DNA of 64,000 nucleotides. Origin: Planctomycetota bacterium (lineage in GTDB: Bacteria; Planctomycetota; Phycisphaerae; UBA1845). Location of the stretch: positions 1 through 64,000 of the forward strand of contig JAJRWX010000074.1 of the NCBI GenBank assembly GCA_024276605.1. Reading direction: 5' to 3'. Of this stretch, positions 1-64,000 are shown one piece after another; within the stretch, counting starts at the first letter, position 1; each line of letters starts with the position of its first letter. The notes below the pieces were generated by a model. It had not been told where the DNA came from. It searched no databases and saw only the letters and a list, made by a program, of their open reading frames with translations. The position numbers and the translations under genes are program-made.

Positions 1-141
1 GGTAAGTCCCGATGTATCCCGACGTAAAATCGGGATACATCGGGACTTACCCGTGTAGTTCCGGAGGCCGACACGGGCAAAAAAAACGTTGCCCATGCCA
101 CCCTGGATGAACCCGAACATTAAGCTGTGACCCAGCACTAG
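1..141 (-). repeat. MITE-like palindromic element, truncated by window start
   Basis: Positions 1-51 form a perfect inverted repeat with 22-base arms (1-22 and 30-51) and a 7-base spacer. The flank at 52-141, read on the minus strand, matches the left half of the complete element at 4070-4248 almost base for base, and ends in the same CTAG (138-141). This is therefore a second copy in opposite orientation, with its other end outside the window. No transposase is visible in it. Confidence 0.75.
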
Positions 142-146
142 AGATA

Positions 147-704
147 TTACGGTTTGTGCAATAGTGACATGACTTCGCTTCGCGTACGGGCATCAGCCTT
201 GCATCGTCCACGCACGGATGACGTTACCATGACACTTCCAGATTTTTTAATCCCACGACAGGTCATACAAGCGTGTGTCGCTTCGAGCACGACAGCTACG
301 CCCTTGGGCTTGAGTGCGTCCATCAGCAAGTCGGCGATTTGCGAACTCAGACGTTCCTGCACTTGAGGTCGATGCGCAAAATCATCAATCACGCGAGCCA
401 GTTTGGAGATGCCCACCACCCGGCCATCCGGCAGATAAGCGACGTGGGCGATGCCCTCGAAGGGCATGAGGTGATGCTCGCACGTTGAGTTAAACGGTAT
501 ATTACGCAGGACAACCAATTCATCGTATTTTTCGGTAAAGGTGGTTTCGAGATGCGTGGATGGATCTTGATCCAGCCCTTCAAAAAGTTCCGCATACATT
601 CGAGCCACACGTTGGGGCGTACGCAATAGACCCTCCCTATCGGGGTCTTCACCGACGGCGATAAGTATCTCTCGAACGGCGTTTTCGATGCGCTGTAGGT
701 CCAT
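147..704 (-). CDS. folE: GTP cyclohydrolase I
   Basis: 185 aa, a normal length for the bacterial FolE core. The enzyme converts GTP to 7,8-dihydroneopterin triphosphate, the first step of tetrahydrofolate (and some pterin or queuosine) synthesis, in the cytoplasm. The zinc site is recognisable: CEHH at 75-78 supplies Cys75 and His78, and Cys146 lies in HACMTCRG. The family blocks PEREGLxxTPxRVA (21-34) and KSGSVMVTSS (154-163) are also present. A purine-rich GGAAGG lies about 6 bases before the ATG. The gene stands alone, ends next to the MITE copy at 1-141, and is convergent with nothing visible. Identity is secure; a FolE2-type enzyme is excluded by the motifs. Confidence 0.96.
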   Translation of the reverse strand: MDLQRIENAVREILIAVGEDPDREGLLRTPQRVARMYAELFEGLDQDPSTHLETTFTEKYDELVVLRNIPFNSTCEHHLMPFEGIAHVAYLPDGRVVGISKLARVIDDFAHRPQVQERLSSQIADLLMDALKPKGVAVVLEATHACMTCRGIKKSGSVMVTSSVRGRCKADARTRSEVMSLLHKP

Positions 705-837
705 CCTAGGCCTTCCATGATGTCTGTGTCGATGACTAAACTAAACAAGACCGATCGTAGACGCCGATAGCACCATAGTCAAAACGGACACTCATGCTTG
801 GCCAATCATGGATAATATGCTAGCATCTCGACAGCCA

Positions 838-911
838 CGGGGCGTGGCGCAGTCCGGTAGCGCGCCTGCTTTGGGAGCAGGAAGTCGCTGGTTCGAATCC
901 AGTCGCCCCGA
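838..911 (+). tRNA. tRNA-Pro (anticodon UGG)
   Basis: A 74-nt cloverleaf can be drawn. The acceptor stem CGGGGCG pairs with CGCCCCG, with discriminator A at 911. The anticodon stem CCTGC/GCAGG closes loop TTTGGGA, giving anticodon TGG. The T-arm has GGTTCGAATCC. CCA is not encoded. A decayed integrase gene begins 117 bp downstream in the same direction, a typical arrangement at an integration site. Confidence 0.95.
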
Positions 912-928
912 GTTGACACAAACGCTGA

Positions 929-948
929 AACTGTAAGGACTTACAGTT
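929..948. promoter_or_regulatory. perfect inverted repeat between tRNA-Pro and integrase remnant
   Basis: Two 9-base arms AACTGTAAG and CTTACAGTT are separated by 2 bases. It lies 18 bp after the tRNA and about 80 bp before the integrase start. It could be an operator, an arm-type recombinase site or part of an attachment site; the sequence alone does not decide. Confidence 0.4.
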
Positions 949-986
949 ACCCGCCAACGCGACGGAGCGGCCATTAGCAAGGCAAA

Positions 987-1007
987 AAACGTATACCGTA
1001 TACGTTT
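987..1007. promoter_or_regulatory. near-perfect palindrome upstream of integrase remnant
   Basis: Ten-base arms AAACGTATAC and GTATACGTTT flank a single base. It sits 20 bp before the integrase ATG, just ahead of the TTGGAGG ribosome binding site (1013-1019). The position and symmetry fit a repressor operator controlling the integrase, which is an inference. Confidence 0.45.
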
Positions 1008-1027
1008 GCATTTTGGAGGCTGTTCCG

Positions 1028-1336
1028 ATGGCACGAAACCACATACCTAAGCTACGAAAGCAGAAAAAAAAGAGCGGCGACCTTGCATTTGTCGAGTTAG
1101 ACGGCACCCGTCATTACCTTGGACCATACGACTCCGAGACGTAATTAGCGGCGCACCGGTGTCGTATAGCTGAGTGGTTAGCTGGCGGTGGACACCTGGC
1201 TGACCGATCCGAGGGTATTACCATCTTTGAGTTGTGCGAGAGGTTTTGGATTCACGCACAATCTTACTACGTGAAGGATGGCTCGAACACGTCGGAGTTG
1301 TCCTGGATTCGGTCGGCAACCACGCCCGCGCTGTGA
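1028..1336 (+). pseudogene. planctomycete-type tyrosine integrase, N-terminal remnant
   Basis: The ATG at 1028 follows a good TTTTGGAGG. The first 38 codons read MARNHIPKLRKQKKKSG...HYLGPYDSET, the N-terminus typical of planctomycete site-specific integrases (RxPKLxxHK...YLGPW). An in-frame TAA at 1142-1144 stops it. The same frame continues without a shift into HRCRIAEWLAGGGHL, then the family block ITIFELCERFWIHAQSYYVKDG, and ends at a TGA at 1334-1336. Only the N-terminal part of a normal integrase of about 400 aa is left; the catalytic R..HxxR..Y domain is absent. It lies 117 bp behind tRNA-Pro on the same strand, so it marks an old integration event. Family recognition is from memory of such proteins. 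Confidence 0.8.
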
Positions 1337-1408
1337 GAAATCCGGGCTAGTTGGGATTTCGATCATTTACTTGGCATTTACAGCATCCATCGCACTATCC
1401 CATACACC

Positions 1409-3112
1409 TTACACCTCAGCTTTTGCGAAGTGATTGCCACCCAATCGAAGGGCTAGCAAACCCACGATGAGGTTGATCAACACGGAAAAAACGCATAACG
1501 CAATAGACGATACCGCTGGAGTCTCAGTAAACGGCAGAAATCTAGATCGCCAGGTCGCGACACCAACGCCCGTCAACACAATGGCGACCAGCACAACGGA
1601 CATCAGCAAATTCGTCGTACCTCCCAGGCCATTGGCAATACGCGCGGCGTTGAGTTCATCGTACATCGGAAGCCTGGCCCCGAGTCCCACGGAAATGCCA
1701 CATAATCCAAAACATATACTCGCCGTGACCGTCAAATGCGTGATTGACCAGAACACGTTCAGCTCAAGCACGATCAGCGACATGACCATGGCGCTCATAG
1801 CTACGGCTAGGGTTATCGTCATGGCAAATGAAAACTTCGCCCAAAGCACCCTGTTTCGCCTGATGGGCAACAGCCCGACCAGCCACAATTTCCGCCCCTC
1901 CAACGAAATCAGTGGGAATACAAATCGACAGGTGAATGTCGCGAGGATTAAACTCACCGCACACAAATTGAGAAACGGCATCATCAGTTGCCATCCCAAT
2001 CCGGAAAGCTGGATGCGCAATGTAGGCATGTTCGATAAGTACAAAAATAACAGTCCAAATAGGATGGCCAACTGACTCCACTGCATGGGATCACGCATGA
2101 AGACGCGCAAATCCTTGGTGGCAATCAGTCGCAAGGGTTTTGGCAGATAAATAAACAACAAGCGTGAGATCCCACCACTGTCAGCCGCGCCATATCGCAC
2201 GCCCTCGCCGTGACCAGTCATCGCCCGATCTAGCGCACCGTCGAAATAACGCGCAACAAATCGCACGACCGCCCAACTCAAAAATAAGGCATTGGCAATC
2301 GTCACACCCAAATACAAAAACGCCTCAGTGAACTGATATCGAATGGCATGATCAATACCGGATGCCACCCAGTTATTCGGCAAAAAGGCCGCCCGCACGA
2401 ACCGCATGCGCGACTGAAAACTACGCAACCAAATCTCCATCGCATCGTCAGAAGTCTGCAAGCTGCGCATACCCCAAAAGATAGATACCATAATCGCCAC
2501 ACCAATCAGCACAGCAAACACGCGGGCGGCTCGGCGAGGAATCACCCGTGCCGCTAGCCAGGCAAGTAAAAGCCCCAACGCACCAGGGATCGGTATAAAC
2601 GCCAGAAAAAAAACGAGAAATAGCCCATAAAACAAGGCCTGATTGGATCGGTCCACCAAACCCGCCAAGGATATCATCAGTGGTAAGCCCAACAACACCA
2701 ACGCCCAACTAGCCATGACCAGGCTTTCTACATATTTGAGCGTGACAACGTCCAACGGTGTTAACGGCGAGGTGAGCAAATACGCTGACTCATCTTTTCC
2801 AAACAGCGCACCATAAGCAATGATCGCATTGGAAAATGTCAACATCGCGAGCATAGCCATGAAGAAAAAGTTGAAGATCAGCGGTAGCGCCACCGTGGCT
2901 TCCAAAGGCGTGCGCTGAAGATTGCGAAACACCAACTCAAACATGAAATACAGCGCACACCATATCAACGCGATAAGCAATACGGTAATCGTCAGTCGAA
3001 TCGGCGCTACATCCACCGCCTTTTGGCCACGGTTATAAAGTGAGCGAAACGTGACGCGCAGCAGCAGACCAATCATGTGACGGCGCACAGAAAGTGCCTC
3101 AACATCCATCAT
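1409..3112 (-). CDS. ABC-type exporter permease (ABC-2 like)
   Basis: 567 aa, strongly hydrophobic with about ten to twelve predicted membrane segments (clear ones near residues 40-60, 80-105, 130-155, 160-200 and at the C-terminus). The block FGKDESAYLLTSPLTPLDVVTLKYVES resembles permeases of multi-drug or lipid ABC-2 exporters annotated only in general terms. It overlaps the upstream ATPase gene by 14 bp (3099-3112), so the two are translated together and should form one transporter in the inner membrane. The substrate is unknown. The ATG at 3112 lies inside the end of the ATPase gene. Confidence 0.8.
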   Translation of the reverse strand: MMDVEALSVRRHMIGLLLRVTFRSLYNRGQKAVDVAPIRLTITVLLIALIWCALYFMFELVFRNLQRTPLEATVALPLIFNFFFMAMLAMLTFSNAIIAYGALFGKDESAYLLTSPLTPLDVVTLKYVESLVMASWALVLLGLPLMISLAGLVDRSNQALFYGLFLVFFLAFIPIPGALGLLLAWLAARVIPRRAARVFAVLIGVAIMVSIFWGMRSLQTSDDAMEIWLRSFQSRMRFVRAAFLPNNWVASGIDHAIRYQFTEAFLYLGVTIANALFLSWAVVRFVARYFDGALDRAMTGHGEGVRYGAADSGGISRLLFIYLPKPLRLIATKDLRVFMRDPMQWSQLAILFGLLFLYLSNMPTLRIQLSGLGWQLMMPFLNLCAVSLILATFTCRFVFPLISLEGRKLWLVGLLPIRRNRVLWAKFSFAMTITLAVAMSAMVMSLIVLELNVFWSITHLTVTASICFGLCGISVGLGARLPMYDELNAARIANGLGGTTNLLMSVVLVAIVLTGVGVATWRSRFLPFTETPAVSSIALCVFSVLINLIVGLLALRLGGNHFAKAEV

Positions 3113-3851
3113 CCGCCTCCGTCATGCCCAAGAAAATTTCTTCGAGCGAATGCTCTTGTCTGGCCCGGGCTTTAAGCTCATCGAGCGTACCCATAGCCAC
3201 AAGCTTCCCATGATGGATAATGCCAATTCGATCAGCCACCGCCTCAGCGATGTCCAAAGTATGCGTACTCATAAACACCGAGCCACCCGCACGCGTGCGT
3301 TCTACGAATAGCTCCTTCACCGTACGAATACTTCTCGGATCAAGCCCCACCATCGGCTCATCAATGACCAATACCGTCGGCTCGTGCAATAGCGCCGCAG
3401 CAAGAACGACCTTTTGCTTCATGCCATGACTGTAATTTTCCGTGAGATGATCGATATACTCGCTAAAATCCAAACGGGCCATGAGATTGGCTATACGCTC
3501 ATCACGCTGCGCAATGGTCAGGTTGTACATTTCCGCTACGAAATAAAGAAACTCTCGCCCGGTCAATTTTTCATATAAAAACGGCTGATCCGGCACATAA
3601 GCAAGCTGCGCTTTCGCAGCAAGCCCATTGGTGCCGATGTGATGACCACACACCCGCACCTCACCGATATTGGGTTGGAGCAAACCAACAATCATCTTGA
3701 TCGTGGTGGTCTTTCCTGCACCATTAGGGCCAAGAAACGCAAAAAGTTCACCACGCTGCAATGTCAACGTCAGATTATCCACGGCTACCTTTGAGCCGTA
3801 ACACTTGCGCACGCCTTGCAATGAAACTGCCGGACTATCGTCTGTCGTCAT
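3099..3851 (-). CDS. ABC transporter ATP-binding protein
   Basis: 250 aa. Walker A GPNGAGKTT is at 41-49, the signature YSHGMKQK at 140-147 (a degenerate LSGGQ, usual in ABC-2 export ATPases), Walker B VLVIDEP at 160-166, and the switch histidine in STHT near 195. It energises the permease encoded by the overlapping downstream gene. The pair resembles the natural-product/lipid exporter class (CcmA/NatA-like). No solute-binding protein is present, which favours export. Confidence 0.93.
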   Translation of the reverse strand: MTTDDSPAVSLQGVRKCYGSKVAVDNLTLTLQRGELFAFLGPNGAGKTTTIKMIVGLLQPNIGEVRVCGHHIGTNGLAAKAQLAYVPDQPFLYEKLTGREFLYFVAEMYNLTIAQRDERIANLMARLDFSEYIDHLTENYSHGMKQKVVLAAALLHEPTVLVIDEPMVGLDPRSIRTVKELFVERTRAGGSVFMSTHTLDIAEAVADRIGIIHHGKLVAMGTLDELKARARQEHSLEEIFLGMTEADDGC

Positions 3852-3918
3852 GGAGATAATGTCACCCGCCCCTATAGCTCACCCACTTTTCTCTATAGCA
3901 TTTCATAGTCAAGCCTAT

Positions 3919-3946
3919 CGAACCGCATGCTTCAACTTACGCGGTG
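3919..3946 (+). repeat. short repeat, family R6 (CCGCATG...CTT.CGCGG)
   Basis: This copy has the pattern aaCCGCATGCTTCAACTTACGCGGtg. Related copies lie at 15559-15586 (+) and 56904-56930 (-). The ends CCGC and GCGG are complementary, so it can fold into a short hairpin. It lies between the ABC ATPase gene and the MITE. Confidence 0.5.
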
Positions 3947-4069
3947 CCATGACTCTTGTGAAACGTTAAATAACCATGGCCCATTACTCATCCGTAAGAC
4001 GTTCATTGATGGTAATGACAAAAATACATTTCGACACCATCCAAGTCTCGTCCACTTCAGAAACTAACA

Positions 4070-4248
4070 CTAGTGCTGTGTCACAGCTTAATGTTCGGGT
4101 TCCTCCAGGGTGGCATGGGCAACGTTTTTTGTTGCCCGTGTCGGCCTCCTGAACTACACGGGTAAGTCCCGATGTATCCCGACGTAAAATCGGGATACAT
4201 CGGGACTTACCCATGCCACCCGAATTCTTAGCTGTGGCAAAACACTAG
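4070..4248 (+). mobile_element. complete MITE-like element, 179 bp
   Basis: It is bounded by CTAG at 4070-4073 and 4245-4248. The outer ends are imperfect inverted repeats of about 30 bases: CTAGTGCTGTGTCACAGCTT on the left against CTAGTGTTTTGCCACAGCTA reading in from the right. The centre is a perfect 22-base-arm palindrome at 4161-4211, identical to 1-51. There is no coding capacity. The end sequence and the possible TA or CTAG target duplication recall elements mobilised by IS630/Tc1-type transposases, which is an inference. A second copy in the opposite orientation starts the window. Confidence 0.75.
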
Positions 4249-5066
4249 CGTGAATGTAAAACTCGCCGCTGAGCGATGCGCCGCTTGTCAACATCACACG
4301 TCGCCTGACGAACCATCCGCCATGTTCCCACAAGCGGCAGCACGGCTTCTTGCACCTGCACCGCACCGTTCTCATCGACCCAGGCCTTTGCGTTAGCCGA
4401 TTCAATCACAAAACAAAGGCGCGATTCACCATCAACCATAATCGACTCTCGCCCCGTCACCTCTACAAGCATCGAGGTAAACTGCGCCCCTACACCCAAT
4501 ATAGCTGACAACGGATTAAAAACCTGCATGCGCCATCGCTGCCCTACTTGTACATCGCTCAGATGCGCAAAGGGATTCGTCGCACCGGAAATCAAATCAC
4601 CATCAGTCAGAGGAATTTTATACCGTCTCTCCAATCGTGGTGAGGGGCCTATCTTAAACGTAAAGGAAAAATCCTCCGAAAAACGCTCTCCGTGCAACTC
4701 TCCCTGCAAACTCGGGTTGTCCATGTGAAGTGTAAATTCATCGAGCTTGCCGGCACCGGTAAACTGAGACAAACTGATCACACGCAACGGGGCAATCGCC
4801 AAAGAAAAATGCTCAATCAACAAAATATCTTCCCGCTGGACGGATTGGCTATCAATGCGATAGGTTGTCCAGAGATCACCCACATGCACATTGTCTTGAA
4901 ATATGGCATATTGCGACTCTCGCCCCTTCTCATTCAGCCATGCATTCACCGACAACGGCGGAGCTTCCATCGCCGTCCAGCGTGGCCACACATCGTGCGC
5001 AAAAACCCAACCCATCGCGACCAACCAAAGCGGAACGATCAAAAAACCCGTAGTTCGTGTAAACAT
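4245..5066 (-). CDS. hypothetical membrane-anchored protein
   Basis: 273 aa with one N-terminal hydrophobic segment (residues 5-24), so probably inner-membrane anchored with the rest outside the cytoplasm. The remainder is beta-rich (NVHVGDLWTTYRIDSQ, GELHGERFSEDFSFTFKIG), the style of uncharacterised planctomycete proteins found beside transglutaminase-like genes. I do not recognise a named family. Its TAG stop (4245-4247) lies inside the terminal CTAG of the MITE, so the present C-terminus was probably set by that insertion. It diverges from the gene at 5191. Confidence 0.7.
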   Translation of the reverse strand: MFTRTTGFLIVPLWLVAMGWVFAHDVWPRWTAMEAPPLSVNAWLNEKGRESQYAIFQDNVHVGDLWTTYRIDSQSVQREDILLIEHFSLAIAPLRVISLSQFTGAGKLDEFTLHMDNPSLQGELHGERFSEDFSFTFKIGPSPRLERRYKIPLTDGDLISGATNPFAHLSDVQVGQRWRMQVFNPLSAILGVGAQFTSMLVEVTGRESIMVDGESRLCFVIESANAKAWVDENGAVQVQEAVLPLVGTWRMVRQATCDVDKRRIAQRRVLHSR

Positions 5067-5190
5067 ACTAACCCCAATTGCGACAATAAGTCCGGCACGC
5101 TATGTTCGGCGTGATCGAATGATTCTAGTACATGGAACTCGAACGGGTCAATGGTGACAACAATTCCATACGGCATTAACACATGGCGGT

Positions 5191-5925
5191 ATGATTGTCT
5201 TGAAAACTAGCCTCACACCCAGAAAACGACGACGGTGGTTTCGCCCGGTATTGCTGGTCGGCAGCGCCATCACATTGGTCGGCGTCGGTGTGGTGTGGAT
5301 GATCTTTCAACACAAACCCGCCTGGTACCAACCGGCTATCATCAATGATCTTACGCTGGAAAAAGCGCAACATTCCTTCACAACATTTGTAGATGATACC
5401 AGCCACAACATGGTCAAAGGGAAACCCTTCGACATTGTCCTTAAACAACAACAAATCAACGAATGGCTGGCAGCATGGCCGGCGATCATTCCCCAAATGC
5501 GTCAAGAGTTACCGGATTGGCTCAGCGAATCAGCCGTAAGCTTCTCCACTGATTTGTTACGGGTCGGCGTGCGATACGACAAGAATGGATGGCGGGCCAT
5601 ACTCAACGCCACGCTGGAACTTTCCATGTCAGCAGACGGGCAGTCTATCGTTTTCGCCCTGCGCGAGGTGCACGGCGGATCGATACCCATACCGCGTTCA
5701 ATGCTTGAAAAACTTCTCTCGGGTGTCATCGCACAACCTCCAGGCCGCCGGTCATCATCAATGGCGTCATTTTTAGGTCAGGCTGGATCGATCGACGATG
5801 TGTATACCGGGCTTACCATCGAGAATCAATTTCTCTGGCCCAATGGGCGGCGCCACTATCGCATTGCATCGATGAGTTTTCATGAGGGCGAATTACGATT
5901 ACGCATTGATCCACAGCGACGTTAA
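5191..5925 (+). CDS. hypothetical protein with one N-terminal membrane helix
   Basis: 244 aa. A basic start (RKRRRWFR) is followed by a transmembrane helix at about residues 19-40, then HKPAWYQP and a soluble domain with KPFDIVLKQQQINEWLA, a pattern also seen in the DUF2140/YpmS style of anchored proteins and in planctomycete orphans. It is probably a cell-envelope protein. The start is an ATG at 5191 with only a weak upstream purine tract. It precedes purU by 57 bp and may be cotranscribed. The function is unknown. Confidence 0.65.
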   Translation: MIVLKTSLTPRKRRRWFRPVLLVGSAITLVGVGVVWMIFQHKPAWYQPAIINDLTLEKAQHSFTTFVDDTSHNMVKGKPFDIVLKQQQINEWLAAWPAIIPQMRQELPDWLSESAVSFSTDLLRVGVRYDKNGWRAILNATLELSMSADGQSIVFALREVHGGSIPIPRSMLEKLLSGVIAQPPGRRSSSMASFLGQAGSIDDVYTGLTIENQFLWPNGRRHYRIASMSFHEGELRLRIDPQRR

Positions 5926-5982
5926 CGTCACAATGTCCCGGCGCTTTGTTGGTGCACAGAATAGTCAAAGCGAGAAACACAT

Positions 5983-6840
5983 ATGGCCCAAAAAACTGCC
6001 CAATTATTAATCTCCTGCCCCGACACGCGCGGCATCATCGCAGCCGTCACAGGATTTGTTGCCCAACACAACGGCAACATCCTCGAAGCTGACCAACACA
6101 CCGACCCTCAACAAGGCGAATTTCTCATGCGCTTGGAGGTCGAACTGGATGGTTTCCAACTCAATCAAGAAAACTTCGAGTCGAAATGGTCAACGCTTGC
6201 CAAGCAGTACGATATGCGTTGGCACATTCATTGGAGCAATGTAACCAAGCGCATGGCGATTCTAGTATCCAAAGAGAGTCATTGTCTAAGCGACCTGTTG
6301 TGGCGATGGAAAACCGGTGAGTTACACGTTGACATTCCACTAATCGCCGGCAACCACGAATCACTCAAAGAAACGGCCCAATCAGCCGGTATTACTTTTC
6401 ACCATTTACCCATCACACCCACAAACAAAAGTGCGCAAGAAAGTCAATTACGCGACTTACTGGATCGAGCCAGCGTGGATTTCGTCGTTCTCGCTAGATA
6501 CATGCAAATTCTTTCGCCTTCCTTCGTAGCCGCATACCCCGAACGAATCATCAATATACACCACAGCTTCTTACCCGCGTTCGCCGGCCCAAAACCTTAC
6601 CACCACGCCTTCGAACGCGGCGTCAAAATCATTGGTGCTACCAGCCATTATGTAACGAACGAATTAGATGCAGGGCCGATCATTGCCCAATCCACCATGC
6701 CTGTAGATCACCGTGATACCGTGGATGACCTTATTCGCAAGGGACGCGACCTGGAAAAAGTCGTACTCTCGACGGCTGTACGCCTACACACCCAAGATAA
6801 AATCCTGGTGTGTAAAAATAAAACCGTCGTATTTGACTGA
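5983..6840 (+). CDS. purU: formyltetrahydrofolate deformylase
   Basis: 285 aa, the usual length. An N-terminal ACT domain (about 5-85) is followed by a formyltransferase-fold domain (90-280). It hydrolyses 10-formyl-tetrahydrofolate to formate and THF, balancing one-carbon units for purine synthesis. The catalytic set is visible as Asn191 and His193 in NIHHSFLPAF and Asp229 in ELDAGPI. The ACT domain and HSFLPAFxGxxPYHxAxxRGVKxIGAT separate it from PurN (no ACT domain) and methionyl-tRNA formyltransferase. Confidence 0.95.
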   Translation: MAQKTAQLLISCPDTRGIIAAVTGFVAQHNGNILEADQHTDPQQGEFLMRLEVELDGFQLNQENFESKWSTLAKQYDMRWHIHWSNVTKRMAILVSKESHCLSDLLWRWKTGELHVDIPLIAGNHESLKETAQSAGITFHHLPITPTNKSAQESQLRDLLDRASVDFVVLARYMQILSPSFVAAYPERIINIHHSFLPAFAGPKPYHHAFERGVKIIGATSHYVTNELDAGPIIAQSTMPVDHRDTVDDLIRKGRDLEKVVLSTAVRLHTQDKILVCKNKTVVFD

Positions 6841-6877
6841 CAACGGACACCATCACTAGAATGCCCTCAACCTGTCG

Positions 6878-8344
6878 ATGTTTTTCGTTTCGACTGGTTC
6901 ACCCTATAGGTGGATATTCAACATGTTGTGGTGGCATACAATCGGCCTTCTCTCTATCGCAGGTCTACTCATCGCCAAAGGCCTTCGTGGCAAATACATA
7001 GGCGACGAGCCTCGATGTAGGAAATGCCAAAGTAAGCTGCCAGATAGTTCAAGCAAAACATGCCCAACGTGTAACATACGTCTTGATGCTGACGACATCA
7101 TCGTAGGCAACAAGAAGATACAATGGCGTTGGATTCTGTCTGCGTGCCTTGTTCCACTTTTGTGGCAACCTACCATTGATCTCTACCGGCACTGGGAAGG
7201 CATGCATACTGAGCAATGGGTGTCTATCGATACAATCTTTCAGAAAGCGATAGCTGGGGATATTTCGGCACTAGAAGAACTAGATCGACGGATAAATTAC
7301 GAGCCACCCAACAAGCAAGACATCAGAAAAATCGCAGCGTACGCAGTCGCCCATCATGGCGGGTCACCTTTGGACGATGTCGGAAGAGGTTGGATCAACA
7401 TTGTCGATAGCCTTGACTTTGGCCGATATCTAACCTTAGAAGAGCAGAACCTAATTTTCCCTAAATATGCGCAAGCATCAATCACTTGCCGTGAGCATGT
7501 TCGTGTTGGCGATCCACTCCCCATTATGATTTCCTACGACAACTACAGAAATGGCATGTCCGGTTATAGATATTGGCATGAACCCGTGAGGGTACTCATC
7601 GATGATGTAATCGTGCTTGAAGGCTCTCCTGGTGCATGGCGCAAGCGTCAATACGACTGGATTCAATCCAGCACTTCATTATTAGGCTATATGCTCACTT
7701 ACGTATCAACTGATAACATTCGATTAGGCGCTCAGCAGGTACAGTATCAAGGAGTACATATTTTTAATAATCAACGATATGACGTTCAGATCAACAAACC
7801 CTCATGGACCGGTGAATTGGTACTCGAAACTACGGTGGAATTCCTACCCAAAGATAGTGAAGATTTGGTTACCTGGATAGATCGCCCCGAGCTTCTCTCA
7901 TTCATAAAATGGTCCCTAAATGTGGAATTGTCGGATCCTCAAGATTGGGGAGGGGCAATTCGAGTTTATCTCGACCATCTTCAATCTGATGATGAATCTA
8001 CATACTTACCTGTTAGCTGCGAATTACTTCAGACACTTCCAGTTCCTGTTGCCTTTGAATTTTTCATAGAAGCCGATTCTGATAATTATCCTGCCACCTT
8101 GATTAGTAGCCCATCTTTGTTCTACGCTAGAGATTACAATAATCTAGTTGCGTTCAAACCGGGTACAGCTTTTAGCGGTCTTTACATCCTCAAGGTACCT
8201 CGTTTACAGACTAATGAGATTCACATCATCCTGCGCGGCAGTAAAGAGGTCGCACGAAGAACCATTGATATGTACCAAGTTTGGAAGGGTGAATTGCGAT
8301 ACGGACCATTCAAACTTGATAGCAACCAACAAGAAAATCATTGA
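6878..8344 (+). CDS. membrane protein with a four-cysteine zinc ribbon
   Basis: 488 aa as the longest frame; a start at the ATG at 6923 (MLWWHTIG) would place a membrane helix directly at the N-terminus and may be the true one. CRKCQSKLPDSSSKTCPTCN gives two CxxC pairs, the zinc-ribbon style that many planctomycete proteins carry (compare 62318-62797). A second hydrophobic segment lies near residues 90-107, and the long C-terminal part is predicted extracytoplasmic, with no recognised domain. A+T content is higher than in purU next to it. The function is unknown. Confidence 0.65.
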   Translation: MFFVSTGSPYRWIFNMLWWHTIGLLSIAGLLIAKGLRGKYIGDEPRCRKCQSKLPDSSSKTCPTCNIRLDADDIIVGNKKIQWRWILSACLVPLLWQPTIDLYRHWEGMHTEQWVSIDTIFQKAIAGDISALEELDRRINYEPPNKQDIRKIAAYAVAHHGGSPLDDVGRGWINIVDSLDFGRYLTLEEQNLIFPKYAQASITCREHVRVGDPLPIMISYDNYRNGMSGYRYWHEPVRVLIDDVIVLEGSPGAWRKRQYDWIQSSTSLLGYMLTYVSTDNIRLGAQQVQYQGVHIFNNQRYDVQINKPSWTGELVLETTVEFLPKDSEDLVTWIDRPELLSFIKWSLNVELSDPQDWGGAIRVYLDHLQSDDESTYLPVSCELLQTLPVPVAFEFFIEADSDNYPATLISSPSLFYARDYNNLVAFKPGTAFSGLYILKVPRLQTNEIHIILRGSKEVARRTIDMYQVWKGELRYGPFKLDSNQQENH

Positions 8345-8405
8345 CCGCATGACAACCTGATGCTTATGGCTCACAACCCAGAAGCATACACAAACACGGA
8401 GAAAA

Positions 8406-9437
8406 ATGATGGCCACAATAACCTCTACCACAGCCGCAATGCTCACAGTCCTGTTACTCGGACAAGCTCAGGGGCTACCGGATACGCCACTACAAAAAAC
8501 AACCGTCATTCAACCGCGCCGCCCGGTTGCCACCTACTCCATCGTCGCACGTGATCCTACGACCGGTGAGATGGGGGTTGCGGTACAATCACATTGGTTT
8601 TCCGTCGGCAGTGTCGTACCCTGGGCACAAGCCGGGGTTGGCGCGGTAGCCACACAATCTCTCGTGGACCCAGTTTATGGCCCTTTTGGTTTAGAGATGA
8701 TGCGCCTTGGGCGAACGGCACCGGAGGCCTTGAAGGGTGTCCTCGTCAGTGACGCAGGTCGAGCCGTCAGACAGGTAGCCATGATCGATGCTACCGGTCG
8801 GGTTGCAGCGCATACCGGCGAAAAATGTATCGCCCAGGCTGGACACATAGTCGATAAGCAGGCTCAGTTTTCCGTGCAAGCCAATCTGATGGCCAATGAC
8901 GATGTGTGGCCCGCGATGGCCAAAGCCTATCGTCAGGCATCCGGCGACCTGGCTGACCGCATGGTAGCAGCCCTCGAAGCTGCACAAAACGTCGGCGGAG
9001 ACATTCGCGGCAAGCAATCTGCCGCGCTAATCGTGGTCAGCGCGACTTCAACCGGCAAGCCTTGGGTAGATCGTACTTTTGACTTGCGCATTGAAGATCA
9101 TCCAACCCCCATCCAAGAACTAAAACGATTAGTTAAATTACAACGCGCGTACCAACACATGAATGCGGGCGACCTGGCTATCGAGCATGAAAACTTTGAA
9201 TTGGCCTCTCGTGAGTATACAGCCGCTGAAAAGCTAGCCCCGCACATCGTGGAGATTCCCTTCTGGAGCGCCGTCACCTTAGTCAGCAGTGGACGAGTGG
9301 ACGCTGCCCTGCCGATATTCAAAAGTGTATTTCAACGCGAACCCATCTGGGCACAGTTGGTACCCAAACTCGTGCGTAGTGGGCTACTTCCCAACGATCC
9401 CGCTTTGATCGAAAAGATTTTAGATCAAGCCAAGTAA
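8406..9437 (+). CDS. exported DUF1028-family (Ntn-hydrolase-like) protein
   Basis: 343 aa. A signal peptide is likely at 1-23 (ATITSTTAAMLTVLLLGQAQG). The DUF1028 domain spans about 40-235, starting with TYSIVARDPTTGEMGVAVQS and WAQAGVGAVATQSLVDPVYG, the hallmark of this family of putative Ntn-fold hydrolases. The C-terminus (260-343) is helical and TPR-like (AIEHENFELASREYTAAEKLAPH). The biochemical role of the family is not established. ATGATG at 8406 and 8409 are equally good starts. Confidence 0.85.
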   Translation: MMATITSTTAAMLTVLLLGQAQGLPDTPLQKTTVIQPRRPVATYSIVARDPTTGEMGVAVQSHWFSVGSVVPWAQAGVGAVATQSLVDPVYGPFGLEMMRLGRTAPEALKGVLVSDAGRAVRQVAMIDATGRVAAHTGEKCIAQAGHIVDKQAQFSVQANLMANDDVWPAMAKAYRQASGDLADRMVAALEAAQNVGGDIRGKQSAALIVVSATSTGKPWVDRTFDLRIEDHPTPIQELKRLVKLQRAYQHMNAGDLAIEHENFELASREYTAAEKLAPHIVEIPFWSAVTLVSSGRVDAALPIFKSVFQREPIWAQLVPKLVRSGLLPNDPALIEKILDQAK

Positions 9438-9532
9438 ACGTCGTCCTTGTACCCACGCACATCGTCATCCGCCGCATCTGGGAAACCAGTACGTTGCCAT
9501 ACGCCATCCACGGCGGCATGACACTCACGCCA

Positions 9533-10294
9533 TTATGTATTCACGACTGGTCGTTGTGGTATTTCAATTAGATCGGGATCGAGCATGTCACGTGACAGTT
9601 CCAACCCAATCACATAGTCAGACGTGTCGGATGCTTGTTCGATCGTCTCAAACGTCCAACTGTGATCCAAACAAAAAGGCCCCACCCGTCGACGGACCAA
9701 CGAGGTTAGACAGCCGCCGGTCCCCAATTGCACACCCACATCACGAATCACCGACCGCACATACGTACCGCGACCACAGGCCATTTCAAAATCCAAGTTC
9801 GGCCAATCATACGCGTACAGGTGAAGCCAGTAGATGCGCACCACGCGCGATTTTAGTGTAAGGTCTTGTCCACGGGCAGCACGCTTATAAGCCGGTACGC
9901 CATCGATTTTAATCGCACTAATCACAGGTGGCGTCTGCTCAATGTCACCCTCAAAATTCCTTAGCGCTGATCGCACCTCATCTACACTCGGCTGATGCGC
10001 CGTTTCAAAAGGAATGAGTGCCGAATCACTGTCATGGCTGACGCTTGTCACATCCAATCGGGCGGTGCATCGATACACCTTCGGCTGATCCATAATCGCT
10101 TCCACTAATTTCGTCGCTTTACCCAGGCATAGCACTAGTACGCCCGACGCCCCCGGATCAAGCGTACCCGCATGGCCGCTTTTTCGTTGCCCGCTGAGGG
10201 CACGCACTTTGTACAAGGCCTTGGCAGATGTAATACCGATCGGTTTATCCAGTGTGATAATACCGTCTAATAATGAGGTTGGCTGACGCGACAT
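9533..10294 (-). CDS. truB: tRNA pseudouridine(55) synthase
   Basis: 253 aa from the ATG at 10294. The open frame runs further upstream, but that part overlaps the next gene and lacks family similarity. TruB makes the universal pseudouridine 55 in the tRNA T-arm. GHAGTLDPGASGVL carries the catalytic Asp46. The start block GIITLDKPIGITS (11-23), the KxxGHAGTLDP loop and GRGTYVRSVIRDVG are diagnostic. The usual C-terminal PUA-like extension is short. Confidence 0.95.
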   Translation of the reverse strand: MSRQPTSLLDGIITLDKPIGITSAKALYKVRALSGQRKSGHAGTLDPGASGVLVLCLGKATKLVEAIMDQPKVYRCTARLDVTSVSHDSDSALIPFETAHQPSVDEVRSALRNFEGDIEQTPPVISAIKIDGVPAYKRAARGQDLTLKSRVVRIYWLHLYAYDWPNLDFEMACGRGTYVRSVIRDVGVQLGTGGCLTSLVRRRVGPFCLDHSWTFETIEQASDTSDYVIGLELSRDMLDPDLIEIPQRPVVNT

Positions 10295-10319
10295 GAAATA
10301 TGATGGTTGCCAAAAAAGA

Positions 10320-10703
10320 CTAGTCGTCCACTCTTTCGTAGCGTACTGTAACGTTCTTTTGATTCGGATCGGAAAGTAAGAGCACGCCGTTAGCAGCCAC
10401 ACGGCCGGCGTAAGTTTGGCGTTGACCGCCACTGGGTAGAAGTTCCAGCATAAATCCATTCCATCGGTAACGACCGGTTTCGGTTTTTCCACTAGCTGAC
10501 GCCGTTGCTGTAGCCGTATATTCTCCGCTAGTAGACAAGGTCATCTCCGCCAATGTCCAATGTTGGGGTAAATCATGTTGCGACGTCCGCCATTGGCCGG
10601 CAATGCTGCACCCGCCAAGTGTCCCAAGCAACAGACTAAACGACGTCAGCCCATACCACCATCGTATCCACCCGCTTTTGACTATGCCTTCTCTGTGCAT
10701 CAT
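10320..10703 (-). CDS. small putative lipoprotein
   Basis: 127 aa. The N-terminus ends in a lipobox-like LLLGTLGGC (Cys32 as lipidated residue). The mature part is beta-rich (AEMTLSTSGEYTATATA, GRYRWNGFMLELLPSGG), similar in style to small lipocalin-like or 'TIGR03067-like' sheets, though no family is certain. It lies 25 bp upstream of truB and is probably in the same transcript. The first of two ATGs is used. Confidence 0.6.
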   Translation of the reverse strand: MMHREGIVKSGWIRWWYGLTSFSLLLGTLGGCSIAGQWRTSQHDLPQHWTLAEMTLSTSGEYTATATASASGKTETGRYRWNGFMLELLPSGGQRQTYAGRVAANGVLLLSDPNQKNVTVRYERVDD

Positions 10704-10943
10704 CTCGCTATCAGTGATCGTTAGTGAAACCAGGCTAATTCACAAGCTGTCTTGACTATACCTCATGACGCTACATCTGCCAGTTATCGAGTAAGATTAT
10801 CTACCAGGTAAATACAGACGGCAAACCACGCTGAAACTGATCCTCCCCGCCGACATTGCAGCACAGGCCGTCGGTCTCTATACTCTAGTGCCTAGGCGAG
10901 GATAATCATGCCCCGCCCCTAATAGTGACAGGAGAAGATACCA

Positions 10944-11162
10944 GTGCCTATTTATGAGTTCACCTGCAAGGCATGTGATCATGAGTTCGAGGAATTGCTT
11001 CGTTCCATGTCAGGCGCGCAGAAAGTGACTTGCCCATCCTGCGGCAGTAAAACGCCCCAACGCAAACTTAGCGTATTCGCAGCACAACAGGGCTATACCC
11101 AACCAACCCCGAGCGGTGGGTGTGGCCGGTGTGGTGATGTGAACGGGCCGTGTGGTATGTAA
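10944..11162 (+). CDS. FmdB-family zinc ribbon protein
   Basis: 72 aa from a GTG at 10944, supported by AGGAG about 9 bases upstream. MPIYEFTCKACDHEFEELL and CPSCGS give two CxxC pairs of the FmdB/CxxC_CXXC_SSSS regulatory zinc ribbon, followed by a Gly/Cys-rich tail (CGRCGDVNGPCGM). The role of this family is uncertain (a putative regulator). It overlaps the following membrane gene's longest frame by 11 bp. Confidence 0.9.
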   Translation: MPIYEFTCKACDHEFEELLRSMSGAQKVTCPSCGSKTPQRKLSVFAAQQGYTQPTPSGGCGRCGDVNGPCGM

Positions 11163-11652
11163 CGTCTTTTCGTTATTTGAAGGATTCTTCACATTGTCAC
11201 GACCAGACGCTCACTCTCCCATCCACATTCCTTTAACGGGTTTACTTGCCTGGATCGTTCCGGGGTTGGGTCACTTGTTCATCGGCGAGCGCACGCGCGG
11301 GCTAATTTTCATGGTGACTATATCGGCGACGTTTTGGGCAGGTATAGCCATCGGCGGCGCCGGCTCAACCATCGACCCGCAACATCGAAAGCTCTGGTTT
11401 ACCGCCCAGTTACTTACGGGTGGTCAGTCGTTGGTCGCCGTTGCTTTGCACCAAAAAGCTATCGCGCCTTATCCCCCGTCTTCCAAACCTCCGGTCATCG
11501 GACATTGGCTGTCCATTGATGTCGGCACGCATTACACCGGGGTGGCGGGCCTACTAAATTTGCTGGTTATACTCGACGCCATTTTCAGCGCGGATACGGC
11601 AACCCGGAAGCGCCCTGAATTCGCAACCGGACATGGGAGCACCGTATCTTGA
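11152..11652 (+). CDS. small integral membrane protein (DUF6677-like)
   Basis: 166 aa as the longest frame (GTG at 11152). A TTG at 11194 (LSRPDAHSP) is an alternative start that removes the overlap with the FmdB gene. LLAWIVPGLGHLFIGERTRGLIF is typical of small planctomycete membrane proteins with a 'PGLGH' hairpin. About four hydrophobic segments are present, and the C-terminus is polar. Its TGA overlaps the TTG start of the next gene (TTGA), indicating translational coupling. The function is unknown. Confidence 0.7.
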   Translation: MVCNVFSLFEGFFTLSRPDAHSPIHIPLTGLLAWIVPGLGHLFIGERTRGLIFMVTISATFWAGIAIGGAGSTIDPQHRKLWFTAQLLTGGQSLVAVALHQKAIAPYPPSSKPPVIGHWLSIDVGTHYTGVAGLLNLLVILDAIFSADTATRKRPEFATGHGSTVS

Positions 11653-11876
11653 ACCTACTTGCGAACTTTCTCTACAGCGGATTAAACCTGACAGGCATAC
11701 CGCGTTTTCCGTTCATGCTCCCCCTTTGTTTAAGTATCGCCATTGTGTACAAGACGGCGCGTTGCAATAAGCTAAAAGATATTCCTATCGCTACATTGAT
11801 ACTTTGGATAACCATCGTCGTCGGAATGGTGTTAGTCGGCGTGGGCTTGTGGATACTCTTTACAATCATGGCGTAA
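11649..11876 (+). CDS. very small membrane protein
   Basis: 75 aa from a TTG at 11649 that overlaps the preceding stop codon by three bases. Hydrophobic segments lie at about 20-35 and 48-73, with the conserved-looking block MLPLCLSIAIVYKTARCNKLKDIP between them. It is probably a partner of the upstream membrane protein. No function can be assigned. Confidence 0.6.
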   Translation: MNLLANFLYSGLNLTGIPRFPFMLPLCLSIAIVYKTARCNKLKDIPIATLILWITIVVGMVLVGVGLWILFTIMA

Positions 11877-11966
11877 TCCGCAACGCAGTACCCCTCTACA
11901 TTGCGCTCTCATTGATGGTGCATCGCCTTATCGAGATAACCACTCGAAAAAAACAGATTCAACAGT

Positions 11967-12191
11967 CTACGAAGGCAATCGAACCGGGCCGGCGTTGGGA
12001 ACGATGTACGCATAGGCGTCCGGCTCATCGGGTTGTGTCTTGCGATCGTTCTCGACCACAATTAAACGTGTCATTTTGGACATGGAACCTACCAGGTATT
12101 CCTTCCCGTCCGCGTTTTTCTGCTTACGAAGTCGTATCTTAGTACCTTCCAAAGTTTGCCCTTTCCCGTCGGCTTGTCGTAAAATAATCAC
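11967..12191 (-). CDS. small hypothetical protein
   Basis: 74 aa from a GTG at 12191. The sequence is soluble and looks genuinely coding (GKEYLVGSMSKMTRLIVVEN, DEPDAYAYIVPNA). A TTTAATTAAA palindrome lies just upstream. It is upstream of nothing on its strand, and adk follows in the other direction of increasing coordinates. I do not recognise the family. Confidence 0.5.
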   Translation of the reverse strand: MIILRQADGKGQTLEGTKIRLRKQKNADGKEYLVGSMSKMTRLIVVENDRKTQPDEPDAYAYIVPNAGPVRLPS

Positions 12192-12260
12192 CGTTTAATT
12201 AAACTACGCGTATCATCGGCGGTGTGTCGGTGATTACACGGTATACATCGAATGTTGCCA

Positions 12261-12875
12261 TCATATCTTAGCTGATACAAAACCCACCAGCGCATCGGCC
12301 ACATCACGCAGCACAGCTAGCGGTGGTTGATCGGCGTTGACTTTGGCCACCAGCTTTTTGGGGTAGGCATCGAGCACCGGATAAGTTTCACGTTCATACA
12401 CCCCAATCCGGTTTTCAATCACACTACGATCCGCATCGTCCGGTCTGTTGGACCTTTTCGCGCGCCCCATCAGCCGAGCAATCAATGCATCCTGATCGTC
12501 GATCATCAGGTGGACCACACGCTTCACATCAATCACGTCATTCAACAAATCGACCTGGGCCGTCGTCCGTGGGATACCGTCAAGGATAAGCGTGTGATAA
12601 GATAAATCAATCTTACCTGACGCAATACAAGATTCCACATGATGCCGAAAAACACGGATCGTCAACTCATCCGGGACGAGTTGCCCTTTGGTGGCATAGG
12701 AAAGAAATTCTTTTCCAATATCGGATGCCTTATCGATGCCACGAAAAATGTCTCCCATGGCTAAATGCACCAAGTTAGGCAATTGCGCAAGCACCACACC
12801 TTGCGTTCCCTTTCCCGAACCGGGGCAACCAAACAACAGAATAGACGGATAACGGTTTTTCGCAGACACAACCAA
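12261..12875 (-). CDS. adk: adenylate kinase, short form
   Basis: 204 aa. It catalyses ATP + AMP to 2 ADP. The P-loop GCPGSGKGT is at 16-24. LDGIPRTTAQ matches the AMP-binding GxPR block, and GRAKRSNRPDDADRSVIENRI covers a short LID without the Cys4 zinc site seen in long forms. The first 8-10 residues before SILLFGCPG are variable. AAGGAG lies about 6 bases before the ATG. It stands alone with 248 bp of apparently non-coding DNA upstream. Confidence 0.93.
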   Translation of the reverse strand: MVVSAKNRYPSILLFGCPGSGKGTQGVVLAQLPNLVHLAMGDIFRGIDKASDIGKEFLSYATKGQLVPDELTIRVFRHHVESCIASGKIDLSYHTLILDGIPRTTAQVDLLNDVIDVKRVVHLMIDDQDALIARLMGRAKRSNRPDDADRSVIENRIGVYERETYPVLDAYPKKLVAKVNADQPPLAVLRDVADALVGFVSAKI

Positions 12876-13123
12876 CTCCTTTAATTACATCGCTACGAGC
12901 CACATAGACGCCAAACACTATTGTCCCGTTATATCTATGTTAGGCTCGGACCAATAAACCAATAGTATGCGTTCTTATAGTATCGTCAGCTCAAAAGTCG
13001 TTCCACTCCTCACCCATGACGCATCACATACTTCTCAATTGTACGTTAAGGTTATAGCTGACAAATACATAGCGTTAGCCGTAGTAAAGAGGCGACGGTT
13101 CTCGGTGAGCGTAATTCACGATA

Positions 13124-14215
13124 CTAAGGATTAGCCGCCCCGTGTTTTCGCTGCCAGGCGGCCCGTAACGCGTCGTCCATAATCTTTACCCGCGCCCCTG
13201 TCAGGAGCGAATCGTACAGATGACGCATCGCCTCGGGTGATTCTCTGTCTTCCAGACGCCGGATAAGCTGGTCACGTACACCGGCCATATCCTTAGATAC
13301 AGCGGGCACCACCGACTCCAAACGAATAATATGATACCAGCGTCCTATGCGAAGCGGCTTTGACACCTCCCCTACCCCCAGCCGTTCTACCGTATCTCTC
13401 ATCGCCTTGGGCACGATTTCATCCTCAACCGAGAACGGATCAAGTAACCCACCCTGATCCGCACTAATTCTATTGACACTATAACGTCTGGCTACAATCG
13501 CAAAATCTACACCGGACGATAGTTCATCCAGCACGCGCGAAGCTTGGCTCTGTGAGGCTAGTTGAATATGTCGAACCTGAAACCGCCGTCCATAGGCTCG
13601 TGTATATTCTGCTAGTAACTGACTTTGCGTATAATGACTTTCCGACGTGACCATCTTCCGCAAATAGGCATTGCGGCGAACCCCGATCATAAACTCCTCA
13701 CGAGAGATGTTGCGCTGAAGCAACACCGTGTCTAACATCTGCTCAGCTTCCGAGTGCGAAAAGGTAGCGTTAGACATACTCGATAGCGGATCGATCATCT
13801 GTCGTAACATGCGGTCATATTCGTCCTCGATATCTTGCTGAACGACGACAATGGATCGCGCCGCGCATGCGCGCTGGGCGCGCTCTAGCACGACCAGCTG
13901 TTCAAGCATACCCGGACCGTAGGAACGCAATAGTAAATCGACCATACGATGTCGCTTAATCGCATGACCATCGACCGTCGCCATGATTTCACGGCCATCC
14001 TCCGGGTTTTCGTTTCGCCCGGCATCATCCTGCCGATCATCTGTTGTGTCCGTCAGTAACGGTGTCTGTGTACCAGCTATTTGAGCATCTCTTACACCTC
14101 GACTTACCGTGGGCAACACGTGAGATTTGTTATTCACACAAGCTGGAGAAACTCCCCATAGACCTATCATCCATAACAATAACATCGCCGGTGATCGCTG
14201 AAACATGAGCATCAT
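13124..14215 (-). CDS. parvulin-type peptidyl-prolyl isomerase lipoprotein (SurA/PrsA-like)
   Basis: About 363 aa from the ATG at 14215, which starts a good lipoprotein signal (QRSPAMLLLWMIGLWGVSPAC). A SurA_N-like helical region (about 80-200) is followed by a PpiC rotamase domain marked by RHIQLASQSQASRVLDELSSG, FAIVARRYS and DQGGLLDPFSVEDEIVPKAM, ending in GRWYHIIRLE. It probably helps fold exported or outer-membrane proteins. The longer open frame begins at a GTG at 14257 but adds an unlikely leader. It is divergent from the MBL gene at 14402. Confidence 0.85.
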   Translation of the reverse strand: MMLMFQRSPAMLLLWMIGLWGVSPACVNNKSHVLPTVSRGVRDAQIAGTQTPLLTDTTDDRQDDAGRNENPEDGREIMATVDGHAIKRHRMVDLLLRSYGPGMLEQLVVLERAQRACAARSIVVVQQDIEDEYDRMLRQMIDPLSSMSNATFSHSEAEQMLDTVLLQRNISREEFMIGVRRNAYLRKMVTSESHYTQSQLLAEYTRAYGRRFQVRHIQLASQSQASRVLDELSSGVDFAIVARRYSVNRISADQGGLLDPFSVEDEIVPKAMRDTVERLGVGEVSKPLRIGRWYHIIRLESVVPAVSKDMAGVRDQLIRRLEDRESPEAMRHLYDSLLTGARVKIMDDALRAAWQRKHGAANP

Positions 14216-14401
14216 ATCATCCGATATTGATCCATTCCATCGAGCGATTAGTAGCACGGTGTGCCTGGCCGGTCAATTGAGTGCATATTCTACTGCCTTT
14301 GCCAGTGGTCATGCGGGCATCAAAACTCTATGATACGCGTATCGCGTGAGGAAATAATAACCCGCATGGGGGTAAGCCGCCCAACATGTGCCATTGACAT
14401 T

Positions 14402-15199
14402 ATGAGCAAACTCACCAGCCAAGATGATTTCGAAGTTGTCGTACTCGGCAGCGGCACATCGCACGGCGTGCCCATGATCGGCTGCCCATGTGAAGTATGC
14501 ACCTCAACTGACCCCCACGACCAGCGCACCAGACCCAGTATTTGGATTCGATCGGGTGAATCCTGCCTGCTGGTGGATACATCGCCGGAACTCCGTCTGC
14601 AATGCTTAGCCAATAACATCGACCGCGTTGACGCCGTACTCTATACCCACCACCATGCGGACCACGTCACAGGATTGGACGATCTGCGACGGTTCAATTG
14701 GCTGATGCGCCAACCCGTCCATTGCTATGGCCAACAGCGCACCTTAGATGCACTACGACGTATGTTCGCTTATGCATTCGAAGCTGCCCCAGACTCACCA
14801 CACAGTAGGCCGCAAATTGAGCTGCATGAGATGAATGATCAGCCCATAGACATCGCCGGCGTGCATGTCATACCTATTCCGCTCATGCACGGCCCATTGC
14901 CTGTGTTAGGTTTTCGCATCGGTCGCTTCGCCTATTGCACCGATTGCAGCTTTATCCCTGAGAAGTCAATGGCTAAGTTGGAAGGTCTGGAGGTATTAAT
15001 TCTCGATGCGCTGCGACGAACCGCTCACCCCACGCACTTTAACCTGGATCAAGCCATCGCAGCCGCAGAACTCATTTCAGCCGAAAAAACTTTTTTTACT
15101 CACATCGCCCATGAAATTCATCACGAAAACACGACAAAAGAACTCCCTGAAGGCATGGCCCTAGCCTACGATGGCTTGCGCATAAGCCTGTCTGAATAA
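14402..15199 (+). CDS. MBL-fold metallohydrolase (PhnP-like)
   Basis: 265 aa from the ATG at 14402; an ATG at 14366 (MGVSRPTC) is an alternative start. The metal site is THHHADH with His83, His85, Asp87 and His88. The N-terminal GSGTSHGVPMIGCPCEVC adds the cysteine cluster typical of the PhnP group of cyclic phosphodiesterases. LMHGPLPVLGFRIG and YCTDCSFIPE supply the remaining ligands. No phn genes surround it, so the substrate is more likely a general cyclic phosphodiester than a phosphonate-pathway intermediate; this last point is inference. Confidence 0.88.
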   Translation: MSKLTSQDDFEVVVLGSGTSHGVPMIGCPCEVCTSTDPHDQRTRPSIWIRSGESCLLVDTSPELRLQCLANNIDRVDAVLYTHHHADHVTGLDDLRRFNWLMRQPVHCYGQQRTLDALRRMFAYAFEAAPDSPHSRPQIELHEMNDQPIDIAGVHVIPIPLMHGPLPVLGFRIGRFAYCTDCSFIPEKSMAKLEGLEVLILDALRRTAHPTHFNLDQAIAAAELISAEKTFFTHIAHEIHHENTTKELPEGMALAYDGLRISLSE

Positions 15200-15654
15200 C
15201 ATAACCCGACGTACATTACGATGATGCCCCAGAATTGCACATAACATTGAGACAATAGAAAAGCCCGTTAACGCTATTAAGCCCACGATTGAGCAAGTGT
15301 AGAATTTATTTTATTTTTTGGCAGACTTTTGCCCTCTAACGGTTCTATAGTGGGATGTCCTTTGGTTGAAAGGCTCCGCTCCATGAGACGATGAGTTTTG
15401 TGGTGGGGAGCCCGGGCAAACGGTAGAAACCCCAGGCCGACTGCCCCGGGCTCCTTTCATATTCACCGTCAACAACCGATCGGCATACGGGGGTATAAAC
15501 CTACACACCGCCTCCGCATAGTTTCGGTGTTCTTTCTAATACAATGTTTTTCTTTACCGAGCCACATGCTTTTAGCTTGCGCGGTGTTACAAAGTTCGTG
15601 TTGGGCGGGATTTATCTGCCGGCTTGCACCGAAGTTCGGTGGGTGAAACCTAAC
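15200..15654. other. intergenic region with hairpins, no gene seen
   Basis: No credible reading frame is present. Inverted arms GGAGCCCGGGCA (from 15406) and TGCCCCGGGCTCC (ending near 15453) form a strong hairpin of about 45 bases. A copy of repeat family R6 lies at 15559-15586. Confidence 0.5.
15559..15586 (+). repeat. short repeat, family R6
   Basis: The copy reads GAGCCACATGCTTTTAGCTT followed by GCGCGGTG. It matches the copies at 3919-3946 and 56904-56930. Confidence 0.5.
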
Positions 15655-16038
15655 CTACGCGCTAAGACCTATCGCTGACGCCGCGGCGAAGTTTTCCGTA
15701 TGGGTGATGGAGAGCATGATACGTTTGATGCCCAATCGATCAGCGCGTCGAGCGGTTTCTCCACAAAGCGTCACCACGGGTGCGCCAAGCTTGTCGGGTA
15801 ATATTTCCATGTCCGTCCAGGCAATCTGCCCCCGCCATCCGACGCCAATCATCTTCAGAATTGCCTCCTTAGCCGCCCACCTCCCAGCTATGTGCTGCAG
15901 CGACGATTTGAATTGAGCCGCCCTGGCTCGTTCAGCTTCGGTTAATACGCGGGCTAAGAATCGCTCGCGATGGTTATACAACACCCGCGCAATACGTGAA
16001 CATTCCACAAGGTCTAAGCCATGGCCGAGGACAGACAT
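15655..16038 (-). CDS. acpS: holo-[acyl-carrier-protein] synthase
   Basis: 127 aa from the ATG at 16038 (MSVLGHGLDLVE); the frame extends a little further upstream, but the family begins here. It transfers 4'-phosphopantetheine from CoA to apo-ACP for fatty acid synthesis. The Mg-binding Asp9 in GHGLDLVE and Glu58 in GRWAAKEAI are present, with ITHTENFAAA near the C-terminus. Length and motifs match AcpS rather than Sfp-type enzymes. Confidence 0.93.
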   Translation of the reverse strand: MSVLGHGLDLVECSRIARVLYNHRERFLARVLTEAERARAAQFKSSLQHIAGRWAAKEAILKMIGVGWRGQIAWTDMEILPDKLGAPVVTLCGETARRADRLGIKRIMLSITHTENFAAASAIGLSA

Positions 16039-16107
16039 AACAACCAACGTAACGTTATTACACCAACATCGCAAAGGGCTATTGGTTATGCCAATAACAA
16101 CCCGGTA

Positions 16108-16159
16108 GGGCAGGTCGTTCTTTCGCCAATCCTAAAATTGGCGAAAGGTTGACCTGCCT
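16108..16159 (-). repeat. hairpin repeat, family R2
   Basis: The arms are GGCAGGTCGTTCTTTCGCC and GGCGAAAGGTTGACCTGCC, nearly perfect complements, with a loop of about 12 bases. Other copies lie at 16602-16650 and 63229-63281. Confidence 0.75.
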
Positions 16160-16209
16160 GAAGCTATCGACACACACAACTATCGTAATAGTCGAATCAG
16201 ATCATCCTT

Positions 16210-16243
16210 CCCCCACCCTTTGCCGGTAGGCAAAGGGTGGGGC
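16210..16243. repeat. hairpin repeat, family R4
   Basis: CCCCACCCTTTGCC and GGCAAAGGGTGGGG surround GGTA. A slightly mutated copy lies at 63352-63387. Confidence 0.65.
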
Positions 16244-16267
16244 ACCAGCGCACATGAGCAACCGCCA

Positions 16268-16388
16268 AATCAGAGCCGCACGGCGCCAGCTTGCGGACCA
16301 GCGCACGTAAACAAAGCCACCTGATTCAGCAAACCCGCCCGCGCCAACCTGTCACCGTGTCACCAGGCTTGCGCCGTGGTGCTCTGAC
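16268..16388 (+). repeat. inverted-repeat element, family R5
   Basis: The left arm TCAGAGCCGCACGGCGCCAGC is matched at the right by the complement-like GCTTGCGCCGTGGTGCTCTGA. The right arm recurs at 16513-16551. A related full copy lies at 62992-63085, again followed by an R1 hairpin. Confidence 0.6.
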
Positions 16389-16435
16389 TGGGTGACCCAG
16401 GTCCTTCTTTTTGGACCTGGGGGAGTCGATGATAT
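16388..16435 (+). repeat. hairpin repeat, family R1
   Basis: The hairpin CCCAGGTCC-TTCTTTTT-GGACCTGGG is followed by GGAGTCGATGATA. There are six copies in the window: here, 35291-35339, 36371-36420, 40063-40105 (-), 41501-41545 (-) and 63102-63146. Confidence 0.75.
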
Positions 16436-16601
16436 GCGGCGTGTGGAATGGCCAAGCTGAAAGCGCGGGCATGTCTTCGCGGTTCACGTTATGCATGCCC
16501 GCGCCAATTTGTCACCGTGTCACCAGGCTTGCGCCGTGGTGCTCTGACTCGTTGCGTAACCTAACATCGCAACCCAAAGACAAGTTCATGCGTGATGGTA
16601 A

Positions 16602-16650
16602 AAGGCAGGTCAACCTTTCGCCTTGAAGGGCGAAAGAACGACCTGCCCTA
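16602..16650 (+). repeat. hairpin repeat, family R2
   Basis: AGGCAGGTCAACCTTTCGCC and GGCGAAAGAACGACCTGCCCT are separated by a short loop. It is in opposite orientation to the copy at 16108-16159. Confidence 0.75.
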
Positions 16651-16960
16651 CGACTAACCCATTGGTACATACGACCACCTGCCCGTTCTGAATACCCGCC
16701 CGCGCGGGTATGACGCTTGCTGGGATGGCCGCTGGGTAAGTGGCTATACGCATCTCGGTCACCCCTTGATGAAAAGTATTGGCAAGGAAGGGGTTATCGT
16801 ACGCCTATCAAGGGGCCGCTTCTTAACAGGCGCGGTTCGGATTGGAGAGGCCGCTTCCTAATCCCGATCCCGATGGACATCGGGACCGGGACGGGACGGT
16901 AATAGCCTCACTTGATAATTCACACGGTGGACGCCATGAGCCCGTAAGCTATAAAATGTC

Positions 16961-19141
16961 TTGATGTACCAAGACACGGAGGCGACGACCGAACATCTAC
17001 TGACCGACCTTAACGAGCCGCAGCGCCAGGCTGTTTGCCATGTGGATGGACCGTTGCTGATCCTCGCCGGACCAGGTAGTGGAAAAACCCGTGTGGTGAC
17101 GCGCCGGGCTGCGTATCTCGCATCCACCGTCGCCAGGCCTTATCAAATTTTGGCTATTACCTTTACCAACAAAGCCTCGCGCGAGATGAAGGAGCGTATC
17201 GACGCCCTCGGCGTGGGTGAGGGCATGACGGTATCCACTTTCCACGCTTTCTGCGCCAAATTACTCCGCATCCACTCAGATCGCGCCGGCATCTCGCGGA
17301 ACTTCACTATTTTCGACACTGACGATCGACGCAAGGTTATCAAAAAGGCCATCGAAGCGTGTGATTTATCAACAACCAACTTTTCGCCCGCGGCCACGGA
17401 AGCAGTGATTAGTAGCGCTAAAAATGACATGCTCTCAGCCGAGGACTACGCCGAACGGGATTTGGATTGGCATCAACAAGCGTATGCCCGCATTTTCCTG
17501 CACTATCAACAAATGCTTAACAAGATGGACGGTCTCGACTTCGACGATCTTCTCGTTCGCGTAGCCAAGCTGTTACAAACCGATTCGGAGCTGCGCGACA
17601 AGCTTGAACAGCAATATAAATATGTGCTGATTGATGAATATCAGGACACCAACGCCGCGCAATACATTATCGCCCGACTGCTCACGCAATCTCATCATAA
17701 CATCTGCGCTACAGGCGATCCTGACCAATCGATCTACGGCTGGCGCGGTGCCAACATTGATAACATCCTCAACTTTGAACGAGATTACAAAAACGCCACG
17801 GTGGTTTGTCTGGAACAAAACTACCGCTCTTCACAACGTATCTTAGCTGTCGCGGATGCCCTCATTGCGTCCAACGCGCAGCGTAAAGAAAAGTCGTTAT
17901 GGACCCAAAACGACGAGGGGCCTGCGGTCGTCGTGACAGCACATGAAAACGGAGACGACGAAGCCCGCAGCCTGGTACGCGATGTTGCCAACCGCATCCG
18001 CGAAGGCACTAAGCCTCAGGACATAGGCGTTTTATATCGCGTCAATGCCCTTAGTCGTGCGTTGGAGGAGGCCTTTCTACGTGAAGGTATCCCCTATGCC
18101 ATTGCCCGCGGCGTCGAGTTCTACAACCGTAAAGAAATTAAACATGTGCTCGCCTATACCAAAATTCTGGTGAACCCTTCGGATGACATCGCGTTATATC
18201 GCATTATCAATATACCTGCACGAGGCATCGGCGCTACGACGATCGACCGCCTCCAAGCGCAAGCCCAACAATACGGTCTAAGCGCATTAGATGCCGTCAA
18301 CCACGAAGGTGTCTTGGCTGAGCTTGGTCGTTCTGCTGCTAAAGTCAAAGCTTTTGGCGAACTACTCACCACGCTCAAGCCCGCACTCAAATTGCCGGCC
18401 CACAAAGCCGTGGAATTCATCATGTCCCACACGGGCATTCGTGCCATGTATCGAAAGGAGGACATCCTAGATCAAACACCATTGGAAAACCTCGACGAAC
18501 TCATCAACGCCGCCGCGATTTTTGTGGCTGAACATGAAGAAACAACCTTGGTCGATTGGCTGGAGCACGCCGCCTTAGTCAGCGACGTTGACAACATCAG
18601 CGACGAATCCGGAACTGTCACATTGATGACACTTCACGCAGCTAAAGGGCTTGAATTTGACGTGGTATACATCATAGGTTTGGAATACGGGCTACTTCCC
18701 TTCCGCCGACACGGAGATGATATCGGCGACGATGAAGAGGAACGTCGTCTTTGTTTTGTAGGTATAACCCGTGCCAGAAAACGCCTCATGCTGTCTCATG
18801 CCCGTTACAGAATGCAGCGGGGCGTTACACAAAGAACCATTAGTAGCCCGTTCCTCGACGAACTACCCCGTGTTGAGATAGAATGGACTTCACAGGCGGG
18901 AGAGGCTCGGCATGGCCCGTCGAAAGATGGTGGACAATTGCCCGACGACATCGATCAATGGGCCATCGGATCACTCGTGCGTCATCCGGTGCTAGGCATT
19001 GGACAAATATCCATGCTACACCTGGGTTCACGTCGAACGCACGTTGACGTACAATTCAAGGATGGGTCTGAGCGATCGTGGATCCTGGAATTCGCCGACT
19101 TGCAACTTGTCGATTACGATGAAATAGGCGACGCTTACTAA
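16961..19141 (+). CDS. pcrA: UvrD/PcrA-type DNA helicase
   Basis: 726 aa; TTG at 16961 and ATG at 16964 are adjacent possible starts. Superfamily 1A motifs run in order: motif Ia neighbourhood LNEPQRQAV, Walker A AGPGSGKTR (36-44), TFTNKASREMKERI, Walker B VLIDEYQDTNAAQY, GDPDQSIYGWRGAN, LEQNYRSS, VTLMTLHAAKGLEFDVV and EERRLCFVGITRARKRL. It should unwind DNA 3'-5' in repair and replication restart. The C-terminal 50 residues (IGSLVRHPVLGIGQI) form the Tudor-like domain that binds RNA polymerase in PcrA/UvrD. It lies 21 bp upstream of the guanylyltransferase gene. Confidence 0.95.
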   Translation: MMYQDTEATTEHLLTDLNEPQRQAVCHVDGPLLILAGPGSGKTRVVTRRAAYLASTVARPYQILAITFTNKASREMKERIDALGVGEGMTVSTFHAFCAKLLRIHSDRAGISRNFTIFDTDDRRKVIKKAIEACDLSTTNFSPAATEAVISSAKNDMLSAEDYAERDLDWHQQAYARIFLHYQQMLNKMDGLDFDDLLVRVAKLLQTDSELRDKLEQQYKYVLIDEYQDTNAAQYIIARLLTQSHHNICATGDPDQSIYGWRGANIDNILNFERDYKNATVVCLEQNYRSSQRILAVADALIASNAQRKEKSLWTQNDEGPAVVVTAHENGDDEARSLVRDVANRIREGTKPQDIGVLYRVNALSRALEEAFLREGIPYAIARGVEFYNRKEIKHVLAYTKILVNPSDDIALYRIINIPARGIGATTIDRLQAQAQQYGLSALDAVNHEGVLAELGRSAAKVKAFGELLTTLKPALKLPAHKAVEFIMSHTGIRAMYRKEDILDQTPLENLDELINAAAIFVAEHEETTLVDWLEHAALVSDVDNISDESGTVTLMTLHAAKGLEFDVVYIIGLEYGLLPFRRHGDDIGDDEEERRLCFVGITRARKRLMLSHARYRMQRGVTQRTISSPFLDELPRVEIEWTSQAGEARHGPSKDGGQLPDDIDQWAIGSLVRHPVLGIGQISMLHLGSRRTHVDVQFKDGSERSWILEFADLQLVDYDEIGDAY

Positions 19142-19162
19142 AACGAAGTTAGGAAGATTACG

Positions 19163-20233
19163 ATGCGACATGCAGTTATCATGGCAGGCGGTGCGGGTGT
19201 GAGACTTTGGCCCCTGAGTCGCAAAGGTAGACCTAAGCAGCTACTCCGCCTTTTCCGAGGTACCAGTCTGCTCAGGCAATCCTACGACCGTATAGCTGCG
19301 ATATTTCCGCCGGAGCAAATAAACGTCATCACCAACCAGTCTCACTTGCCGCTCGTCGCCGAAGAAATACCCGAGTTGCCGGCCGCCAACCTCATCGGCG
19401 AGCCTGTAGGCCGGGATACGGCCAACGCGGTAGGATTGGCATCGGCGGTTCTCACCCGGCGTGATCCTGAAGCCGTCATCGGCGTGTTCACCGCTGACCA
19501 TATCATCACACCGATGGATCGATTCTGCAGCGCCATCCAGGCTGCATTTGAAGTAGCGGAAAAAGAACCCGACGCCCTGGTCACGATGGGCATCAAACCT
19601 GCACAACCGGAGACCGGTTACGGATACATCCGCCGTGGCGAGCGTATTCGTGATGGCGTCTTCAAAGTCAAACGATTCACCGAAAAACCAAATTTAGCCG
19701 AGGCGGTAAAATACATAGCCAGTGGCGAATACTATTGGAATAGTGGCATGTTCGTTTGGCAGGCTGCTACCGTACTCAACCAGATTAAAAAACATCTACC
19801 GCAAACGTTTGAATCCATCGACGAAATCGCTCAGGCTTGGCACACGGATAAGCGTCAACAAAAACTCGAACAACTTTATCCGGGGCTGCTAAAAATAAGT
19901 ATCGACTTCGCGGTGATGGAACGAGCGGATCGCGTGCTAGTCGTGGAAATGAATTGCCAGTGGGTCGATGTCGGCGCTTGGCCGGCTATTGAGGCCATCG
20001 TGGAATCCGATGGCGAAGGTAACGTCACGACGGGCGGCCACGTGTCACACCTCGGCTCACGCGGTAATATCGTCGTCACCGAATCCGACCACCTCATAGC
20101 TACCATCGGCGTCGATGATCTGGTCATCATCCACTCACCGGACGCTACGCTCATATGCAAACGACGTGATGCCCAGAGTATCAAGGAACTAGTGGATAAT
20201 ATCCGTCATGAATTCGGAGAAAAATATCTCTAG
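19163..20233 (+). CDS. manC: mannose-1-phosphate guanylyltransferase
   Basis: 356 aa. The nucleotidyltransferase signature GGAGVRLWPLSR (9-20) is followed by KQLLRL. GRDTANAVGLAS, FTADHII, ETGYGYIRRG, FTEKP and YYWNSGMFVW are the blocks of GDP-mannose pyrophosphorylases. It makes GDP-mannose from GTP and mannose-1-phosphate for glycans or exopolysaccharide. The protein lacks the C-terminal phosphomannose-isomerase domain of bifunctional AlgA/ManC, as is common. AGGAAG lies about 7 bases before the ATG. Confidence 0.93.
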   Translation: MRHAVIMAGGAGVRLWPLSRKGRPKQLLRLFRGTSLLRQSYDRIAAIFPPEQINVITNQSHLPLVAEEIPELPAANLIGEPVGRDTANAVGLASAVLTRRDPEAVIGVFTADHIITPMDRFCSAIQAAFEVAEKEPDALVTMGIKPAQPETGYGYIRRGERIRDGVFKVKRFTEKPNLAEAVKYIASGEYYWNSGMFVWQAATVLNQIKKHLPQTFESIDEIAQAWHTDKRQQKLEQLYPGLLKISIDFAVMERADRVLVVEMNCQWVDVGAWPAIEAIVESDGEGNVTTGGHVSHLGSRGNIVVTESDHLIATIGVDDLVIIHSPDATLICKRRDAQSIKELVDNIRHEFGEKYL

Positions 20234-20572
20234 AACTCCGACACGCATGGAATGATATGTGGCATGGACAAGGCTTTTTCCCGTGGTGGCCTACGGAACA
20301 ACACAGGCAAGTACTCTGTTTCGCATTGATTGACGTGTGATCGGAACCCCGACCGTGAGGGAGAGGGCCTTTGTATATCCTCTGGAAGCACGGAATCCGC
20401 TTCCTGACGGACACGGCTCTGTTAGAACTAACCCGTTACTTCGTCGCGACGGAGCACAAGAGCAATCTCCGTTTTGATGTGGCAGCGACAAAACCGCTCG
20501 ATAACTCGCTATGCGGTGTAAACTCGCTATGCGATGTAAACCCGTTAAGCGGGTCGAAGCTCGAACTATCTA
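20234..20572. other. intergenic region with degraded repeats
   Basis: No gene is supported. An R8-like piece (CCGCTTCCTGAC...CGGCTCTG) is at 20398-20423. Short near-direct repeats of the type CTCGCTATGCGRTGTAAAC occur twice between 20505 and 20545, just before the ruvX start. Confidence 0.45.
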
Positions 20573-21046
20573 ATGACAACATATCTAGGAATCGACTACG
20601 GCACCAAACGGATCGGACTGGCAGTCGCAGAGGATACGCTTCGCGTAGCGACACCTCTACCAATGGTACCGACCTGCCCCAACATCATCGATACCATCTC
20701 AGCTATCATAGATGTAGCCCGCGATTATGGCGCAGATGAATTCGTCGTCGGTTTACCCCTCAACATGGATGGCAGCGAAGGACCACAAGCCAAACTCACC
20801 AGGCAGTTCGGCGACCAATTAGCAGGCACGGCCCAGGCGCCGGTCCATTATTGGGATGAACGACTCACCTCCCACGAAGCCGAAATGAAGCTGGGGCAAA
20901 CCGGATTCACGCATGGCCAAAAGAAAACACGCATGGACGGCATCGCCGCCCAAATTTTATTGCAGGAATTCATCGAGGCCTTGGATGATGCTAATAATGA
21001 TTCAAATCCCACAAGTGATTATATGCCGGAAGACGAACAGGTATGA
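20573..21046 (+). CDS. ruvX: Holliday junction resolvase-like / pre-16S rRNA nuclease YqgF
   Basis: 157 aa. The RNase-H-like fold begins with YLGIDYGTKRIGLAVAE (catalytic Asp7), followed by ADEFVVGLPLNMDGSEG, VHYWDERLTSHEAE and the last acidic site in KKTRMDGIAAQILLQEF. In E. coli YqgF is needed for 16S rRNA 5' maturation. The acidic 15-residue tail is not conserved. Confidence 0.94.
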   Translation: MTTYLGIDYGTKRIGLAVAEDTLRVATPLPMVPTCPNIIDTISAIIDVARDYGADEFVVGLPLNMDGSEGPQAKLTRQFGDQLAGTAQAPVHYWDERLTSHEAEMKLGQTGFTHGQKKTRMDGIAAQILLQEFIEALDDANNDSNPTSDYMPEDEQV

Positions 21047-21201
21047 TGTATCAATGGCAGGCTTCCATGCCTCCGTCGTTCCCGCGTAGGCGGAAACCCA
21101 GTACCATACTCATCGCGTGCTACGCCTCTACTGAATTCCTGCCTGCGTGGGAATGACGCATAAGAACGAAGGACTGACTAACGTGCGTGTGGGAATGATA
21201 T
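21047..21201. repeat. degraded REP-like repeat, family R7
   Basis: Pieces resembling the common motif ATTCCCGCG..GCGGGAATCCAG appear as CGTTCCCGCGTAGGCGGAAACC (from 21079) and CCTGCGTGGGAATGACGC (about 21141-21160). Confidence 0.5.
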
Positions 21202-22842
21202 ATGGCCTTGAGTTTCTCACATTTAATTCTCGAAGCGGTCGCCCGTGTTCATGTGCAAAGTCAACTCAAGGGGTTTCTACGCGCCACACGTCACGCCGCC
21301 AAGGTGCAACAGCGAGGCCTGATTGCCAGAATCAAACGCCACGCCTCCAGCGACTTTGGCCGTGACCACGAATTTTCTCGCATCCGCAGCTACCAGGATT
21401 TCATCGCGGCTGTGCCGGTTCAGTCTTATGAAGACCATGAACCTTACATTCGTCGTGTGATGGATGGTCAACTTAACGCGATGTTTGGACCGGGCGAATC
21501 GGTACTCATGTTCGCCCTAACCAGCGGAAGCACCGATAAGCCTAAACATATTCCCATCACGCCGACATTCGCTAAAGAGTACAAACGAGGCTGGCACATA
21601 TTCGGCATCAAAGCGCTACTCGACCACCCACAGGCTTTCTTCAAAAAAATTGTACAAACGGCCTCTTCGATGGAGGAGTATCGTACGCCAAGCGGTATTC
21701 CCTGTGGGGCTATTTCAGGCCTATTAGCCTCAAACCAAAAACGTATTGTTCATCAATATTACACAACACCGACCGCGACAGCACAGATCACAGACCCTGA
21801 CGCGCGATACTACACGATCATGCGTTTCGCAGTCCCCCACGACGTCGGGTGGATGGTGACGGCTAATCCAGCTACACAAATAAAACTCGCCTCCATCACA
21901 ACTGAAAACGCTGAGCGACTTATCCGTGACATTCGCGACGGCACCTTGACACCACCAGGCCCAATACCCGCCGACATCGCCCGTGATTTAAGTCAATCCT
22001 TATCGCCTAACGCATCTCGCGCTCAACATTTAGAAAACTTACTCACCCAACATGGACAGCTTCTTCCCAAGCACTATTGGAATCTGGGATTTCTAGCCAA
22101 CTGGACGGGTGGCACGTTGGGCCTGCATCTCCAAGACTTTCCACACTACTTCGGAGACACTCCCATTCGAGACATTGGCCTATTAGCTACCGAAGGACGC
22201 ATGTCGATTCCCATGCAGGATAAAGACGCGCACGGGGTGCTTGACGTCACCGGAAACTTTTTTGAATTCCTAGACATTGACGGCCAAGAAGATGATCCGA
22301 AAGCGATATACAGATGTCACGAGGTTGAGCCGGGGCGCACCTATCGCATTCTTCTCACCTCGTCGTCCGGCTTATATCGCTACGACATCGGCGACCATGT
22401 GAAGGTCCACGGTTTTGCGGGCCAGGCGCCCATCATCGAATTCCTACACCGAGGTTCGCGTATCAGCTCCATGACAGGTGAGAAAATCTCTGAATGGCAG
22501 GTCACACAAGCCTACACCCGCGCTCGTGCACAACTAGGACTATCATCGGATACTTTCGTCCTGGCTCCGGTATGGGGCCATCCACCCTTTTATCGCCTGC
22601 ATATTCAGCCATCATCCGATCGTGTCACAGCATTGGCTACGGCCTTCGATGAACAACTCCGGTCATTAAATGTCGAGTACGATAGCAAACGAATGTCACA
22701 TCGACTCGGCGAAATTGCAACGCATACGGTTATGCCGAATTTGCTGGAGAAACGAAACTCGACGCAACCAACAGCCAACGAGCAATACAAACATCAGTTT
22801 CTTTACACCAACCCAAGCGATGACGATGCGCTCATGGGATGA
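21202..22842 (+). CDS. GH3-family (acyl-adenylate/amide synthetase-like) protein
   Basis: 546 aa, the full length of the GH3 auxin-responsive-promoter family. SVLMFALTSGSTDKPKHIPIT is the ATP/AMP-binding P-loop-like motif 1. NLGFLANWTGGTLGLHLQ, LLATEGRMSIP and SGLYRYDIGDHVKVHGF correspond to motifs 2 and 3 of acyl-adenylating enzymes. In plants GH3 enzymes conjugate amino acids to hormones; the bacterial substrates are unknown. It stands alone in a + strand run after ruvX, and the neighbours give no clue. Confidence 0.88.
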   Translation: MALSFSHLILEAVARVHVQSQLKGFLRATRHAAKVQQRGLIARIKRHASSDFGRDHEFSRIRSYQDFIAAVPVQSYEDHEPYIRRVMDGQLNAMFGPGESVLMFALTSGSTDKPKHIPITPTFAKEYKRGWHIFGIKALLDHPQAFFKKIVQTASSMEEYRTPSGIPCGAISGLLASNQKRIVHQYYTTPTATAQITDPDARYYTIMRFAVPHDVGWMVTANPATQIKLASITTENAERLIRDIRDGTLTPPGPIPADIARDLSQSLSPNASRAQHLENLLTQHGQLLPKHYWNLGFLANWTGGTLGLHLQDFPHYFGDTPIRDIGLLATEGRMSIPMQDKDAHGVLDVTGNFFEFLDIDGQEDDPKAIYRCHEVEPGRTYRILLTSSSGLYRYDIGDHVKVHGFAGQAPIIEFLHRGSRISSMTGEKISEWQVTQAYTRARAQLGLSSDTFVLAPVWGHPPFYRLHIQPSSDRVTALATAFDEQLRSLNVEYDSKRMSHRLGEIATHTVMPNLLEKRNSTQPTANEQYKHQFLYTNPSDDDALMG

Positions 22843-23328
22843 TCGAAATAAAGTCGCCAACCCGAGATTACCGACACAATCACAAACCTTGCTGAGGGAT
22901 TATCATGTTTTTTGATGAAGGGTGATCCTATATGTTAATCTTTTCCACACGGTTGGACATGATGAAGCTCATATCTTGATATGCCCACTCTTGTATGAAC
23001 ACTCTGTCATTCCCGTGAAGGCGGGAATCCAGCCGTTGTCCAATATGTGTGTAACATGACACTAAGTACCCCGCCAATGCGGGAACGACGACATGCATTG
23101 GAAACAACGGTATTATCAATCCTTACCAACATCCTCGGTTTTACCACATTACAGCGTCATAGGACTTGGATTTGACAAGTGACAGCATGGCTAATAGAAT
23201 GCATGTACCTCAGTTTTTTTGTCGAGGTAAAACAGAAAGCATAATAATAGCCAGGCAATAATGGCTTTGACAGATGCCCCGTGCGTTTGACACGACCCGC
23301 CTGTAGTTACATCAGAAAGATAGTTTGC
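22843..23328. repeat. intergenic region with REP-like repeat (R7)
   Basis: A motif GTCATTCCCGTGAAGGCGGG begins at 23009, and a partner CCCCGCCAATGCGGGAACGACG lies at 23069-23090, together able to fold. No gene was found in the rest. Confidence 0.55.
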
Positions 23329-24639
23329 ATGAAATTTGAAGATTTGCGGCTCAATAAGCCGCTGTTGGATGCGGTTTACACCGCTGGTTATGAGACCCCT
23401 ACGCCGATTCAGGCCCAAGTCATTCCATTAGTCCTCGACGGACAAGAGGTGCTGGCGTGTGCTCAAACGGGCACGGGTAAGACGGCTGCATTTGCCCTAC
23501 CGATCATTCAGCGATTGAGTACTAGCCGATTACAAAAGGGTAATAACGGAGGGAAGCAGCGTGCGCGTAACATTCGGGCCCTGGTATTAGCCCCGACGCG
23601 TGAGTTGGCCCAACAGATTTCCGATAGCTTTTCGACCTACGGGCGCGGCAGTGGATTGAGACACACAGTCGTTTACGGTGGAGTCAATAAGAACCCGCAG
23701 ACCAGAACTTTGCGTGGTGGTGTCGATATATTGATAGCCACTCCGGGTCGCCTGTTGGACCACATGGCCGACGGCGTCGCCAGACTCGACTCAGTTGAGA
23801 TGCTAGTACTGGATGAAGCTGATCGTATGTTGGACATGGGCTTCCTCCCGGACATCCAGCGGATTCTGGCAAAGGTGCCTAAGCAGCGACAGACCCTGAT
23901 GCTTTCGGCTACCATGCCACCACCTATTCGAAAACTTGCCAACGACATTTTGACGAATCCAGTATCGGTTGAGGTCGCACGGGTATCCGCACCGGCAGAG
24001 AAAGTTGAGCATTGGGCCTATCGCGTTGAGAAGTCTGAAAAAGCGTCTCTGTTATGCAATGTCCTGGAGCACACACCCTACTCACGAGCCTTGGTTTTCA
24101 CGCGCACCAAGCACGGTGCCGACAAGGTCGTTCGCTATCTGACTCGTGCCGGCGTTTCTGCCACCGCGATTCACGGTAATAAAAGTCAGAACGCCCGCAC
24201 GCGGGCACTAGCCGGATTTCGTTCGGGTAAGACCGCCGTCCTGGTAGCCACGGATATCGCCGCTCGAGGGTTGGACATCGATGACATCTCTCATGTCATC
24301 AACTATGACCTGACAGCCGAACCGGAAACCTACGTTCATCGCATCGGTAGAACTGGTCGTGCCGGAGCCAGTGGCACAGCGCTGTCCTTCGTCAGCAGAG
24401 AAGACCACGGCAGCCTCCGTGCCATCGAACGATTGATTCGCGCACCTTTACAACCCGCGTTGGATATCCCAGGGTACGTCGCCCCTAAGTTGACACCTGT
24501 GCCAACTAAAAGCAACACCTCCACTCACTCCCGTAGCCATGGTAACGCCGGAAAGCACAGACCGCACTTCGCCGCTAAAAACGGCGCACGCCGCCGACCC
24601 CGTCGCAGTAGACGCGAGACCAGCGCTGTAGCCAATTAG
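23329..24639 (+). CDS. rhlE: DEAD-box RNA helicase (RhlE-like)
   Basis: 436 aa from the ATG at 23329. The Q motif (GYETPTPIQ) is followed by Walker A AQTGTGKT (45-52), PTRELAQQI, TPGRLLD, VLDEADRMLDMGF, SAT and the helicase C blocks ARGLDID and HRIGRTGRAG. It ends in a basic unstructured tail (GARRRPRRSRRE), as in RhlE proteins acting in ribosome assembly or RNA decay. The open frame starts 48 bp earlier at a GTG, but the family begins at MKFEDLRL. Confidence 0.94.
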   Translation: MKFEDLRLNKPLLDAVYTAGYETPTPIQAQVIPLVLDGQEVLACAQTGTGKTAAFALPIIQRLSTSRLQKGNNGGKQRARNIRALVLAPTRELAQQISDSFSTYGRGSGLRHTVVYGGVNKNPQTRTLRGGVDILIATPGRLLDHMADGVARLDSVEMLVLDEADRMLDMGFLPDIQRILAKVPKQRQTLMLSATMPPPIRKLANDILTNPVSVEVARVSAPAEKVEHWAYRVEKSEKASLLCNVLEHTPYSRALVFTRTKHGADKVVRYLTRAGVSATAIHGNKSQNARTRALAGFRSGKTAVLVATDIAARGLDIDDISHVINYDLTAEPETYVHRIGRTGRAGASGTALSFVSREDHGSLRAIERLIRAPLQPALDIPGYVAPKLTPVPTKSNTSTHSRSHGNAGKHRPHFAAKNGARRRPRRSRRETSAVAN

Positions 24640-24817
24640 CCTGTTGTTGCGGTTTGGCTAATCCGAGCCGAAAGCGCCAGCGCCCGGTGTTGGGATGGTC
24701 ACACAAGCTGTAAATGTTCTATGTATTTGCAGACTATATGGCGTACTGAAGACACGGGTCGCTTGCGCTCGCCGCTCGGATTTTGCACTTCGAAGAAACA
24801 CGCCATGAAAAACGCCC

Positions 24818-25138
24818 CTATACAAAGGGATCGTGCACAATTGGCTGGCCACAGTACATACACTTAGGTAATGAACGTTTTATCGTTCGGCCACACTTAG
24901 GACATGCTACCGCTGTCTTGCGGGCTTTGCCGTCCAATACTCCGTCGGAAAGATCAAGATCGTTCATGCGCTGCGCGAGCTGCTCATCGGTGACATTGAG
25001 CTTTTCTCGCACGATAGACCACAGCGCTTCGCAGGCTAACATGGCACGATCCAGGCGCTTTTCCAAATGAAGCGTACTTATCTTTCCTTTTGCATCATCA
25101 CCACCTTGCGATCTGGGCACGTGAAATAAGAAAGTCAT
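24818..25138 (-). CDS. small zinc-ribbon protein
   Basis: 106 aa. A helical N-terminal region (LEKRLDRAMLACEALWSIVREKL, DEQLAQRMNDLDLSDG) is followed by a C-terminal zinc ribbon CPKCGRTIKRSLPKCMYCG with two CxxC pairs. GGAG lies just before the start. It is of the kind often conserved among planctomycetes without a named function. It lies downstream of the SDR gene on the same strand. Confidence 0.75.
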   Translation of the reverse strand: MTFLFHVPRSQGGDDAKGKISTLHLEKRLDRAMLACEALWSIVREKLNVTDEQLAQRMNDLDLSDGVLDGKARKTAVACPKCGRTIKRSLPKCMYCGQPIVHDPFV

Positions 25139-25249
25139 CTTTACTCCTCCAAGTCACTAGAGAATGTCATCATTGCGGCTCCGGACTATCGCGCGAAATG
25201 TTCTCCGACTAACCCGCTCAATCACCAACGATACGGCTCTATCCATAGC

Positions 25250-25960
25250 CTATTCGCCGTTTTCTTTTTGTACGAAAATCGTTTCCCCGCTAGCATTTTC
25301 ACAGTCAGGCTGTGTCATGGTAAATACCACATCAGCTACTTCTTCCGGACGTAGTGTTTGGTCTTTTGGGAAATCAGGGAACACATCGCGCAACAAGCGG
25401 GTTTCCACGGCTCCGGGAGCGACGGCTATAACGCGAATGCCATGAGCACGTCCTTCGTCTGCCAGGCCAATGGTCCATGTGTTAACCCAAGCCTTTGACG
25501 CACCATACGCCGTAAAACCGGGAAACGGATCGACGGACGCGACTGACGATATATTCACGATCGTCCCACCGCCACCGGATTTCATCACCGGCCATACCGC
25601 TCGGCAGGCATGGTAGATCGCCCCAACATTCACCAATTGAATCATATCGAATAGCGGTGGTTCAAGATGCTCGATATCGCTTAGTGGCGCGACGCCTGCA
25701 CAATTCACCAGCACATCCACGCGCTGGTACCGGCCAACCGTGGTCTCAATTAACGCAACAACCTCATCCGCCGCACACACATCCGTGGGGATAGGATCAC
25801 AATGTCCACCGGCTTTTTCTACAAGTATGCGCGTTTCCTCAAGTTCATCGGCACTACGCGAAGCAGCAACAATCTGTGCCCCATCCACGGCAAAACGCAG
25901 ACACACCGCCCGACCAATACCACGCCCCGCTCCCGTGACAATCACAACTTGACCCGCCAT
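25250..25960 (-). CDS. short-chain dehydrogenase/reductase
   Basis: 236 aa from the ATG at 25960 (MAGQVVIVTGAGRGIG). The cofactor motif TGAGRGIG is at 9-16, NCAGV lies at about 87-91, and the catalytic Ser sits in NISSVAS and Tyr/Lys in YGASK. Classical SDR length and motifs resemble FabG or general 3-ketoacyl or sugar-alcohol dehydrogenases. The substrate cannot be given; the neighbours (zinc-ribbon protein, ygfZ) do not help. Confidence 0.9.
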   Translation of the reverse strand: MAGQVVIVTGAGRGIGRAVCLRFAVDGAQIVAASRSADELEETRILVEKAGGHCDPIPTDVCAADEVVALIETTVGRYQRVDVLVNCAGVAPLSDIEHLEPPLFDMIQLVNVGAIYHACRAVWPVMKSGGGGTIVNISSVASVDPFPGFTAYGASKAWVNTWTIGLADEGRAHGIRVIAVAPGAVETRLLRDVFPDFPKDQTLRPEEVADVVFTMTQPDCENASGETIFVQKENGE

Positions 25961-26167
25961 ACGCACAGCCTCCAACAACAAGTATTGTATCAGACACACA
26001 CTTCGCAGGCGATTATACAAATCGGCATGTTCTTGAATAGGTTCGCACCACTCAGACGTTAGATTCCAGGCGTATGTACGGTATTCTCGTTTATTGTGTA
26101 TCGCTGTTGTAAGGCAATCTCTGAGAAAAAGCCTAGATTCGACCGCTACGGTAAAATGGTGCTTGCT

Positions 26168-27289
26168 TTAGTGTGCAGATGTGACAACGGCCACAACTCC
26201 CACCGGCCTTGATATCTTCTCACCTTCAATGGTCAATGTTGTATCCGACGTAGAAGACGAACGAACATAAGCTAGCGCCAAAGGCTTACCGTTAGCTAAA
26301 GAAAGACATACGCTTGTCACTTTCCCGACGGTTTGCCCGGCACTATCACAAACACGATCCCCCACGGTTGGTAATGTTGGCGCTTCAACCACCAAAGACA
26401 TCAATCGTCGCGCAACGACCTCTCTCGAGCGCATACGTTCCACGACTTCCTGCCCTAGATAGCACCCTTTGCTTACAGCTACCGCACGCTCACTTTGCCC
26501 CGTCTCAGCCGGGACATAATCTTCGGTAATCTCACACCCAGACCAAGCCAGTCCGGCCTCGATACGATGCACTTGTACAGCACTGCCCCCGACCGGAATC
26601 GCAGCTTGACTCTGCACTTCATCAGTCAACTGCTTCCAAACAGACACCGCCGATTCCTCTGGAGTAAAAAGTTCTACACCAAAGACACCGCAAAAGTCGG
26701 TGCGCCATACGTCCATCTCCACACCACCAATGGTCATCACACTCGATCCGAGCATGGGTAGATTCGCAATGTGCTCAGCCTGCCGATGCTTCAGCCAAGT
26801 TTTCAAACCACCACCAGTCAGACCAATCCGCACATATTCATCCGAGCTATCAACCAGTGTAACATCCTCCATGATAATAAACTTGGACAGATGAGCTTTG
26901 GCTTTTTCCAGAAATCGCTGATCCAAATCAAGCCAAATCGCCTGCTCGCGCATAAGGATATTCATATCGAACAGAATACGCCCTTTGACATCGAGCGAAA
27001 AAGCATAGTTGCCGTCGCCAACACCAAGTGATTTCACATGATTCGTAGTTAAATTGTGCAGCCAGGAAGTGCGATCTTCACCAGAGACTGTCAACACCCG
27101 ACGATACGACCGATCCACCAGGGCAACCCCATCACGAATAGCTACATACTCCCGATCAGTTGTCTCAAAACCGGACACATTTACCTCATCAGACTCTACC
27201 TCGATCTGTGCGCCATCCTCGTTATATTGCTGCATAAAATGTTCCCATTGGCTACTAAGCAAACTGGTATCATATATTCGGTACTTCAC
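26168..27289 (-). CDS. ygfZ: folate-binding Fe-S cluster repair protein YgfZ
   Basis: 373 aa with a GcvT-like fold. The diagnostic motif K-G-C-Y-x-G-Q-E occurs at 274-281 (KGCYLGQE), containing the conserved Cys276. RVLTVSGEDRTSWLHNLTTN near 64-83 is the GcvT/YgfZ N-terminal block. The protein uses tetrahydrofolate to help maintain some Fe-S enzymes. The motif separates it from the glycine cleavage T-protein. Confidence 0.93.
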   Translation of the reverse strand: MKYRIYDTSLLSSQWEHFMQQYNEDGAQIEVESDEVNVSGFETTDREYVAIRDGVALVDRSYRRVLTVSGEDRTSWLHNLTTNHVKSLGVGDGNYAFSLDVKGRILFDMNILMREQAIWLDLDQRFLEKAKAHLSKFIIMEDVTLVDSSDEYVRIGLTGGGLKTWLKHRQAEHIANLPMLGSSVMTIGGVEMDVWRTDFCGVFGVELFTPEESAVSVWKQLTDEVQSQAAIPVGGSAVQVHRIEAGLAWSGCEITEDYVPAETGQSERAVAVSKGCYLGQEVVERMRSREVVARRLMSLVVEAPTLPTVGDRVCDSAGQTVGKVTSVCLSLANGKPLALAYVRSSSTSDTTLTIEGEKISRPVGVVAVVTSAH

Positions 27290-27929
27290 CTACAATAACA
27301 CCAAGACTGCTAAAGGATCAATGGGTTTGGGGAACGGTAGATATAAAGGAAGCCGATCCAGCAGGAGAAAAAATCTTCCACAATGCGGGTGCCAATGGCG
27401 TCCTTCCAAGTTCGGGCCGGAATGAGGAAGGATTGGAAATCAAAAAACGCCGTCGGGTTACTCGCCGTCAGACCTAGCCAACGCTCAAAGAGCTATGGCC
27501 TTTCTCACCCCTGCTGGTCGGCATTTGGGGTATTTCAGCGTGTCTGGAACGTACAATCCTCGCACCAGCCACGAAAGAAATACTAGCAATCCATATTCCA
27601 CAAACAGGTAAAAATAAAAAAATGTTACAAAACGTCCTAAAACCGTGTTCAACGTAACCCAGGTCATGGCAACTTTTCCATAAATGAGAAAACCTTTTTC
27701 TTCCATATCATAAAGGTCATGGCATCCCCCAACACATGCGTGATTTCACGCACAATGGTTTATGTCTTAAGCTAAACAATACGTGATTGCCGAACCTGAG
27801 CGATAATGGCTTGACATCAAAGCCATCAAGAAGTTGGATTCCCCCTGGTGAACTGCGATACGATTTCGGACGACGATCTAGTCGGGGGCGCATGAGGCTA
27901 ACCTAATCAAGCAATAGGAAAACCAATCA
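27290..27929. other. 640-bp region between ygfZ and the CDF gene
   Basis: It contains the possible broken membrane gene listed at 27310-27706. Beyond that, 27800-27835 has a small hairpin (ATGGCTT and AAGCCAT). I looked for a NiCo or Mn riboswitch ahead of the efflux gene and could not fit the known motifs. Confidence 0.4.
27310..27706 (-). pseudogene. possible frameshifted small membrane protein gene
   Basis: A frame from the ATG at 27706 encodes a hydrophobic 73-residue peptide (WVTLNTVLGRFVTFFYFYLF, then LVFLSWLVRGL) and stops with TGA at 27485. From about 27495 another frame on the same strand reads LFERWLGLTASNPTAFFDFQ and continues protein-like to a TAG at 27310-27312. A single frameshift near 27485-27497 would join them into about 130 aa. 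I do not recognise the family. It could instead be chance open frames. Confidence 0.3.
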
Positions 27930-28880
27930 ATGGACATTCGCGATCCGCGTTTATTTGTGATGCGCGTTAGTTTAGCAGCTTCAGTAGTGATGCTAGTAGG
28001 AAAACTCCTAGCCTATTACCTTACGCATAGCGTAGCCCTCCTTTCTGATGCCGCCGAATCCGTCGTTCATGGGGTCGCCACCGGGCTAGCGACGTCTAGC
28101 TTATCATTCTCGGCGAAACCGGCTGACGCCAATCACCCCTACGGGCACGGACGTATCGCCTATTTCTCAGCCGGATTTGAAGGCGCACTGGTTCTTGTCG
28201 CCTCTTTTGCCGTCATCTACAGCGGCATCAGTGGTCTTTTCCATGAGCCACAACTGGAACATCTAGGTGTTGGACTGGCTATTTCGGGTGGTTTGGCGCT
28301 CATCAATCTAGCCCTTGGCTGGTCGTTGGTACATGTGGGCAACAAACACAACTCGCTAATTTTGATCGCCAACGGTAAGCATGTATTCTCCGACATGTGG
28401 ACCACGGTTGCTGCGATTTCCGGGCTTACCCTCGTGATGGCTACGGGGTGTATTTGGCTGGACCCCTTGGTCGCCATCCTCATTGGTAGCTACATCATGC
28501 TAACCGGTGCGTCGCTCATCCGTAAATCGTTCGCCGGGTTAATGGATGAACTGGATTCACAAACATTGAAAAAACTGGTAGGTGGGCTACAAGGTGCCGT
28601 CGATCGTGGTCATATTGTCGATTTCCACCAGCTTCGCTGTCGCAAAATCAATGACCAAATCTGGATTGACGTTCACGTATTGGTACCTGGCAATCTATCC
28701 ACCACTGACGCCCATGATCGTGTGACACAAGTGGAAACATCGCTACATGAGTTGTTCCCCAACACCCAGGTTGTGGTGACATCCCATATCGAACCGGCGG
28801 ATCATGAATCGGCGCACCCCGGCGGGCACGACGGTATTTCCGACCCACTGGAACCGACCCATCAGACGCGATCGTCATGA
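27930..28880 (+). CDS. cation diffusion facilitator family transporter
   Basis: 316 aa with about six membrane helices in the first 200 residues and a cytoplasmic C-terminal ferredoxin-like domain (about 215-290). HSVALLSDAAESVVH is the TM2 metal-site region and KHVFSDMWTTV the TM5 HxxxD site; FHQLRCRKINDQIWIDVHVLVP is the typical C-domain block. It should export Zn2+, Fe2+, Co2+ or similar ions by proton antiport in the inner membrane. The tail is rich in His, Gly and Pro. The metal specificity is not readable. Confidence 0.92.
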   Translation: MDIRDPRLFVMRVSLAASVVMLVGKLLAYYLTHSVALLSDAAESVVHGVATGLATSSLSFSAKPADANHPYGHGRIAYFSAGFEGALVLVASFAVIYSGISGLFHEPQLEHLGVGLAISGGLALINLALGWSLVHVGNKHNSLILIANGKHVFSDMWTTVAAISGLTLVMATGCIWLDPLVAILIGSYIMLTGASLIRKSFAGLMDELDSQTLKKLVGGLQGAVDRGHIVDFHQLRCRKINDQIWIDVHVLVPGNLSTTDAHDRVTQVETSLHELFPNTQVVVTSHIEPADHESAHPGGHDGISDPLEPTHQTRSS

Positions 28881-28942
28881 CCTAACATGCTGCCATGACT
28901 ATAAGGATAGCCATCCGATCCCGACGGTAACCCTTCAATTCT

Positions 28943-29055
28943 TCGTCATTCCCACGAGAGTAGGAATCCAGCGGACGCACGGAGGATGTACGATCCCGTT
29001 GTACAACGGGAATGTACAACGGGATTGGATACTCGCCTGCGCGGGTATGACCAAG
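28943..29055. repeat. REP-like repeat, family R7
   Basis: GTCATTCCCACGAGAGTAGG (28945 on) and the distal CGCCTGCGCGGGTATGACCA (about 29035-29053) resemble the halves of the common GTCATTCCCGCG repeat. Between them GTTGTACAACGGGAATGTAC includes two short copies of TACAACGGGA. Confidence 0.5.
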
Positions 29056-29121
29056 GTCTACCACGCTAGCTTTCGTTTATTATGCCAAGATGACCGGCAA
29101 CAACTTACCAACGACGGCAAG

Positions 29122-29964
29122 TTACCAACGATATCGCCAGCCAACCGAAAAACGATAATCGGTTTCGACGGTGTTGCCGCCTAACTCCTGAACGGTTGGT
29201 AATTGAAACGATGCTTCCCAGGTCCATTGCTGAGAGGTGTATTGTATACCAGGTGCTAGAAAAATCTCATGTATACCGTCGGTACGATAGCGCCCATTCA
29301 ACTCAGCCACTATGCTCCATTGGGTGGGTGTCGTTGCATCAAAGGTTTCAGGATGGATGCGATAGGAATAGGCCATATCATAGAGAAGGGTATCGTGGTC
29401 AAAATCGCCGTCGCCTGTATTGATCCGATAGACCAAATCCGCGTCAAATACATGACGATTATTTCGCCACGAATAAACAACCCCTACTATGGGATCATAA
29501 CTATCGCTGGAAAAGTCACTATCCCCGTTACTCAGGTTCACACCTAACAACCCCGCTAAACGCCTCGTCCGTAACGGCCCTTCGTCCAATTGCCAGAATC
29601 GGTACTTTAACAAGAGCGTCGTATCAGCCGGTCCGTCGCGCCGGTCTTCGACATGCCCCTCTCTTCTATCGTAAACCTGCTGTTCTCGATACACATAAGG
29701 CACATTGAGAATGAGCGCCAAATCAGCCTCCAAACCCAACACCAACGCCACGCGAGCAACAGAAGTCTGAACTTGCCGAATATCTCGCGCACGACCATAA
29801 CCCTGGGCATCGGCATAGGAATATTGCATACGCAACACACCACCACCCTTTCGGGGTGTGAAAGCCACGTCACTATTGATAGGCCCAGCCAGTAACTTTG
29901 GCGACGGAGCAACTACCGTCGCCATGACTAATGTATACACTGCTCGCTTTTGATATTTGCTCAT
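29122..29964 (-). CDS. predicted outer-membrane beta-barrel protein (phenol MetA-pathway-like)
   Basis: 280 aa. A signal peptide is likely at 1-26 (ending PSPKLLAGP). The rest is alternating amphipathic strands ending in an aromatic C-terminal strand (YRFSVGWRYRW), typical of outer-membrane barrels. The blocks RMQYSYADAQGYGR, LILNVPYVYREQ, DTTLLLKYRFW and GVNLSNGDSDFSSDSYDP resemble the 'MetA-pathway of phenol degradation / transporter' Pfam group, whose real role is usually unknown. It begins 46 bp after the stop of the HMA selenoprotein gene on the same strand, so the two probably form one transcript. Confidence 0.8.
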   Translation of the reverse strand: MSKYQKRAVYTLVMATVVAPSPKLLAGPINSDVAFTPRKGGGVLRMQYSYADAQGYGRARDIRQVQTSVARVALVLGLEADLALILNVPYVYREQQVYDRREGHVEDRRDGPADTTLLLKYRFWQLDEGPLRTRRLAGLLGVNLSNGDSDFSSDSYDPIVGVVYSWRNNRHVFDADLVYRINTGDGDFDHDTLLYDMAYSYRIHPETFDATTPTQWSIVAELNGRYRTDGIHEIFLAPGIQYTSQQWTWEASFQLPTVQELGGNTVETDYRFSVGWRYRW

Positions 29965-30010
29965 GGTTATGACCAGAAATAATGATAGGTTACTTTTATT
30001 TTGATGTGAA

Positions 30011-30370
30011 CTAATCAGGCCTAGCGTTATACGTCTTTCCAGGCATCTTTAATCTTACCGGTGTGAATCCGGCATCTATGATCCCCTGCCATATCTTTTG
30101 CGCATCCGGTACTTCGTCCGGCGAGAAAAAGATGGAGACCTCACCAGTGTTCAAGTCAACATAGACATCATGCACATGTTTAACGCGCTCGACCGAGCGA
30201 CGAATCCCGAAGGCTCAGCCCGGTCATGTAATGCCGCGTACGAGTATCATGGCATCCGGTTTAGACTTGGGGTGTGCATGCTTTGTTGCAGGCTCACCGG
30301 AGGTAGCACAGCCACCCAACAAGCACGAGAATGCTAGTGAGGTGGCGAAAAACATAACTTGACGATGCAT
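30011..30370 (-). CDS. predicted HMA-domain lipoprotein, selenoprotein with UxxU motif
   Basis: Reading from the ATG at 30370, which follows a strong AGGAG 8 bases upstream, gives 119 residues to a TAG at 30011-30013, interrupted only by two in-frame TGA codons at 30224-30226 (residue 49) and 30215-30217 (residue 52). The N-terminus is a lipoprotein signal (FFATSLAFSCLLGGC, Cys21). Residues 41-105 are a heavy-metal-associated (MerP/CopZ-fold) domain: ILVRGIT-U-PG-U-AFGIRRSV, then VYVDLNTGEVSIFF and IIDAGFTPV. In known members the TxCxxC cysteines fall exactly where the two TGA lie. With the SECIS-like hairpin at 30184-30202, the simplest reading is selenocysteine at both metal ligands. The protein should be tethered to a membrane outside the cytoplasm and bind a soft metal or undergo UxxU redox. 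The alternative is a pseudogene with two nonsense mutations placed by chance. Genome-wide selA/selB/selC/selD were not available to confirm. Confidence 0.82.
30184..30202 (-). promoter_or_regulatory. bacterial SECIS-like hairpin inside the HMA gene
   Basis: On the mRNA, 12 nt after the second UGA, CG-U-CGCUC pairs with GAGCG-CG around the tetraloop GGUC (30191-30194), leaving a single bulged U on the 5' side. E. coli fdhF has the same GGUC loop and a bulged U, with 18 nt between UGA and loop; here the distance is 20 nt from the second UGA and 29 nt from the first, which suits SelB recognition. The pairing was drawn by eye and not scored. Confidence 0.7.
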
Positions 30371-30478
30371 CGTAAGAACTCCTGATTCATGTTCTATTAC
30401 ATATCAACCGAGCGACGCTGCACCCGTCCCAAAGTACATTGGGATTCTGGGAATGAACGATTGGACATCATCCAAAAA

Positions 30479-30506
30479 CCGCTTCCTGACAAGCGCGGCT
30501 CGGTTA
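30479..30506 (+). repeat. short repeat, family R8
   Basis: CCGCTTCCTGACAAGCGCGG then CTCGG. Similar pieces are at 16828-16856 and 20398-20423. Confidence 0.45.
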
Positions 30507-30554
30507 AATCCCATACACTTCATCATCTTAATTTTGACGCCATCAACAATAATT

Positions 30555-32684
30555 CTAGGCGGACGATACCATAACCGATCGCGTTTGGGAAATCGCAGCT
30601 CGTCTTAATAGTAACAACGCCACAACGACAGCCACGCAACCCACGATGAGCATTGGCCAAGGTAGATGCGCACCCTCTTGAAGTGTAATCCCCATACTTT
30701 CAAACATAGCTGGTTTGACCACCGACATCACTGCAAGCGTATTGTGCATAGCATGGGCGATGATCGCGGGCCAAATAGATTGTGATTGCCAACAGAGATA
30801 ACCCAGCACCACGCCCAGCATAGCCGTGACGAGAAACTTGAAGATCATAAAATGGAAGACACCAAAAATGGCTGCACTCGCTAAGATCGCGGTCCACTTC
30901 CGCGCTGAGGATGACAGTCCGCCCATTAAAAATCCACGGAAAAGCAACTCCTCGCAGACGGCTGGTATCACCGCGATCATCAATATCACACCACCAAACG
31001 GCAATGCTTGCAATGTTTCAGCCATCGACTCCGCCTGCTCAACCACCGCTTGTGGCAGACCCAACAAGCCATACTGGATGAGATTTAATTCATGCGCCGG
31101 TATCCACATACAACATCCTAGCAATATGGCTGCCGCCAGGTGACGCGCTTTGGGCACTTTAATAAATAGCGATTGCTTAGCGCTGACTTTCCAATATGTC
31201 AGCATTAGCAGTGGCATCAACACAAACAATAGCGGCATCAGCCAGGCAGACGCTTCTAATAATCCCCCTATGTTTTCATCCACAGCCGGTGACAAAGCTG
31301 ATTGAATAAAAAACCACGTGGGAAACAGCAGGGAAACATATAACATGCTCATGGCTACGGATGGTTGACGTGCCGGCTTGATCAAGTTCCGTGAGAACAA
31401 CGTCTTCAACGAACCGCTATCCGCAAAAACCACGGACTCCTTACCAAACAAAGTTGCCGCAATCGCCACCGCCGCCACCGCATACAGCGTCGTCGAAAAT
31501 AACACCGTCAACAGATGCCCCAACGGTACGGCACTGCCCAACAGTAATTCCCGCGTCAACAGCACCATATTCCCTACCGGCAACACCAACATCACACCAT
31601 CCAACCGCGCAGCAGGCAACGCAGCCATCCCTCCCGGTAACAGGGCGGCAAGAATGACAGGCGTCACATAGTTCTGCGCTTCCTTAAACGTCCGAGCAAA
31701 ACTGCAAACGGCAAGCATCATGGCGGACATCAGTACGGCAAATGGAATCAAACAAACAAGGATGAGCAACATCGTCACCAACGGTAAACCTTCGCCACTG
31801 GTCGCTATGAGCATATCAAAACCGCCGAAGTAAACCGTGGCTGTGACGGATGCGAGATTTAGCGTGGCCCCCATAATGGCTACGGTGGTCACGACGAGAA
31901 ACTTACCGACAATCAAATCGATCACCGGCACGGGACACACCATGAGCGACTCCAGCGTCCCCCGTTCTCTCTCTCCAGCGGTCAAATCAATAGCCGGATA
32001 AATCGCACCGGTAATGGTCATGAGAATCAAAATCAACGGCAAAATTTGCCCCAGAATTGATTGCGGCGCCGACAGATTCACGAACTCAATATCGAATGGC
32101 CGATCGAAGTTGGCAGGCAGGGCCGCTCTTTTTTTGCGCTGATCGACTAATCGATCGCTGAGACGCTTAAACATTTTCTCTAACCGATTCGTCACATATT
32201 GACCGCGAATCTCAGCTTCGTCCGACAATATGGTAACCCCGTTTTGTTGATCGATCGCTTTCAAAAATTCGTTTGAATCAAATAAAATACCTAAATGAAT
32301 CGCTCGTTCACGAATGTTCACACGCAGGGCTGCTTCAGACTTGATCGGAATGATCTTGACCAATTCCACCAGAGGCGCAGCGGCTTCATCATCCGGATGT
32401 GATGCCACACGCTCGTCAATAGGCTTCTCTTGAGCAGCCAACATCGCATCCCACTGAAGTAAATACGTCAGCAGATCCTTTTGTTTATGCCCGACCACAC
32501 CAATGATATACTTCTCTTTGTTCAGCGAGGATTCCTGAATAGTGACCGCCTGCAACGAACCAACCATCAGCAACGGGTACAATACGATGGGCACAACGAT
32601 CATCGCGATCAGCGTGCGGCGGTCCCGCAGGATATCGAGTAATTCTTTTTGATAGATGGTGCGGATGCGATGTAGCGAACTCAT
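30555..32684 (-). CDS. ABC-2 permease fused to a CPBP intramembrane protease
   Basis: 709 aa. Residues 1-430 are an ABC-2/NatB-type permease with a large extracytoplasmic loop after the first helix (about 45-230) and helices thereafter (TAGERERGTLESLMVCPV is the typical permease coupling block). Residues about 460-690 are a CPBP (CAAX-protease-like) domain with CEELLFRGFLMGG (EExxxR), FGVFHFMIFK (FxxxH) and HAMHN. Such fusions occur in NatAB-like sodium or drug exporters. Its ATG overlaps the stop of the upstream ATPase gene (ATGA, 32681-32684), so the two subunits are made together. Confidence 0.9.
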   Translation of the reverse strand: MSSLHRIRTIYQKELLDILRDRRTLIAMIVVPIVLYPLLMVGSLQAVTIQESSLNKEKYIIGVVGHKQKDLLTYLLQWDAMLAAQEKPIDERVASHPDDEAAAPLVELVKIIPIKSEAALRVNIRERAIHLGILFDSNEFLKAIDQQNGVTILSDEAEIRGQYVTNRLEKMFKRLSDRLVDQRKKRAALPANFDRPFDIEFVNLSAPQSILGQILPLILILMTITGAIYPAIDLTAGERERGTLESLMVCPVPVIDLIVGKFLVVTTVAIMGATLNLASVTATVYFGGFDMLIATSGEGLPLVTMLLILVCLIPFAVLMSAMMLAVCSFARTFKEAQNYVTPVILAALLPGGMAALPAARLDGVMLVLPVGNMVLLTRELLLGSAVPLGHLLTVLFSTTLYAVAAVAIAATLFGKESVVFADSGSLKTLFSRNLIKPARQPSVAMSMLYVSLLFPTWFFIQSALSPAVDENIGGLLEASAWLMPLLFVLMPLLMLTYWKVSAKQSLFIKVPKARHLAAAILLGCCMWIPAHELNLIQYGLLGLPQAVVEQAESMAETLQALPFGGVILMIAVIPAVCEELLFRGFLMGGLSSSARKWTAILASAAIFGVFHFMIFKFLVTAMLGVVLGYLCWQSQSIWPAIIAHAMHNTLAVMSVVKPAMFESMGITLQEGAHLPWPMLIVGCVAVVVALLLLRRAAISQTRSVMVSSA

Positions 32685-33445
32685 GCGATAGCCGCCTCCA
32701 CCTGCTCGCGTGCATGAATGATCTTGAGGAAGATATTGCTGAGTCGTTGCTCGTCGGTTTGTGCCCGTAACGAATCAGTCGTCCCCTCAGCGACTAATTT
32801 GCCGTTGTAAATCAAACCGATGTAGTCACACATATCCTCCGCTTCGTCGAGGTAATGGGTGGATAGAATAATCGTCTTACCTCGATCGCGCTCGCGTTTG
32901 ATGTATTCGAGAATGATTCGATTACTCAATACATCCAAACCCAATGTAGGCTCATCCATAATCAAAATCGGCGGATCAGCGATCAGCGCCCGGGCGATGT
33001 TCACGCGTTGCTTCTGCCCGGTTGACAATGCGCCACAACGCAGTGTGGAAAAATCTTTCAGTCCCAGCCAATCAATCAGATGATCCGCTTTGGCGCGCGC
33101 TTCATCCTGACTCATGCCGTGAAGCTGTGCGAAATAAATGAGCAATTCGCGCGAAGTCAATCGTTGATAAAGGCCGGTATTCGCCGTCAAAAATCCGAGT
33201 ACGCGCTTAACCTCATGAGGTTGCGTAGAAACGTCGTAACCAGCCAGGGTGGCCCCACCACTCGTCAGAGCCATCAGCCCGCTGAGCAATCGCAACGACG
33301 TCGTCTTACCCGCCCCGTTAGGACCAAGCAACCCGTAAATTTGCCCCTCACCCACACAAAAGGTCAGCCCATCGACCGCCCGTTTGTCTTTTCCCTCCGG
33401 CGTTGGAAAAGTTTTGACCAGATTGTTTGCAATTACCATGTCCAT
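32681..33445 (-). CDS. ABC transporter ATP-binding protein (NatA-like)
   Basis: 254 aa. Walker A GPNGAGKT is at 41-48, the signature LSTGQKQR lies near 145, Walker B ILIMDEP near 164, and the switch His in STHYLDEAE. It pairs with the overlapping permease/protease gene. The NatA-like set (PNGAGKTTSLRLLSGL) and the fused CPBP domain suggest Na+ or antibiotic export; the substrate is an inference. Confidence 0.93.
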   Translation of the reverse strand: MDMVIANNLVKTFPTPEGKDKRAVDGLTFCVGEGQIYGLLGPNGAGKTTSLRLLSGLMALTSGGATLAGYDVSTQPHEVKRVLGFLTANTGLYQRLTSRELLIYFAQLHGMSQDEARAKADHLIDWLGLKDFSTLRCGALSTGQKQRVNIARALIADPPILIMDEPTLGLDVLSNRIILEYIKRERDRGKTIILSTHYLDEAEDMCDYIGLIYNGKLVAEGTTDSLRAQTDEQRLSNIFLKIIHAREQVEAAIA

Positions 33446-33875
33446 ATTGCTGTATTGTCGGCATTGTAGCCGGTAAACGACGATTGAATAGCGTTATCCT
33501 CGACCGCCACCCTCTATCGGGTGCAAAACAAAATTGGCGGGTGGGTGGCATGGACTAACGCCGCGGAATCGGGCTATCGAATGTCCAATGGATGCTACTC
33601 GCGGCGTTTGCCCGTGCAGGCGCAACCGAGGAAAAGCACGGGCAAGCGTCGCCCCTACACCTCTTTTCATTCGCGATCCCTTCAACGCGACGCTTGTCCA
33701 TGCCACCCTACTCAAGCCCCCCTAATCTGTCTTGCACCCCCCTCTATCGATCATGGTACGCATCATGCAGTGATGGGTGCGTTTGCGGCGCTACCGCCAA
33801 CGCTAGTGGCGCGTTACGATGTGATGAATTGGAATCATTGTCACAACATTGGAATAAGTTCCATCTATAAGGATC
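33446..33875. other. 430-bp region upstream of fumC
   Basis: It contains the nested palindromic element at 33541-33708. The last 130 bases before fumC should hold its promoter, but no clear -35/-10 pair was found. Open frames through the palindrome are not credible genes. Confidence 0.4.
33541..33708. repeat. nested palindromic element, about 168 bp
   Basis: The outer arms are GGGTGGCATGGAC and GTCCATGCCACCC. Inner arms GCCCGTGC and GCACGGGC, with GCGGCG and GCGTCGC beside them, form a second hairpin. Parts (GGTGGCATGG, GCCCGTG) recall the MITE at 4070-4248 without being homologous along the length. No coding capacity was found. Confidence 0.55.
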
Positions 33876-35276
33876 ATGGCTATGACCACGAAAACCAGAA
33901 TCGAAAAAGACAGCATGGGCGAGATGACCGTACCGGATACGGCCTATTGGGGCGCGCAAACCCAACGAGCCGTCGAAAACTTCCCCATTAGCGGCTATCG
34001 CTTCGGACGACGGTTCATCAGAGCACTCGGATTGATCAAACTGTCGGCGGCTAAGGTCAATCGTGACTTGGACAAACTCGATGGAAAAATAGCGGACATG
34101 ATAACCACCGCTGGTCAAGAAGTCGTCGAAGGAAAACTCGACGACCACTTCGTCCTCGACATTTTTCAAACCGGCTCCGGTACCAGCACCAATATGAACA
34201 CCAACGAGGTGATCGCCAACCGGGCCATCGAATTAGCCGGTGGACAAATCGGTTCACGTGACCCGGTCCATCCCAACGACCACGTCAACATGGGCCAATC
34301 CTCCAACGACGTCATCCCCACAGCTATCCACATCTCCTTAGCGGAGTCCATCCAATACGATTTACTTCCTGCACTCGAGCATCTCGCGGCTAAGCTCAGT
34401 GAGAAAGCCAAGGCTTTCGACAAGGTCGTCAAGATCGGTCGAACGCATTTGCAGGACGCCACACCCGTCAGACTCGGTCAAGAATTCGGCGGCTTCGCTC
34501 GTCAAGCACAGCTCGCAGCTATGCGGGCGACTAAAGCCGTCAAAGCGCTGCGCGAATTACCTATCGGTGGTACGGCTGTCGGAACCGGCATCAACACCCA
34601 TCCGGAGTTTGGAAAGCGCATGTGTGCATTCCTATCTGAGTACACCGACGTGGAATTCGTCGAAGCAGAAAATCATTTTGAGGCCCAAGCCTCTAAAGAC
34701 GCCGTCTGCGAAGCGTCCGGGCATCTAAAGACCATGGCTGTCGGACTGACTAAGATCGCTAACGATATTCGCTTGTTGGGTTGCGGACCTCGATGCGGCA
34801 TTGGTGAAATCAGCCTACCCTCGGTTCAGCCGGGTAGCAGCATTATGCCGGGTAAGGTTAATCCGGTGATGAGTGAGATGCTCATTCAGGTCTGCGTACA
34901 GGTCATAGCCAACGACGCCGCAGTGACAATAGGCTGTCGCGACGGCCACTTCGAGCTAAATGTCATGATGCCCATGATGGCCCACAACGCCTTGGAGTCC
35001 ACACGACTCCTAGCCAACGCCGCTCGCGTGTTCGCGGATAAATGCGTAGCTGGTATTGAAGCCAACGAGCAAGTAGCCAAAGACTTAATCGAAGGCTCAC
35101 TAGCCATGTGTACCAGCCTGGCCCCCCTCATCGGCTACGACAAAGCCGCCGCCATCGCCAAAGAAGCCTTCGCCTCCGGAAAGACCGTGCGACAAGTAGC
35201 CAAAGAGCATAAAGTGCTTTCGGATGAAGAACTGGATAACGCGCTTGATGCGATGTCCATGACGAAGCCAGGGTAG
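33876..35276 (+). CDS. fumC: class II fumarate hydratase
   Basis: 466 aa. It interconverts fumarate and malate in the TCA cycle, oxygen-stable and without an Fe-S cluster. TRIEKDSMGEMTVPDTAYWGAQTQRAVENF is the typical start, GSGTSTNMNTNEV and HPNDHVNMGQSSNDVIPTA follow, and GSSIMPGKVNPVMSEM (about 320-335) is the fumarase/aspartase signature with the catalytic Ser. ATG at 33876 and 33882 are both possible; AAGG spacing favours the second. An R1 hairpin 20 bp after the stop may end the transcript. Confidence 0.97.
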   Translation: MAMTTKTRIEKDSMGEMTVPDTAYWGAQTQRAVENFPISGYRFGRRFIRALGLIKLSAAKVNRDLDKLDGKIADMITTAGQEVVEGKLDDHFVLDIFQTGSGTSTNMNTNEVIANRAIELAGGQIGSRDPVHPNDHVNMGQSSNDVIPTAIHISLAESIQYDLLPALEHLAAKLSEKAKAFDKVVKIGRTHLQDATPVRLGQEFGGFARQAQLAAMRATKAVKALRELPIGGTAVGTGINTHPEFGKRMCAFLSEYTDVEFVEAENHFEAQASKDAVCEASGHLKTMAVGLTKIANDIRLLGCGPRCGIGEISLPSVQPGSSIMPGKVNPVMSEMLIQVCVQVIANDAAVTIGCRDGHFELNVMMPMMAHNALESTRLLANAARVFADKCVAGIEANEQVAKDLIEGSLAMCTSLAPLIGYDKAAAIAKEAFASGKTVRQVAKEHKVLSDEELDNALDAMSMTKPG

Positions 35277-35290
35277 GGGATGGCGAAGAG

Positions 35291-35595
35291 GCTGGGTGGC
35301 CCAGGTCCTTCTTTTTGGACCTGGGGGAGTCGATGATATGCTTTCAAGCCATATTTAAGCGAAAATCAAATCACCACATCATTGGCCAACTTCCATCCCA
35401 ATCCATCTTCAAAACAGATGCGTCACCAAGCTCATCATAGCGATACCGGCGCCGGGGCTCCAAGGCCAATCCTCCGCACGATCAACCTATGCTGCCGTGA
35501 TCGGATTCTTATAACAATAGTACGTATGTTGTGCACTGCACGACGTCTCTGCCCTCGATGATAGTTTGTCGTGCGATGCACTACTTACTTGACTT
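35291..35595 (+). repeat. composite direct repeat, copy A (R1 + unique + R3)
   Basis: It begins with an R1 hairpin (35299-35323) and ends with an R3 hairpin (35521-35590). The middle contains CTCCAAGGCCAATCCTCCGC and the following 35 bases identical to copy B at 36371-36680. The two copies are roughly 85-90 percent alike by eye and lie in the same orientation, one on each side of the gene at 35630-36124. Confidence 0.75.
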
Positions 35596-35629
35596 AGTGT
35601 CATATTAACATTCGTGGGATTACAATCCG

Positions 35630-36124
35630 TCATACAGTTTCTTCAGGGAAAGCAGACGGAAGATTTGCCCCTCTCTTCCGCTGAGCGAGCCGGCTAAATC
35701 GTTTATGATGAACTGTTTTCGGTCGTACGATAACCTTCGCCGATCCTTTAGGTGCTGGATATTTGATGATCAATTCGTCGCCTGGCTTGTATTCATCAAC
35801 TATAATCTTTCCTAAAATTTCGGATTTATCAAGACATTTTTCTTTAACTACTTTATGCCACACGGGTTTGTCGATAGTAGCCACAATTAAGTTTGGATGT
35901 ACATTTATTTCCCAGAGATCACGAGGGTCGTCTTGATGTGCCCAAAATAAATCTTTTTCTTTCGTACACCAAAGCACAGGTCCATATTTCACGTCAAACA
36001 CATCGTAAACTATTTGTAAACATGGATTGCGCTTCAGCTGCTGCGACTCACTACGTTTATATTCGTCGATAACTATGTCGTGGCCTTCAGATTGCCACGT
36101 ATATAGCGTTTCTATTTTGCACAT
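35630..36124 (-). CDS. orphan hypothetical protein
   Basis: 164 aa, soluble, no signal peptide, Lys-rich (KGSAKVIVRPKTVHHKRFSRLAQRKRG near the C-terminus). It has a clear protein character (YDVFDVKYGPVLWCTKEKDLFW, DEYKPGDELIIKYPAPKG) but I recognise no family. A+T content is higher than in fumC next to it. The gene is flanked by the two copies of the composite direct repeat, which suggests arrival or duplication as a unit. Confidence 0.55.
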   Translation of the reverse strand: MCKIETLYTWQSEGHDIVIDEYKRSESQQLKRNPCLQIVYDVFDVKYGPVLWCTKEKDLFWAHQDDPRDLWEINVHPNLIVATIDKPVWHKVVKEKCLDKSEILGKIIVDEYKPGDELIIKYPAPKGSAKVIVRPKTVHHKRFSRLAQRKRGANLPSAFPEETV

Positions 36125-36787
36125 AAGTTCACTCTCTCTATTACGTCGTTCCCGCGCTAACCAGCTGACGAGTTACTTCGCAAATAATACTGTACTGTTA
36201 GATTATCGCATACTGAATCTCTACTTGACTCCGGTTCGTAGGATTGGAAAACCTCCTTGTTTTTGCTTTCTTGAGTCTGTAGGGAACACATCGCAGTGAG
36301 CTATGTCGGTGTTGTTTCACCAAAGCTTACTCTTCGTCGACGCTAAGTGGCTTGCTAGCAACAAGTTAGGCTGGGTGACCCAGGTCCATCTTTTTGGATC
36401 TGTGGGGAGTCTCGATGATACGCTTTCAAGCTATCATTCAGCGTAAATCAAATCATCAGATAATCGGCCAAGTTCCATACCTGTCCATCATCAATACAGA
36501 TGCGTCACCAAGCTCAACATAGCGATACAGGTGCGCCGGGGCTCCAAGGCCAATCCTCCGCACGATCAACCTATGCTGCCGTGATCGGATTCTTATGACA
36601 ATAGTACGTAGGTCGTGCACTGCACGACGTCTATGCCCTCGATGATAGTTTGTCGTGCGATGCACGACCTACTTGACTTTTCCATTAACCGTTGAATCAA
36701 TGAATTATTCGCGTGTCAAATATGTGGCAGCCGGTGACGAAATCTGAAATTGTATGCCTACAGACAACCATCCGAGGATTATAAAAG
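36125..36787. other. repeat-bearing intergenic region (660 bp)
   Basis: It holds copy B of the composite repeat (36371-36720). The rest shows no gene. Open frames within the repeat (for example about 36456-36665) are also present in the third partial copy at 41.2 kb and are a property of the repeat. Confidence 0.5.
36371..36720 (+). repeat. composite direct repeat, copy B
   Basis: An R1 hairpin at 36371-36420 (slightly damaged loop) and an R3 hairpin at 36602-36674 frame the same middle segment as copy A. After R3 it continues into a tail (GAATCAATGAATTATTCGCG and a TATGTGGCAG end at about 36680-36730), which is shared with the copy at 41281-41430 but not with copy A. Confidence 0.75.
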
Positions 36788-39655
36788 CTACGGTGTAATC
36801 TGCCCAAAGGCGAGTGCAAAGGAACCGGCGTCTGACATATCTACATCGCCGTCGCTATCAAAATCGAAGATTTGGCAAGACGGCAATACAACACTGTTAG
36901 GACCGTCGATACAACTCGACAAGTCCGTGTAATCTGCCAACGAAATCACGCCATCGCAATTACTTTCGCCTTGAACAATTGGGAACACTTGAAGTGCGGC
37001 TGCATCGCTTATCGTTTGTAAGCATTCGTTGTTAATAAGTACGTCATACAAACCGGCATCACTTGGCTGCACATCAATCAATGTCAACGAAGACTGTGTC
37101 GCACTAGGGATCGCTAGCCCATCTTTACGCCACTGGAACGTCAATGGAAATATTCCCGAAACATCTACAGTCAATGTAGCGTCTTGCCCTACGCAATGAT
37201 TAACATCTTGTGGCTGCTGAATAACCACGGGGTTTGTAATGACAACCAGTTCTGCTGCTTTGCTCGTAGATGAACCCTCACCATTTGATACTGCAACGTC
37301 ATAACTTCCAGCATCGCTAACCACGGTGACATCAATCGTCATCGTTTTATTCGTGGCTCCTAGAATTGGTGCCCCGTCCTTACGCCACTGGTAAAGGAGG
37401 GGATCAGCGCCTGTAGCCGAAGAATAGAGTGTTACAATCTCTGATTCACAGACAATACGAGGGCTTGGGTGATGAACAATGATAGGCTCTCTTGTGCCAC
37501 ATCCTTGCCATTTCGCAATGTAGGAAGCCGCTACTTCGCCCGCATCGGTAAATCGACCACCTGCGAATAAAGCTGGACCTGAACCATCATCAAAAACTTG
37601 TAGTGTAAGAACATCATCGTTGGTTCCATCGACAAGCTGCTGCCACGAATTGCCGTCCCATTTTGCAATACGACTTGCTGGATTTGCTCCCGACTGCGTG
37701 AACAACCCTCCAGCATAGACACTACTAGAGAGTCCATTATCAAACACTGTAATGGCCCTTACGCCGTTACTTAAACCGTCTGCCATTGGTGACCACAATT
37801 GGCCATCCCATACGGCTATTCTACTAGCTGGTGATCCATCGGCTTCGGTAAAATTCCCACCTGCGTAGAGCAGTGTACCATCTGTTTCAAGCGTCCACAC
37901 CGAATTATTCATGCCCGATCCGACTGCCGACCAACTATGACCATCCCATTTGGCAACACGCAGAGCCTGAACGTCGCCAGCCATAGTGAAGAAGCCTGAT
38001 GCATAAAGTTGCGGACCTGTACCATCATCGAAAACAGTCAAATCGTGAACCGTGCCGTTCATGCCCGTACCAAGAGGACTCCAATTATTTCCGTCCCACT
38101 TGGCAATGCGGTTTACCGAAATTGTATTTACGCTCAAAAAGGCTCCACCCACGTATAGGGCTTCCCCATCGCCATCATCGAACACTTTTAGCGTGAATAC
38201 TTCATTGTCTAGACAACACTTGCTTCCCAATGTAGCTCCGTCCCAGGTTCGTAAGGAATTTGTTAATCCTGCAACAAAAAGCAAAGGGCCGTTCCCATCA
38301 TCAAACACTTCCAATGCATGGACTATCGAACCTAGGCCGCTTGCTAAAGGTTGCCAGTCTTTGCCATCCCATCTAGCAATTCGGTTTCTAGATTCAGCTG
38401 ATGCTTGACTGAATTCACCAGCAGCGTAGAGGGCAGGACCACTACCGTCATCGAAGATTGTCATGTCTCTAATCGTATTGTTAACTCCACTTCCAATTCT
38501 GCTCCATTCGTTTCCGTCCCAACGTGTGAGTCGAACCACGGTTTCGCCGTCTGCAGTCAGGAATTTTCCGCCGACATAAAGATATTCCCCTCGGCCAGAC
38601 CCGTCATCATAAACAGTCATTGCGTTACCGGTGTCTGAAATACCGGTGTTCAACGTAGACCAAGCCACGCCATCCCATTTGGCAATGTTGCTGACGCTTG
38701 TACCACCAGCACGTGTGAATCTACCAGTCGCGAACAAAGCCGGACCCAGCCCATCGTCGTAAACATGTAATGCATTGACTTCACCTGATATTCCGCTACT
38801 CAAAGACACCCAATTGACACCATCCCATTTTTTAATTGCTACGCTGCCATTACCACCCGCATAGAGAGCTGCCCCGGTCCCGTCATCAAAAACCGCGAGA
38901 GATTTTATAGGAGTGCTGGGACCACCACTAACAGATGACCACTCATTGCCGTCCCAACGTCGTACTCCAAAATTCCCTGCTGCATAGAGTGAAGTGCCTG
39001 TTCCGTCGTCAAACACGGTTAACGCATAAACCGTATTACTAACACCCCCTGCTAGAGGCACCCAACTACCTGCCTCTAATTTCGCAATTCTCGAAACCTG
39101 CGTGCTACCAGAAGCGGTAAAAGAACCCCCAGCGTACACTGCTGGTCCTGAACCATCGTCAAAAAGAGTAAGAGCAAAGACTAAACCAGTAAAACCACTG
39201 CCTACAGTAGACCATGAAGTCCCATCCCAATTCGCTACTCTATCACTACTGCCCCCCCCAGCATACAGTGACCAGTTTTGTCCGTTCTGTACAACTAGTA
39301 AGGCATTTACATCCCCAACAGGTGAAGTTCCTAAGGGAGTCCATGCTTTTCCATTCCAACGAGCTATTCGATTGGCACTGATTCCGCCAATCGTAGTAAA
39401 TCTGCCGCCGACGAATATGAACTGATCTTGTCCAACATCTAATGTAGCAAATGCTGTGATTTCGTTGTTCGCTCCGGGTTGAACAAATACTTCTGGTACC
39501 CAAGTGGGGCTGCAGATTTGCAAGGGAGCTAGTTGAAAAAGAACAGAAATAGTTAAAGCGTTACCTACGAACATGACTTCACCCCACCTATAGCTTCTGT
39601 CATTACCATCAGCACCACAAATCACTGCCAAAGCAGTGGAACAACATCGTAACAA
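36788..39655 (-). CDS. large exported propeller-like protein with Ig-like and dockerin-like C-terminus
   Basis: 955 aa. An N-terminal hydrophobic stretch (MFVGNALTISVLFQLAPLQI) may be the true signal. Residues about 50-680 hold some fourteen repeats of about 45 residues with the theme 'VAKWDGxxWSxLGSGxxxxVxALxVFDDGSGPALYAGGxFT', a planctomycete beta-propeller-like repeat. Two Ig-like domains follow (each with PLLYQWRKDG or PLTFQWRKDG and DAGxYDVxxxN). The end has a dockerin/EF-hand-like pair: NCDGVISLADYTDLSSC and DFDSDGDVDMSDAGSFALAF. It is probably secreted or surface-bound, with calcium binding at the C-terminus. The function is unknown. Confidence 0.85.
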   Translation of the reverse strand: MLRCCSTALAVICGADGNDRSYRWGEVMFVGNALTISVLFQLAPLQICSPTWVPEVFVQPGANNEITAFATLDVGQDQFIFVGGRFTTIGGISANRIARWNGKAWTPLGTSPVGDVNALLVVQNGQNWSLYAGGGSSDRVANWDGTSWSTVGSGFTGLVFALTLFDDGSGPAVYAGGSFTASGSTQVSRIAKLEAGSWVPLAGGVSNTVYALTVFDDGTGTSLYAAGNFGVRRWDGNEWSSVSGGPSTPIKSLAVFDDGTGAALYAGGNGSVAIKKWDGVNWVSLSSGISGEVNALHVYDDGLGPALFATGRFTRAGGTSVSNIAKWDGVAWSTLNTGISDTGNAMTVYDDGSGRGEYLYVGGKFLTADGETVVRLTRWDGNEWSRIGSGVNNTIRDMTIFDDGSGPALYAAGEFSQASAESRNRIARWDGKDWQPLASGLGSIVHALEVFDDGNGPLLFVAGLTNSLRTWDGATLGSKCCLDNEVFTLKVFDDGDGEALYVGGAFLSVNTISVNRIAKWDGNNWSPLGTGMNGTVHDLTVFDDGTGPQLYASGFFTMAGDVQALRVAKWDGHSWSAVGSGMNNSVWTLETDGTLLYAGGNFTEADGSPASRIAVWDGQLWSPMADGLSNGVRAITVFDNGLSSSVYAGGLFTQSGANPASRIAKWDGNSWQQLVDGTNDDVLTLQVFDDGSGPALFAGGRFTDAGEVAASYIAKWQGCGTREPIIVHHPSPRIVCESEIVTLYSSATGADPLLYQWRKDGAPILGATNKTMTIDVTVVSDAGSYDVAVSNGEGSSTSKAAELVVITNPVVIQQPQDVNHCVGQDATLTVDVSGIFPLTFQWRKDGLAIPSATQSSLTLIDVQPSDAGLYDVLINNECLQTISDAAALQVFPIVQGESNCDGVISLADYTDLSSCIDGPNSVVLPSCQIFDFDSDGDVDMSDAGSFALAFGQITP

Positions 39656-39970
39656 AATGCACCACTCGATTCAACCTAAATAAGTTCTTCCCTCGTAAAT
39701 CTGAATAGCTCAGATGCTACAACTGATTTCAACAAGCTCGACATTGGTTTGATCGTCATATTTAGGGTAGAATGACACGATGGGTTCGTCTTCACAGTTG
39801 CAACCGTGGACCGATAACACGGCTTCGGTTGGCTCGGCTAGAGGATAAATATGACGAACAAATCAGTAAATTACACCGTCACAGACATACCGGATACTCA
39901 AAGATTACACACACATGGGTTCAAGATATTGCCTGGAGAGTCAACGATCTCGTTAAGGATGACTTAAAGT

Positions 39971-40023
39971 AAGACGTCTATACCTTCGATGATAATTCGT
40001 CGTGCGATGCACGACCTACTTGC
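39971..40023 (+). repeat. partial R3 repeat
   Basis: It matches the right half of R3 (GACGTCTATACC..TCGATGATAA..TCGTCGTGCGATGCACGACC). The left hairpin arm is missing. Confidence 0.6.
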
Positions 40024-40062
40024 CTAATAAATTCGTCATGGCGTGTACATGGCACTACAGAG

Positions 40063-40105
40063 ATCATCGACTCCCCCAGGTCCAAAAAGAAGGATCTGGG
40101 CCACC
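40063..40105 (-). repeat. hairpin repeat, family R1, inverted
   Basis: ATCATCGACTCCCCCAGGTCC-AAAAAGAA-GGATCTGGGCC, the reverse orientation of the copies at 16388, 35291 and 36371. Confidence 0.7.
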
Positions 40106-40432
40106 CGACATCCGAAGACACCGGGCGCTGGCGCTACCGGCTCTGAAATGACCATCCATCTGCAAGAATTAGCCTGGGATAGCAAGCATTGCCGGTATGA
40201 GAGAAGACCGTTAACGCTTACAACATGCAGGATTGCATACAGATTCTATGAAGACCATCTATTTACTAGCCAACTAACATGTCGTGCAACAGTTTCAACG
40301 GGCAACGGCCCTCTTCTGGACTGTGGAAGTAACAAATTAGATTTGTGCGTATCCCGTATGTCGGTATGGCCTCGCTGACTATATCATGACCGTAGCTTTT
40401 GCATGGAGTAACAACTGATTTTTACAGCCTAC

Positions 40433-40798
40433 TTGGAACCATTTAACAAATTGAAGTCATTGCACGATCGCGTTCTGACTGTGCTCAACGCATTGCCCCA
40501 ACATGTTCAAAGTGATTTTCTTGAAGATTCGCGTTTTCGGATGACACTCGACGATTTTGTGCCTGGGGAAGGGAGAAATGTTTGGTTAGCCTGCCCAGGC
40601 ACGCATGGTAATGGCAGCCGATGCGTCGTCTTGAAACCGCGATTGGCTGATTGCCGAGAAGATTTCGCACTTTACATCATCGCTCACGAACTTGCCCATG
40701 CTCACCTGCGCAATGGTGGCTGGGATGAGATTAACGATCCAGAAGCCGCAGCTGACGCTCTCGCGGCTAGTTGGGGGTTCCTGAAACAGACCAGATAA
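40433..40798 (+). CDS. small putative zinc-metallopeptidase-like protein
   Basis: 121 aa from a TTG at 40433; a GTA-rich upstream gives no strong ribosome binding site, so the start is uncertain. IIAHELAHAHLRNGGW contains HELAH, the HExxH zinc motif of gluzincin/ImmA-like proteins, and DPEAAADALAASWGF supplies a downstream acidic helix that could carry a third ligand. It is too short for a full protease. It could be a domain-only or regulatory protein. Confidence 0.6.
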   Translation: MEPFNKLKSLHDRVLTVLNALPQHVQSDFLEDSRFRMTLDDFVPGEGRNVWLACPGTHGNGSRCVVLKPRLADCREDFALYIIAHELAHAHLRNGGWDEINDPEAAADALAASWGFLKQTR

Positions 40799-40919
40799 AC
40801 ACATCGCACCCCAGATTTTTTGTGACCGCTATTCGGTTCGTAGGGACAGTAACCCGTGATACTTCGTGCCACTTATTCATAAGCTCGATACCATCTCTAG
40901 TATCGATTACAATGGCATC

Positions 40920-41201
40920 ATGGCCATACGCAATATCACGGAAAAGGAATTGACTACATTGGACTGGATCCAAATTCCCCGATCAGAACTTGATCGGGTC
41001 GATTGGACGGATTCAACAAAGGAGACAGGCTGGTGGCAGATCGTGGCTGAGATGACATGCAGCTCATGCGGCGCTTTTCAGGCCGCTGATTCTGACCCGA
41101 CTAACGACAGGCCAATGACGATCAAACTATGTCTGAAGCTGTTCAACGACGTAGGCTGGCGCGTCAATGATCATGATTGTCCGGTATGCGCCGATTGTTA
41201 G
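40920..41201 (+). CDS. small hypothetical protein with CxxC pairs
   Basis: 93 aa from the ATG at 40920 (longest frame begins at 40866). It contains CSSCGAF and a C-terminal CPVCADC, a possible zinc site, within an acidic soluble protein (KETGWWQIVAEMTCSSC). No family is recognised. It follows the HELAH gene on the same strand within accessory DNA. Confidence 0.45.
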   Translation: MAIRNITEKELTTLDWIQIPRSELDRVDWTDSTKETGWWQIVAEMTCSSCGAFQAADSDPTNDRPMTIKLCLKLFNDVGWRVNDHDCPVCADC

Positions 41202-41280
41202 CGTTAAGATAACTTTCGTTTTATGCCCGTTTCGCCCTGCATCGATGCTGGGGATTATGATGCTTATCTTACGTCCGTCG

Positions 41281-41430
41281 AGTCGATGATATACGCTCGT
41301 AGTACGTAGGTCGTGCACTGCACGACGTCTATACCCTCGATGATAATTTGTCGTGCGATGCACGACCTACTTGACTTTGCCATAGACTGTTGCATCAATG
41401 AATTGTTGGTGGGTTAAATATGTGACAGTT
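41281..41430 (+). repeat. composite repeat, copy C (R3 and tail)
   Basis: It shares AGTCGATGATA, the R3 hairpin (41302-41376: AGGTCGTGCACTGCACGACG ... TGCACGACCT) and the tail to TATGTGACAG with copy B. The middle segment of copies A and B is missing. Confidence 0.7.
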
Positions 41431-41500
41431 AGATAGTAAAGGCAAGTGAACCACCTGCCCTACGCTCTGCAAAAATAAGTGGACATAACCTTGAACGTAT

Positions 41501-41545
41501 ATCATCGACTCCCCCAGGTCCAAAAAGAAGGACCTGGGCCACCCT
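41501..41545 (-). repeat. hairpin repeat, family R1, inverted
   Basis: ATCATCGACTCCCCCAGGTCC-AAAAAGAA-GGACCTGGGCC. It lies 33 bp beyond the stop codon of the PQQ-like gene and could act as its transcript end. Confidence 0.7.
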
Positions 41546-41577
41546 GCCTGAAATCGCCCGCCATACCAATTCCAACA

Positions 41578-42924
41578 TTACTCACCCACACAGAATACAT
41601 GGGCCGCACCTCGGAAGTAGATATGCCCTTCTGAAATCGCCGGTGTGGACATCAACACTTCGCCCATCGGGTTAATAGATAACACACCTTTCTTAGTGCC
41701 AACGGGTACGACATAAACATCCCCTTCTTCGCTGGACCAAAAGACTTTACCATCAGCCGCCACCGGTGAAGCCGTGAACCCCGTGTTACCGCTGCCAAGT
41801 CGCTGCTTGAATATTTTACTTCCCGTCTTGGCGTCGTAGCACGCCTGAATGCCATTATCTCGGCAGGTGAAAAGCTTGTCGCCGTATAGCAGCGGAGTCT
41901 GCATGTAATTTCCCGTCCGGCCATGACTCCACTTCACGTACCCGTTTGACTTCTCGCCTTCAGCAAGACTCACGTCACCCGTGGCGTTATGTTGCACCGC
42001 ATAAATCGGATTACCCCGGCCATGTCCGGATGTAAAATAGAATAAGTCGCGGCCAACAATCGGCGTTGGCGTGGGAATATCACCCGTACCGGTCATTCTC
42101 CAGATGCTTTCGCCGGTGACGATGTCGTACCCGCCGATATGACGGTAACCATTGACCAAAACCTGCGTGCGCCCCGCTCCTTCATAAATCGTTGGCGTGC
42201 TCCAGGTCGGCACTTCATCCCGTGCGACCCGCCACAACTGCTTACCATCCTTAATACTATACGCAGCTAAGAACGAATTCTTCTGCACATCGCACTGAAC
42301 GACCACCGTATCCTGATAAATAACCGGGCTAGCTGCGAATTCCCACTGGGCATCGGGAACCACATAGTACCCGCTATCGAGCACCCCCAAGTCTTTCTTC
42401 CAGACTAACTCGCCATCCATCGTATAACAGTACAACCCCTCCGACCCAAAAAACGCCACAACATATTTCCCATTGGTCGCAGGAGTACAGTTCGCGTGCG
42501 TGGCCTTGGTATGACGCTTTATTTTTGGAACACCGTGAAACGCTTCTTTGTTCCATAGAATCTTGCCGGTCTTCTTATCGAGACAATACAGCCGGTAACT
42601 ATGCACCGTTTCAACTTCAACTGAATTGATGTTCCCATATAGACCAACTTTCAGCTCGGGATTTTTCATCCCGCTAATAGCCGTAGTGACAAACAACTTG
42701 TCACCCCAGATGATCGGCGACGAATGTCCCAGACCGGGAATCGCGGTCTTCCATTTAATATTTTCACCCATCGTCGCGTCCCACTTACTCGGCACAGTTC
42801 CCTTAGCCACACCGCCGGCACCCGGTCCGCGGAATTGAGGCCAATGAACCGTCACATCACCCGCAAAAACTGTCGAACATGCCAAAGTGACCGAAATAAA
42901 CCCAAGAACTGTATAACGAAACAT
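41578..42924 (-). CDS. exported PQQ-like beta-propeller repeat protein
   Basis: About 448 aa. The ATG at 42924 (MFRYTVLGFISVTLACSTVFAG) is preferred because GGAGGT lies 7 bases upstream. A signal peptide of about 20 residues is followed by WPQFRGPGAGGVAKGTVPSKW, the standard entry of planctomycete PQQ-like propellers, and blades such as RLYCLDKKTGKILWNKEAF and ACYDAKTGSKIFKQRLGSGN. It resembles BamB/quinoprotein folds but probably does not bind PQQ; a role in envelope assembly or polymer handling is possible. No partner gene is adjacent. Confidence 0.87.
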   Translation of the reverse strand: MFRYTVLGFISVTLACSTVFAGDVTVHWPQFRGPGAGGVAKGTVPSKWDATMGENIKWKTAIPGLGHSSPIIWGDKLFVTTAISGMKNPELKVGLYGNINSVEVETVHSYRLYCLDKKTGKILWNKEAFHGVPKIKRHTKATHANCTPATNGKYVVAFFGSEGLYCYTMDGELVWKKDLGVLDSGYYVVPDAQWEFAASPVIYQDTVVVQCDVQKNSFLAAYSIKDGKQLWRVARDEVPTWSTPTIYEGAGRTQVLVNGYRHIGGYDIVTGESIWRMTGTGDIPTPTPIVGRDLFYFTSGHGRGNPIYAVQHNATGDVSLAEGEKSNGYVKWSHGRTGNYMQTPLLYGDKLFTCRDNGIQACYDAKTGSKIFKQRLGSGNTGFTASPVAADGKVFWSSEEGDVYVVPVGTKKGVLSINPMGEVLMSTPAISEGHIYFRGAAHVFCVGE

Positions 42925-43062
42925 GCTCATGACCTCCCATAGTGAACGTGCATGGACTCGCCCTTGACCGTAATGGTACCGGCTTCTCACGTCAATCATT
43001 ATCATGTCGGCTTATGTCGTTATGACACGGTGGATACCCTACTATACTACCGAATCCACCTG

Positions 43063-43860
43063 CTATAGATTAAACGCTTGAATGTGTTGTCGGGCGGCTA
43101 TTAAATCGTTAAGCGGATCGTTCGTATCGGTGCGACGCATGATATAGGGTCCACGATATTCCGTCGCCTCAAGTGTGACTATTGCACCTATCAGATCCAC
43201 GTCCCCCTCGCCTAATCTAACTTCACAACCGGGGTGATCGACATGGCCTATGCGGGCGTCGCGGATGTGTACGAGAGCGGTCGTTGTAGCGAATCGCTCG
43301 ACGAAGCGTATCGGATTCTGCCCGGCTATCACAAGCGCAGCCGGGTCTAAACCCAATTGCACGGATGGGCAACCTACCGCAGAAAGAAGTGCTGCGAAGG
43401 CATCAGGTGCATCAGCTGAGGGACGGAGTGCCAAGCGTATGCCATAACCATCCGCCGCTACGCCCATTCTCTGCAAGGCTTCAACAGCTACCGCAGACGG
43501 TTCGCCGGTTTCGGGATGAGTTACGGCACCAATGGCTGTACTGACAACACCTACGTGCAGGTCAGACGCGAGTTTTAGCATATCGCGCGTCTGTTCAATG
43601 CGTTGCTCAATCATGGCGGGGTCGGTTAATCGAACCCCGGAAAAATCAGCCGTTAGAGACGCCAGTTGTAAACCCGCACCCTCGACAATGCGTAATAAAT
43701 GACGCCGTCCGCTCGAAGATAACGCAGATGGCGATATGTCGGAGGCATGCCCAGCTAACTCCACCAACCTCACACCGAGCCTGCCGGCCACGTTCAATGC
43801 ATGTTTAGTATTACCGTGGAGATCGTGGGCGTTAACACCGAGTTGCTCAGATATGCTCAT
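43063..43860 (-). CDS. sugar phosphate isomerase/epimerase-like TIM barrel protein
   Basis: 265 aa from the ATG at 43860 (MSISEQLGVNAHDLHG); the open frame begins at 43905. The AP-endonuclease-2/xylose-isomerase TIM-barrel pattern is seen in VRLVELAGHASD, LASLTADFSGVRLTDP, VQLGLDPAALVIAGQNP and TTALVHIRDARIGHVDHPGCEVRLGEGDVD. These enzymes use metal-bound acidic and His residues at strand ends (Asp, His, Glu visible). The substrate is unknown. Confidence 0.82.
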   Translation of the reverse strand: MSISEQLGVNAHDLHGNTKHALNVAGRLGVRLVELAGHASDISPSALSSSGRRHLLRIVEGAGLQLASLTADFSGVRLTDPAMIEQRIEQTRDMLKLASDLHVGVVSTAIGAVTHPETGEPSAVAVEALQRMGVAADGYGIRLALRPSADAPDAFAALLSAVGCPSVQLGLDPAALVIAGQNPIRFVERFATTTALVHIRDARIGHVDHPGCEVRLGEGDVDLIGAIVTLEATEYRGPYIMRRTDTNDPLNDLIAARQHIQAFNL

Positions 43861-43999
43861 ACCGATACATCGCCTCACCGTAGTTCTGACTGAGCACATG
43901 CTCAATCTTTGTGTAGCGTTGTATCGTCAATAAACCCCGATGTAAATCTACGCCCCGATGCTGAAGACATATCCGCAAAAGTGCGAGATAACCAAGCCG

Positions 44000-44611
44000 T
44001 CAGACGTCGGTATTAGTGCGATTGACTTCACCCACCTGGTAAAAACAACTAACAACTGCCGGGACGATAATAAAGAACGGCCCGATAAAATTATTGCCGC
44101 TCCCCAGAGAAGCCAAAGCGCCGAAAAGACCAGGCCAGGCCATCACAATCGCAGCTAAACCCGACACCAGCAGAAAAGCGCCAAGCACTGATGTCACGAA
44201 CACGATGACTAACTGACGATGGATGAAGGCGTAGGCCGTTCCTACAAGTAACGTGGATAAGACGGAAAACACAAACGCCGATCCGCGCACACCTGCATTT
44301 TCAAGCACATATCCAACCATACACGCGATCACCATACCACCGAGTATGGCAACGGCATATTTCGCGAATTTATAGGTTGCCCCAGCCAGGATAATACCAC
44401 CCAGGATGGCGTACATCGTTCGTGAACTACCCGCATCCACGCTTGAGGCCATGACCGATGCGCCAATCAAGCCAAACGATATGATGACACAGAATCGCCA
44501 CATGCGATAACCAAAAACCATCAAAGCGACACCGCCAACCAGCAGCGGAAAACCAACGAGATGGTCTGCATTACGTAGAAAGATGAGCCAGTCGTTTGCT
44601 GTTTCACTCAT
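44000..44611 (-). CDS. integral membrane protein of unknown function
   Basis: 203 aa with about seven hydrophobic segments and small Gly/Ala-rich helices (VGGVALMVFGYRMWRF, AILGGIILAGATYKFAKYAVAILGGMVIAC). It resembles TMEM198/DUF4203-like membrane proteins in texture. It lies next to a second membrane protein of the same style, downstream of the murein cluster on the same strand. Confidence 0.65.
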   Translation of the reverse strand: MSETANDWLIFLRNADHLVGFPLLVGGVALMVFGYRMWRFCVIISFGLIGASVMASSVDAGSSRTMYAILGGIILAGATYKFAKYAVAILGGMVIACMVGYVLENAGVRGSAFVFSVLSTLLVGTAYAFIHRQLVIVFVTSVLGAFLLVSGLAAIVMAWPGLFGALASLGSGNNFIGPFFIIVPAVVSCFYQVGEVNRTNTDV

Positions 44612-44792
44612 ACTTTTCTCCCTTGAAATCTCATGAAGACCGAACCCGCTCGTACCTATTCTTGATGCGTGCCAGTCGAAAGACCTGCATCACAACGGTC
44701 ACTCATGGCCGTTACAGAACTCGTATCATCTCTAAATTTACAATGCGAATGGCGTCGGTGCGTTTGACAAAAAGAAATGTATCCCTGCAGTG

Positions 44793-45638
44793 CTAATCTT
44801 TACCGGAACTAGCCTCAGATTTTTTCGGCGCTTTTCTGGTTATCAGCGTTTGTAGAATCAGTGACGTCACCAAAAAACCGCCTACCCCCATCCCCAACAC
44901 CGACGGACTACGTTGCAAGGACTGATAAGCATTGGGAATCATTTGCGCAAGCAAGGCTGCCACACCCGATACTGCTATGCTGGTACCCAGAATGGACGTT
45001 GATACAATGGCCATCGTGCGCACGATAAGTACGCCGAGGAACAGTCCGGTAAACATGGCAGCGATACCGATGAATTGACCGTTGACCATCAAGGACGTAT
45101 CACGCTTGTTTACGAAAGTCCAAAATTGTTGCATCCACTCTCGCGGTGCACTGCTAGCCGTCGTATTGGCCGAAACGGTAGCGACGCCGCCGGTTTGTAA
45201 AACATCCATACCCCGTACAATGGGCTGCGGAACTGCCTGACCATGTTGAAACTCGGATACGTGAGGCGCGACCTCCCGATAACCGAACACACCCAGCGCC
45301 ACCGCGCCGAACACAAGGGCGGTCAGTACGCCGACCCACAAACGAAACGTGATAAAGGTAACCGTGGCTAGCATACCTGCACCGATCAACCCGCCAATAG
45401 GTGCAGAATAGCCTACCTCACGCGCAACAAACATGCCGGTCATGCCACCGACCATGACGCCGACTGTTGTTAGACCTGCCCGCGCAAAACGCGCCCCCAA
45501 CACACTCAGCAGAATGCCACACAGAATCATCCCCAACGCCACCCAACTGACGTTAGAGGCCATCTGCGGTAATTCGGATTGCAAGTACCCTCGAAACTGC
45601 GTCATCAATGGTGATATATCTGTCATAGTCCTATCCAT
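44793..45638 (-). CDS. integral membrane protein of unknown function
   Basis: 281 aa (ATG at 45638 or 45626). Helices occur at about 28-120 and 195-270, with a soluble loop (HVSEFQHGQAVPQPIVRG and a Ser/Ala-rich stretch) between. The repeated block VALGMILCGILLSVLGARFARAGLTTVGVMVGG resembles the start of the neighbour at 44000-44611, so the two may be distant paralogues. The pair occupies the place after ftsQ where ftsA and ftsZ lie in most bacteria. Confidence 0.65.
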   Translation of the reverse strand: MDRTMTDISPLMTQFRGYLQSELPQMASNVSWVALGMILCGILLSVLGARFARAGLTTVGVMVGGMTGMFVAREVGYSAPIGGLIGAGMLATVTFITFRLWVGVLTALVFGAVALGVFGYREVAPHVSEFQHGQAVPQPIVRGMDVLQTGGVATVSANTTASSAPREWMQQFWTFVNKRDTSLMVNGQFIGIAAMFTGLFLGVLIVRTMAIVSTSILGTSIAVSGVAALLAQMIPNAYQSLQRSPSVLGMGVGGFLVTSLILQTLITRKAPKKSEASSGKD

Positions 45639-45817
45639 CCGCTCGTCTGTAGCTCAACATCCCCATAGTCATGATACCATGATATTCGAGATCAGGTACG
45701 TAATATTTGGTCAATAAGCGTTGTTTTCCAGCCGGATAAGATGTTTGCGGGCATCTGATTATCAGATCGCTGCATCCATGGTGCTTATTCTGGACGACAC
45801 TACATGCCCCATGCCTA

Positions 45818-46711
45818 TCATCCCGGAACGGTAAAGCGGTCGGAAAAGGTGGATACATCCACGATCGGATGACCAGCATCTACGCGACCGGTTCGTAAAT
45901 AGTTCTGACGCAAAATCGCCAACTTTTGCCCCATCATGTTCTCTTCAATCTCCTCACCCGGCGCTGATCCCCAACGAATACGCCCACCCATACGATCGGT
46001 CGCTAATTCTACATGACTACTTCGCGGATCAACACGTCCACCGTAATTGGCTACGAGGGCAGCCGTGATCTGCTGCACGAAAGGCTCACGCAATACCGCA
46101 GCTAATAGGCTAATGCCTGCACCAATATCGCGCCCCTGCCAACGATGCCCTGCCTTGGGTGCGTCGGCTTGCACACCTTGTATCACCGGCCACGCAGGAT
46201 CGTATTCGTACTCACCCGGCAAGCGAAAGCCTTCAACATCAACTAACGAAAAAGATTCCCCTCGTTGCACTAACGCAAAAGGCAAACGATAATCGCAACT
46301 GATCTTAAATTTCGCATCACTACTTCGCCGTACGAAATACACATTTTTCACCCAACCGATTGTAGCCATACGCTTGGCGAGGCGCTCGCACAACTGATCG
46401 TCAAGCCAATCACCTTCTAGCAAGGGGATCAAAGCACGATCAAGATCATGGCCTGCAATACGAGCGATCGCCGGTGGTAGATCGATGAATTCGATGAGGG
46501 GGTCCGGGTGTGCCGCGCGCACTTGATCGAGTACCCGCGCATCCAGCCATTCTATCGCACCCACTGCAACCATAGTCGCCGGTAGTACAATCAATAGAGC
46601 AATACTAATCCGCATGATTCGCCGACGTTTCGTATCGCTCAACTCCGCCAACCAACCACCTAGTCGGGCAAAATAACCAACACGCTTTTTCTTCGACTTC
46701 CTAGCCATCAA
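45818..46711 (-). CDS. ftsQ: FtsQ-like cell division protein
   Basis: 297 aa. A basic cytoplasmic N-terminus (ARKSKKKR) and one membrane helix (about 33-53) are followed by a periplasmic domain. LCERLAKRMATIGWVKNVYFVRRSSDAKFKISCDYRLPFALVQ corresponds to the FtsQ/DivIB domain after POTRA, and FSLVDVEGFRLP is typical of the beta domain. The weak similarity is supported by position, directly after ddl in the dcw cluster. In other bacteria FtsQ bridges FtsL/FtsB to the divisome. Confidence 0.75.
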   Translation of the reverse strand: MMARKSKKKRVGYFARLGGWLAELSDTKRRRIMRISIALLIVLPATMVAVGAIEWLDARVLDQVRAAHPDPLIEFIDLPPAIARIAGHDLDRALIPLLEGDWLDDQLCERLAKRMATIGWVKNVYFVRRSSDAKFKISCDYRLPFALVQRGESFSLVDVEGFRLPGEYEYDPAWPVIQGVQADAPKAGHRWQGRDIGAGISLLAAVLREPFVQQITAALVANYGGRVDPRSSHVELATDRMGGRIRWGSAPGEEIEENMMGQKLAILRQNYLRTGRVDAGHPIVDVSTFSDRFTVPG

Positions 46712-46789
46712 TACGCCAACCCCGATGCATTGTACCCACTCAACCCTATGCGCGCAATTTCACCCTGCGACGAAACATAACAACCGCCG

Positions 46790-47761
46790 CTATTCACAAG
46801 ATCGGTCAATGAGGTACGAGTCCGCCACTATAGCCTGACAGAGGCTGTCAAAGTCGATCTCAACGCGGGCAGAGGCCTTGGGAAGTAGGGAATGACTCGT
46901 AAAACCAGGGATTGTGTTGATTTCCAGCAAATAAGGCTCTCCCGTGGATGAATCGACCATCCAATCCACACGCGACAAAACCTGACACCCCAGCGCACGA
47001 TGAGCTGATAGACTAAGCGTTTGGATGTGAGCTAGCAGCTTTTCCGGCAGCGCAATATCGAACAGGTATTGCGTGTCATCGTCGAGATACTTGGCCTGAT
47101 AGTCGTAAAACTCACGTGATGTACGGATTTCACACACCGGTAGGGCCTGATCGCCGAGAATGCCTACGGTCAATTCCGGTCCGGTGATTAATTGCTCCAC
47201 GAGCGCCAGACCGTATTTTTCCACCACGTCACAGGCTGATTTTCTCAGCGCTTCATCCGTTCTCACGAGTATCGTATCGACGCTACTACCGGAGGAAACG
47301 GGCTTTACCACGACAGGTAACGACACGTGATCGAGCAACGTATCCACATTCTCCTGACATGCAACGACATAATCAGGCGTGGGTAAGTCCGACGAAATAA
47401 ACTGCTGTTTGGCGCGAACTTTATCCATAGCCAGCATGGAAGCCGCTTGGCCGCAACCGCTATAGCGTTTTCCGCGCTGGTTTAGTATTCCCTGGAGCGT
47501 GCCATCTTCACCGAAGCTGCCGTGCAAGGCGATGAAAACAAAATCGTCGTCACGGTCCAACGCAGATAGATTAGAGGTGTCAATATCACGTTGCTCAACG
47601 CGATGTCCCAGTCGCTGAAGTGCCTGTGTCACACTGTCGCCACTTTGCAGACTCACTGCACGTTCCTCATTATCGCCACCGGCGAGCACCGTGATATCCA
47701 ATGATTGGATGGACGGGGTAGTAGGTGTTGACTCATGCTGGTAATTTTGTGTCATACTCAT
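46790..47761 (-). CDS. ddl: D-alanine--D-alanine ligase
   Basis: 323 aa from the ATG at 47761, which overlaps the murB stop as ATGA. It makes the D-Ala-D-Ala dipeptide for peptidoglycan. The ATP-grasp features are clear: LHGSFGEDGTLQGILNQRGKRYSG, VVKPVSSGSSVDTILV, GPELTVGILGD and the metal/active-site end YLLEINTIPGFTSHSLLPKA. The open frame extends 33 bp further upstream, but the overlap supports this start. Confidence 0.94.
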   Translation of the reverse strand: MSMTQNYQHESTPTTPSIQSLDITVLAGGDNEERAVSLQSGDSVTQALQRLGHRVEQRDIDTSNLSALDRDDDFVFIALHGSFGEDGTLQGILNQRGKRYSGCGQAASMLAMDKVRAKQQFISSDLPTPDYVVACQENVDTLLDHVSLPVVVKPVSSGSSVDTILVRTDEALRKSACDVVEKYGLALVEQLITGPELTVGILGDQALPVCEIRTSREFYDYQAKYLDDDTQYLFDIALPEKLLAHIQTLSLSAHRALGCQVLSRVDWMVDSSTGEPYLLEINTIPGFTSHSLLPKASARVEIDFDSLCQAIVADSYLIDRSCE

Positions 47762-48666
47762 GCTACTAACGCTTCTTGATCGACCGGCTCCCACACCTCA
47801 ATTTCACGTTGTAGCCTAATACCGTGAACCGCTGCTACGCGCTGTTGGATCAACTCAATGAGTGTCAGTATGTCTGATGCGCAGGCGTGCGGAGAGGTCA
47901 CAATAAAGTTAGCGTGCTGCGTGGACACCACGGCTTCGCCGACGCGCGTACCTTTCAATCCGGCTGAGTCGATCAACTGCCCGGCTTTGCTACCCTGCGG
48001 ATTCTTGAAAATACAACCCGCACTCCTATCCGCCAAGGGTTGGGTCCGCTGCTTTTGCTGAAATAACGTTTCATACCGATTAGCTACAACAATGGGATCA
48101 TCCGCGTCAAATACGAGTTCCCCCGATATAATAACACAACCCCCGATCGCTGACGTTCGGTATCCCAACTGGAGGCGATCAACCGGCCATGTTTCGAGCA
48201 TTCCATCCAGTCTTAACAGCCTCACGCTACGCAGGATCGCCCCAATCTCGCCGGCGCTGCCGCCGGCGTTCATACGAATCGCCCCACCGATCGTAGCGGG
48301 AACACCGGCTAGACATTCCAAACCGACCAAGCCGCGCTCGCTACACTTTCGTGAAAACGGCATGAGGTCCACCCCGCTACCAACTTGGGCAGTGGTCGCC
48401 TGCCACGAGACCGTGCGGAAGACGGGATGATTGAGTTTGACGACCATACCATCAAATCCAGCGTCGCTAACCAAGACGTTTGCCCCTGCGCCGAGCACCC
48501 GCACCGGTACGCCCTCGTGATAGGCGCGTTGCAGGGCTAGTGACAATGTTGAGACACTATTGGGTCGAAACAGAAACCGCGCGCATCCACCCACACGAAA
48601 CCACGTAAGCGGCGCAAGCGGCGCATCTTGCTGGATATTAGCCTCGAATTCGCGCCACCAGTTCAT
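47758..48666 (-). CDS. murB: UDP-N-acetylenolpyruvoylglucosamine reductase
   Basis: 302 aa with an FAD-binding type-4 domain: NTWFRVGG-like PLTWFRVGGCARFLF, GAGANVLVSDAGFDG, GLECLAGVPATIGGAIRMNAG. The catalytic Ser lies in DRSAGCIFKNPQGSKAGQLID, which places it in the type II MurB group. It reduces enolpyruvyl-UDP-GlcNAc to UDP-MurNAc. It overlaps murC by 29 bp and ddl by 4 bp. Confidence 0.95.
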   Translation of the reverse strand: MNWWREFEANIQQDAPLAPLTWFRVGGCARFLFRPNSVSTLSLALQRAYHEGVPVRVLGAGANVLVSDAGFDGMVVKLNHPVFRTVSWQATTAQVGSGVDLMPFSRKCSERGLVGLECLAGVPATIGGAIRMNAGGSAGEIGAILRSVRLLRLDGMLETWPVDRLQLGYRTSAIGGCVIISGELVFDADDPIVVANRYETLFQQKQRTQPLADRSAGCIFKNPQGSKAGQLIDSAGLKGTRVGEAVVSTQHANFIVTSPHACASDILTLIELIQQRVAAVHGIRLQREIEVWEPVDQEALVA

Positions 48667-50068
48667 CGGTTACTTTCCAAATATCGCCCGCCCCCATCGT
48701 CACGACAAGATCGCCATCCAATAACAAAGGAAGTATACAAGCCACCACCTGATCGAGGTGTCCGACATACTGTGCCTGACCTCCATGATGACAGATGCGC
48801 TTCACTAAGTCCCGTGAAGTAACGGCATCACCTAAATCAGCAGCCTCGCGAGCGCCGTAAATGTCGGGAATCATAATCTCGTCGGCATCGCCAAATGCCA
48901 TTGCAAAATCGTCCATTAAAAAACGGGTGCGTGCATGCTGGTGAGGTTGAAAGATCACCCACATACGCCTGGGATTATATTGTTTTCGTATCGCATCGAG
49001 TGTAACCCGTATTTCCGTAGGGTGATGCGCATAATCATCGACCACGGTAACACCGGACCACTGACCGCGAAGCGTGAGACGCCGGTTAATACCGGTAAAT
49101 TTGGGAATCGCCGCTGCCATGACGTCCTTATCAGCGCCTGCGTCATGCGCTAGCGCAATGGCGGCTAAAGCATTGGACACATTGTACTTGCCGGGCATGT
49201 TCAATCGGGTTGAAAATAACGGCTCATCACGATAGACCACATCAAACGAATAACATGCTTTATCCGCGATTAGGTTTCGTGCCTGCCAGATGGCACTTTC
49301 ATTTTCAACGCCAAATGTAATAACCTCTGCCGAAGCATTTAATATCGCCTGATGGGCCAGGCGATTGTCACTGTTGACAAAGACAACGCCGTCGGATGGT
49401 ACATTTTCAGCAAAGCACGAAAAAGCTTCGGCCACTTTGTCTATTGAACCAAAATAGTCCAGGTGATCCGACTCGATATTGAGAATGGCTGCCGCTTGTG
49501 GATGGAGTTGAAGAAACGATCGATCATACTCGCATGATTCCACAACAAAATGATGGCCGTGTCCGGCTGCACTGCTGCCACCTAATTGATCGGACGTCGC
49601 GCCAAACACGAACGAGGGATCCAAACCCGCTTCTCGCATGATAAATGCGCATAAGGCCGTGGTGGTACTCTTGCCGTGAGTACCGGCAATCGCGATACCT
49701 TGGTGATAACGCATCAGCTCGCCAAGAAGCTCTGCATATTTTATCACCGGGATGTCTAGTTGGTGTGTTTCGACAAGCTCAGGATTATTAGCTGGCACTG
49801 CCGCGCTAATGACCACAAGGTCCGTGCGCGGCATCACATGGTCTGCGTTATGCCCGATGAAAATACACGCCCCCGCTTGGACAAGTTTTCCCATGCCATC
49901 GAAAGCGACAAGATCCGAACCGGCGACCTTGGCGCCGAGATCGAGCAACATACGGGCCGCACCGCACATCCCCGACCCTCCCACGCCGATCATATGTATA
50001 TTGGCACCTTCAAGACGTAGATTACTCACCGTGGTTGCTTGCCGGTCAGGTTGTAAACAAACGGTCAT
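48638..50068 (-). CDS. murC: UDP-N-acetylmuramate--L-alanine ligase
   Basis: 476 aa. The Rossmann entry MIGVGGSGMCGAARMLLDLG (26-45) and the ATP loop GTHGKSTT (129-136), then NIESDHLDYFGS and VDDYAHHPTEI, identify MurC. It adds L-Ala to UDP-MurNAc as the first stem-peptide step. The DYAHHPTE block distinguishes it from MurD, E and F. The gap to murG is 58 bp. Confidence 0.96.
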   Translation of the reverse strand: MTVCLQPDRQATTVSNLRLEGANIHMIGVGGSGMCGAARMLLDLGAKVAGSDLVAFDGMGKLVQAGACIFIGHNADHVMPRTDLVVISAAVPANNPELVETHQLDIPVIKYAELLGELMRYHQGIAIAGTHGKSTTTALCAFIMREAGLDPSFVFGATSDQLGGSSAAGHGHHFVVESCEYDRSFLQLHPQAAAILNIESDHLDYFGSIDKVAEAFSCFAENVPSDGVVFVNSDNRLAHQAILNASAEVITFGVENESAIWQARNLIADKACYSFDVVYRDEPLFSTRLNMPGKYNVSNALAAIALAHDAGADKDVMAAAIPKFTGINRRLTLRGQWSGVTVVDDYAHHPTEIRVTLDAIRKQYNPRRMWVIFQPHQHARTRFLMDDFAMAFGDADEIMIPDIYGAREAADLGDAVTSRDLVKRICHHGGQAQYVGHLDQVVACILPLLLDGDLVVTMGAGDIWKVTDELVARIRG

Positions 50069-50126
50069 GCTTTCTCTCCCGCGAGGTGGTAGTCAAAAAG
50101 ATATAGCTTCAATGTTTCCGTTATCG

Positions 50127-51314
50127 TCATGAACGTCCTGTGCAATAGTCCGGCTCCGTTGATTCACTCATCACCTTGGTGCGTTGGTCGCAGACCAGTG
50201 AAAGTATTTCATCGGCTACCATCGACGCAGCATCCGGACGACCCACACTTTGAGCAGCGCTAGCCATAACTGCCAATCGTTTCTGAACACCTAACAACGG
50301 CATAAGCACATCTCGCAATACGGGTGCGTTAAGGGACGGCTGTTTCATATCGTCGAGCACGACGGCTGCACCATGCTGGGCCATCATCCGTGCGTTAGCT
50401 AGTTGATGCATGTCCTTATGGAATGGGTAAGGTAACAAAATAGAGGGACAACCCATCGCAGCAAGTTCAGCTAAGGTAGAAGCCCCCGCACGAGAAACCA
50501 CCAACGTTGCTACTGACATCGCAGCCGACATCTGATGTGTAAAGGGCAATACGCAGGCCCGCAATGTACGCCCATCGTACGCACTTGCCACAGACTCGAA
50601 ATCAAGCTGACCAGCCAGGTGTAACACCTGCCATTGCGTCAACGCCTCTATTTCATCTAATAGGGCAACTACCGCTTGGTTGATGGTCCGTGCGCCTTGC
50701 GACGCGCCGGTAATCAACAACGTCTTTTTGCTTGGATCAAGATTAAATCGCTCGTGGGCATCCGCAATTTTCCCAGACTGAAACGCTGCTCGTACAGGAC
50801 AACCGGTCACACGGACCTTAGCCGACGTGGGCAAATGTTCGGAGGATGCTTCCCACTGCGTAAAGATGACATGAGCATGCTTAGCCAGGTATCGATTGGC
50901 ACGTCCGGGAATTAAATCCGGGTTGAGCAGTGCAGTAGGAATCCCTTTCTTTAGTGCGAGACGCATGGGTGGCACTGATCCCAATCCGCCCGTACCCACA
51001 ATCACGGCTGGTTTATCATGATGAATACTACGACGACATAATCGCATGGAGGCACGATAACTACGCAGCGTACTTGGCCAGCGCCACAACGCAGTGCTGA
51101 CGGGTAAAAGTGGTTGCTTCACAAGGTCAAAACCGGCATCACTAATGATCTGCTGATCGATGGAACGGTCGGTTCCGAATAAAACGAAACGCGCATGGGG
51201 TAACCGGCACCGCATGGCCTCAGCTACCGCCAGTGCGGGAAATAAGTGTCCACCACTACCACCGCCGGCAAAGCCGATTAAAGGCGCTTCGGAAGTTCCA
51301 ATCGTTGACACCAT
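50127..51314 (-). CDS. murG: UDP-GlcNAc:lipid I N-acetylglucosaminyltransferase
   Basis: 395 aa of the GT28 family. The N-terminal glycine loop FAGGGSGGHLFPALAVAEA, VGTGGLGSVPPMRLAL and the C-terminal donor-site block LVVSRAGASTLAELAAMGCPSILLPYPFHKDMHQLANARMM are diagnostic. It converts lipid I to lipid II on the inner face of the membrane. The C-terminus is about 25 residues longer than usual. The gap to ftsW is 14 bp. Confidence 0.96.
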   Translation of the reverse strand: MVSTIGTSEAPLIGFAGGGSGGHLFPALAVAEAMRCRLPHARFVLFGTDRSIDQQIISDAGFDLVKQPLLPVSTALWRWPSTLRSYRASMRLCRRSIHHDKPAVIVGTGGLGSVPPMRLALKKGIPTALLNPDLIPGRANRYLAKHAHVIFTQWEASSEHLPTSAKVRVTGCPVRAAFQSGKIADAHERFNLDPSKKTLLITGASQGARTINQAVVALLDEIEALTQWQVLHLAGQLDFESVASAYDGRTLRACVLPFTHQMSAAMSVATLVVSRAGASTLAELAAMGCPSILLPYPFHKDMHQLANARMMAQHGAAVVLDDMKQPSLNAPVLRDVLMPLLGVQKRLAVMASAAQSVGRPDAASMVADEILSLVCDQRTKVMSESTEPDYCTGRS

Positions 51315-51328
51315 ATTGACACAAAACC

Positions 51329-52531
51329 TTATGTTTGTTCTTCGCCCAGACCGTTTCTATAATCTTGATACGCTTCATCTATAACCGGGGCTTGCGCTGA
51401 ACGATGCGCGATAGCCATCAATAGCCCAACCGCGGTAGAAAATGCCACAATACCGCTACCTCCTGCCGAGACTAACGGCAACGAAATACCCGTGGTCGGC
51501 GTCACCACCGTCACCACCGCCATATTCATGGCTGCTTGCAAACCAACCGTAACCGTCAATCCAAAAGCCATTAATCGCTCAAAAGATGTGACCGCCGCCA
51601 TCGTGATTCGTAAACCTAACCAGATAAACGTGCAATACAGGCCAATGACCAGCCATCCGCCGACAATCCCAGCTTCTTCACAAATAAGAGAGAAAATAAA
51701 ATCGGTATGCCCCTCAGGTAAGTAACCAAACTTTTGTATGCCTGCGCCCAGTCCGGTACCCAACCAACCCCCGGAAGCAATGGCAGTTAAGGACTGAATA
51801 GGTTGATAACCATGACCGCGCGGGTCCGCCCAGATATCCAAAAACGACGTAATCCGCGCCATGCGGTAAGGTTCCATGTATAGCAATGCTGCCATACCTG
51901 CGGCACCTACGATGGCAACGAACAAGAGGTGAGTGATGCGACATCCGCCTAGCAACAAGATGGCGCCGCCGACAAAAGCAAACAAACAAGCCGTACCGAA
52001 ATCCTCCTTACCCACTAAAGCCACAAACACCCCCACCGTGATCGCCGCCGGTAAGAAGCCTCGACCCAGGGAACGAATATCAACCGGGCGATCTGCAAGT
52101 AAATACGCAAGGAAAATAACTAGCGCAAGCTTAGCTAATTCAGAGGGTTGAAATCCGATGGGGCCTAAACCCGTCGATAGTGCAAACCAACGACTCGAAC
52201 CACGACTCTGAGCAACAAAGCCGGGCAGTAGAAGACAAGTCAATGTCACCACGGCCATCAAGGCCGTCAACCATGCGAACCATCGCCGCCGCACAGGGTT
52301 CGCCAATACCCAACGCCCTACAAACATCGACACTACGATGGCTATGATACCCGATCCCGCAAAAACGAGCTGACGTAAAAACGTACCCTCAAGCACGGGC
52401 ACGACGGATGCCTGTTGATCCAGCGAAGCCGTTGCGGAATACACCATCACGACGCCAAGCGACAAGAGTGCGACAGTTGTCGCCGCGAGCCACGAAGCCC
52501 GCGACGCCATAGGCTGGCCATGACTATTCAT
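51329..52531 (-). CDS. ftsW: SEDS glycosyltransferase FtsW
   Basis: 400 aa with ten or so membrane helices. SRWFALSTGLGPIGFQPSELAKLALVIFLAYLL, KEDFGTACLFAFVGG, GHGYQPIQSLTAIASGGWLGTGLG and LPEGHTDFIFSLICEEAGIVGG are SEDS motifs, with the Asp of KxDxG-like KEDFG. FtsW polymerises lipid II at the septum together with FtsI. Position between mraY and murG favours FtsW over RodA. Confidence 0.95.
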   Translation of the reverse strand: MNSHGQPMASRASWLAATTVALLSLGVVMVYSATASLDQQASVVPVLEGTFLRQLVFAGSGIIAIVVSMFVGRWVLANPVRRRWFAWLTALMAVVTLTCLLLPGFVAQSRGSSRWFALSTGLGPIGFQPSELAKLALVIFLAYLLADRPVDIRSLGRGFLPAAITVGVFVALVGKEDFGTACLFAFVGGAILLLGGCRITHLLFVAIVGAAGMAALLYMEPYRMARITSFLDIWADPRGHGYQPIQSLTAIASGGWLGTGLGAGIQKFGYLPEGHTDFIFSLICEEAGIVGGWLVIGLYCTFIWLGLRITMAAVTSFERLMAFGLTVTVGLQAAMNMAVVTVVTPTTGISLPLVSAGGSGIVAFSTAVGLLMAIAHRSAQAPVIDEAYQDYRNGLGEEQT

Positions 52532-52600
52532 CAGATGTCATCCTTGACATTTTTGACGCTCTTTAGAAACCATCACATCTACCATACTAACTATCGAAAA

Positions 52601-53743
52601 CTATCGCAGTTTCAGCGTCGCTAGCGCTATCCCGGCGAACATCGAAGCCATCAACCAAAAGCGAACCACCGTCTGCGGCTCACTCCACCCACCCAGATGA
52701 AAATGGTGGTGGATCGGAGCGCAGCGATACAAACGCTTTCCCCCCGTCCACTTAAAATAGCCCACTTGGCTAATGACCGAAATCGCTTCGATCACAAAAA
52801 CACCACCGGCAATGAGTAGCATTAATTCCTGCCGGGTAACCACGGCGACAAATCCTATCAATCCACCCAACGGCAACGACCCGGTATCGCCCATGAACAC
52901 CCGCGCCGGGTGACAGTTATACCAAAGAAAACCAAGCGAAGCCCCCAAAATCGCCCCGCATAGAATAACCAATTCGCCGCTCCGGGGCACATGGGGCACG
53001 AGTATTTTATGCGCGAGTTCCTGCGTGCCCACGATGTAAGTCAAGACCATGAAAAAAAGTGCAGCCATCGCAACACATCCAGTGGCTAAACCGTCCATGC
53101 CGTCGGTTAAGTTTACTGCGTTTGATGTCCCTGTCATGACAAGGACGGTTACCATCATGAAAGCGAATGTGCCCAGTGCCAAGCCATGCTTATAAAATGG
53201 GACGGCTAGAATTTTGTATGCAGGAACAGACATAGGATCGATGAGTGGACTGATAGTTGCCATGTTGCTTCGACCATGGGAGTACACATAGAAGCCCAAC
53301 ACGACACCCAAGCCGATTTGAAAAAGTAGCTTTTCGTACATTTTCAGGCCGTCGCGCGAGCCCGTGCGTCTCTTAGCCGTAAGCTTGAGCCAGTCATCCA
53401 CCGCACCCAACGCACAAAGCCATATCAAGCACACCACTGACATTTGTACATAGAAACTGGAAATGTCCGCCAATAACACCACGGCCAACAACACGACAGT
53501 CAAAAGAAACAACCCACCCATGGTCGGCACGTTGCTCTTATCCCGCGTAAGTTCGTTCAACGTCACATGATCGAATTCCGGACGATCGCCCAGCTTCCAT
53601 TTCACGAGCACGCGAATAAAACGCGGCAGGAATAACAAAATTACTGCGAAACAAAACAACGCAGCACACGTACCGCGAAATAGCGCGTTCTCGTAGGCGT
53701 AGTGTTGCCCGTCCAGAAGGTATCGAAGTAGTAGATATAGCAC
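52601..53743 (-). CDS. mraY: phospho-MurNAc-pentapeptide transferase
   Basis: 380 aa, about ten helices. DKSNVPTMGGL, GAVDDWLKL (Asp-Asp pair), NAVNLTDGMDGLATG and PARVFMGDTGSLPLGGLIG, then the HHHFHLGGWSE loop, are the catalytic MraY signatures. It makes lipid I from UDP-MurNAc-pentapeptide and undecaprenyl phosphate. The gap to murF is 18 bp. Confidence 0.97.
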   Translation of the reverse strand: MLYLLLRYLLDGQHYAYENALFRGTCAALFCFAVILLFLPRFIRVLVKWKLGDRPEFDHVTLNELTRDKSNVPTMGGLFLLTVVLLAVVLLADISSFYVQMSVVCLIWLCALGAVDDWLKLTAKRRTGSRDGLKMYEKLLFQIGLGVVLGFYVYSHGRSNMATISPLIDPMSVPAYKILAVPFYKHGLALGTFAFMMVTVLVMTGTSNAVNLTDGMDGLATGCVAMAALFFMVLTYIVGTQELAHKILVPHVPRSGELVILCGAILGASLGFLWYNCHPARVFMGDTGSLPLGGLIGFVAVVTRQELMLLIAGGVFVIEAISVISQVGYFKWTGGKRLYRCAPIHHHFHLGGWSEPQTVVRFWLMASMFAGIALATLKLR

Positions 53744-53761
53744 GTTGGCGTAAAGTCCTTC

Positions 53762-55213
53762 TCAAACCGATACGAAACACATATTAAGCATCAACCCCAT
53801 CCACAACGAGGCTACCGCTGCCGTTTGTCGCCATTGCCGGCGCAGCGGTTTCACTAAGGTGTCAAGCCCTACCGCGCGAGAGCCTTTAATCCAAACCAGA
53901 TCACCCGCACGGAGCAATCCGCGCAGCGCCGCTGCAGCCAACTTCGCATCCTCGCAGGCGATCACACGCATATCACCTGTTAATCCGGAAGCGACCACAG
54001 AAGCCTCCACGGCTAAGTCACCCACGGCTACCAATACATGAATCCCGGCGCTAGCGGCTTTGTGAACCATCTGCTCGTGATAAGCGGCGCTATGCTCACC
54101 GAGTTCTCGCATGTCTCCCATAACGAGCACACGCCGGCCACAATGCGCCTTTGACATCGACGCAATCGCCGCAGCCATGCTCGATGGGTTGGCGTTATAG
54201 GAGTCATCAACCAAGGTCAATTGTCCGGCTTCGATCACCCGACATCGACCACTAGCGGGTTGATAGGTGGCCAAGCGAGCGATGATCTGCGCAGGGTCCA
54301 CACCAAACCATCGCGCCACGGCAAAAGTGGCTGCCGCGTTGGTGGCCTGATGTCCACCGGGCATACTTAATTCCACACGATGTATGCGATCCAATGTAAA
54401 CACACACCGACGTACTGAATCGGTCATGGCCTCTATCCGCAATTCCGCTGAGTCGTCAAATCCGAAGGTCATCAAGCGAAGTCGCTCAAGACTTCGCAGT
54501 CGATTCACAGCCACCGGCGCATCGATATTGAGCACACCCATGCCGCCACGACATACATGGTCGAATAAGGAAAACTTCTCTGCAGCCACGCCCTCCAATT
54601 CACCAAGCCCTTCCAGGTGTGCATATCCGATAGAGGTTAGTACGCCGATGTCGGGTTTAGCCATCGAGGCAAGCGCGGCGACCTCGCCCGAACTGTTGGT
54701 ACCGATTTCAATCACGAGGTATCGATCGTGGGCCTCGGCGGAGAGTAAAGTTAACGGTACGCCGATGTGATTATTAAAGCTCTTATGCGCCGCCCTTCCG
54801 GCAATAGATTGGCTCAGGACGTGGTCGATCATTCTCTTGGTGGTCGTTTTTCCGTTGCTACCCGTTATCGCAATCACGACCGTCGTTCGTGACATCACCT
54901 CGCATCGATAATACGTTGCCAATTTTCCAAGTGCCTTTGTAGTGTCATCAACGAGAATGCACGGCACCGCCGGTTTTTCCGTTTGCGCATCAAACCAGAC
55001 GCGATGCACCAGACACGCCAAGGCCCCTTGCTGGACCGCTTGGGATACAAAATCATGGCCGTTAAAGCGCGGTCCGGCGATGGCGACAAAAAGATCGCCA
55101 TGACGTACGTCACGCGAATCGATCGTAACGCGATTGACGGTTACAGTCTCGTTTTGGTCAGGTCGCACGGCACCGACGCCGTCGGCAACATTAGCTAAGG
55201 TCATCGCGATCAT
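53762..55213 (-). CDS. murF: UDP-MurNAc-tripeptide--D-Ala-D-Ala ligase
   Basis: 483 aa from the ATG at 55213, which overlaps the murE stop (ATGA, 55210-55213). The open frame begins earlier at 55255. TIDSRDVRHGDLFVAIAG and the ATP loop ITGSNGKTTTKRM (P-loop 118-124), then LVDDSYNANPSSMAAAI and VLVMGDMRELGEHSAAYH, are MurF motifs. It adds D-Ala-D-Ala to the stem peptide. The C-terminus carries a hydrophobic tail (VASLWMGLMLNMCFVSV) that is not usual. Confidence 0.95.
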   Translation of the reverse strand: MIAMTLANVADGVGAVRPDQNETVTVNRVTIDSRDVRHGDLFVAIAGPRFNGHDFVSQAVQQGALACLVHRVWFDAQTEKPAVPCILVDDTTKALGKLATYYRCEVMSRTTVVIAITGSNGKTTTKRMIDHVLSQSIAGRAAHKSFNNHIGVPLTLLSAEAHDRYLVIEIGTNSSGEVAALASMAKPDIGVLTSIGYAHLEGLGELEGVAAEKFSLFDHVCRGGMGVLNIDAPVAVNRLRSLERLRLMTFGFDDSAELRIEAMTDSVRRCVFTLDRIHRVELSMPGGHQATNAAATFAVARWFGVDPAQIIARLATYQPASGRCRVIEAGQLTLVDDSYNANPSSMAAAIASMSKAHCGRRVLVMGDMRELGEHSAAYHEQMVHKAASAGIHVLVAVGDLAVEASVVASGLTGDMRVIACEDAKLAAAALRGLLRAGDLVWIKGSRAVGLDTLVKPLRRQWRQTAAVASLWMGLMLNMCFVSV

Positions 55214-56745
55214 GTTACCTCCTCCGTCACGGGTGTTTTGATCGATGCCAAACAAGCCCGCGCTACCGCTGCATCATCAAAGGTAAGAACCTGATCACCG
55301 ACGAGTTGATAATCCTCGTGCCCCTTACCGGCGATGAGCACCGTATCCCCTTCTTCGGCCATCGTAATCGCTGATTCAATAGCCAAGCGACGATCCGGCT
55401 CCACCGACACACGCTGACGGGCGACGTCGTCAAATCCTGTGAGCACATCGCAGATAATATCCAAAGGGGCTTCGTGCCGTGGATTATCGCTGGTGACAAT
55501 CACATGATCTGCAGACTCCGCCGCGACTGCCGCCATGCGCGGTCGTTTACTACGATCACGATCGCCGCCACAGCCGAATACGCATATCAAACGGTTTTTT
55601 GTAAGCGGCTTTACCGCACGAAGGACATGACGCAATGCGTCATCGGTATGGGCATAATCAACCAGCACGCTAAAGGGATGACCATCCGGTTCGATACGTT
55701 GTAATCTGCCGGGTATCATCGGGATGCCAGATAGTCCGTGGGCAATCAAAGCGCCTTCAACACCTAAGGATTCAGCCATCGCCCCGGCCAACATCGCATT
55801 ATATACATTGTGCTCGCCCAACAGTGACACATCGACGACAACCTCGAAGTTTCGACCATGCAGCATGAATCGACTACCACTCGACGTCATGCGATCGATA
55901 GTTGCCCGTACATCCGCATCCTTTGCATGAAGACCAATGCGCACCACATCAGCGGCACAGTCTTTCACCATCATAGCTGCGTAGGGATCATCCGCATTAA
56001 TCACCGCGGTAGCGCCGGCTGATAATTGATCGAAAAGACGCTTTTTGGCATTAGCATATTGCGACATATCTCCGTGAAAATCGAGATGATCGCCGGACAA
56101 ATTCGTGAAAGCACCAATCTGAAAAGATAATCCATCCGTGCGGCGCTGTTGTAATGCGTGTGAAGAAACTTCCATAACCGCCACATCAGCGCCCTTCGTG
56201 CGCGATTGTGACAGTAGATCACACAACGCTAACGCACCAGGCGTAGTTAATGTTGCTTTGATGTGCTCGCCAATCAAATCGTACCCGATAGTACCAAACG
56301 TAACCGGTCGCCGGTGGGCTGCCAGTAGAATAGCGCGAAGCATCCAGGCAACGGTGGTCTTACCATTGGTGCCGGTGATTCCAACCAGCGGAAATGATTG
56401 GTCGGTATGTTTGAGTTGATAGAACGCCGCGGCTAAGTTTGCCAAGGCTAGGCGCGAGTCCTGCACGCAAATCGTGGTTACATCGCCGGCGTTGTACCGC
56501 TCATCCTCAACGACCACCGCCACGGCTCCGCTGCGCACTGCAACGTCAATAAATCGATGGCCATCTTCATCGCAACCACGCACAGCCACGAAGCACGAAC
56601 CAGGCGTCACAAGTCGAGAATCGTCAACCAACGATGTTACCGCCACATCGGGAATAGAGGACGCATCCACGGCGATACCAGCTTCAACCAACAGCTGTGC
56701 TAATGGTTGTGGGGTTTGCTCATCCGTGAGTTTGGTCAATCGCAT
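55210..56745 (-). CDS. murE: UDP-MurNAc-dipeptide--diaminopimelate ligase
   Basis: 511 aa. The ATP loop GITGTNGKTT is at 122-131, and VDYAHTDDALRHVLRAVKP and CVFGCGGDRDRSKRPRMA follow. TSDNPRHEAPLDI carries the D-N-P-R motif that selects meso-diaminopimelate, so the wall is of the DAP type. Near the start, VDDSRLVTPGSCFVAVRG is the N-terminal UDP site. It overlaps murF; 370 bp without a gene separate it from ftsI. Confidence 0.96.
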   Translation of the reverse strand: MRLTKLTDEQTPQPLAQLLVEAGIAVDASSIPDVAVTSLVDDSRLVTPGSCFVAVRGCDEDGHRFIDVAVRSGAVAVVVEDERYNAGDVTTICVQDSRLALANLAAAFYQLKHTDQSFPLVGITGTNGKTTVAWMLRAILLAAHRRPVTFGTIGYDLIGEHIKATLTTPGALALCDLLSQSRTKGADVAVMEVSSHALQQRRTDGLSFQIGAFTNLSGDHLDFHGDMSQYANAKKRLFDQLSAGATAVINADDPYAAMMVKDCAADVVRIGLHAKDADVRATIDRMTSSGSRFMLHGRNFEVVVDVSLLGEHNVYNAMLAGAMAESLGVEGALIAHGLSGIPMIPGRLQRIEPDGHPFSVLVDYAHTDDALRHVLRAVKPLTKNRLICVFGCGGDRDRSKRPRMAAVAAESADHVIVTSDNPRHEAPLDIICDVLTGFDDVARQRVSVEPDRRLAIESAITMAEEGDTVLIAGKGHEDYQLVGDQVLTFDDAAVARACLASIKTPVTEEVT

Positions 56746-57115
56746 AATAAAAGTAGGCTCTAGTTACTTATCGCAGTCGAATCCCTAAATCATGTTCGAG
56801 ATAGTGTCTCGAAGTTGTCATACCCGATATAAGGCATCATTCTCGAACCTCTAACAGTTGTGCATAGCAACATTTTTTTTCAACGCCGCATCAACCTCGT
56901 GGCGCCGCGCAAGCTAAAACATGCGGCTCGATATACTAAATCAATATACTTGACTGTTGACTGTTCGCGTTAGAGATTTTAGTGATGTTTAGCCATCTGT
57001 CATGGATCATATACCGACTCTATTCCTGCACATTGAATCCTGACTGCATTTCATATTTATCCGTCAACACCCATTCGTCTGTGACATTCGCAAAATTCAC
57101 AGCATTGCATCTACG
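56746..57115. other. 370-bp gap inside the dcw cluster
   Basis: No gene was found. A copy of R6 lies at 56904-56930 on the minus strand. The gap is long for this otherwise compact cluster and may hold a promoter for murE onward, though no clear -35/-10 pair was identified. Confidence 0.45.
56904..56930 (-). repeat. short repeat, family R6
   Basis: Read on the minus strand it is GAGCCGCATGTTTTAGCTTG followed by CGCGGCG, able to form a CCGC/GCGG hairpin. Other copies are at 3919-3946 and 15559-15586. Confidence 0.55.
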
Positions 57116-58843
57116 CTAGTTCGTTATGCGAGCAGCCATTACGTCATCGCGCGGCACATCCAGATAAGCCAGTGTTCGAGACATAATGCGTGCGACGACA
57201 GGTGCAGCTACGCGACCTCCGTAATATCCCTTGTGTGCATCCGGCCTGCGAATCATCACCAGGATCACAATCTTGGGATTATCCGCCGGGGCCGCCCCGA
57301 CAAATGCGCCCATATAGGCACCCGGTTCATATTGACCGCGATCCCGATATAAAAGCTTGGCCGTTCCCGTTTTCCCTGCCACCGCATAGCCGGTAATTTT
57401 GGCACGATGCCCACCGCCATGCTCAACAACCGATAGCATCAATTCCTTAGTCATATAATTGGCTACATCCGCACTCACTACCTGTCGAACCACTACCGGG
57501 CCATCATACGATGCGATCGTTTGACCATCGGGACCGACCAACGACTTCACGACATGTGGTTTAAGAAGCCATCCGTCGTTAAATAACGCAGCAAAACCCG
57601 TCACCAATTGGATCGGTGTCACGGAAATCTCATAGCCAAAAGATACCGATGCAGTTGTCATCGTTGTCCATTGATTCAGCGGCCTCACCAATCCCTTATT
57701 TTCGCCCGGACATTCAATACCGGTAAGTTCTCCAAAGCCGAATCGCTTCACCGTCTCATGCAGTACCGGGTTTCCCATGCGCGTCGCGATGATGCTCATA
57801 CCGATGTTGCTGCTATTTGTGATGATGCCGCGGATGTCCAATTCCGCGAATGGTTTCGTATCTTTTATTTTGCGAGAACCAATACGATACAGCCCTTTGT
57901 GGGTATTGATACGTTCAGTTTTGTTTATGTAATGCCCATCTATCGCCTGACTGGCGATGATCGGCTTGAAGGTGCTACCCGGCTCCGTGGGATCCGTCAC
58001 GCAGCGGTTACGACGAGCATCACTAGGACTTGAACCTGGATCACGTGGATCGAATGTCGGCACCGAGCACATGGCTAATACCGCCGCATTGGCCGGATCC
58101 ATGACGATGGCCACCCCTGAGCTGGCATTAAACTCTGCCACACCGTCACTAAGTGCCTCCTCGGAGATAAGCTGAATCTGTGCATCAAGCGTGAGAACGA
58201 CATGACTGCCATCAATCGGCGATAACGGGGCAACATCCGCATAGCGCAACGCGCGCCGCCGGGCGTCTCTGACTGTTAGTCGCTTGCCATCCGTACCAGC
58301 AAGATGCTTGTTAAAGGCAAGTTCCATACCTTCCAGCCCTTGTCCTTCGCGTCCCACAAAACCCAACACGTGGGCCATGGATTCGCCGAGTGGGTATTCG
58401 CGCACCTGCCGATCGACTAAACCAATAGCCGGCTCATGCAATGCTCGTACCGCCTCTGCGGCGATGTTATCTACATGCCTGGCTATGGTAATAAATCTTG
58501 ATCGGGGCTTGTTTTTTAGCTTTTTTTCGATCGATTCCGTAGATAGCGAGAGTCGAGAAGCGAGCACTTCAGCGACTTTTCTGCGATCAGTGACCAACGC
58601 TGCATCAACAAACACATCGGGCATCTGTCGGGACGTGGCTAATACGCGCCCACGTCTATCCAGGATTAAACCACGGCGGGCTGGGATGACAGATTGTCCG
58701 GCACGCTGCTTGTGTGCAGACGCCATCAATTTGTCACCGTGAGCTATTTTGATGTAAGCGAGTTGACCACCTAGTGCCATGAGCATACTCATCACACCAA
58801 GCAGCATCACGCTGGTCAATATGCGCTGTCGGCGATCAAACAT
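57116..58843 (-). CDS. ftsI: class B penicillin-binding protein FtsI
   Basis: 575 aa. One membrane helix (about 10-30) precedes the dimerisation domain and a transpeptidase domain with SxxK at Ser290-Lys293 (GSTFKP), SxN at 344-346 (SSN) and KTG at 491-493 (AGKTGTAK). It cross-links septal peptidoglycan with FtsW. There are no PASTA repeats. It lies 33 bp after the ftsL-like gene. Confidence 0.95.
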   Translation of the reverse strand: MFDRRQRILTSVMLLGVMSMLMALGGQLAYIKIAHGDKLMASAHKQRAGQSVIPARRGLILDRRGRVLATSRQMPDVFVDAALVTDRRKVAEVLASRLSLSTESIEKKLKNKPRSRFITIARHVDNIAAEAVRALHEPAIGLVDRQVREYPLGESMAHVLGFVGREGQGLEGMELAFNKHLAGTDGKRLTVRDARRRALRYADVAPLSPIDGSHVVLTLDAQIQLISEEALSDGVAEFNASSGVAIVMDPANAAVLAMCSVPTFDPRDPGSSPSDARRNRCVTDPTEPGSTFKPIIASQAIDGHYINKTERINTHKGLYRIGSRKIKDTKPFAELDIRGIITNSSNIGMSIIATRMGNPVLHETVKRFGFGELTGIECPGENKGLVRPLNQWTTMTTASVSFGYEISVTPIQLVTGFAALFNDGWLLKPHVVKSLVGPDGQTIASYDGPVVVRQVVSADVANYMTKELMLSVVEHGGGHRAKITGYAVAGKTGTAKLLYRDRGQYEPGAYMGAFVGAAPADNPKIVILVMIRRPDAHKGYYGGRVAAPVVARIMSRTLAYLDVPRDDVMAARITN

Positions 58844-58876
58844 GTCTGTCTTTTTCGGTTAGAGTAATCAATCCAC

Positions 58877-59179
58877 TTATGGATTGAGGACCACACGCAT
58901 CGCCCCGTGCCCTGGGTTGTTCTCATCCGGTGGCAAGAGTGTTTGTTGAAACCAACCAACGCGGTGATACACACGATCCGGTGATTTCAGTCTGGCCACC
59001 CGCGTCTGCACCTGCCATAACTCGCGCCGCAGTGATACCCATCGCGTTTCCAGCGACAGAATGCGCATCGCCGTAGACGCTTGCGCCCGCCGCATAGCCA
59101 CTACCCCCAACGCCATGGCAGCCAGCAACACGACAAACACGCACGTGCGAAACGAAGTCAACACCCCGGCTCCGAACAA
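58877..59179 (-). CDS. ftsL: FtsL-like division protein
   Basis: 100 aa. A short N-terminus and one membrane helix (about 9-29, RTCVFVVLLAAMALGVVAMRR) are followed by a coiled-coil-prone stretch (LSLETRWVSLRRELWQVQTRVARLKSPDRV). This is the size and shape of FtsL/FtsB; the sequence itself is too short for a firm family call, so the name rests on position directly upstream of ftsI. It overlaps the LysM gene by 22 bp. Confidence 0.7.
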   Translation of the reverse strand: MFGAGVLTSFRTCVFVVLLAAMALGVVAMRRAQASTAMRILSLETRWVSLRRELWQVQTRVARLKSPDRVYHRVGWFQQTLLPPDENNPGHGAMRVVLNP

Positions 59180-60216
59180 GCGACCGTGTTCGATAAGGGC
59201 AGCTTAATCCGAACGCCGACGCGAATTTTGTCAGGGTCGGGAAAGTGCTTTTTGTTTAGTTGATGAATCTCATGCCAACGTTTGGCGTCACCCAATTCTT
59301 TCCTGGCAATGCTGATATATCGATCGTTCGTTTTGATTTGATACCAGCGAAACGATGGCGTAGTCTTCGTTGACAACGATCGTTGACTCTTCGCGGTAGC
59401 AGCATGTTTGGTTGGTGACATCATAGTAGACGGTAACGTCGTCTCTTGGGTTAACCCTGTAGGGATCACAAGGTTCATATTGACTTTCAATTGATCGGGG
59501 CTGGAAAGAATGGCCCGGTTGGCATCGAAGATCGCATTCACATTTCGGCGAGACGATTTACCCATTTGGCTTGCCGCAATTTTATAAAGTGTATCGCCCG
59601 ATTTGACTCGATAGGTAACGACACGCGCTTTCGCACGATTGACCGGTGAACGAGGGGTTGCCGTAGTGGCGGCAGCTATTTGCCGAGGTAACTCGTCGTT
59701 GGCTCGCGCATGCTGCACAAGCCGGGAATGATCCTGATTAACCGCGTGCCACGGTGCTTGCCGGGACGACTCCTCTGACAATGCTCCATTATGGGGAGGA
59801 ACCGGCGATATGAGAGGTGGGGTAACGGTGTTTGACGTACCCCTATGCGCCCCGGAAGCGCGCACGCGATCAGGTAGTTGGTTCTGTCCGCCCGTTGGTC
59901 CGGTCGCATAAGGCCGAGTCATGCTGTACTGGCTGCGCGTGTTTTGCACGGGCATGTCCACGCGCGAGGGTGGCCGTTGGGCATGTCGAACGGCAGGATT
60001 GGCACGTGATGCTTGAGATGAATGTGTGCGCGAATTAGCTTGAGGCCCGGATTTTCGTGCAAAATGTACCGGAGAATCCGCCGGTTTATCGGTTTTAGTC
60101 AGGAATGTATGGTTGCGAATGCGAGAATCCAACTGACCGCGATTAGCTAAAATGACGGCGAAACACACAATAAACGCAAGCCCGGCTAACAGTCCGACCT
60201 TGGTCTCGCGTGCCAT
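59158..60216 (-). CDS. LysM-domain envelope protein of the dcw cluster
   Basis: 352 aa from the ATG at 60216, chosen because GGGGAG lies about 8 bases upstream. One N-terminal helix (VGLLAGLAFIVCFAVILANRG) is followed by a long Ser/Thr/Pro/Arg-rich low-complexity linker (about 30-215). Two LysM domains follow: VVTYRVKSGDTLYKIAASQMG... (about 215-270) and FRWYQIKTNDRYISIARKELGDAKRWHEIHQLN to IKLPL (about 295-345). LysM binds peptidoglycan, so this is probably an anchored wall-binding protein. A gene of this kind between rsmH and ftsL is not standard. Confidence 0.88.
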   Translation of the reverse strand: MARETKVGLLAGLAFIVCFAVILANRGQLDSRIRNHTFLTKTDKPADSPVHFARKSGPQANSRTHSSQASRANPAVRHAQRPPSRVDMPVQNTRSQYSMTRPYATGPTGGQNQLPDRVRASGAHRGTSNTVTPPLISPVPPHNGALSEESSRQAPWHAVNQDHSRLVQHARANDELPRQIAAATTATPRSPVNRAKARVVTYRVKSGDTLYKIAASQMGKSSRRNVNAIFDANRAILSSPDQLKVNMNLVIPTGLTQETTLPSTMMSPTKHAATAKSQRSLSTKTTPSFRWYQIKTNDRYISIARKELGDAKRWHEIHQLNKKHFPDPDKIRVGVRIKLPLSNTVACSEPGC

Positions 60217-60270
60217 GCTCATTCTCCCCAGTGGGTACATCGACGCCGACCGCGTCGAATAATGTTCATT

Positions 60271-61194
60271 CTACTCCGCCGACAGACGCTCTACGACACG
60301 CAGCTTGGCACTACGGGCACGTGGGTTCGCGTCTCTTTCTTCGGCACTCGCTATCATAGGTTTTTTCGTCAAGATACGATAAATGCCATCAGTTTTTCGC
60401 TGTCGAAAATCATGCTTAACCGGCCGATCTTCAACGCTATGAAAAGCGATGACACCGAAGCGTCCACCCGGTGTCAATATATCCGGCACTTGCACAAGCA
60501 AAGCTTGCAAACAAGGTATCTCATCGTTGACCGCCATACGTAATGCTTGAAACGTTCTCGTGGCGGGATGTATTTTGGCGTGTCTGGATTCAGGATTTAC
60601 ACCCACCGCACGCGATACAATCTCCGCAAGCTGCCCGGTAGTTGTAATCCGAGCATCGCGCCGCAGTTCGCAGATCCGCTTGGCTATCCGACGGCTCTTC
60701 ATTTCCTGTGCGTTATAATAAAACAAATCAGCCAGCTCCCGTTCCTTCATGCGATTCACCAAGTCGGATGCCGTTGTAGTAAGATCGGGATTCATCCGCA
60801 TATCAAGTGGTCCGTCCTGACGAAATGAAAATCCCCTCGCCGCCTGATCCAAGTGGACGGAATTTACACCGAGGTCTGCAAGAACAACATCCGCATGCTG
60901 CACACCCAAACAACCAATGGCGTCGGTTATGTCGGCAAAATTAGCCTGCAAAAGCTCTACGCGCGGCGTAACATCAGCTAAGCGCTGCTTGGCTAAGGAT
61001 AAATTTTCAGGGTCTACGTCCAGACCAATCAGTATGCCGGTCTGCCCCATCGACTTCGCAAATAGCGCCGCATGGCCGCCAAGTCCAACGGTAGCATCGA
61101 TTACCACGCTACCAGCACTAACTGGTAATAGTTCGCAGATTTCCCGAGCAAGAACCGGGATATGACCACGCACCTCGCCCTCTTGCTCACTCAT
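60271..61194 (-). CDS. rsmH: 16S rRNA (cytosine(1402)-N4)-methyltransferase
   Basis: 307 aa. HIPVLAREICELLPV and the SAM loop VVIDATVGLGGHA (31-43), DVVLADLGVNSVHLDQAARGFSFRQDGPLDMRMN, RTFQALRMAVNDEIPCL and IAFHSVEDRPVKHDFR are the RsmH/MraW blocks. It methylates C1402 of 16S rRNA. The usual NSxQ-like LGVSSxQLD is LGVNSVHLD here. It lies 54 bp upstream of the LysM gene. Confidence 0.96.
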   Translation of the reverse strand: MSEQEGEVRGHIPVLAREICELLPVSAGSVVIDATVGLGGHAALFAKSMGQTGILIGLDVDPENLSLAKQRLADVTPRVELLQANFADITDAIGCLGVQHADVVLADLGVNSVHLDQAARGFSFRQDGPLDMRMNPDLTTTASDLVNRMKERELADLFYYNAQEMKSRRIAKRICELRRDARITTTGQLAEIVSRAVGVNPESRHAKIHPATRTFQALRMAVNDEIPCLQALLVQVPDILTPGGRFGVIAFHSVEDRPVKHDFRQRKTDGIYRILTKKPMIASAEERDANPRARSAKLRVVERLSAE

Positions 61195-61635
61195 GTCAAC
61201 CTATCACCAACGAGCGGGGGGTCGCCGACCATCCTTGGTGACGGAATCCCAGAACCCGCTTTTCGGTACCAACCGCGATTGCGCATCGCAGTCAAAACGA
61301 GAAAACCAGCTATTCTAGCACTGCTACCTTACCTGAAATCGCCAAAGCCGGCTTAACCTCAAGGTGAATTACTTCACCGGAACAAAGTGCGAAGCCCGTC
61401 AACAGTTTCAGGATGATTCGACCGAGATGCCACACACTGTAACCTCCCGCGTCAGTCAAACATAGCCTCCTCGCTCATGCACCATCACCACATCGCAGCA
61501 GGGCGCATCCTTGCGCTCCAAATTCTGCCATGCCGTTGGCTTAACTAATCCCTTTTAATGTTCAACACCTACTACACCGCGCCCAATCAACCGTTGCGAA
61601 ATCGAATCCTTCTAACATTACACAACGTCAGCGAC
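61195..61635. other. 441-bp gap between mraZ and rsmH
   Basis: In most dcw clusters mraZ and rsmH nearly touch; here there is a gap with no supported gene. A short inverted repeat (GGTGAA-TTAC-TTCACC, 61362-61377) is the only structure noticed. Confidence 0.45.
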
Positions 61636-62118
61636 CTATTGACCCGCCTGCTCAGCCTGGCCGGGTTTCATCCGTAAAAAGCCCTGCCAATCAGGCCAAT
61701 CGTCGCTTTCCCAATCAATGCCCAGCACCTTCTCGAACTCAGCCCGATTCCAAATATCGAATCGGTTCTTCTGCCCTACCAACAGGGCTTCTTCGCACAG
61801 CTTCGCTTTCCGTCGCAGCCTGCCGGGTAGAACAATGCGTCCCTGCTTGTCCAACTCGACGTATTCGCTGATCGAATAATACTGCAACTCGAAGCTGCGC
61901 GATTCCGGGCCAGGCGTGAACTCCGTTCCACTACGGCTGGCCAACGCTTTGTAACCAAGCTCTGTAAATACCGAGAGCGTGCCTCGATGCTCGCCCAGGG
62001 TGATATACACCCCGTTACCTTCACGGTCCGGCCCCAGGGCAGCTCGAAGCTGCGCTGGCAGCGTGATACGATTTTTTCCATCAATCGTTCGCTCATGTTG
62101 ACCCGTGAAAATCCGCAT
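61636..62118 (-). CDS. mraZ: transcriptional regulator MraZ
   Basis: 160 aa, made of two AbrB/SpoVT-like MraZ half-repeats: FTGQHERTIDGKNRITLPAQLRAAL and YVELDKQGRIVLPGRLRRKAKL. MraZ binds repeated TGGGN-type boxes upstream of its own cluster. Upstream (minus strand) TGGGGCG and AGGGTAGGG lie within 75 bases, which may be its operator, but the spacing is not ideal. It heads the dcw cluster. Confidence 0.93.
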   Translation of the reverse strand: MRIFTGQHERTIDGKNRITLPAQLRAALGPDREGNGVYITLGEHRGTLSVFTELGYKALASRSGTEFTPGPESRSFELQYYSISEYVELDKQGRIVLPGRLRRKAKLCEEALLVGQKNRFDIWNRAEFEKVLGIDWESDDWPDWQGFLRMKPGQAEQAGQ

Positions 62119-62317
62119 AAAATTAAGTTTCCCTACCCTAAGCTAGGTCTGACGTGGGATAGTCTAACACCTCGCCCCACCACGTCAACAAAAAAATGCA
62201 AATTTTGCTTAAAGCTGATTTTTTTGCGCGATGGTTAGCCAAGGTGGCTAGATGTGGTGGCGCGCATATATCGATGGCCTACATATTGATCGACGATTGA
62301 TGAGTCACATCATGATT

Positions 62318-62797
62318 CTATTCCAGTTCACCAAGGCGTCTTGTTGCCTGTGTAATTGGTTGACCGCATTCGGAGCAAATACCAGTCACGTTTCCTGTGA
62401 GATTGTATCCGCAGTTTCGGCAGTGGCCGTCAGGGTAACGGTGATCTCTTCGCCACAATAGAAACGTTGGAATGAACACGAACGGTGCGATGCACCAGAG
62501 TGGTATGAATACTCGAAATGCACTGATTGATTGCTGAATTCGAGGCGTGTAAGTAATGAAGCGGGGCCACCACCGAATTGGGCCAGGCTTGTGTATACTA
62601 AAAACACGCATTGTTGCTGGCCTGTTAATGATCGGTGGTGTATATCCGACGCCTCCAAAACCTGCTCGTATGATTCGTTTATTAACGTGAACATACGATA
62701 CGGTCGTCATGCTCATGCCCCAGACAAGGCCGAAAATTATCGACAGAGTCATCGCAAGCTTTGTCCGAATCCTTAGCATTTGAAAGCGTGTAGACAT
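62318..62797 (-). CDS. membrane protein with 'CRNCGYNL' double zinc ribbon
   Basis: 159 aa with hydrophobic segments at about 12-32 and 105-125. The C-terminal CRNCGYNLTGNVTGICSECGQPI is the two-CxxC ribbon found in many small planctomycete membrane proteins. The function is unknown. It is transcribed in the same direction as mraZ but lies upstream of it. Confidence 0.75.
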   Translation of the reverse strand: MSTRFQMLRIRTKLAMTLSIIFGLVWGMSMTTVSYVHVNKRIIRAGFGGVGYTPPIINRPATMRVFSIHKPGPIRWWPRFITYTPRIQQSISAFRVFIPLWCIAPFVFIPTFLLWRRDHRYPDGHCRNCGYNLTGNVTGICSECGQPITQATRRLGELE

Positions 62798-62991
62798 GCT
62801 ATGTTGTGTCTCCTTTGTACATACACCAGTATATTATTCGATGGATGCGCTGATTTGTCACGAAAAAAAACGTAATTAGATTAGACTATTTTCAAACTCG
62901 TATTGAGAGCACCGTTACGCAATTCGTTCATTCCCGCCAGGCAAATGGTTGAATCACCTCCACCATTGACATGCTCTACCACCAGGACAGT

Positions 62992-63146
62992 CGAATCAGA
63001 GCCGCACGGTGCCAGCCTGCGGGCTAACACGTCCCCACCGGGCACCATCGCCAACATGTCACCAGGCTTGCGCCAGGTGCTCTGAACATATTCGTCGCAC
63101 GAGTGGCCCATGTCCTTTTGTTTGGACCTGGGGGAGTCGATGATAC
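62992..63146 (+). repeat. composite repeat R5 + R1
   Basis: Inverted arms AATCAGAGCCGCACGGTGCC and CACCAGGCTTGCGCCAGGTG with a GCTCTGA end, followed by an R1 hairpin whose left arm is damaged (CCCATGTCC). The same order is at 16268-16435. Confidence 0.65.
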
Positions 63147-63228
63147 GCGGATAGTAACATAGATACGACACTTATATGACATAACAAATCTGTTGAGTAG
63201 TTAGGGTATGGGCGCCCGCTATGGTTAA

Positions 63229-63281
63229 AGGCAGGTCAACCTTTCGCCAATTAGTCATTGGCGAAAGAACGACCTGCCCTA
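63229..63281 (+). repeat. hairpin repeat, family R2
   Basis: AGGCAGGTCAACCTTTCGCC and GGCGAAAGAACGACCTGCCC around a short loop; almost identical to 16602-16650. Confidence 0.75.
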
Positions 63282-63351
63282 CAAAGCTGACGTCGTGCGG
63301 GTATTTTCTCGAAAGGTATCGCAAGTGTCACGGTCATTGCACGCAACATCC

Positions 63352-63387
63352 TCCCCCACCCTTTACCAGTAGGCAAAGGATGGGACA
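63352..63387. repeat. hairpin repeat, family R4
   Basis: CCCCCACCCTTTACCAGTAGGCAAAGGATGGG, a mutated form of the perfect hairpin at 16210-16243. Confidence 0.55.
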
Positions 63388-63473
63388 CCCGCGCGCGGAT
63401 ATCTATAGTCCAATGAAAGATGGCATCGAAGTCGGTCGCCCCCTGATCAGTTTCCGCGATATTTCCAACGTTT

Positions 63474-63830
63474 TCATGGGCGATTACTGATCCGACGATA
63501 CATGAGTTCGACTTCCTGGATGAGTTGAGGTTCAAGTTCTTCGAGCCGCCTTGGCAGATCCATCGAACCGTGTTTGACCGTGAGTACAAAGACATCGTTA
63601 TCGATCACGTCACACACGAGCCAATGCTTTCCAACACGGTAAAACAACAACCGACCGGAGAACTCTCGCTTGGCGTGTAGGAGGTCCGGGGACAACCGAA
63701 TAAGCTCAAACGCAGTCTCGAATTTTGCGATGTATTCGTCGGCAACCCGCCGTCCCCAATTCTCGATCGAATACGCTTCAATGGCTGCAAAATCTTTGAG
63801 GGCACGCCTGGTCAGAAACAGCCGTGTCAT
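63474..63830 (-). CDS. RelE/ParE-family toxin
   Basis: 118 aa from the ATG at 63830 (MTRLFLTRRALKDFAAIEAYS). The open frame starts 9 bases earlier, but this ATG overlaps the antitoxin stop as ATGA. AxxDFxxIExYSIENWGRRVADEYIAKFETAFELI, then GRLLFYRVGKHWLVCDVIDNDVFVLTVKHGSMDL, is the ParE/RelE fold pattern. Members inhibit gyrase or cleave mRNA; the type cannot be told here. Confidence 0.82.
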   Translation of the reverse strand: MTRLFLTRRALKDFAAIEAYSIENWGRRVADEYIAKFETAFELIRLSPDLLHAKREFSGRLLFYRVGKHWLVCDVIDNDVFVLTVKHGSMDLPRRLEELEPQLIQEVELMYRRISNRP

Positions 63831-64000
63831 GTCTGCCAACCCGATTTGTCTCGTCTATGAGATTCCTTAATGGCAGATCGAATGCTGCCTTTATATTCGA
63901 CAACCCGACCTTCCGTGATGTCCTGATAGCCATCGAGAACAGATGCCCGCAGTGCTGAAGCGTCCCCACGATCCTTCGTTTCGCGTAGAATGGCCCGAAC
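63827..64000 (-). CDS. ParD-like antitoxin, 5' part outside window
   Basis: 57 residues are visible to a TGA at 63827-63829. ILRETKDRGDASALRASVLDG then YKGSIRSAIKESHRRDK resembles the C-terminal, toxin-neutralising part of a ParD/type II antitoxin. Its stop overlaps the toxin start by 4 bases, the normal TA order. The DNA-binding N-terminus lies beyond the end of the window. Confidence 0.65.
   Translation of the reverse strand, partial: VRAILRETKDRGDASALRASVLDGYQDITEGRVVEYKGSIRSAIKESHRRDKSGWQT

Follow-up and report, generated by a model that had tools for sequence, protein, structure and literature searches.

A candidate planctomycete selenoprotein with selenocysteine at both metal-ligand positions of an HMA-domain lipoprotein

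The stretch of DNA analysed here (the window) is 64,000 nucleotides of a Planctomycetota genome and carries, on the minus strand at 30370..30011, a gene that almost certainly encodes a functional selenoprotein. The predicted product is a lipoprotein of 119 residues with an HMA (heavy-metal-associated) domain in which two selenocysteines, U49 and U52, would stand in place of the two cysteines of its relatives. The account as a whole, in which the selenoprotein is made with the help of one shared SECIS element and has a soft-metal role together with an outer-membrane barrel partner, is given a probability of about 0.85.

Gene, in-frame TGA codons and selenocysteine machinery

The reading frame begins with an ATG at 30370, 8 nt downstream of a Shine-Dalgarno sequence, AGGAG (30379..30383), and ends with a TAG stop at 30011-30013. 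Direct reading of the translation gives a lipoprotein signal peptide (30308..30370) with the lipobox LLGGC and a predicted lipidated residue, Cys21; the Gly-Cys pair of the lipobox is invariant in 17 of 17 aligned members of the HMA lipoprotein set. The sequence is best explained by export of the product and lipidation at Cys21, with the mature form held in a membrane and exposed to the periplasm. Residues 44–102 (30065..30241) match the Pfam HMA family PF00403 with E=8.3e-9 and a score of 36.2 bits, above the gathering threshold of 24.8 bits. In the AlphaFold model residues 41–110 have a pLDDT of about 95–98 and form the beta-alpha-beta-beta-alpha-beta arrangement of the predicted ferredoxin-like fold, and the best matches in the PDB are MerP and CopZ. 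When TGA is read as U, the translation is MHRQVMFFATSLAFSCLLGGCATSGE...ILVRGIT-U-PG-U-AFGIRRSVER... and the only stops inside the frame are the two TGA codons, codon 49 at 30224..30226 and codon 52 at 30215..30217. Both fall on ligand positions of the CxxC motif of the HMA domain (GIT-U-PG-U-AFGI), U49 as the first ligand and U52 as the second. The first-pass annotation had described a complete gene with AGGAG, a lipoprotein signal, an HMA domain and a normal stop, and this description is borne out, with the gene on the minus strand.

Homologues were surveyed in 396 related genomes and the members were then read in frame. Two genomes of the same genus have both TGAs at identical codons in genes whose products are 72% and 67% identical to that of the window. 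Ten additional genomes of the order also have the form with two TGAs, and four genomes have a CxxU form. Outside the genome of the window, at least one of the two TGAs (UxxU or CxxU) is present in 15 genomes of the order and in one more of the class. The selenocysteine-form motifs of the family and order include UPGU, UPFU, UGGU, UGNU, ULGU and URPU, and in four members the motif is CPFU, encoded with TGC or TGT as the first codon and TGA as the second. Distant homologues have CPLC, CPQC and similar motifs without TGA. In the members read, the residue that alternates with TGA is Cys only and never Trp. The earlier proposal that the TGAs lie exactly on the metal-site cysteines thus agrees with the homologues, which have either TGA or TGC/TGT at each of these positions. 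In the tree, 16 of the selenocysteine members group together with a support of 89/99, and the CxxU member L051 sits among the CxxC forms, a placement that suggests a separate origin of its selenocysteine form.

A dead HMA gene with two nonsense mutations, or an assembly error, would equally give two in-frame stops, and gene-calling software would split or overlook such a gene. Against a pseudogene, the two TGAs recur at these positions in genomes of many genera that were assembled independently, the frame is free of disrupting mutations in close relatives, and among the three same-genus genes the codons 3' of the TGAs have a dN/dS of 0.10–0.16 at a dS of about 1.2, which indicates purifying selection on the codons that follow the two stops. 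With the selenocysteine machinery present as well, this explanation has almost nothing left to recommend it. Chance or sequencing error was considered as a separate candidate and is ruled out by the recurrence of the same two TGAs in the two same-genus genomes and many others.

All four components of that machinery, selA, selB, selC and selD, for which the first-pass annotation had suggested a search, are in the same genome (4.5 Mb, 96% complete). The selA and selD matches score 569 and 367 bits, and selC (tRNA-Sec) scores 64.8 bits, above its gathering score, with ARAGORN in agreement and an anticodon of TCA. The selD gene (L020, G000:C110:14656-15579, minus strand) has its own in-frame TGA, at SCAG-U-AGKLP, so a second gene appears to use the selenocysteine system and SelD of this genome is probably itself a selenoprotein. 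Among genomes with TGA forms, selA was found in 19 of 22, and the three in which it was missed are only 75–80% complete; among genomes with CxxC forms only, it was found in 4 of 14 (Fisher p=0.0009 within the set searched, relatedness being ignored). Conserved TGAs, purifying selection and the machinery together uphold the original preference for selenocysteine over nonsense mutation. A genome-wide change of code, with TGA read as tryptophan or another residue, draws on nothing beyond the open frame and is hardly conceivable, because TGA is still an ordinary stop in the window, where 12 of the 36 non-overlapping ORFs with at least 250 aa terminate in it; the aligned residue in relatives and the TCA anticodon of the tRNA-Sec also stand against it.

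SECIS-like hairpins downstream of the UGA codons

A bacterial SECIS-like hairpin, CGCTC-GGTC-GAGCG, is located at 30186..30199 on the minus strand, where it encodes the peptide RSVER; it was characterized by folding, codon conservation and a pattern search. The hairpin starts 15 nt past the second TGA, and its loop lies 29 nt after the first TGA and 20 nt after the second. The bSECIS model of PMC13188914 has a loop of 3–9 nt with G in the first two positions, a stem of 4–16 bp, a distance of 16–37 nt from the UGA and a minimum free energy of -7.5 or lower. With a 5-bp stem, the 4-nt loop GGUC and an energy of -8.9 kcal/mol, the hairpin agrees with these published rules for both UGAs. The codons CGC TCG GTC GAG CGC are identical in 12 of the 15 genes that encode RSVER, as compared with an expected share of 0.6% per gene (calculated from the codon usage of the partner gene and ignoring relatedness), and the selenocysteine members show hardly any synonymous variation within the hairpin. 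Both the hairpin codons and the RSVER peptide are missing from CxxC members, and it therefore seems that the RNA dictates the peptide. It would be a clear example of a protein sequence that is set by RNA structure.

In L029 the stem is maintained by compensatory changes, and in L051 a different hairpin, TCGGCA-GTT-TGCCGA, occupies the same place. In-register covariation in the set to which the window belongs is thin, with two cells in which both sides are changed, because the hairpin hardly varies. When the 59 nt that follow the first TGA of the window are folded alone, a different structure is preferred over the hairpin and z is only -1.0; the hairpin is dominant only when the fold leaves out everything up to the second UGA. 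We infer that a ribosome decoding the UGA would melt the rival fold of this stretch. A search of 257 Gb of genomes with the two codons and the hairpin as a DNA pattern gave 17 matching stretches, of which 14 belong to Planctomycetota records; three non-planctomycete ones (L112, L120 and L124), when read in frame, contained no HMA genes.

In the proposed mechanism, SelB and tRNA-Sec would read both in-frame UGAs as selenocysteine, and the one hairpin, being within SECIS range of both, would direct both insertions. It might instead be that efficient decoding is confined to the second UGA, or that each UGA has a separate signal, so that the first mostly terminates translation and full-length UxxU protein is a minor, selenium-dependent product. 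The four CxxU members, which retain just the second UGA, and an outlying set of genes with two hairpins (described below) are in favour of this possibility, but the first UGA is retained in 13 of 17 aligned members and the loop is inside the published range of 16–37 nt from both UGAs, which makes inefficient reading of the first UGA rather improbable. With decoding of both UGAs through one hairpin as the preferred reading, the gene is a compact natural system for testing whether a single bacterial SECIS suffices for two closely spaced UGAs.

The outlying set comprises UxxU HMA lipoproteins of other planctomycete families, together with one (L067, genome G103) from the same order as the window, and has two hairpins 3' of the UGAs. 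In the eight aligned members (L067, L101, L102 and L105–L109), 92.6% of cells are paired as compared with 34–53% for slid structures, and the covariation score is 0.355 as compared with at most 0.134, with 12 cells in which both sides are changed. The two hairpins abut and, by manual reading, the loop of the second, about 32 nt after the second UGA, has G and then G or U at its first positions. Judged from the aligned sequences, the pair of hairpins is a putative second SECIS layout for the same kind of protein.

Partner barrel, neighbourhood and proposed function

A gene for a 280-residue outer-membrane beta-barrel of the Phenol_MetA_deg/COG4313-like type lies 46 nt 3' of the lipoprotein gene on the same strand (29122..29964, minus) and was identified from Pfam matches, neighbourhoods and an AlphaFold model (pLDDT 83). 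The structures closest to the model are FapF and the COG4313 outer-membrane channel 4rl8 (TM score about 0.65). The barrel shares its fold with the COG4313/Phenol_MetA_deg channel but is only 12% identical to 4rl8 and, as a further difference, is accompanied by an HMA lipoprotein in all of the neighbourhoods examined. A barrel homologue adjoins the HMA gene in 20 of 20 neighbourhoods, for selenocysteine and cysteine forms alike, and in the eight outlying UxxU loci, one of which (L067) is shared with the 20, it is upstream of the HMA gene. Pfam and neighbourhood comparison also identified a convergent gene for a cation diffusion facilitator (Cation_efflux) at 27930..28880 on the plus strand. 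The two same-genus genomes have it beside the pair too, and a functional link to the pair is possible but unproven.

Other metal-related genes appear at loci of relatives. Four of these loci have MerR-type regulators and a CopZ-N/MerT/HMA fusion. At L109 (7049-8995, minus strand) a fusion of a CopZ-N zinc domain, MerT, two HMA domains and thioredoxin is encoded beside the barrel and UxxU HMA genes, and at L106 (8881-11001) CusB-like (HlyD_D23) and CusA-like (ACR_tran) genes are downstream of the barrel/UxxU HMA pair. In the genome of the window, a search for CopZ-N found none and its control worked, and a search for MerT gave no match, with its control silent as well; the link to mercury thus comes only from the neighbours of relatives.

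Soft metals are bound more strongly by selenols than by thiols. The U-P-G-U site on the HMA domain would be expected to bind a soft thiophilic metal ion tighter or faster than CxxC does, and the neighbouring outer-membrane barrel would be the partner channel, presumably in physical contact with the lipoprotein. The two proteins together most likely transport a soft metal at the outer membrane or sequester it there, probably as a means of detoxification, with Hg(II) as the first guess for the metal and Cu(I) as the second; metal and direction of transport are alike conjectural. The chances that the lipoprotein acts as a metal shuttle to the channel seem about even. The most specific form of the proposal, a soft-metal relay in which the lipid-anchored UxxU HMA protein gives Hg(II) or Cu(I) to a dedicated outer-membrane channel while one SECIS decodes two UGAs, with starts 9 nt apart, and dictates the RSVER of the metal-binding helix, is put forward tentatively. 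The first-pass annotation called the protein diselenide-capable; since four members have CxxU, a diselenide is not needed by the whole family.

The protein could also be a genuine selenoprotein with a redox function in the periplasm, as a thiol oxidoreductase or in diselenide/selenol exchange, and the barrel could be unrelated to it or a channel for its substrate. According to PMC9312934, almost all prokaryotic selenoproteins of known function have redox or antioxidant roles, many with UxxC/UxxU-type motifs, and the thioredoxin fused to CopZ-N, MerT and two HMA domains at one related locus is in keeping with such a role. However, the domain is HMA, a metal-transfer fold that is not thioredoxin-like, and relatives have metal genes (MerR, MerT and CusBA) in the neighbourhood, so that a redox function is considered unlikely. 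Discussions of selenocysteine usually treat it as a redox residue, and its presence at both ligands of a channel-coupled metal-transfer site of the envelope, as preferred here, would show selenium as a metal ligand.

In addition to the barrel, all three same-genus genomes, including that of the window (30555-32684, minus strand), have directly 5' of the selenoprotein gene a gene for an ABC-2 permease fused to a CPBP/Rce1-like protease.

Relation to known families and variation among members

The first-pass annotation was in doubt as to whether UxxU HMA proteins had been described, and they are in fact already on record, as the NCBIfam family NF041115 and in PMC13188914 and PMC9312934. NF041115 (UxxU_metal_bind), a metal-binding selenoprotein first listed as a 'putative mercuric reductase' of an Olavius symbiont, shares with the lipoprotein an HMA-type domain in which both metal-site cysteines are replaced by selenocysteine (UxxU). 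Its model, however, has 74 positions, about one HMA domain, whereas the protein of the window has in addition a lipoprotein signal and a barrel partner, and the lipoprotein scores 34.0 bits against it, below the curated cutoff of 95. MerP (TIGR02052) and CopZ-Atx1 have the same HMA fold and two-ligand site and are the best structural matches, but their ligands are cysteines, whereas those of the membrane-anchored lipoprotein would be selenocysteines; the score with TIGR02052 is 20.8 bits, below the equivalog cutoff of 92.55. NF045683, a MerT/CopZ fusion-like heavy metal transport selenoprotein, resembles the lipoprotein in its selenocysteine-containing, metal-transport HMA context but is a membrane fusion with MerT of 235 positions, whereas the lipoprotein stands alone and scores 20 bits as compared with a cutoff of 375.

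Because it does not reach the cutoff of any NCBI family model tested, the gene has probably been overlooked in annotations of planctomycete genomes or marked there as broken. The literature searched, in which subscription journals were thinly covered, did not describe a lipoprotein form, a partner barrel or such a family in planctomycetes. Given the missed NF041115 cutoff, we call the proteins a new subfamily, on sequence grounds a lipid-anchored and channel-coupled one with two UGAs that would be served by one SECIS.

Two genomes have tandem UxxU HMA lipoprotein genes, at L054:7401-7754 and 7894-8223 and at L061:2728-3048 and 3335-3523, and the second copy of L061 has a single motif TGA in the stretch read. 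Three CxxC homologues (L036, L037 and L049) have a cysteine-rich C-terminal tail, e.g. TCSSCTCENCRCN, which is perhaps a second metal site.
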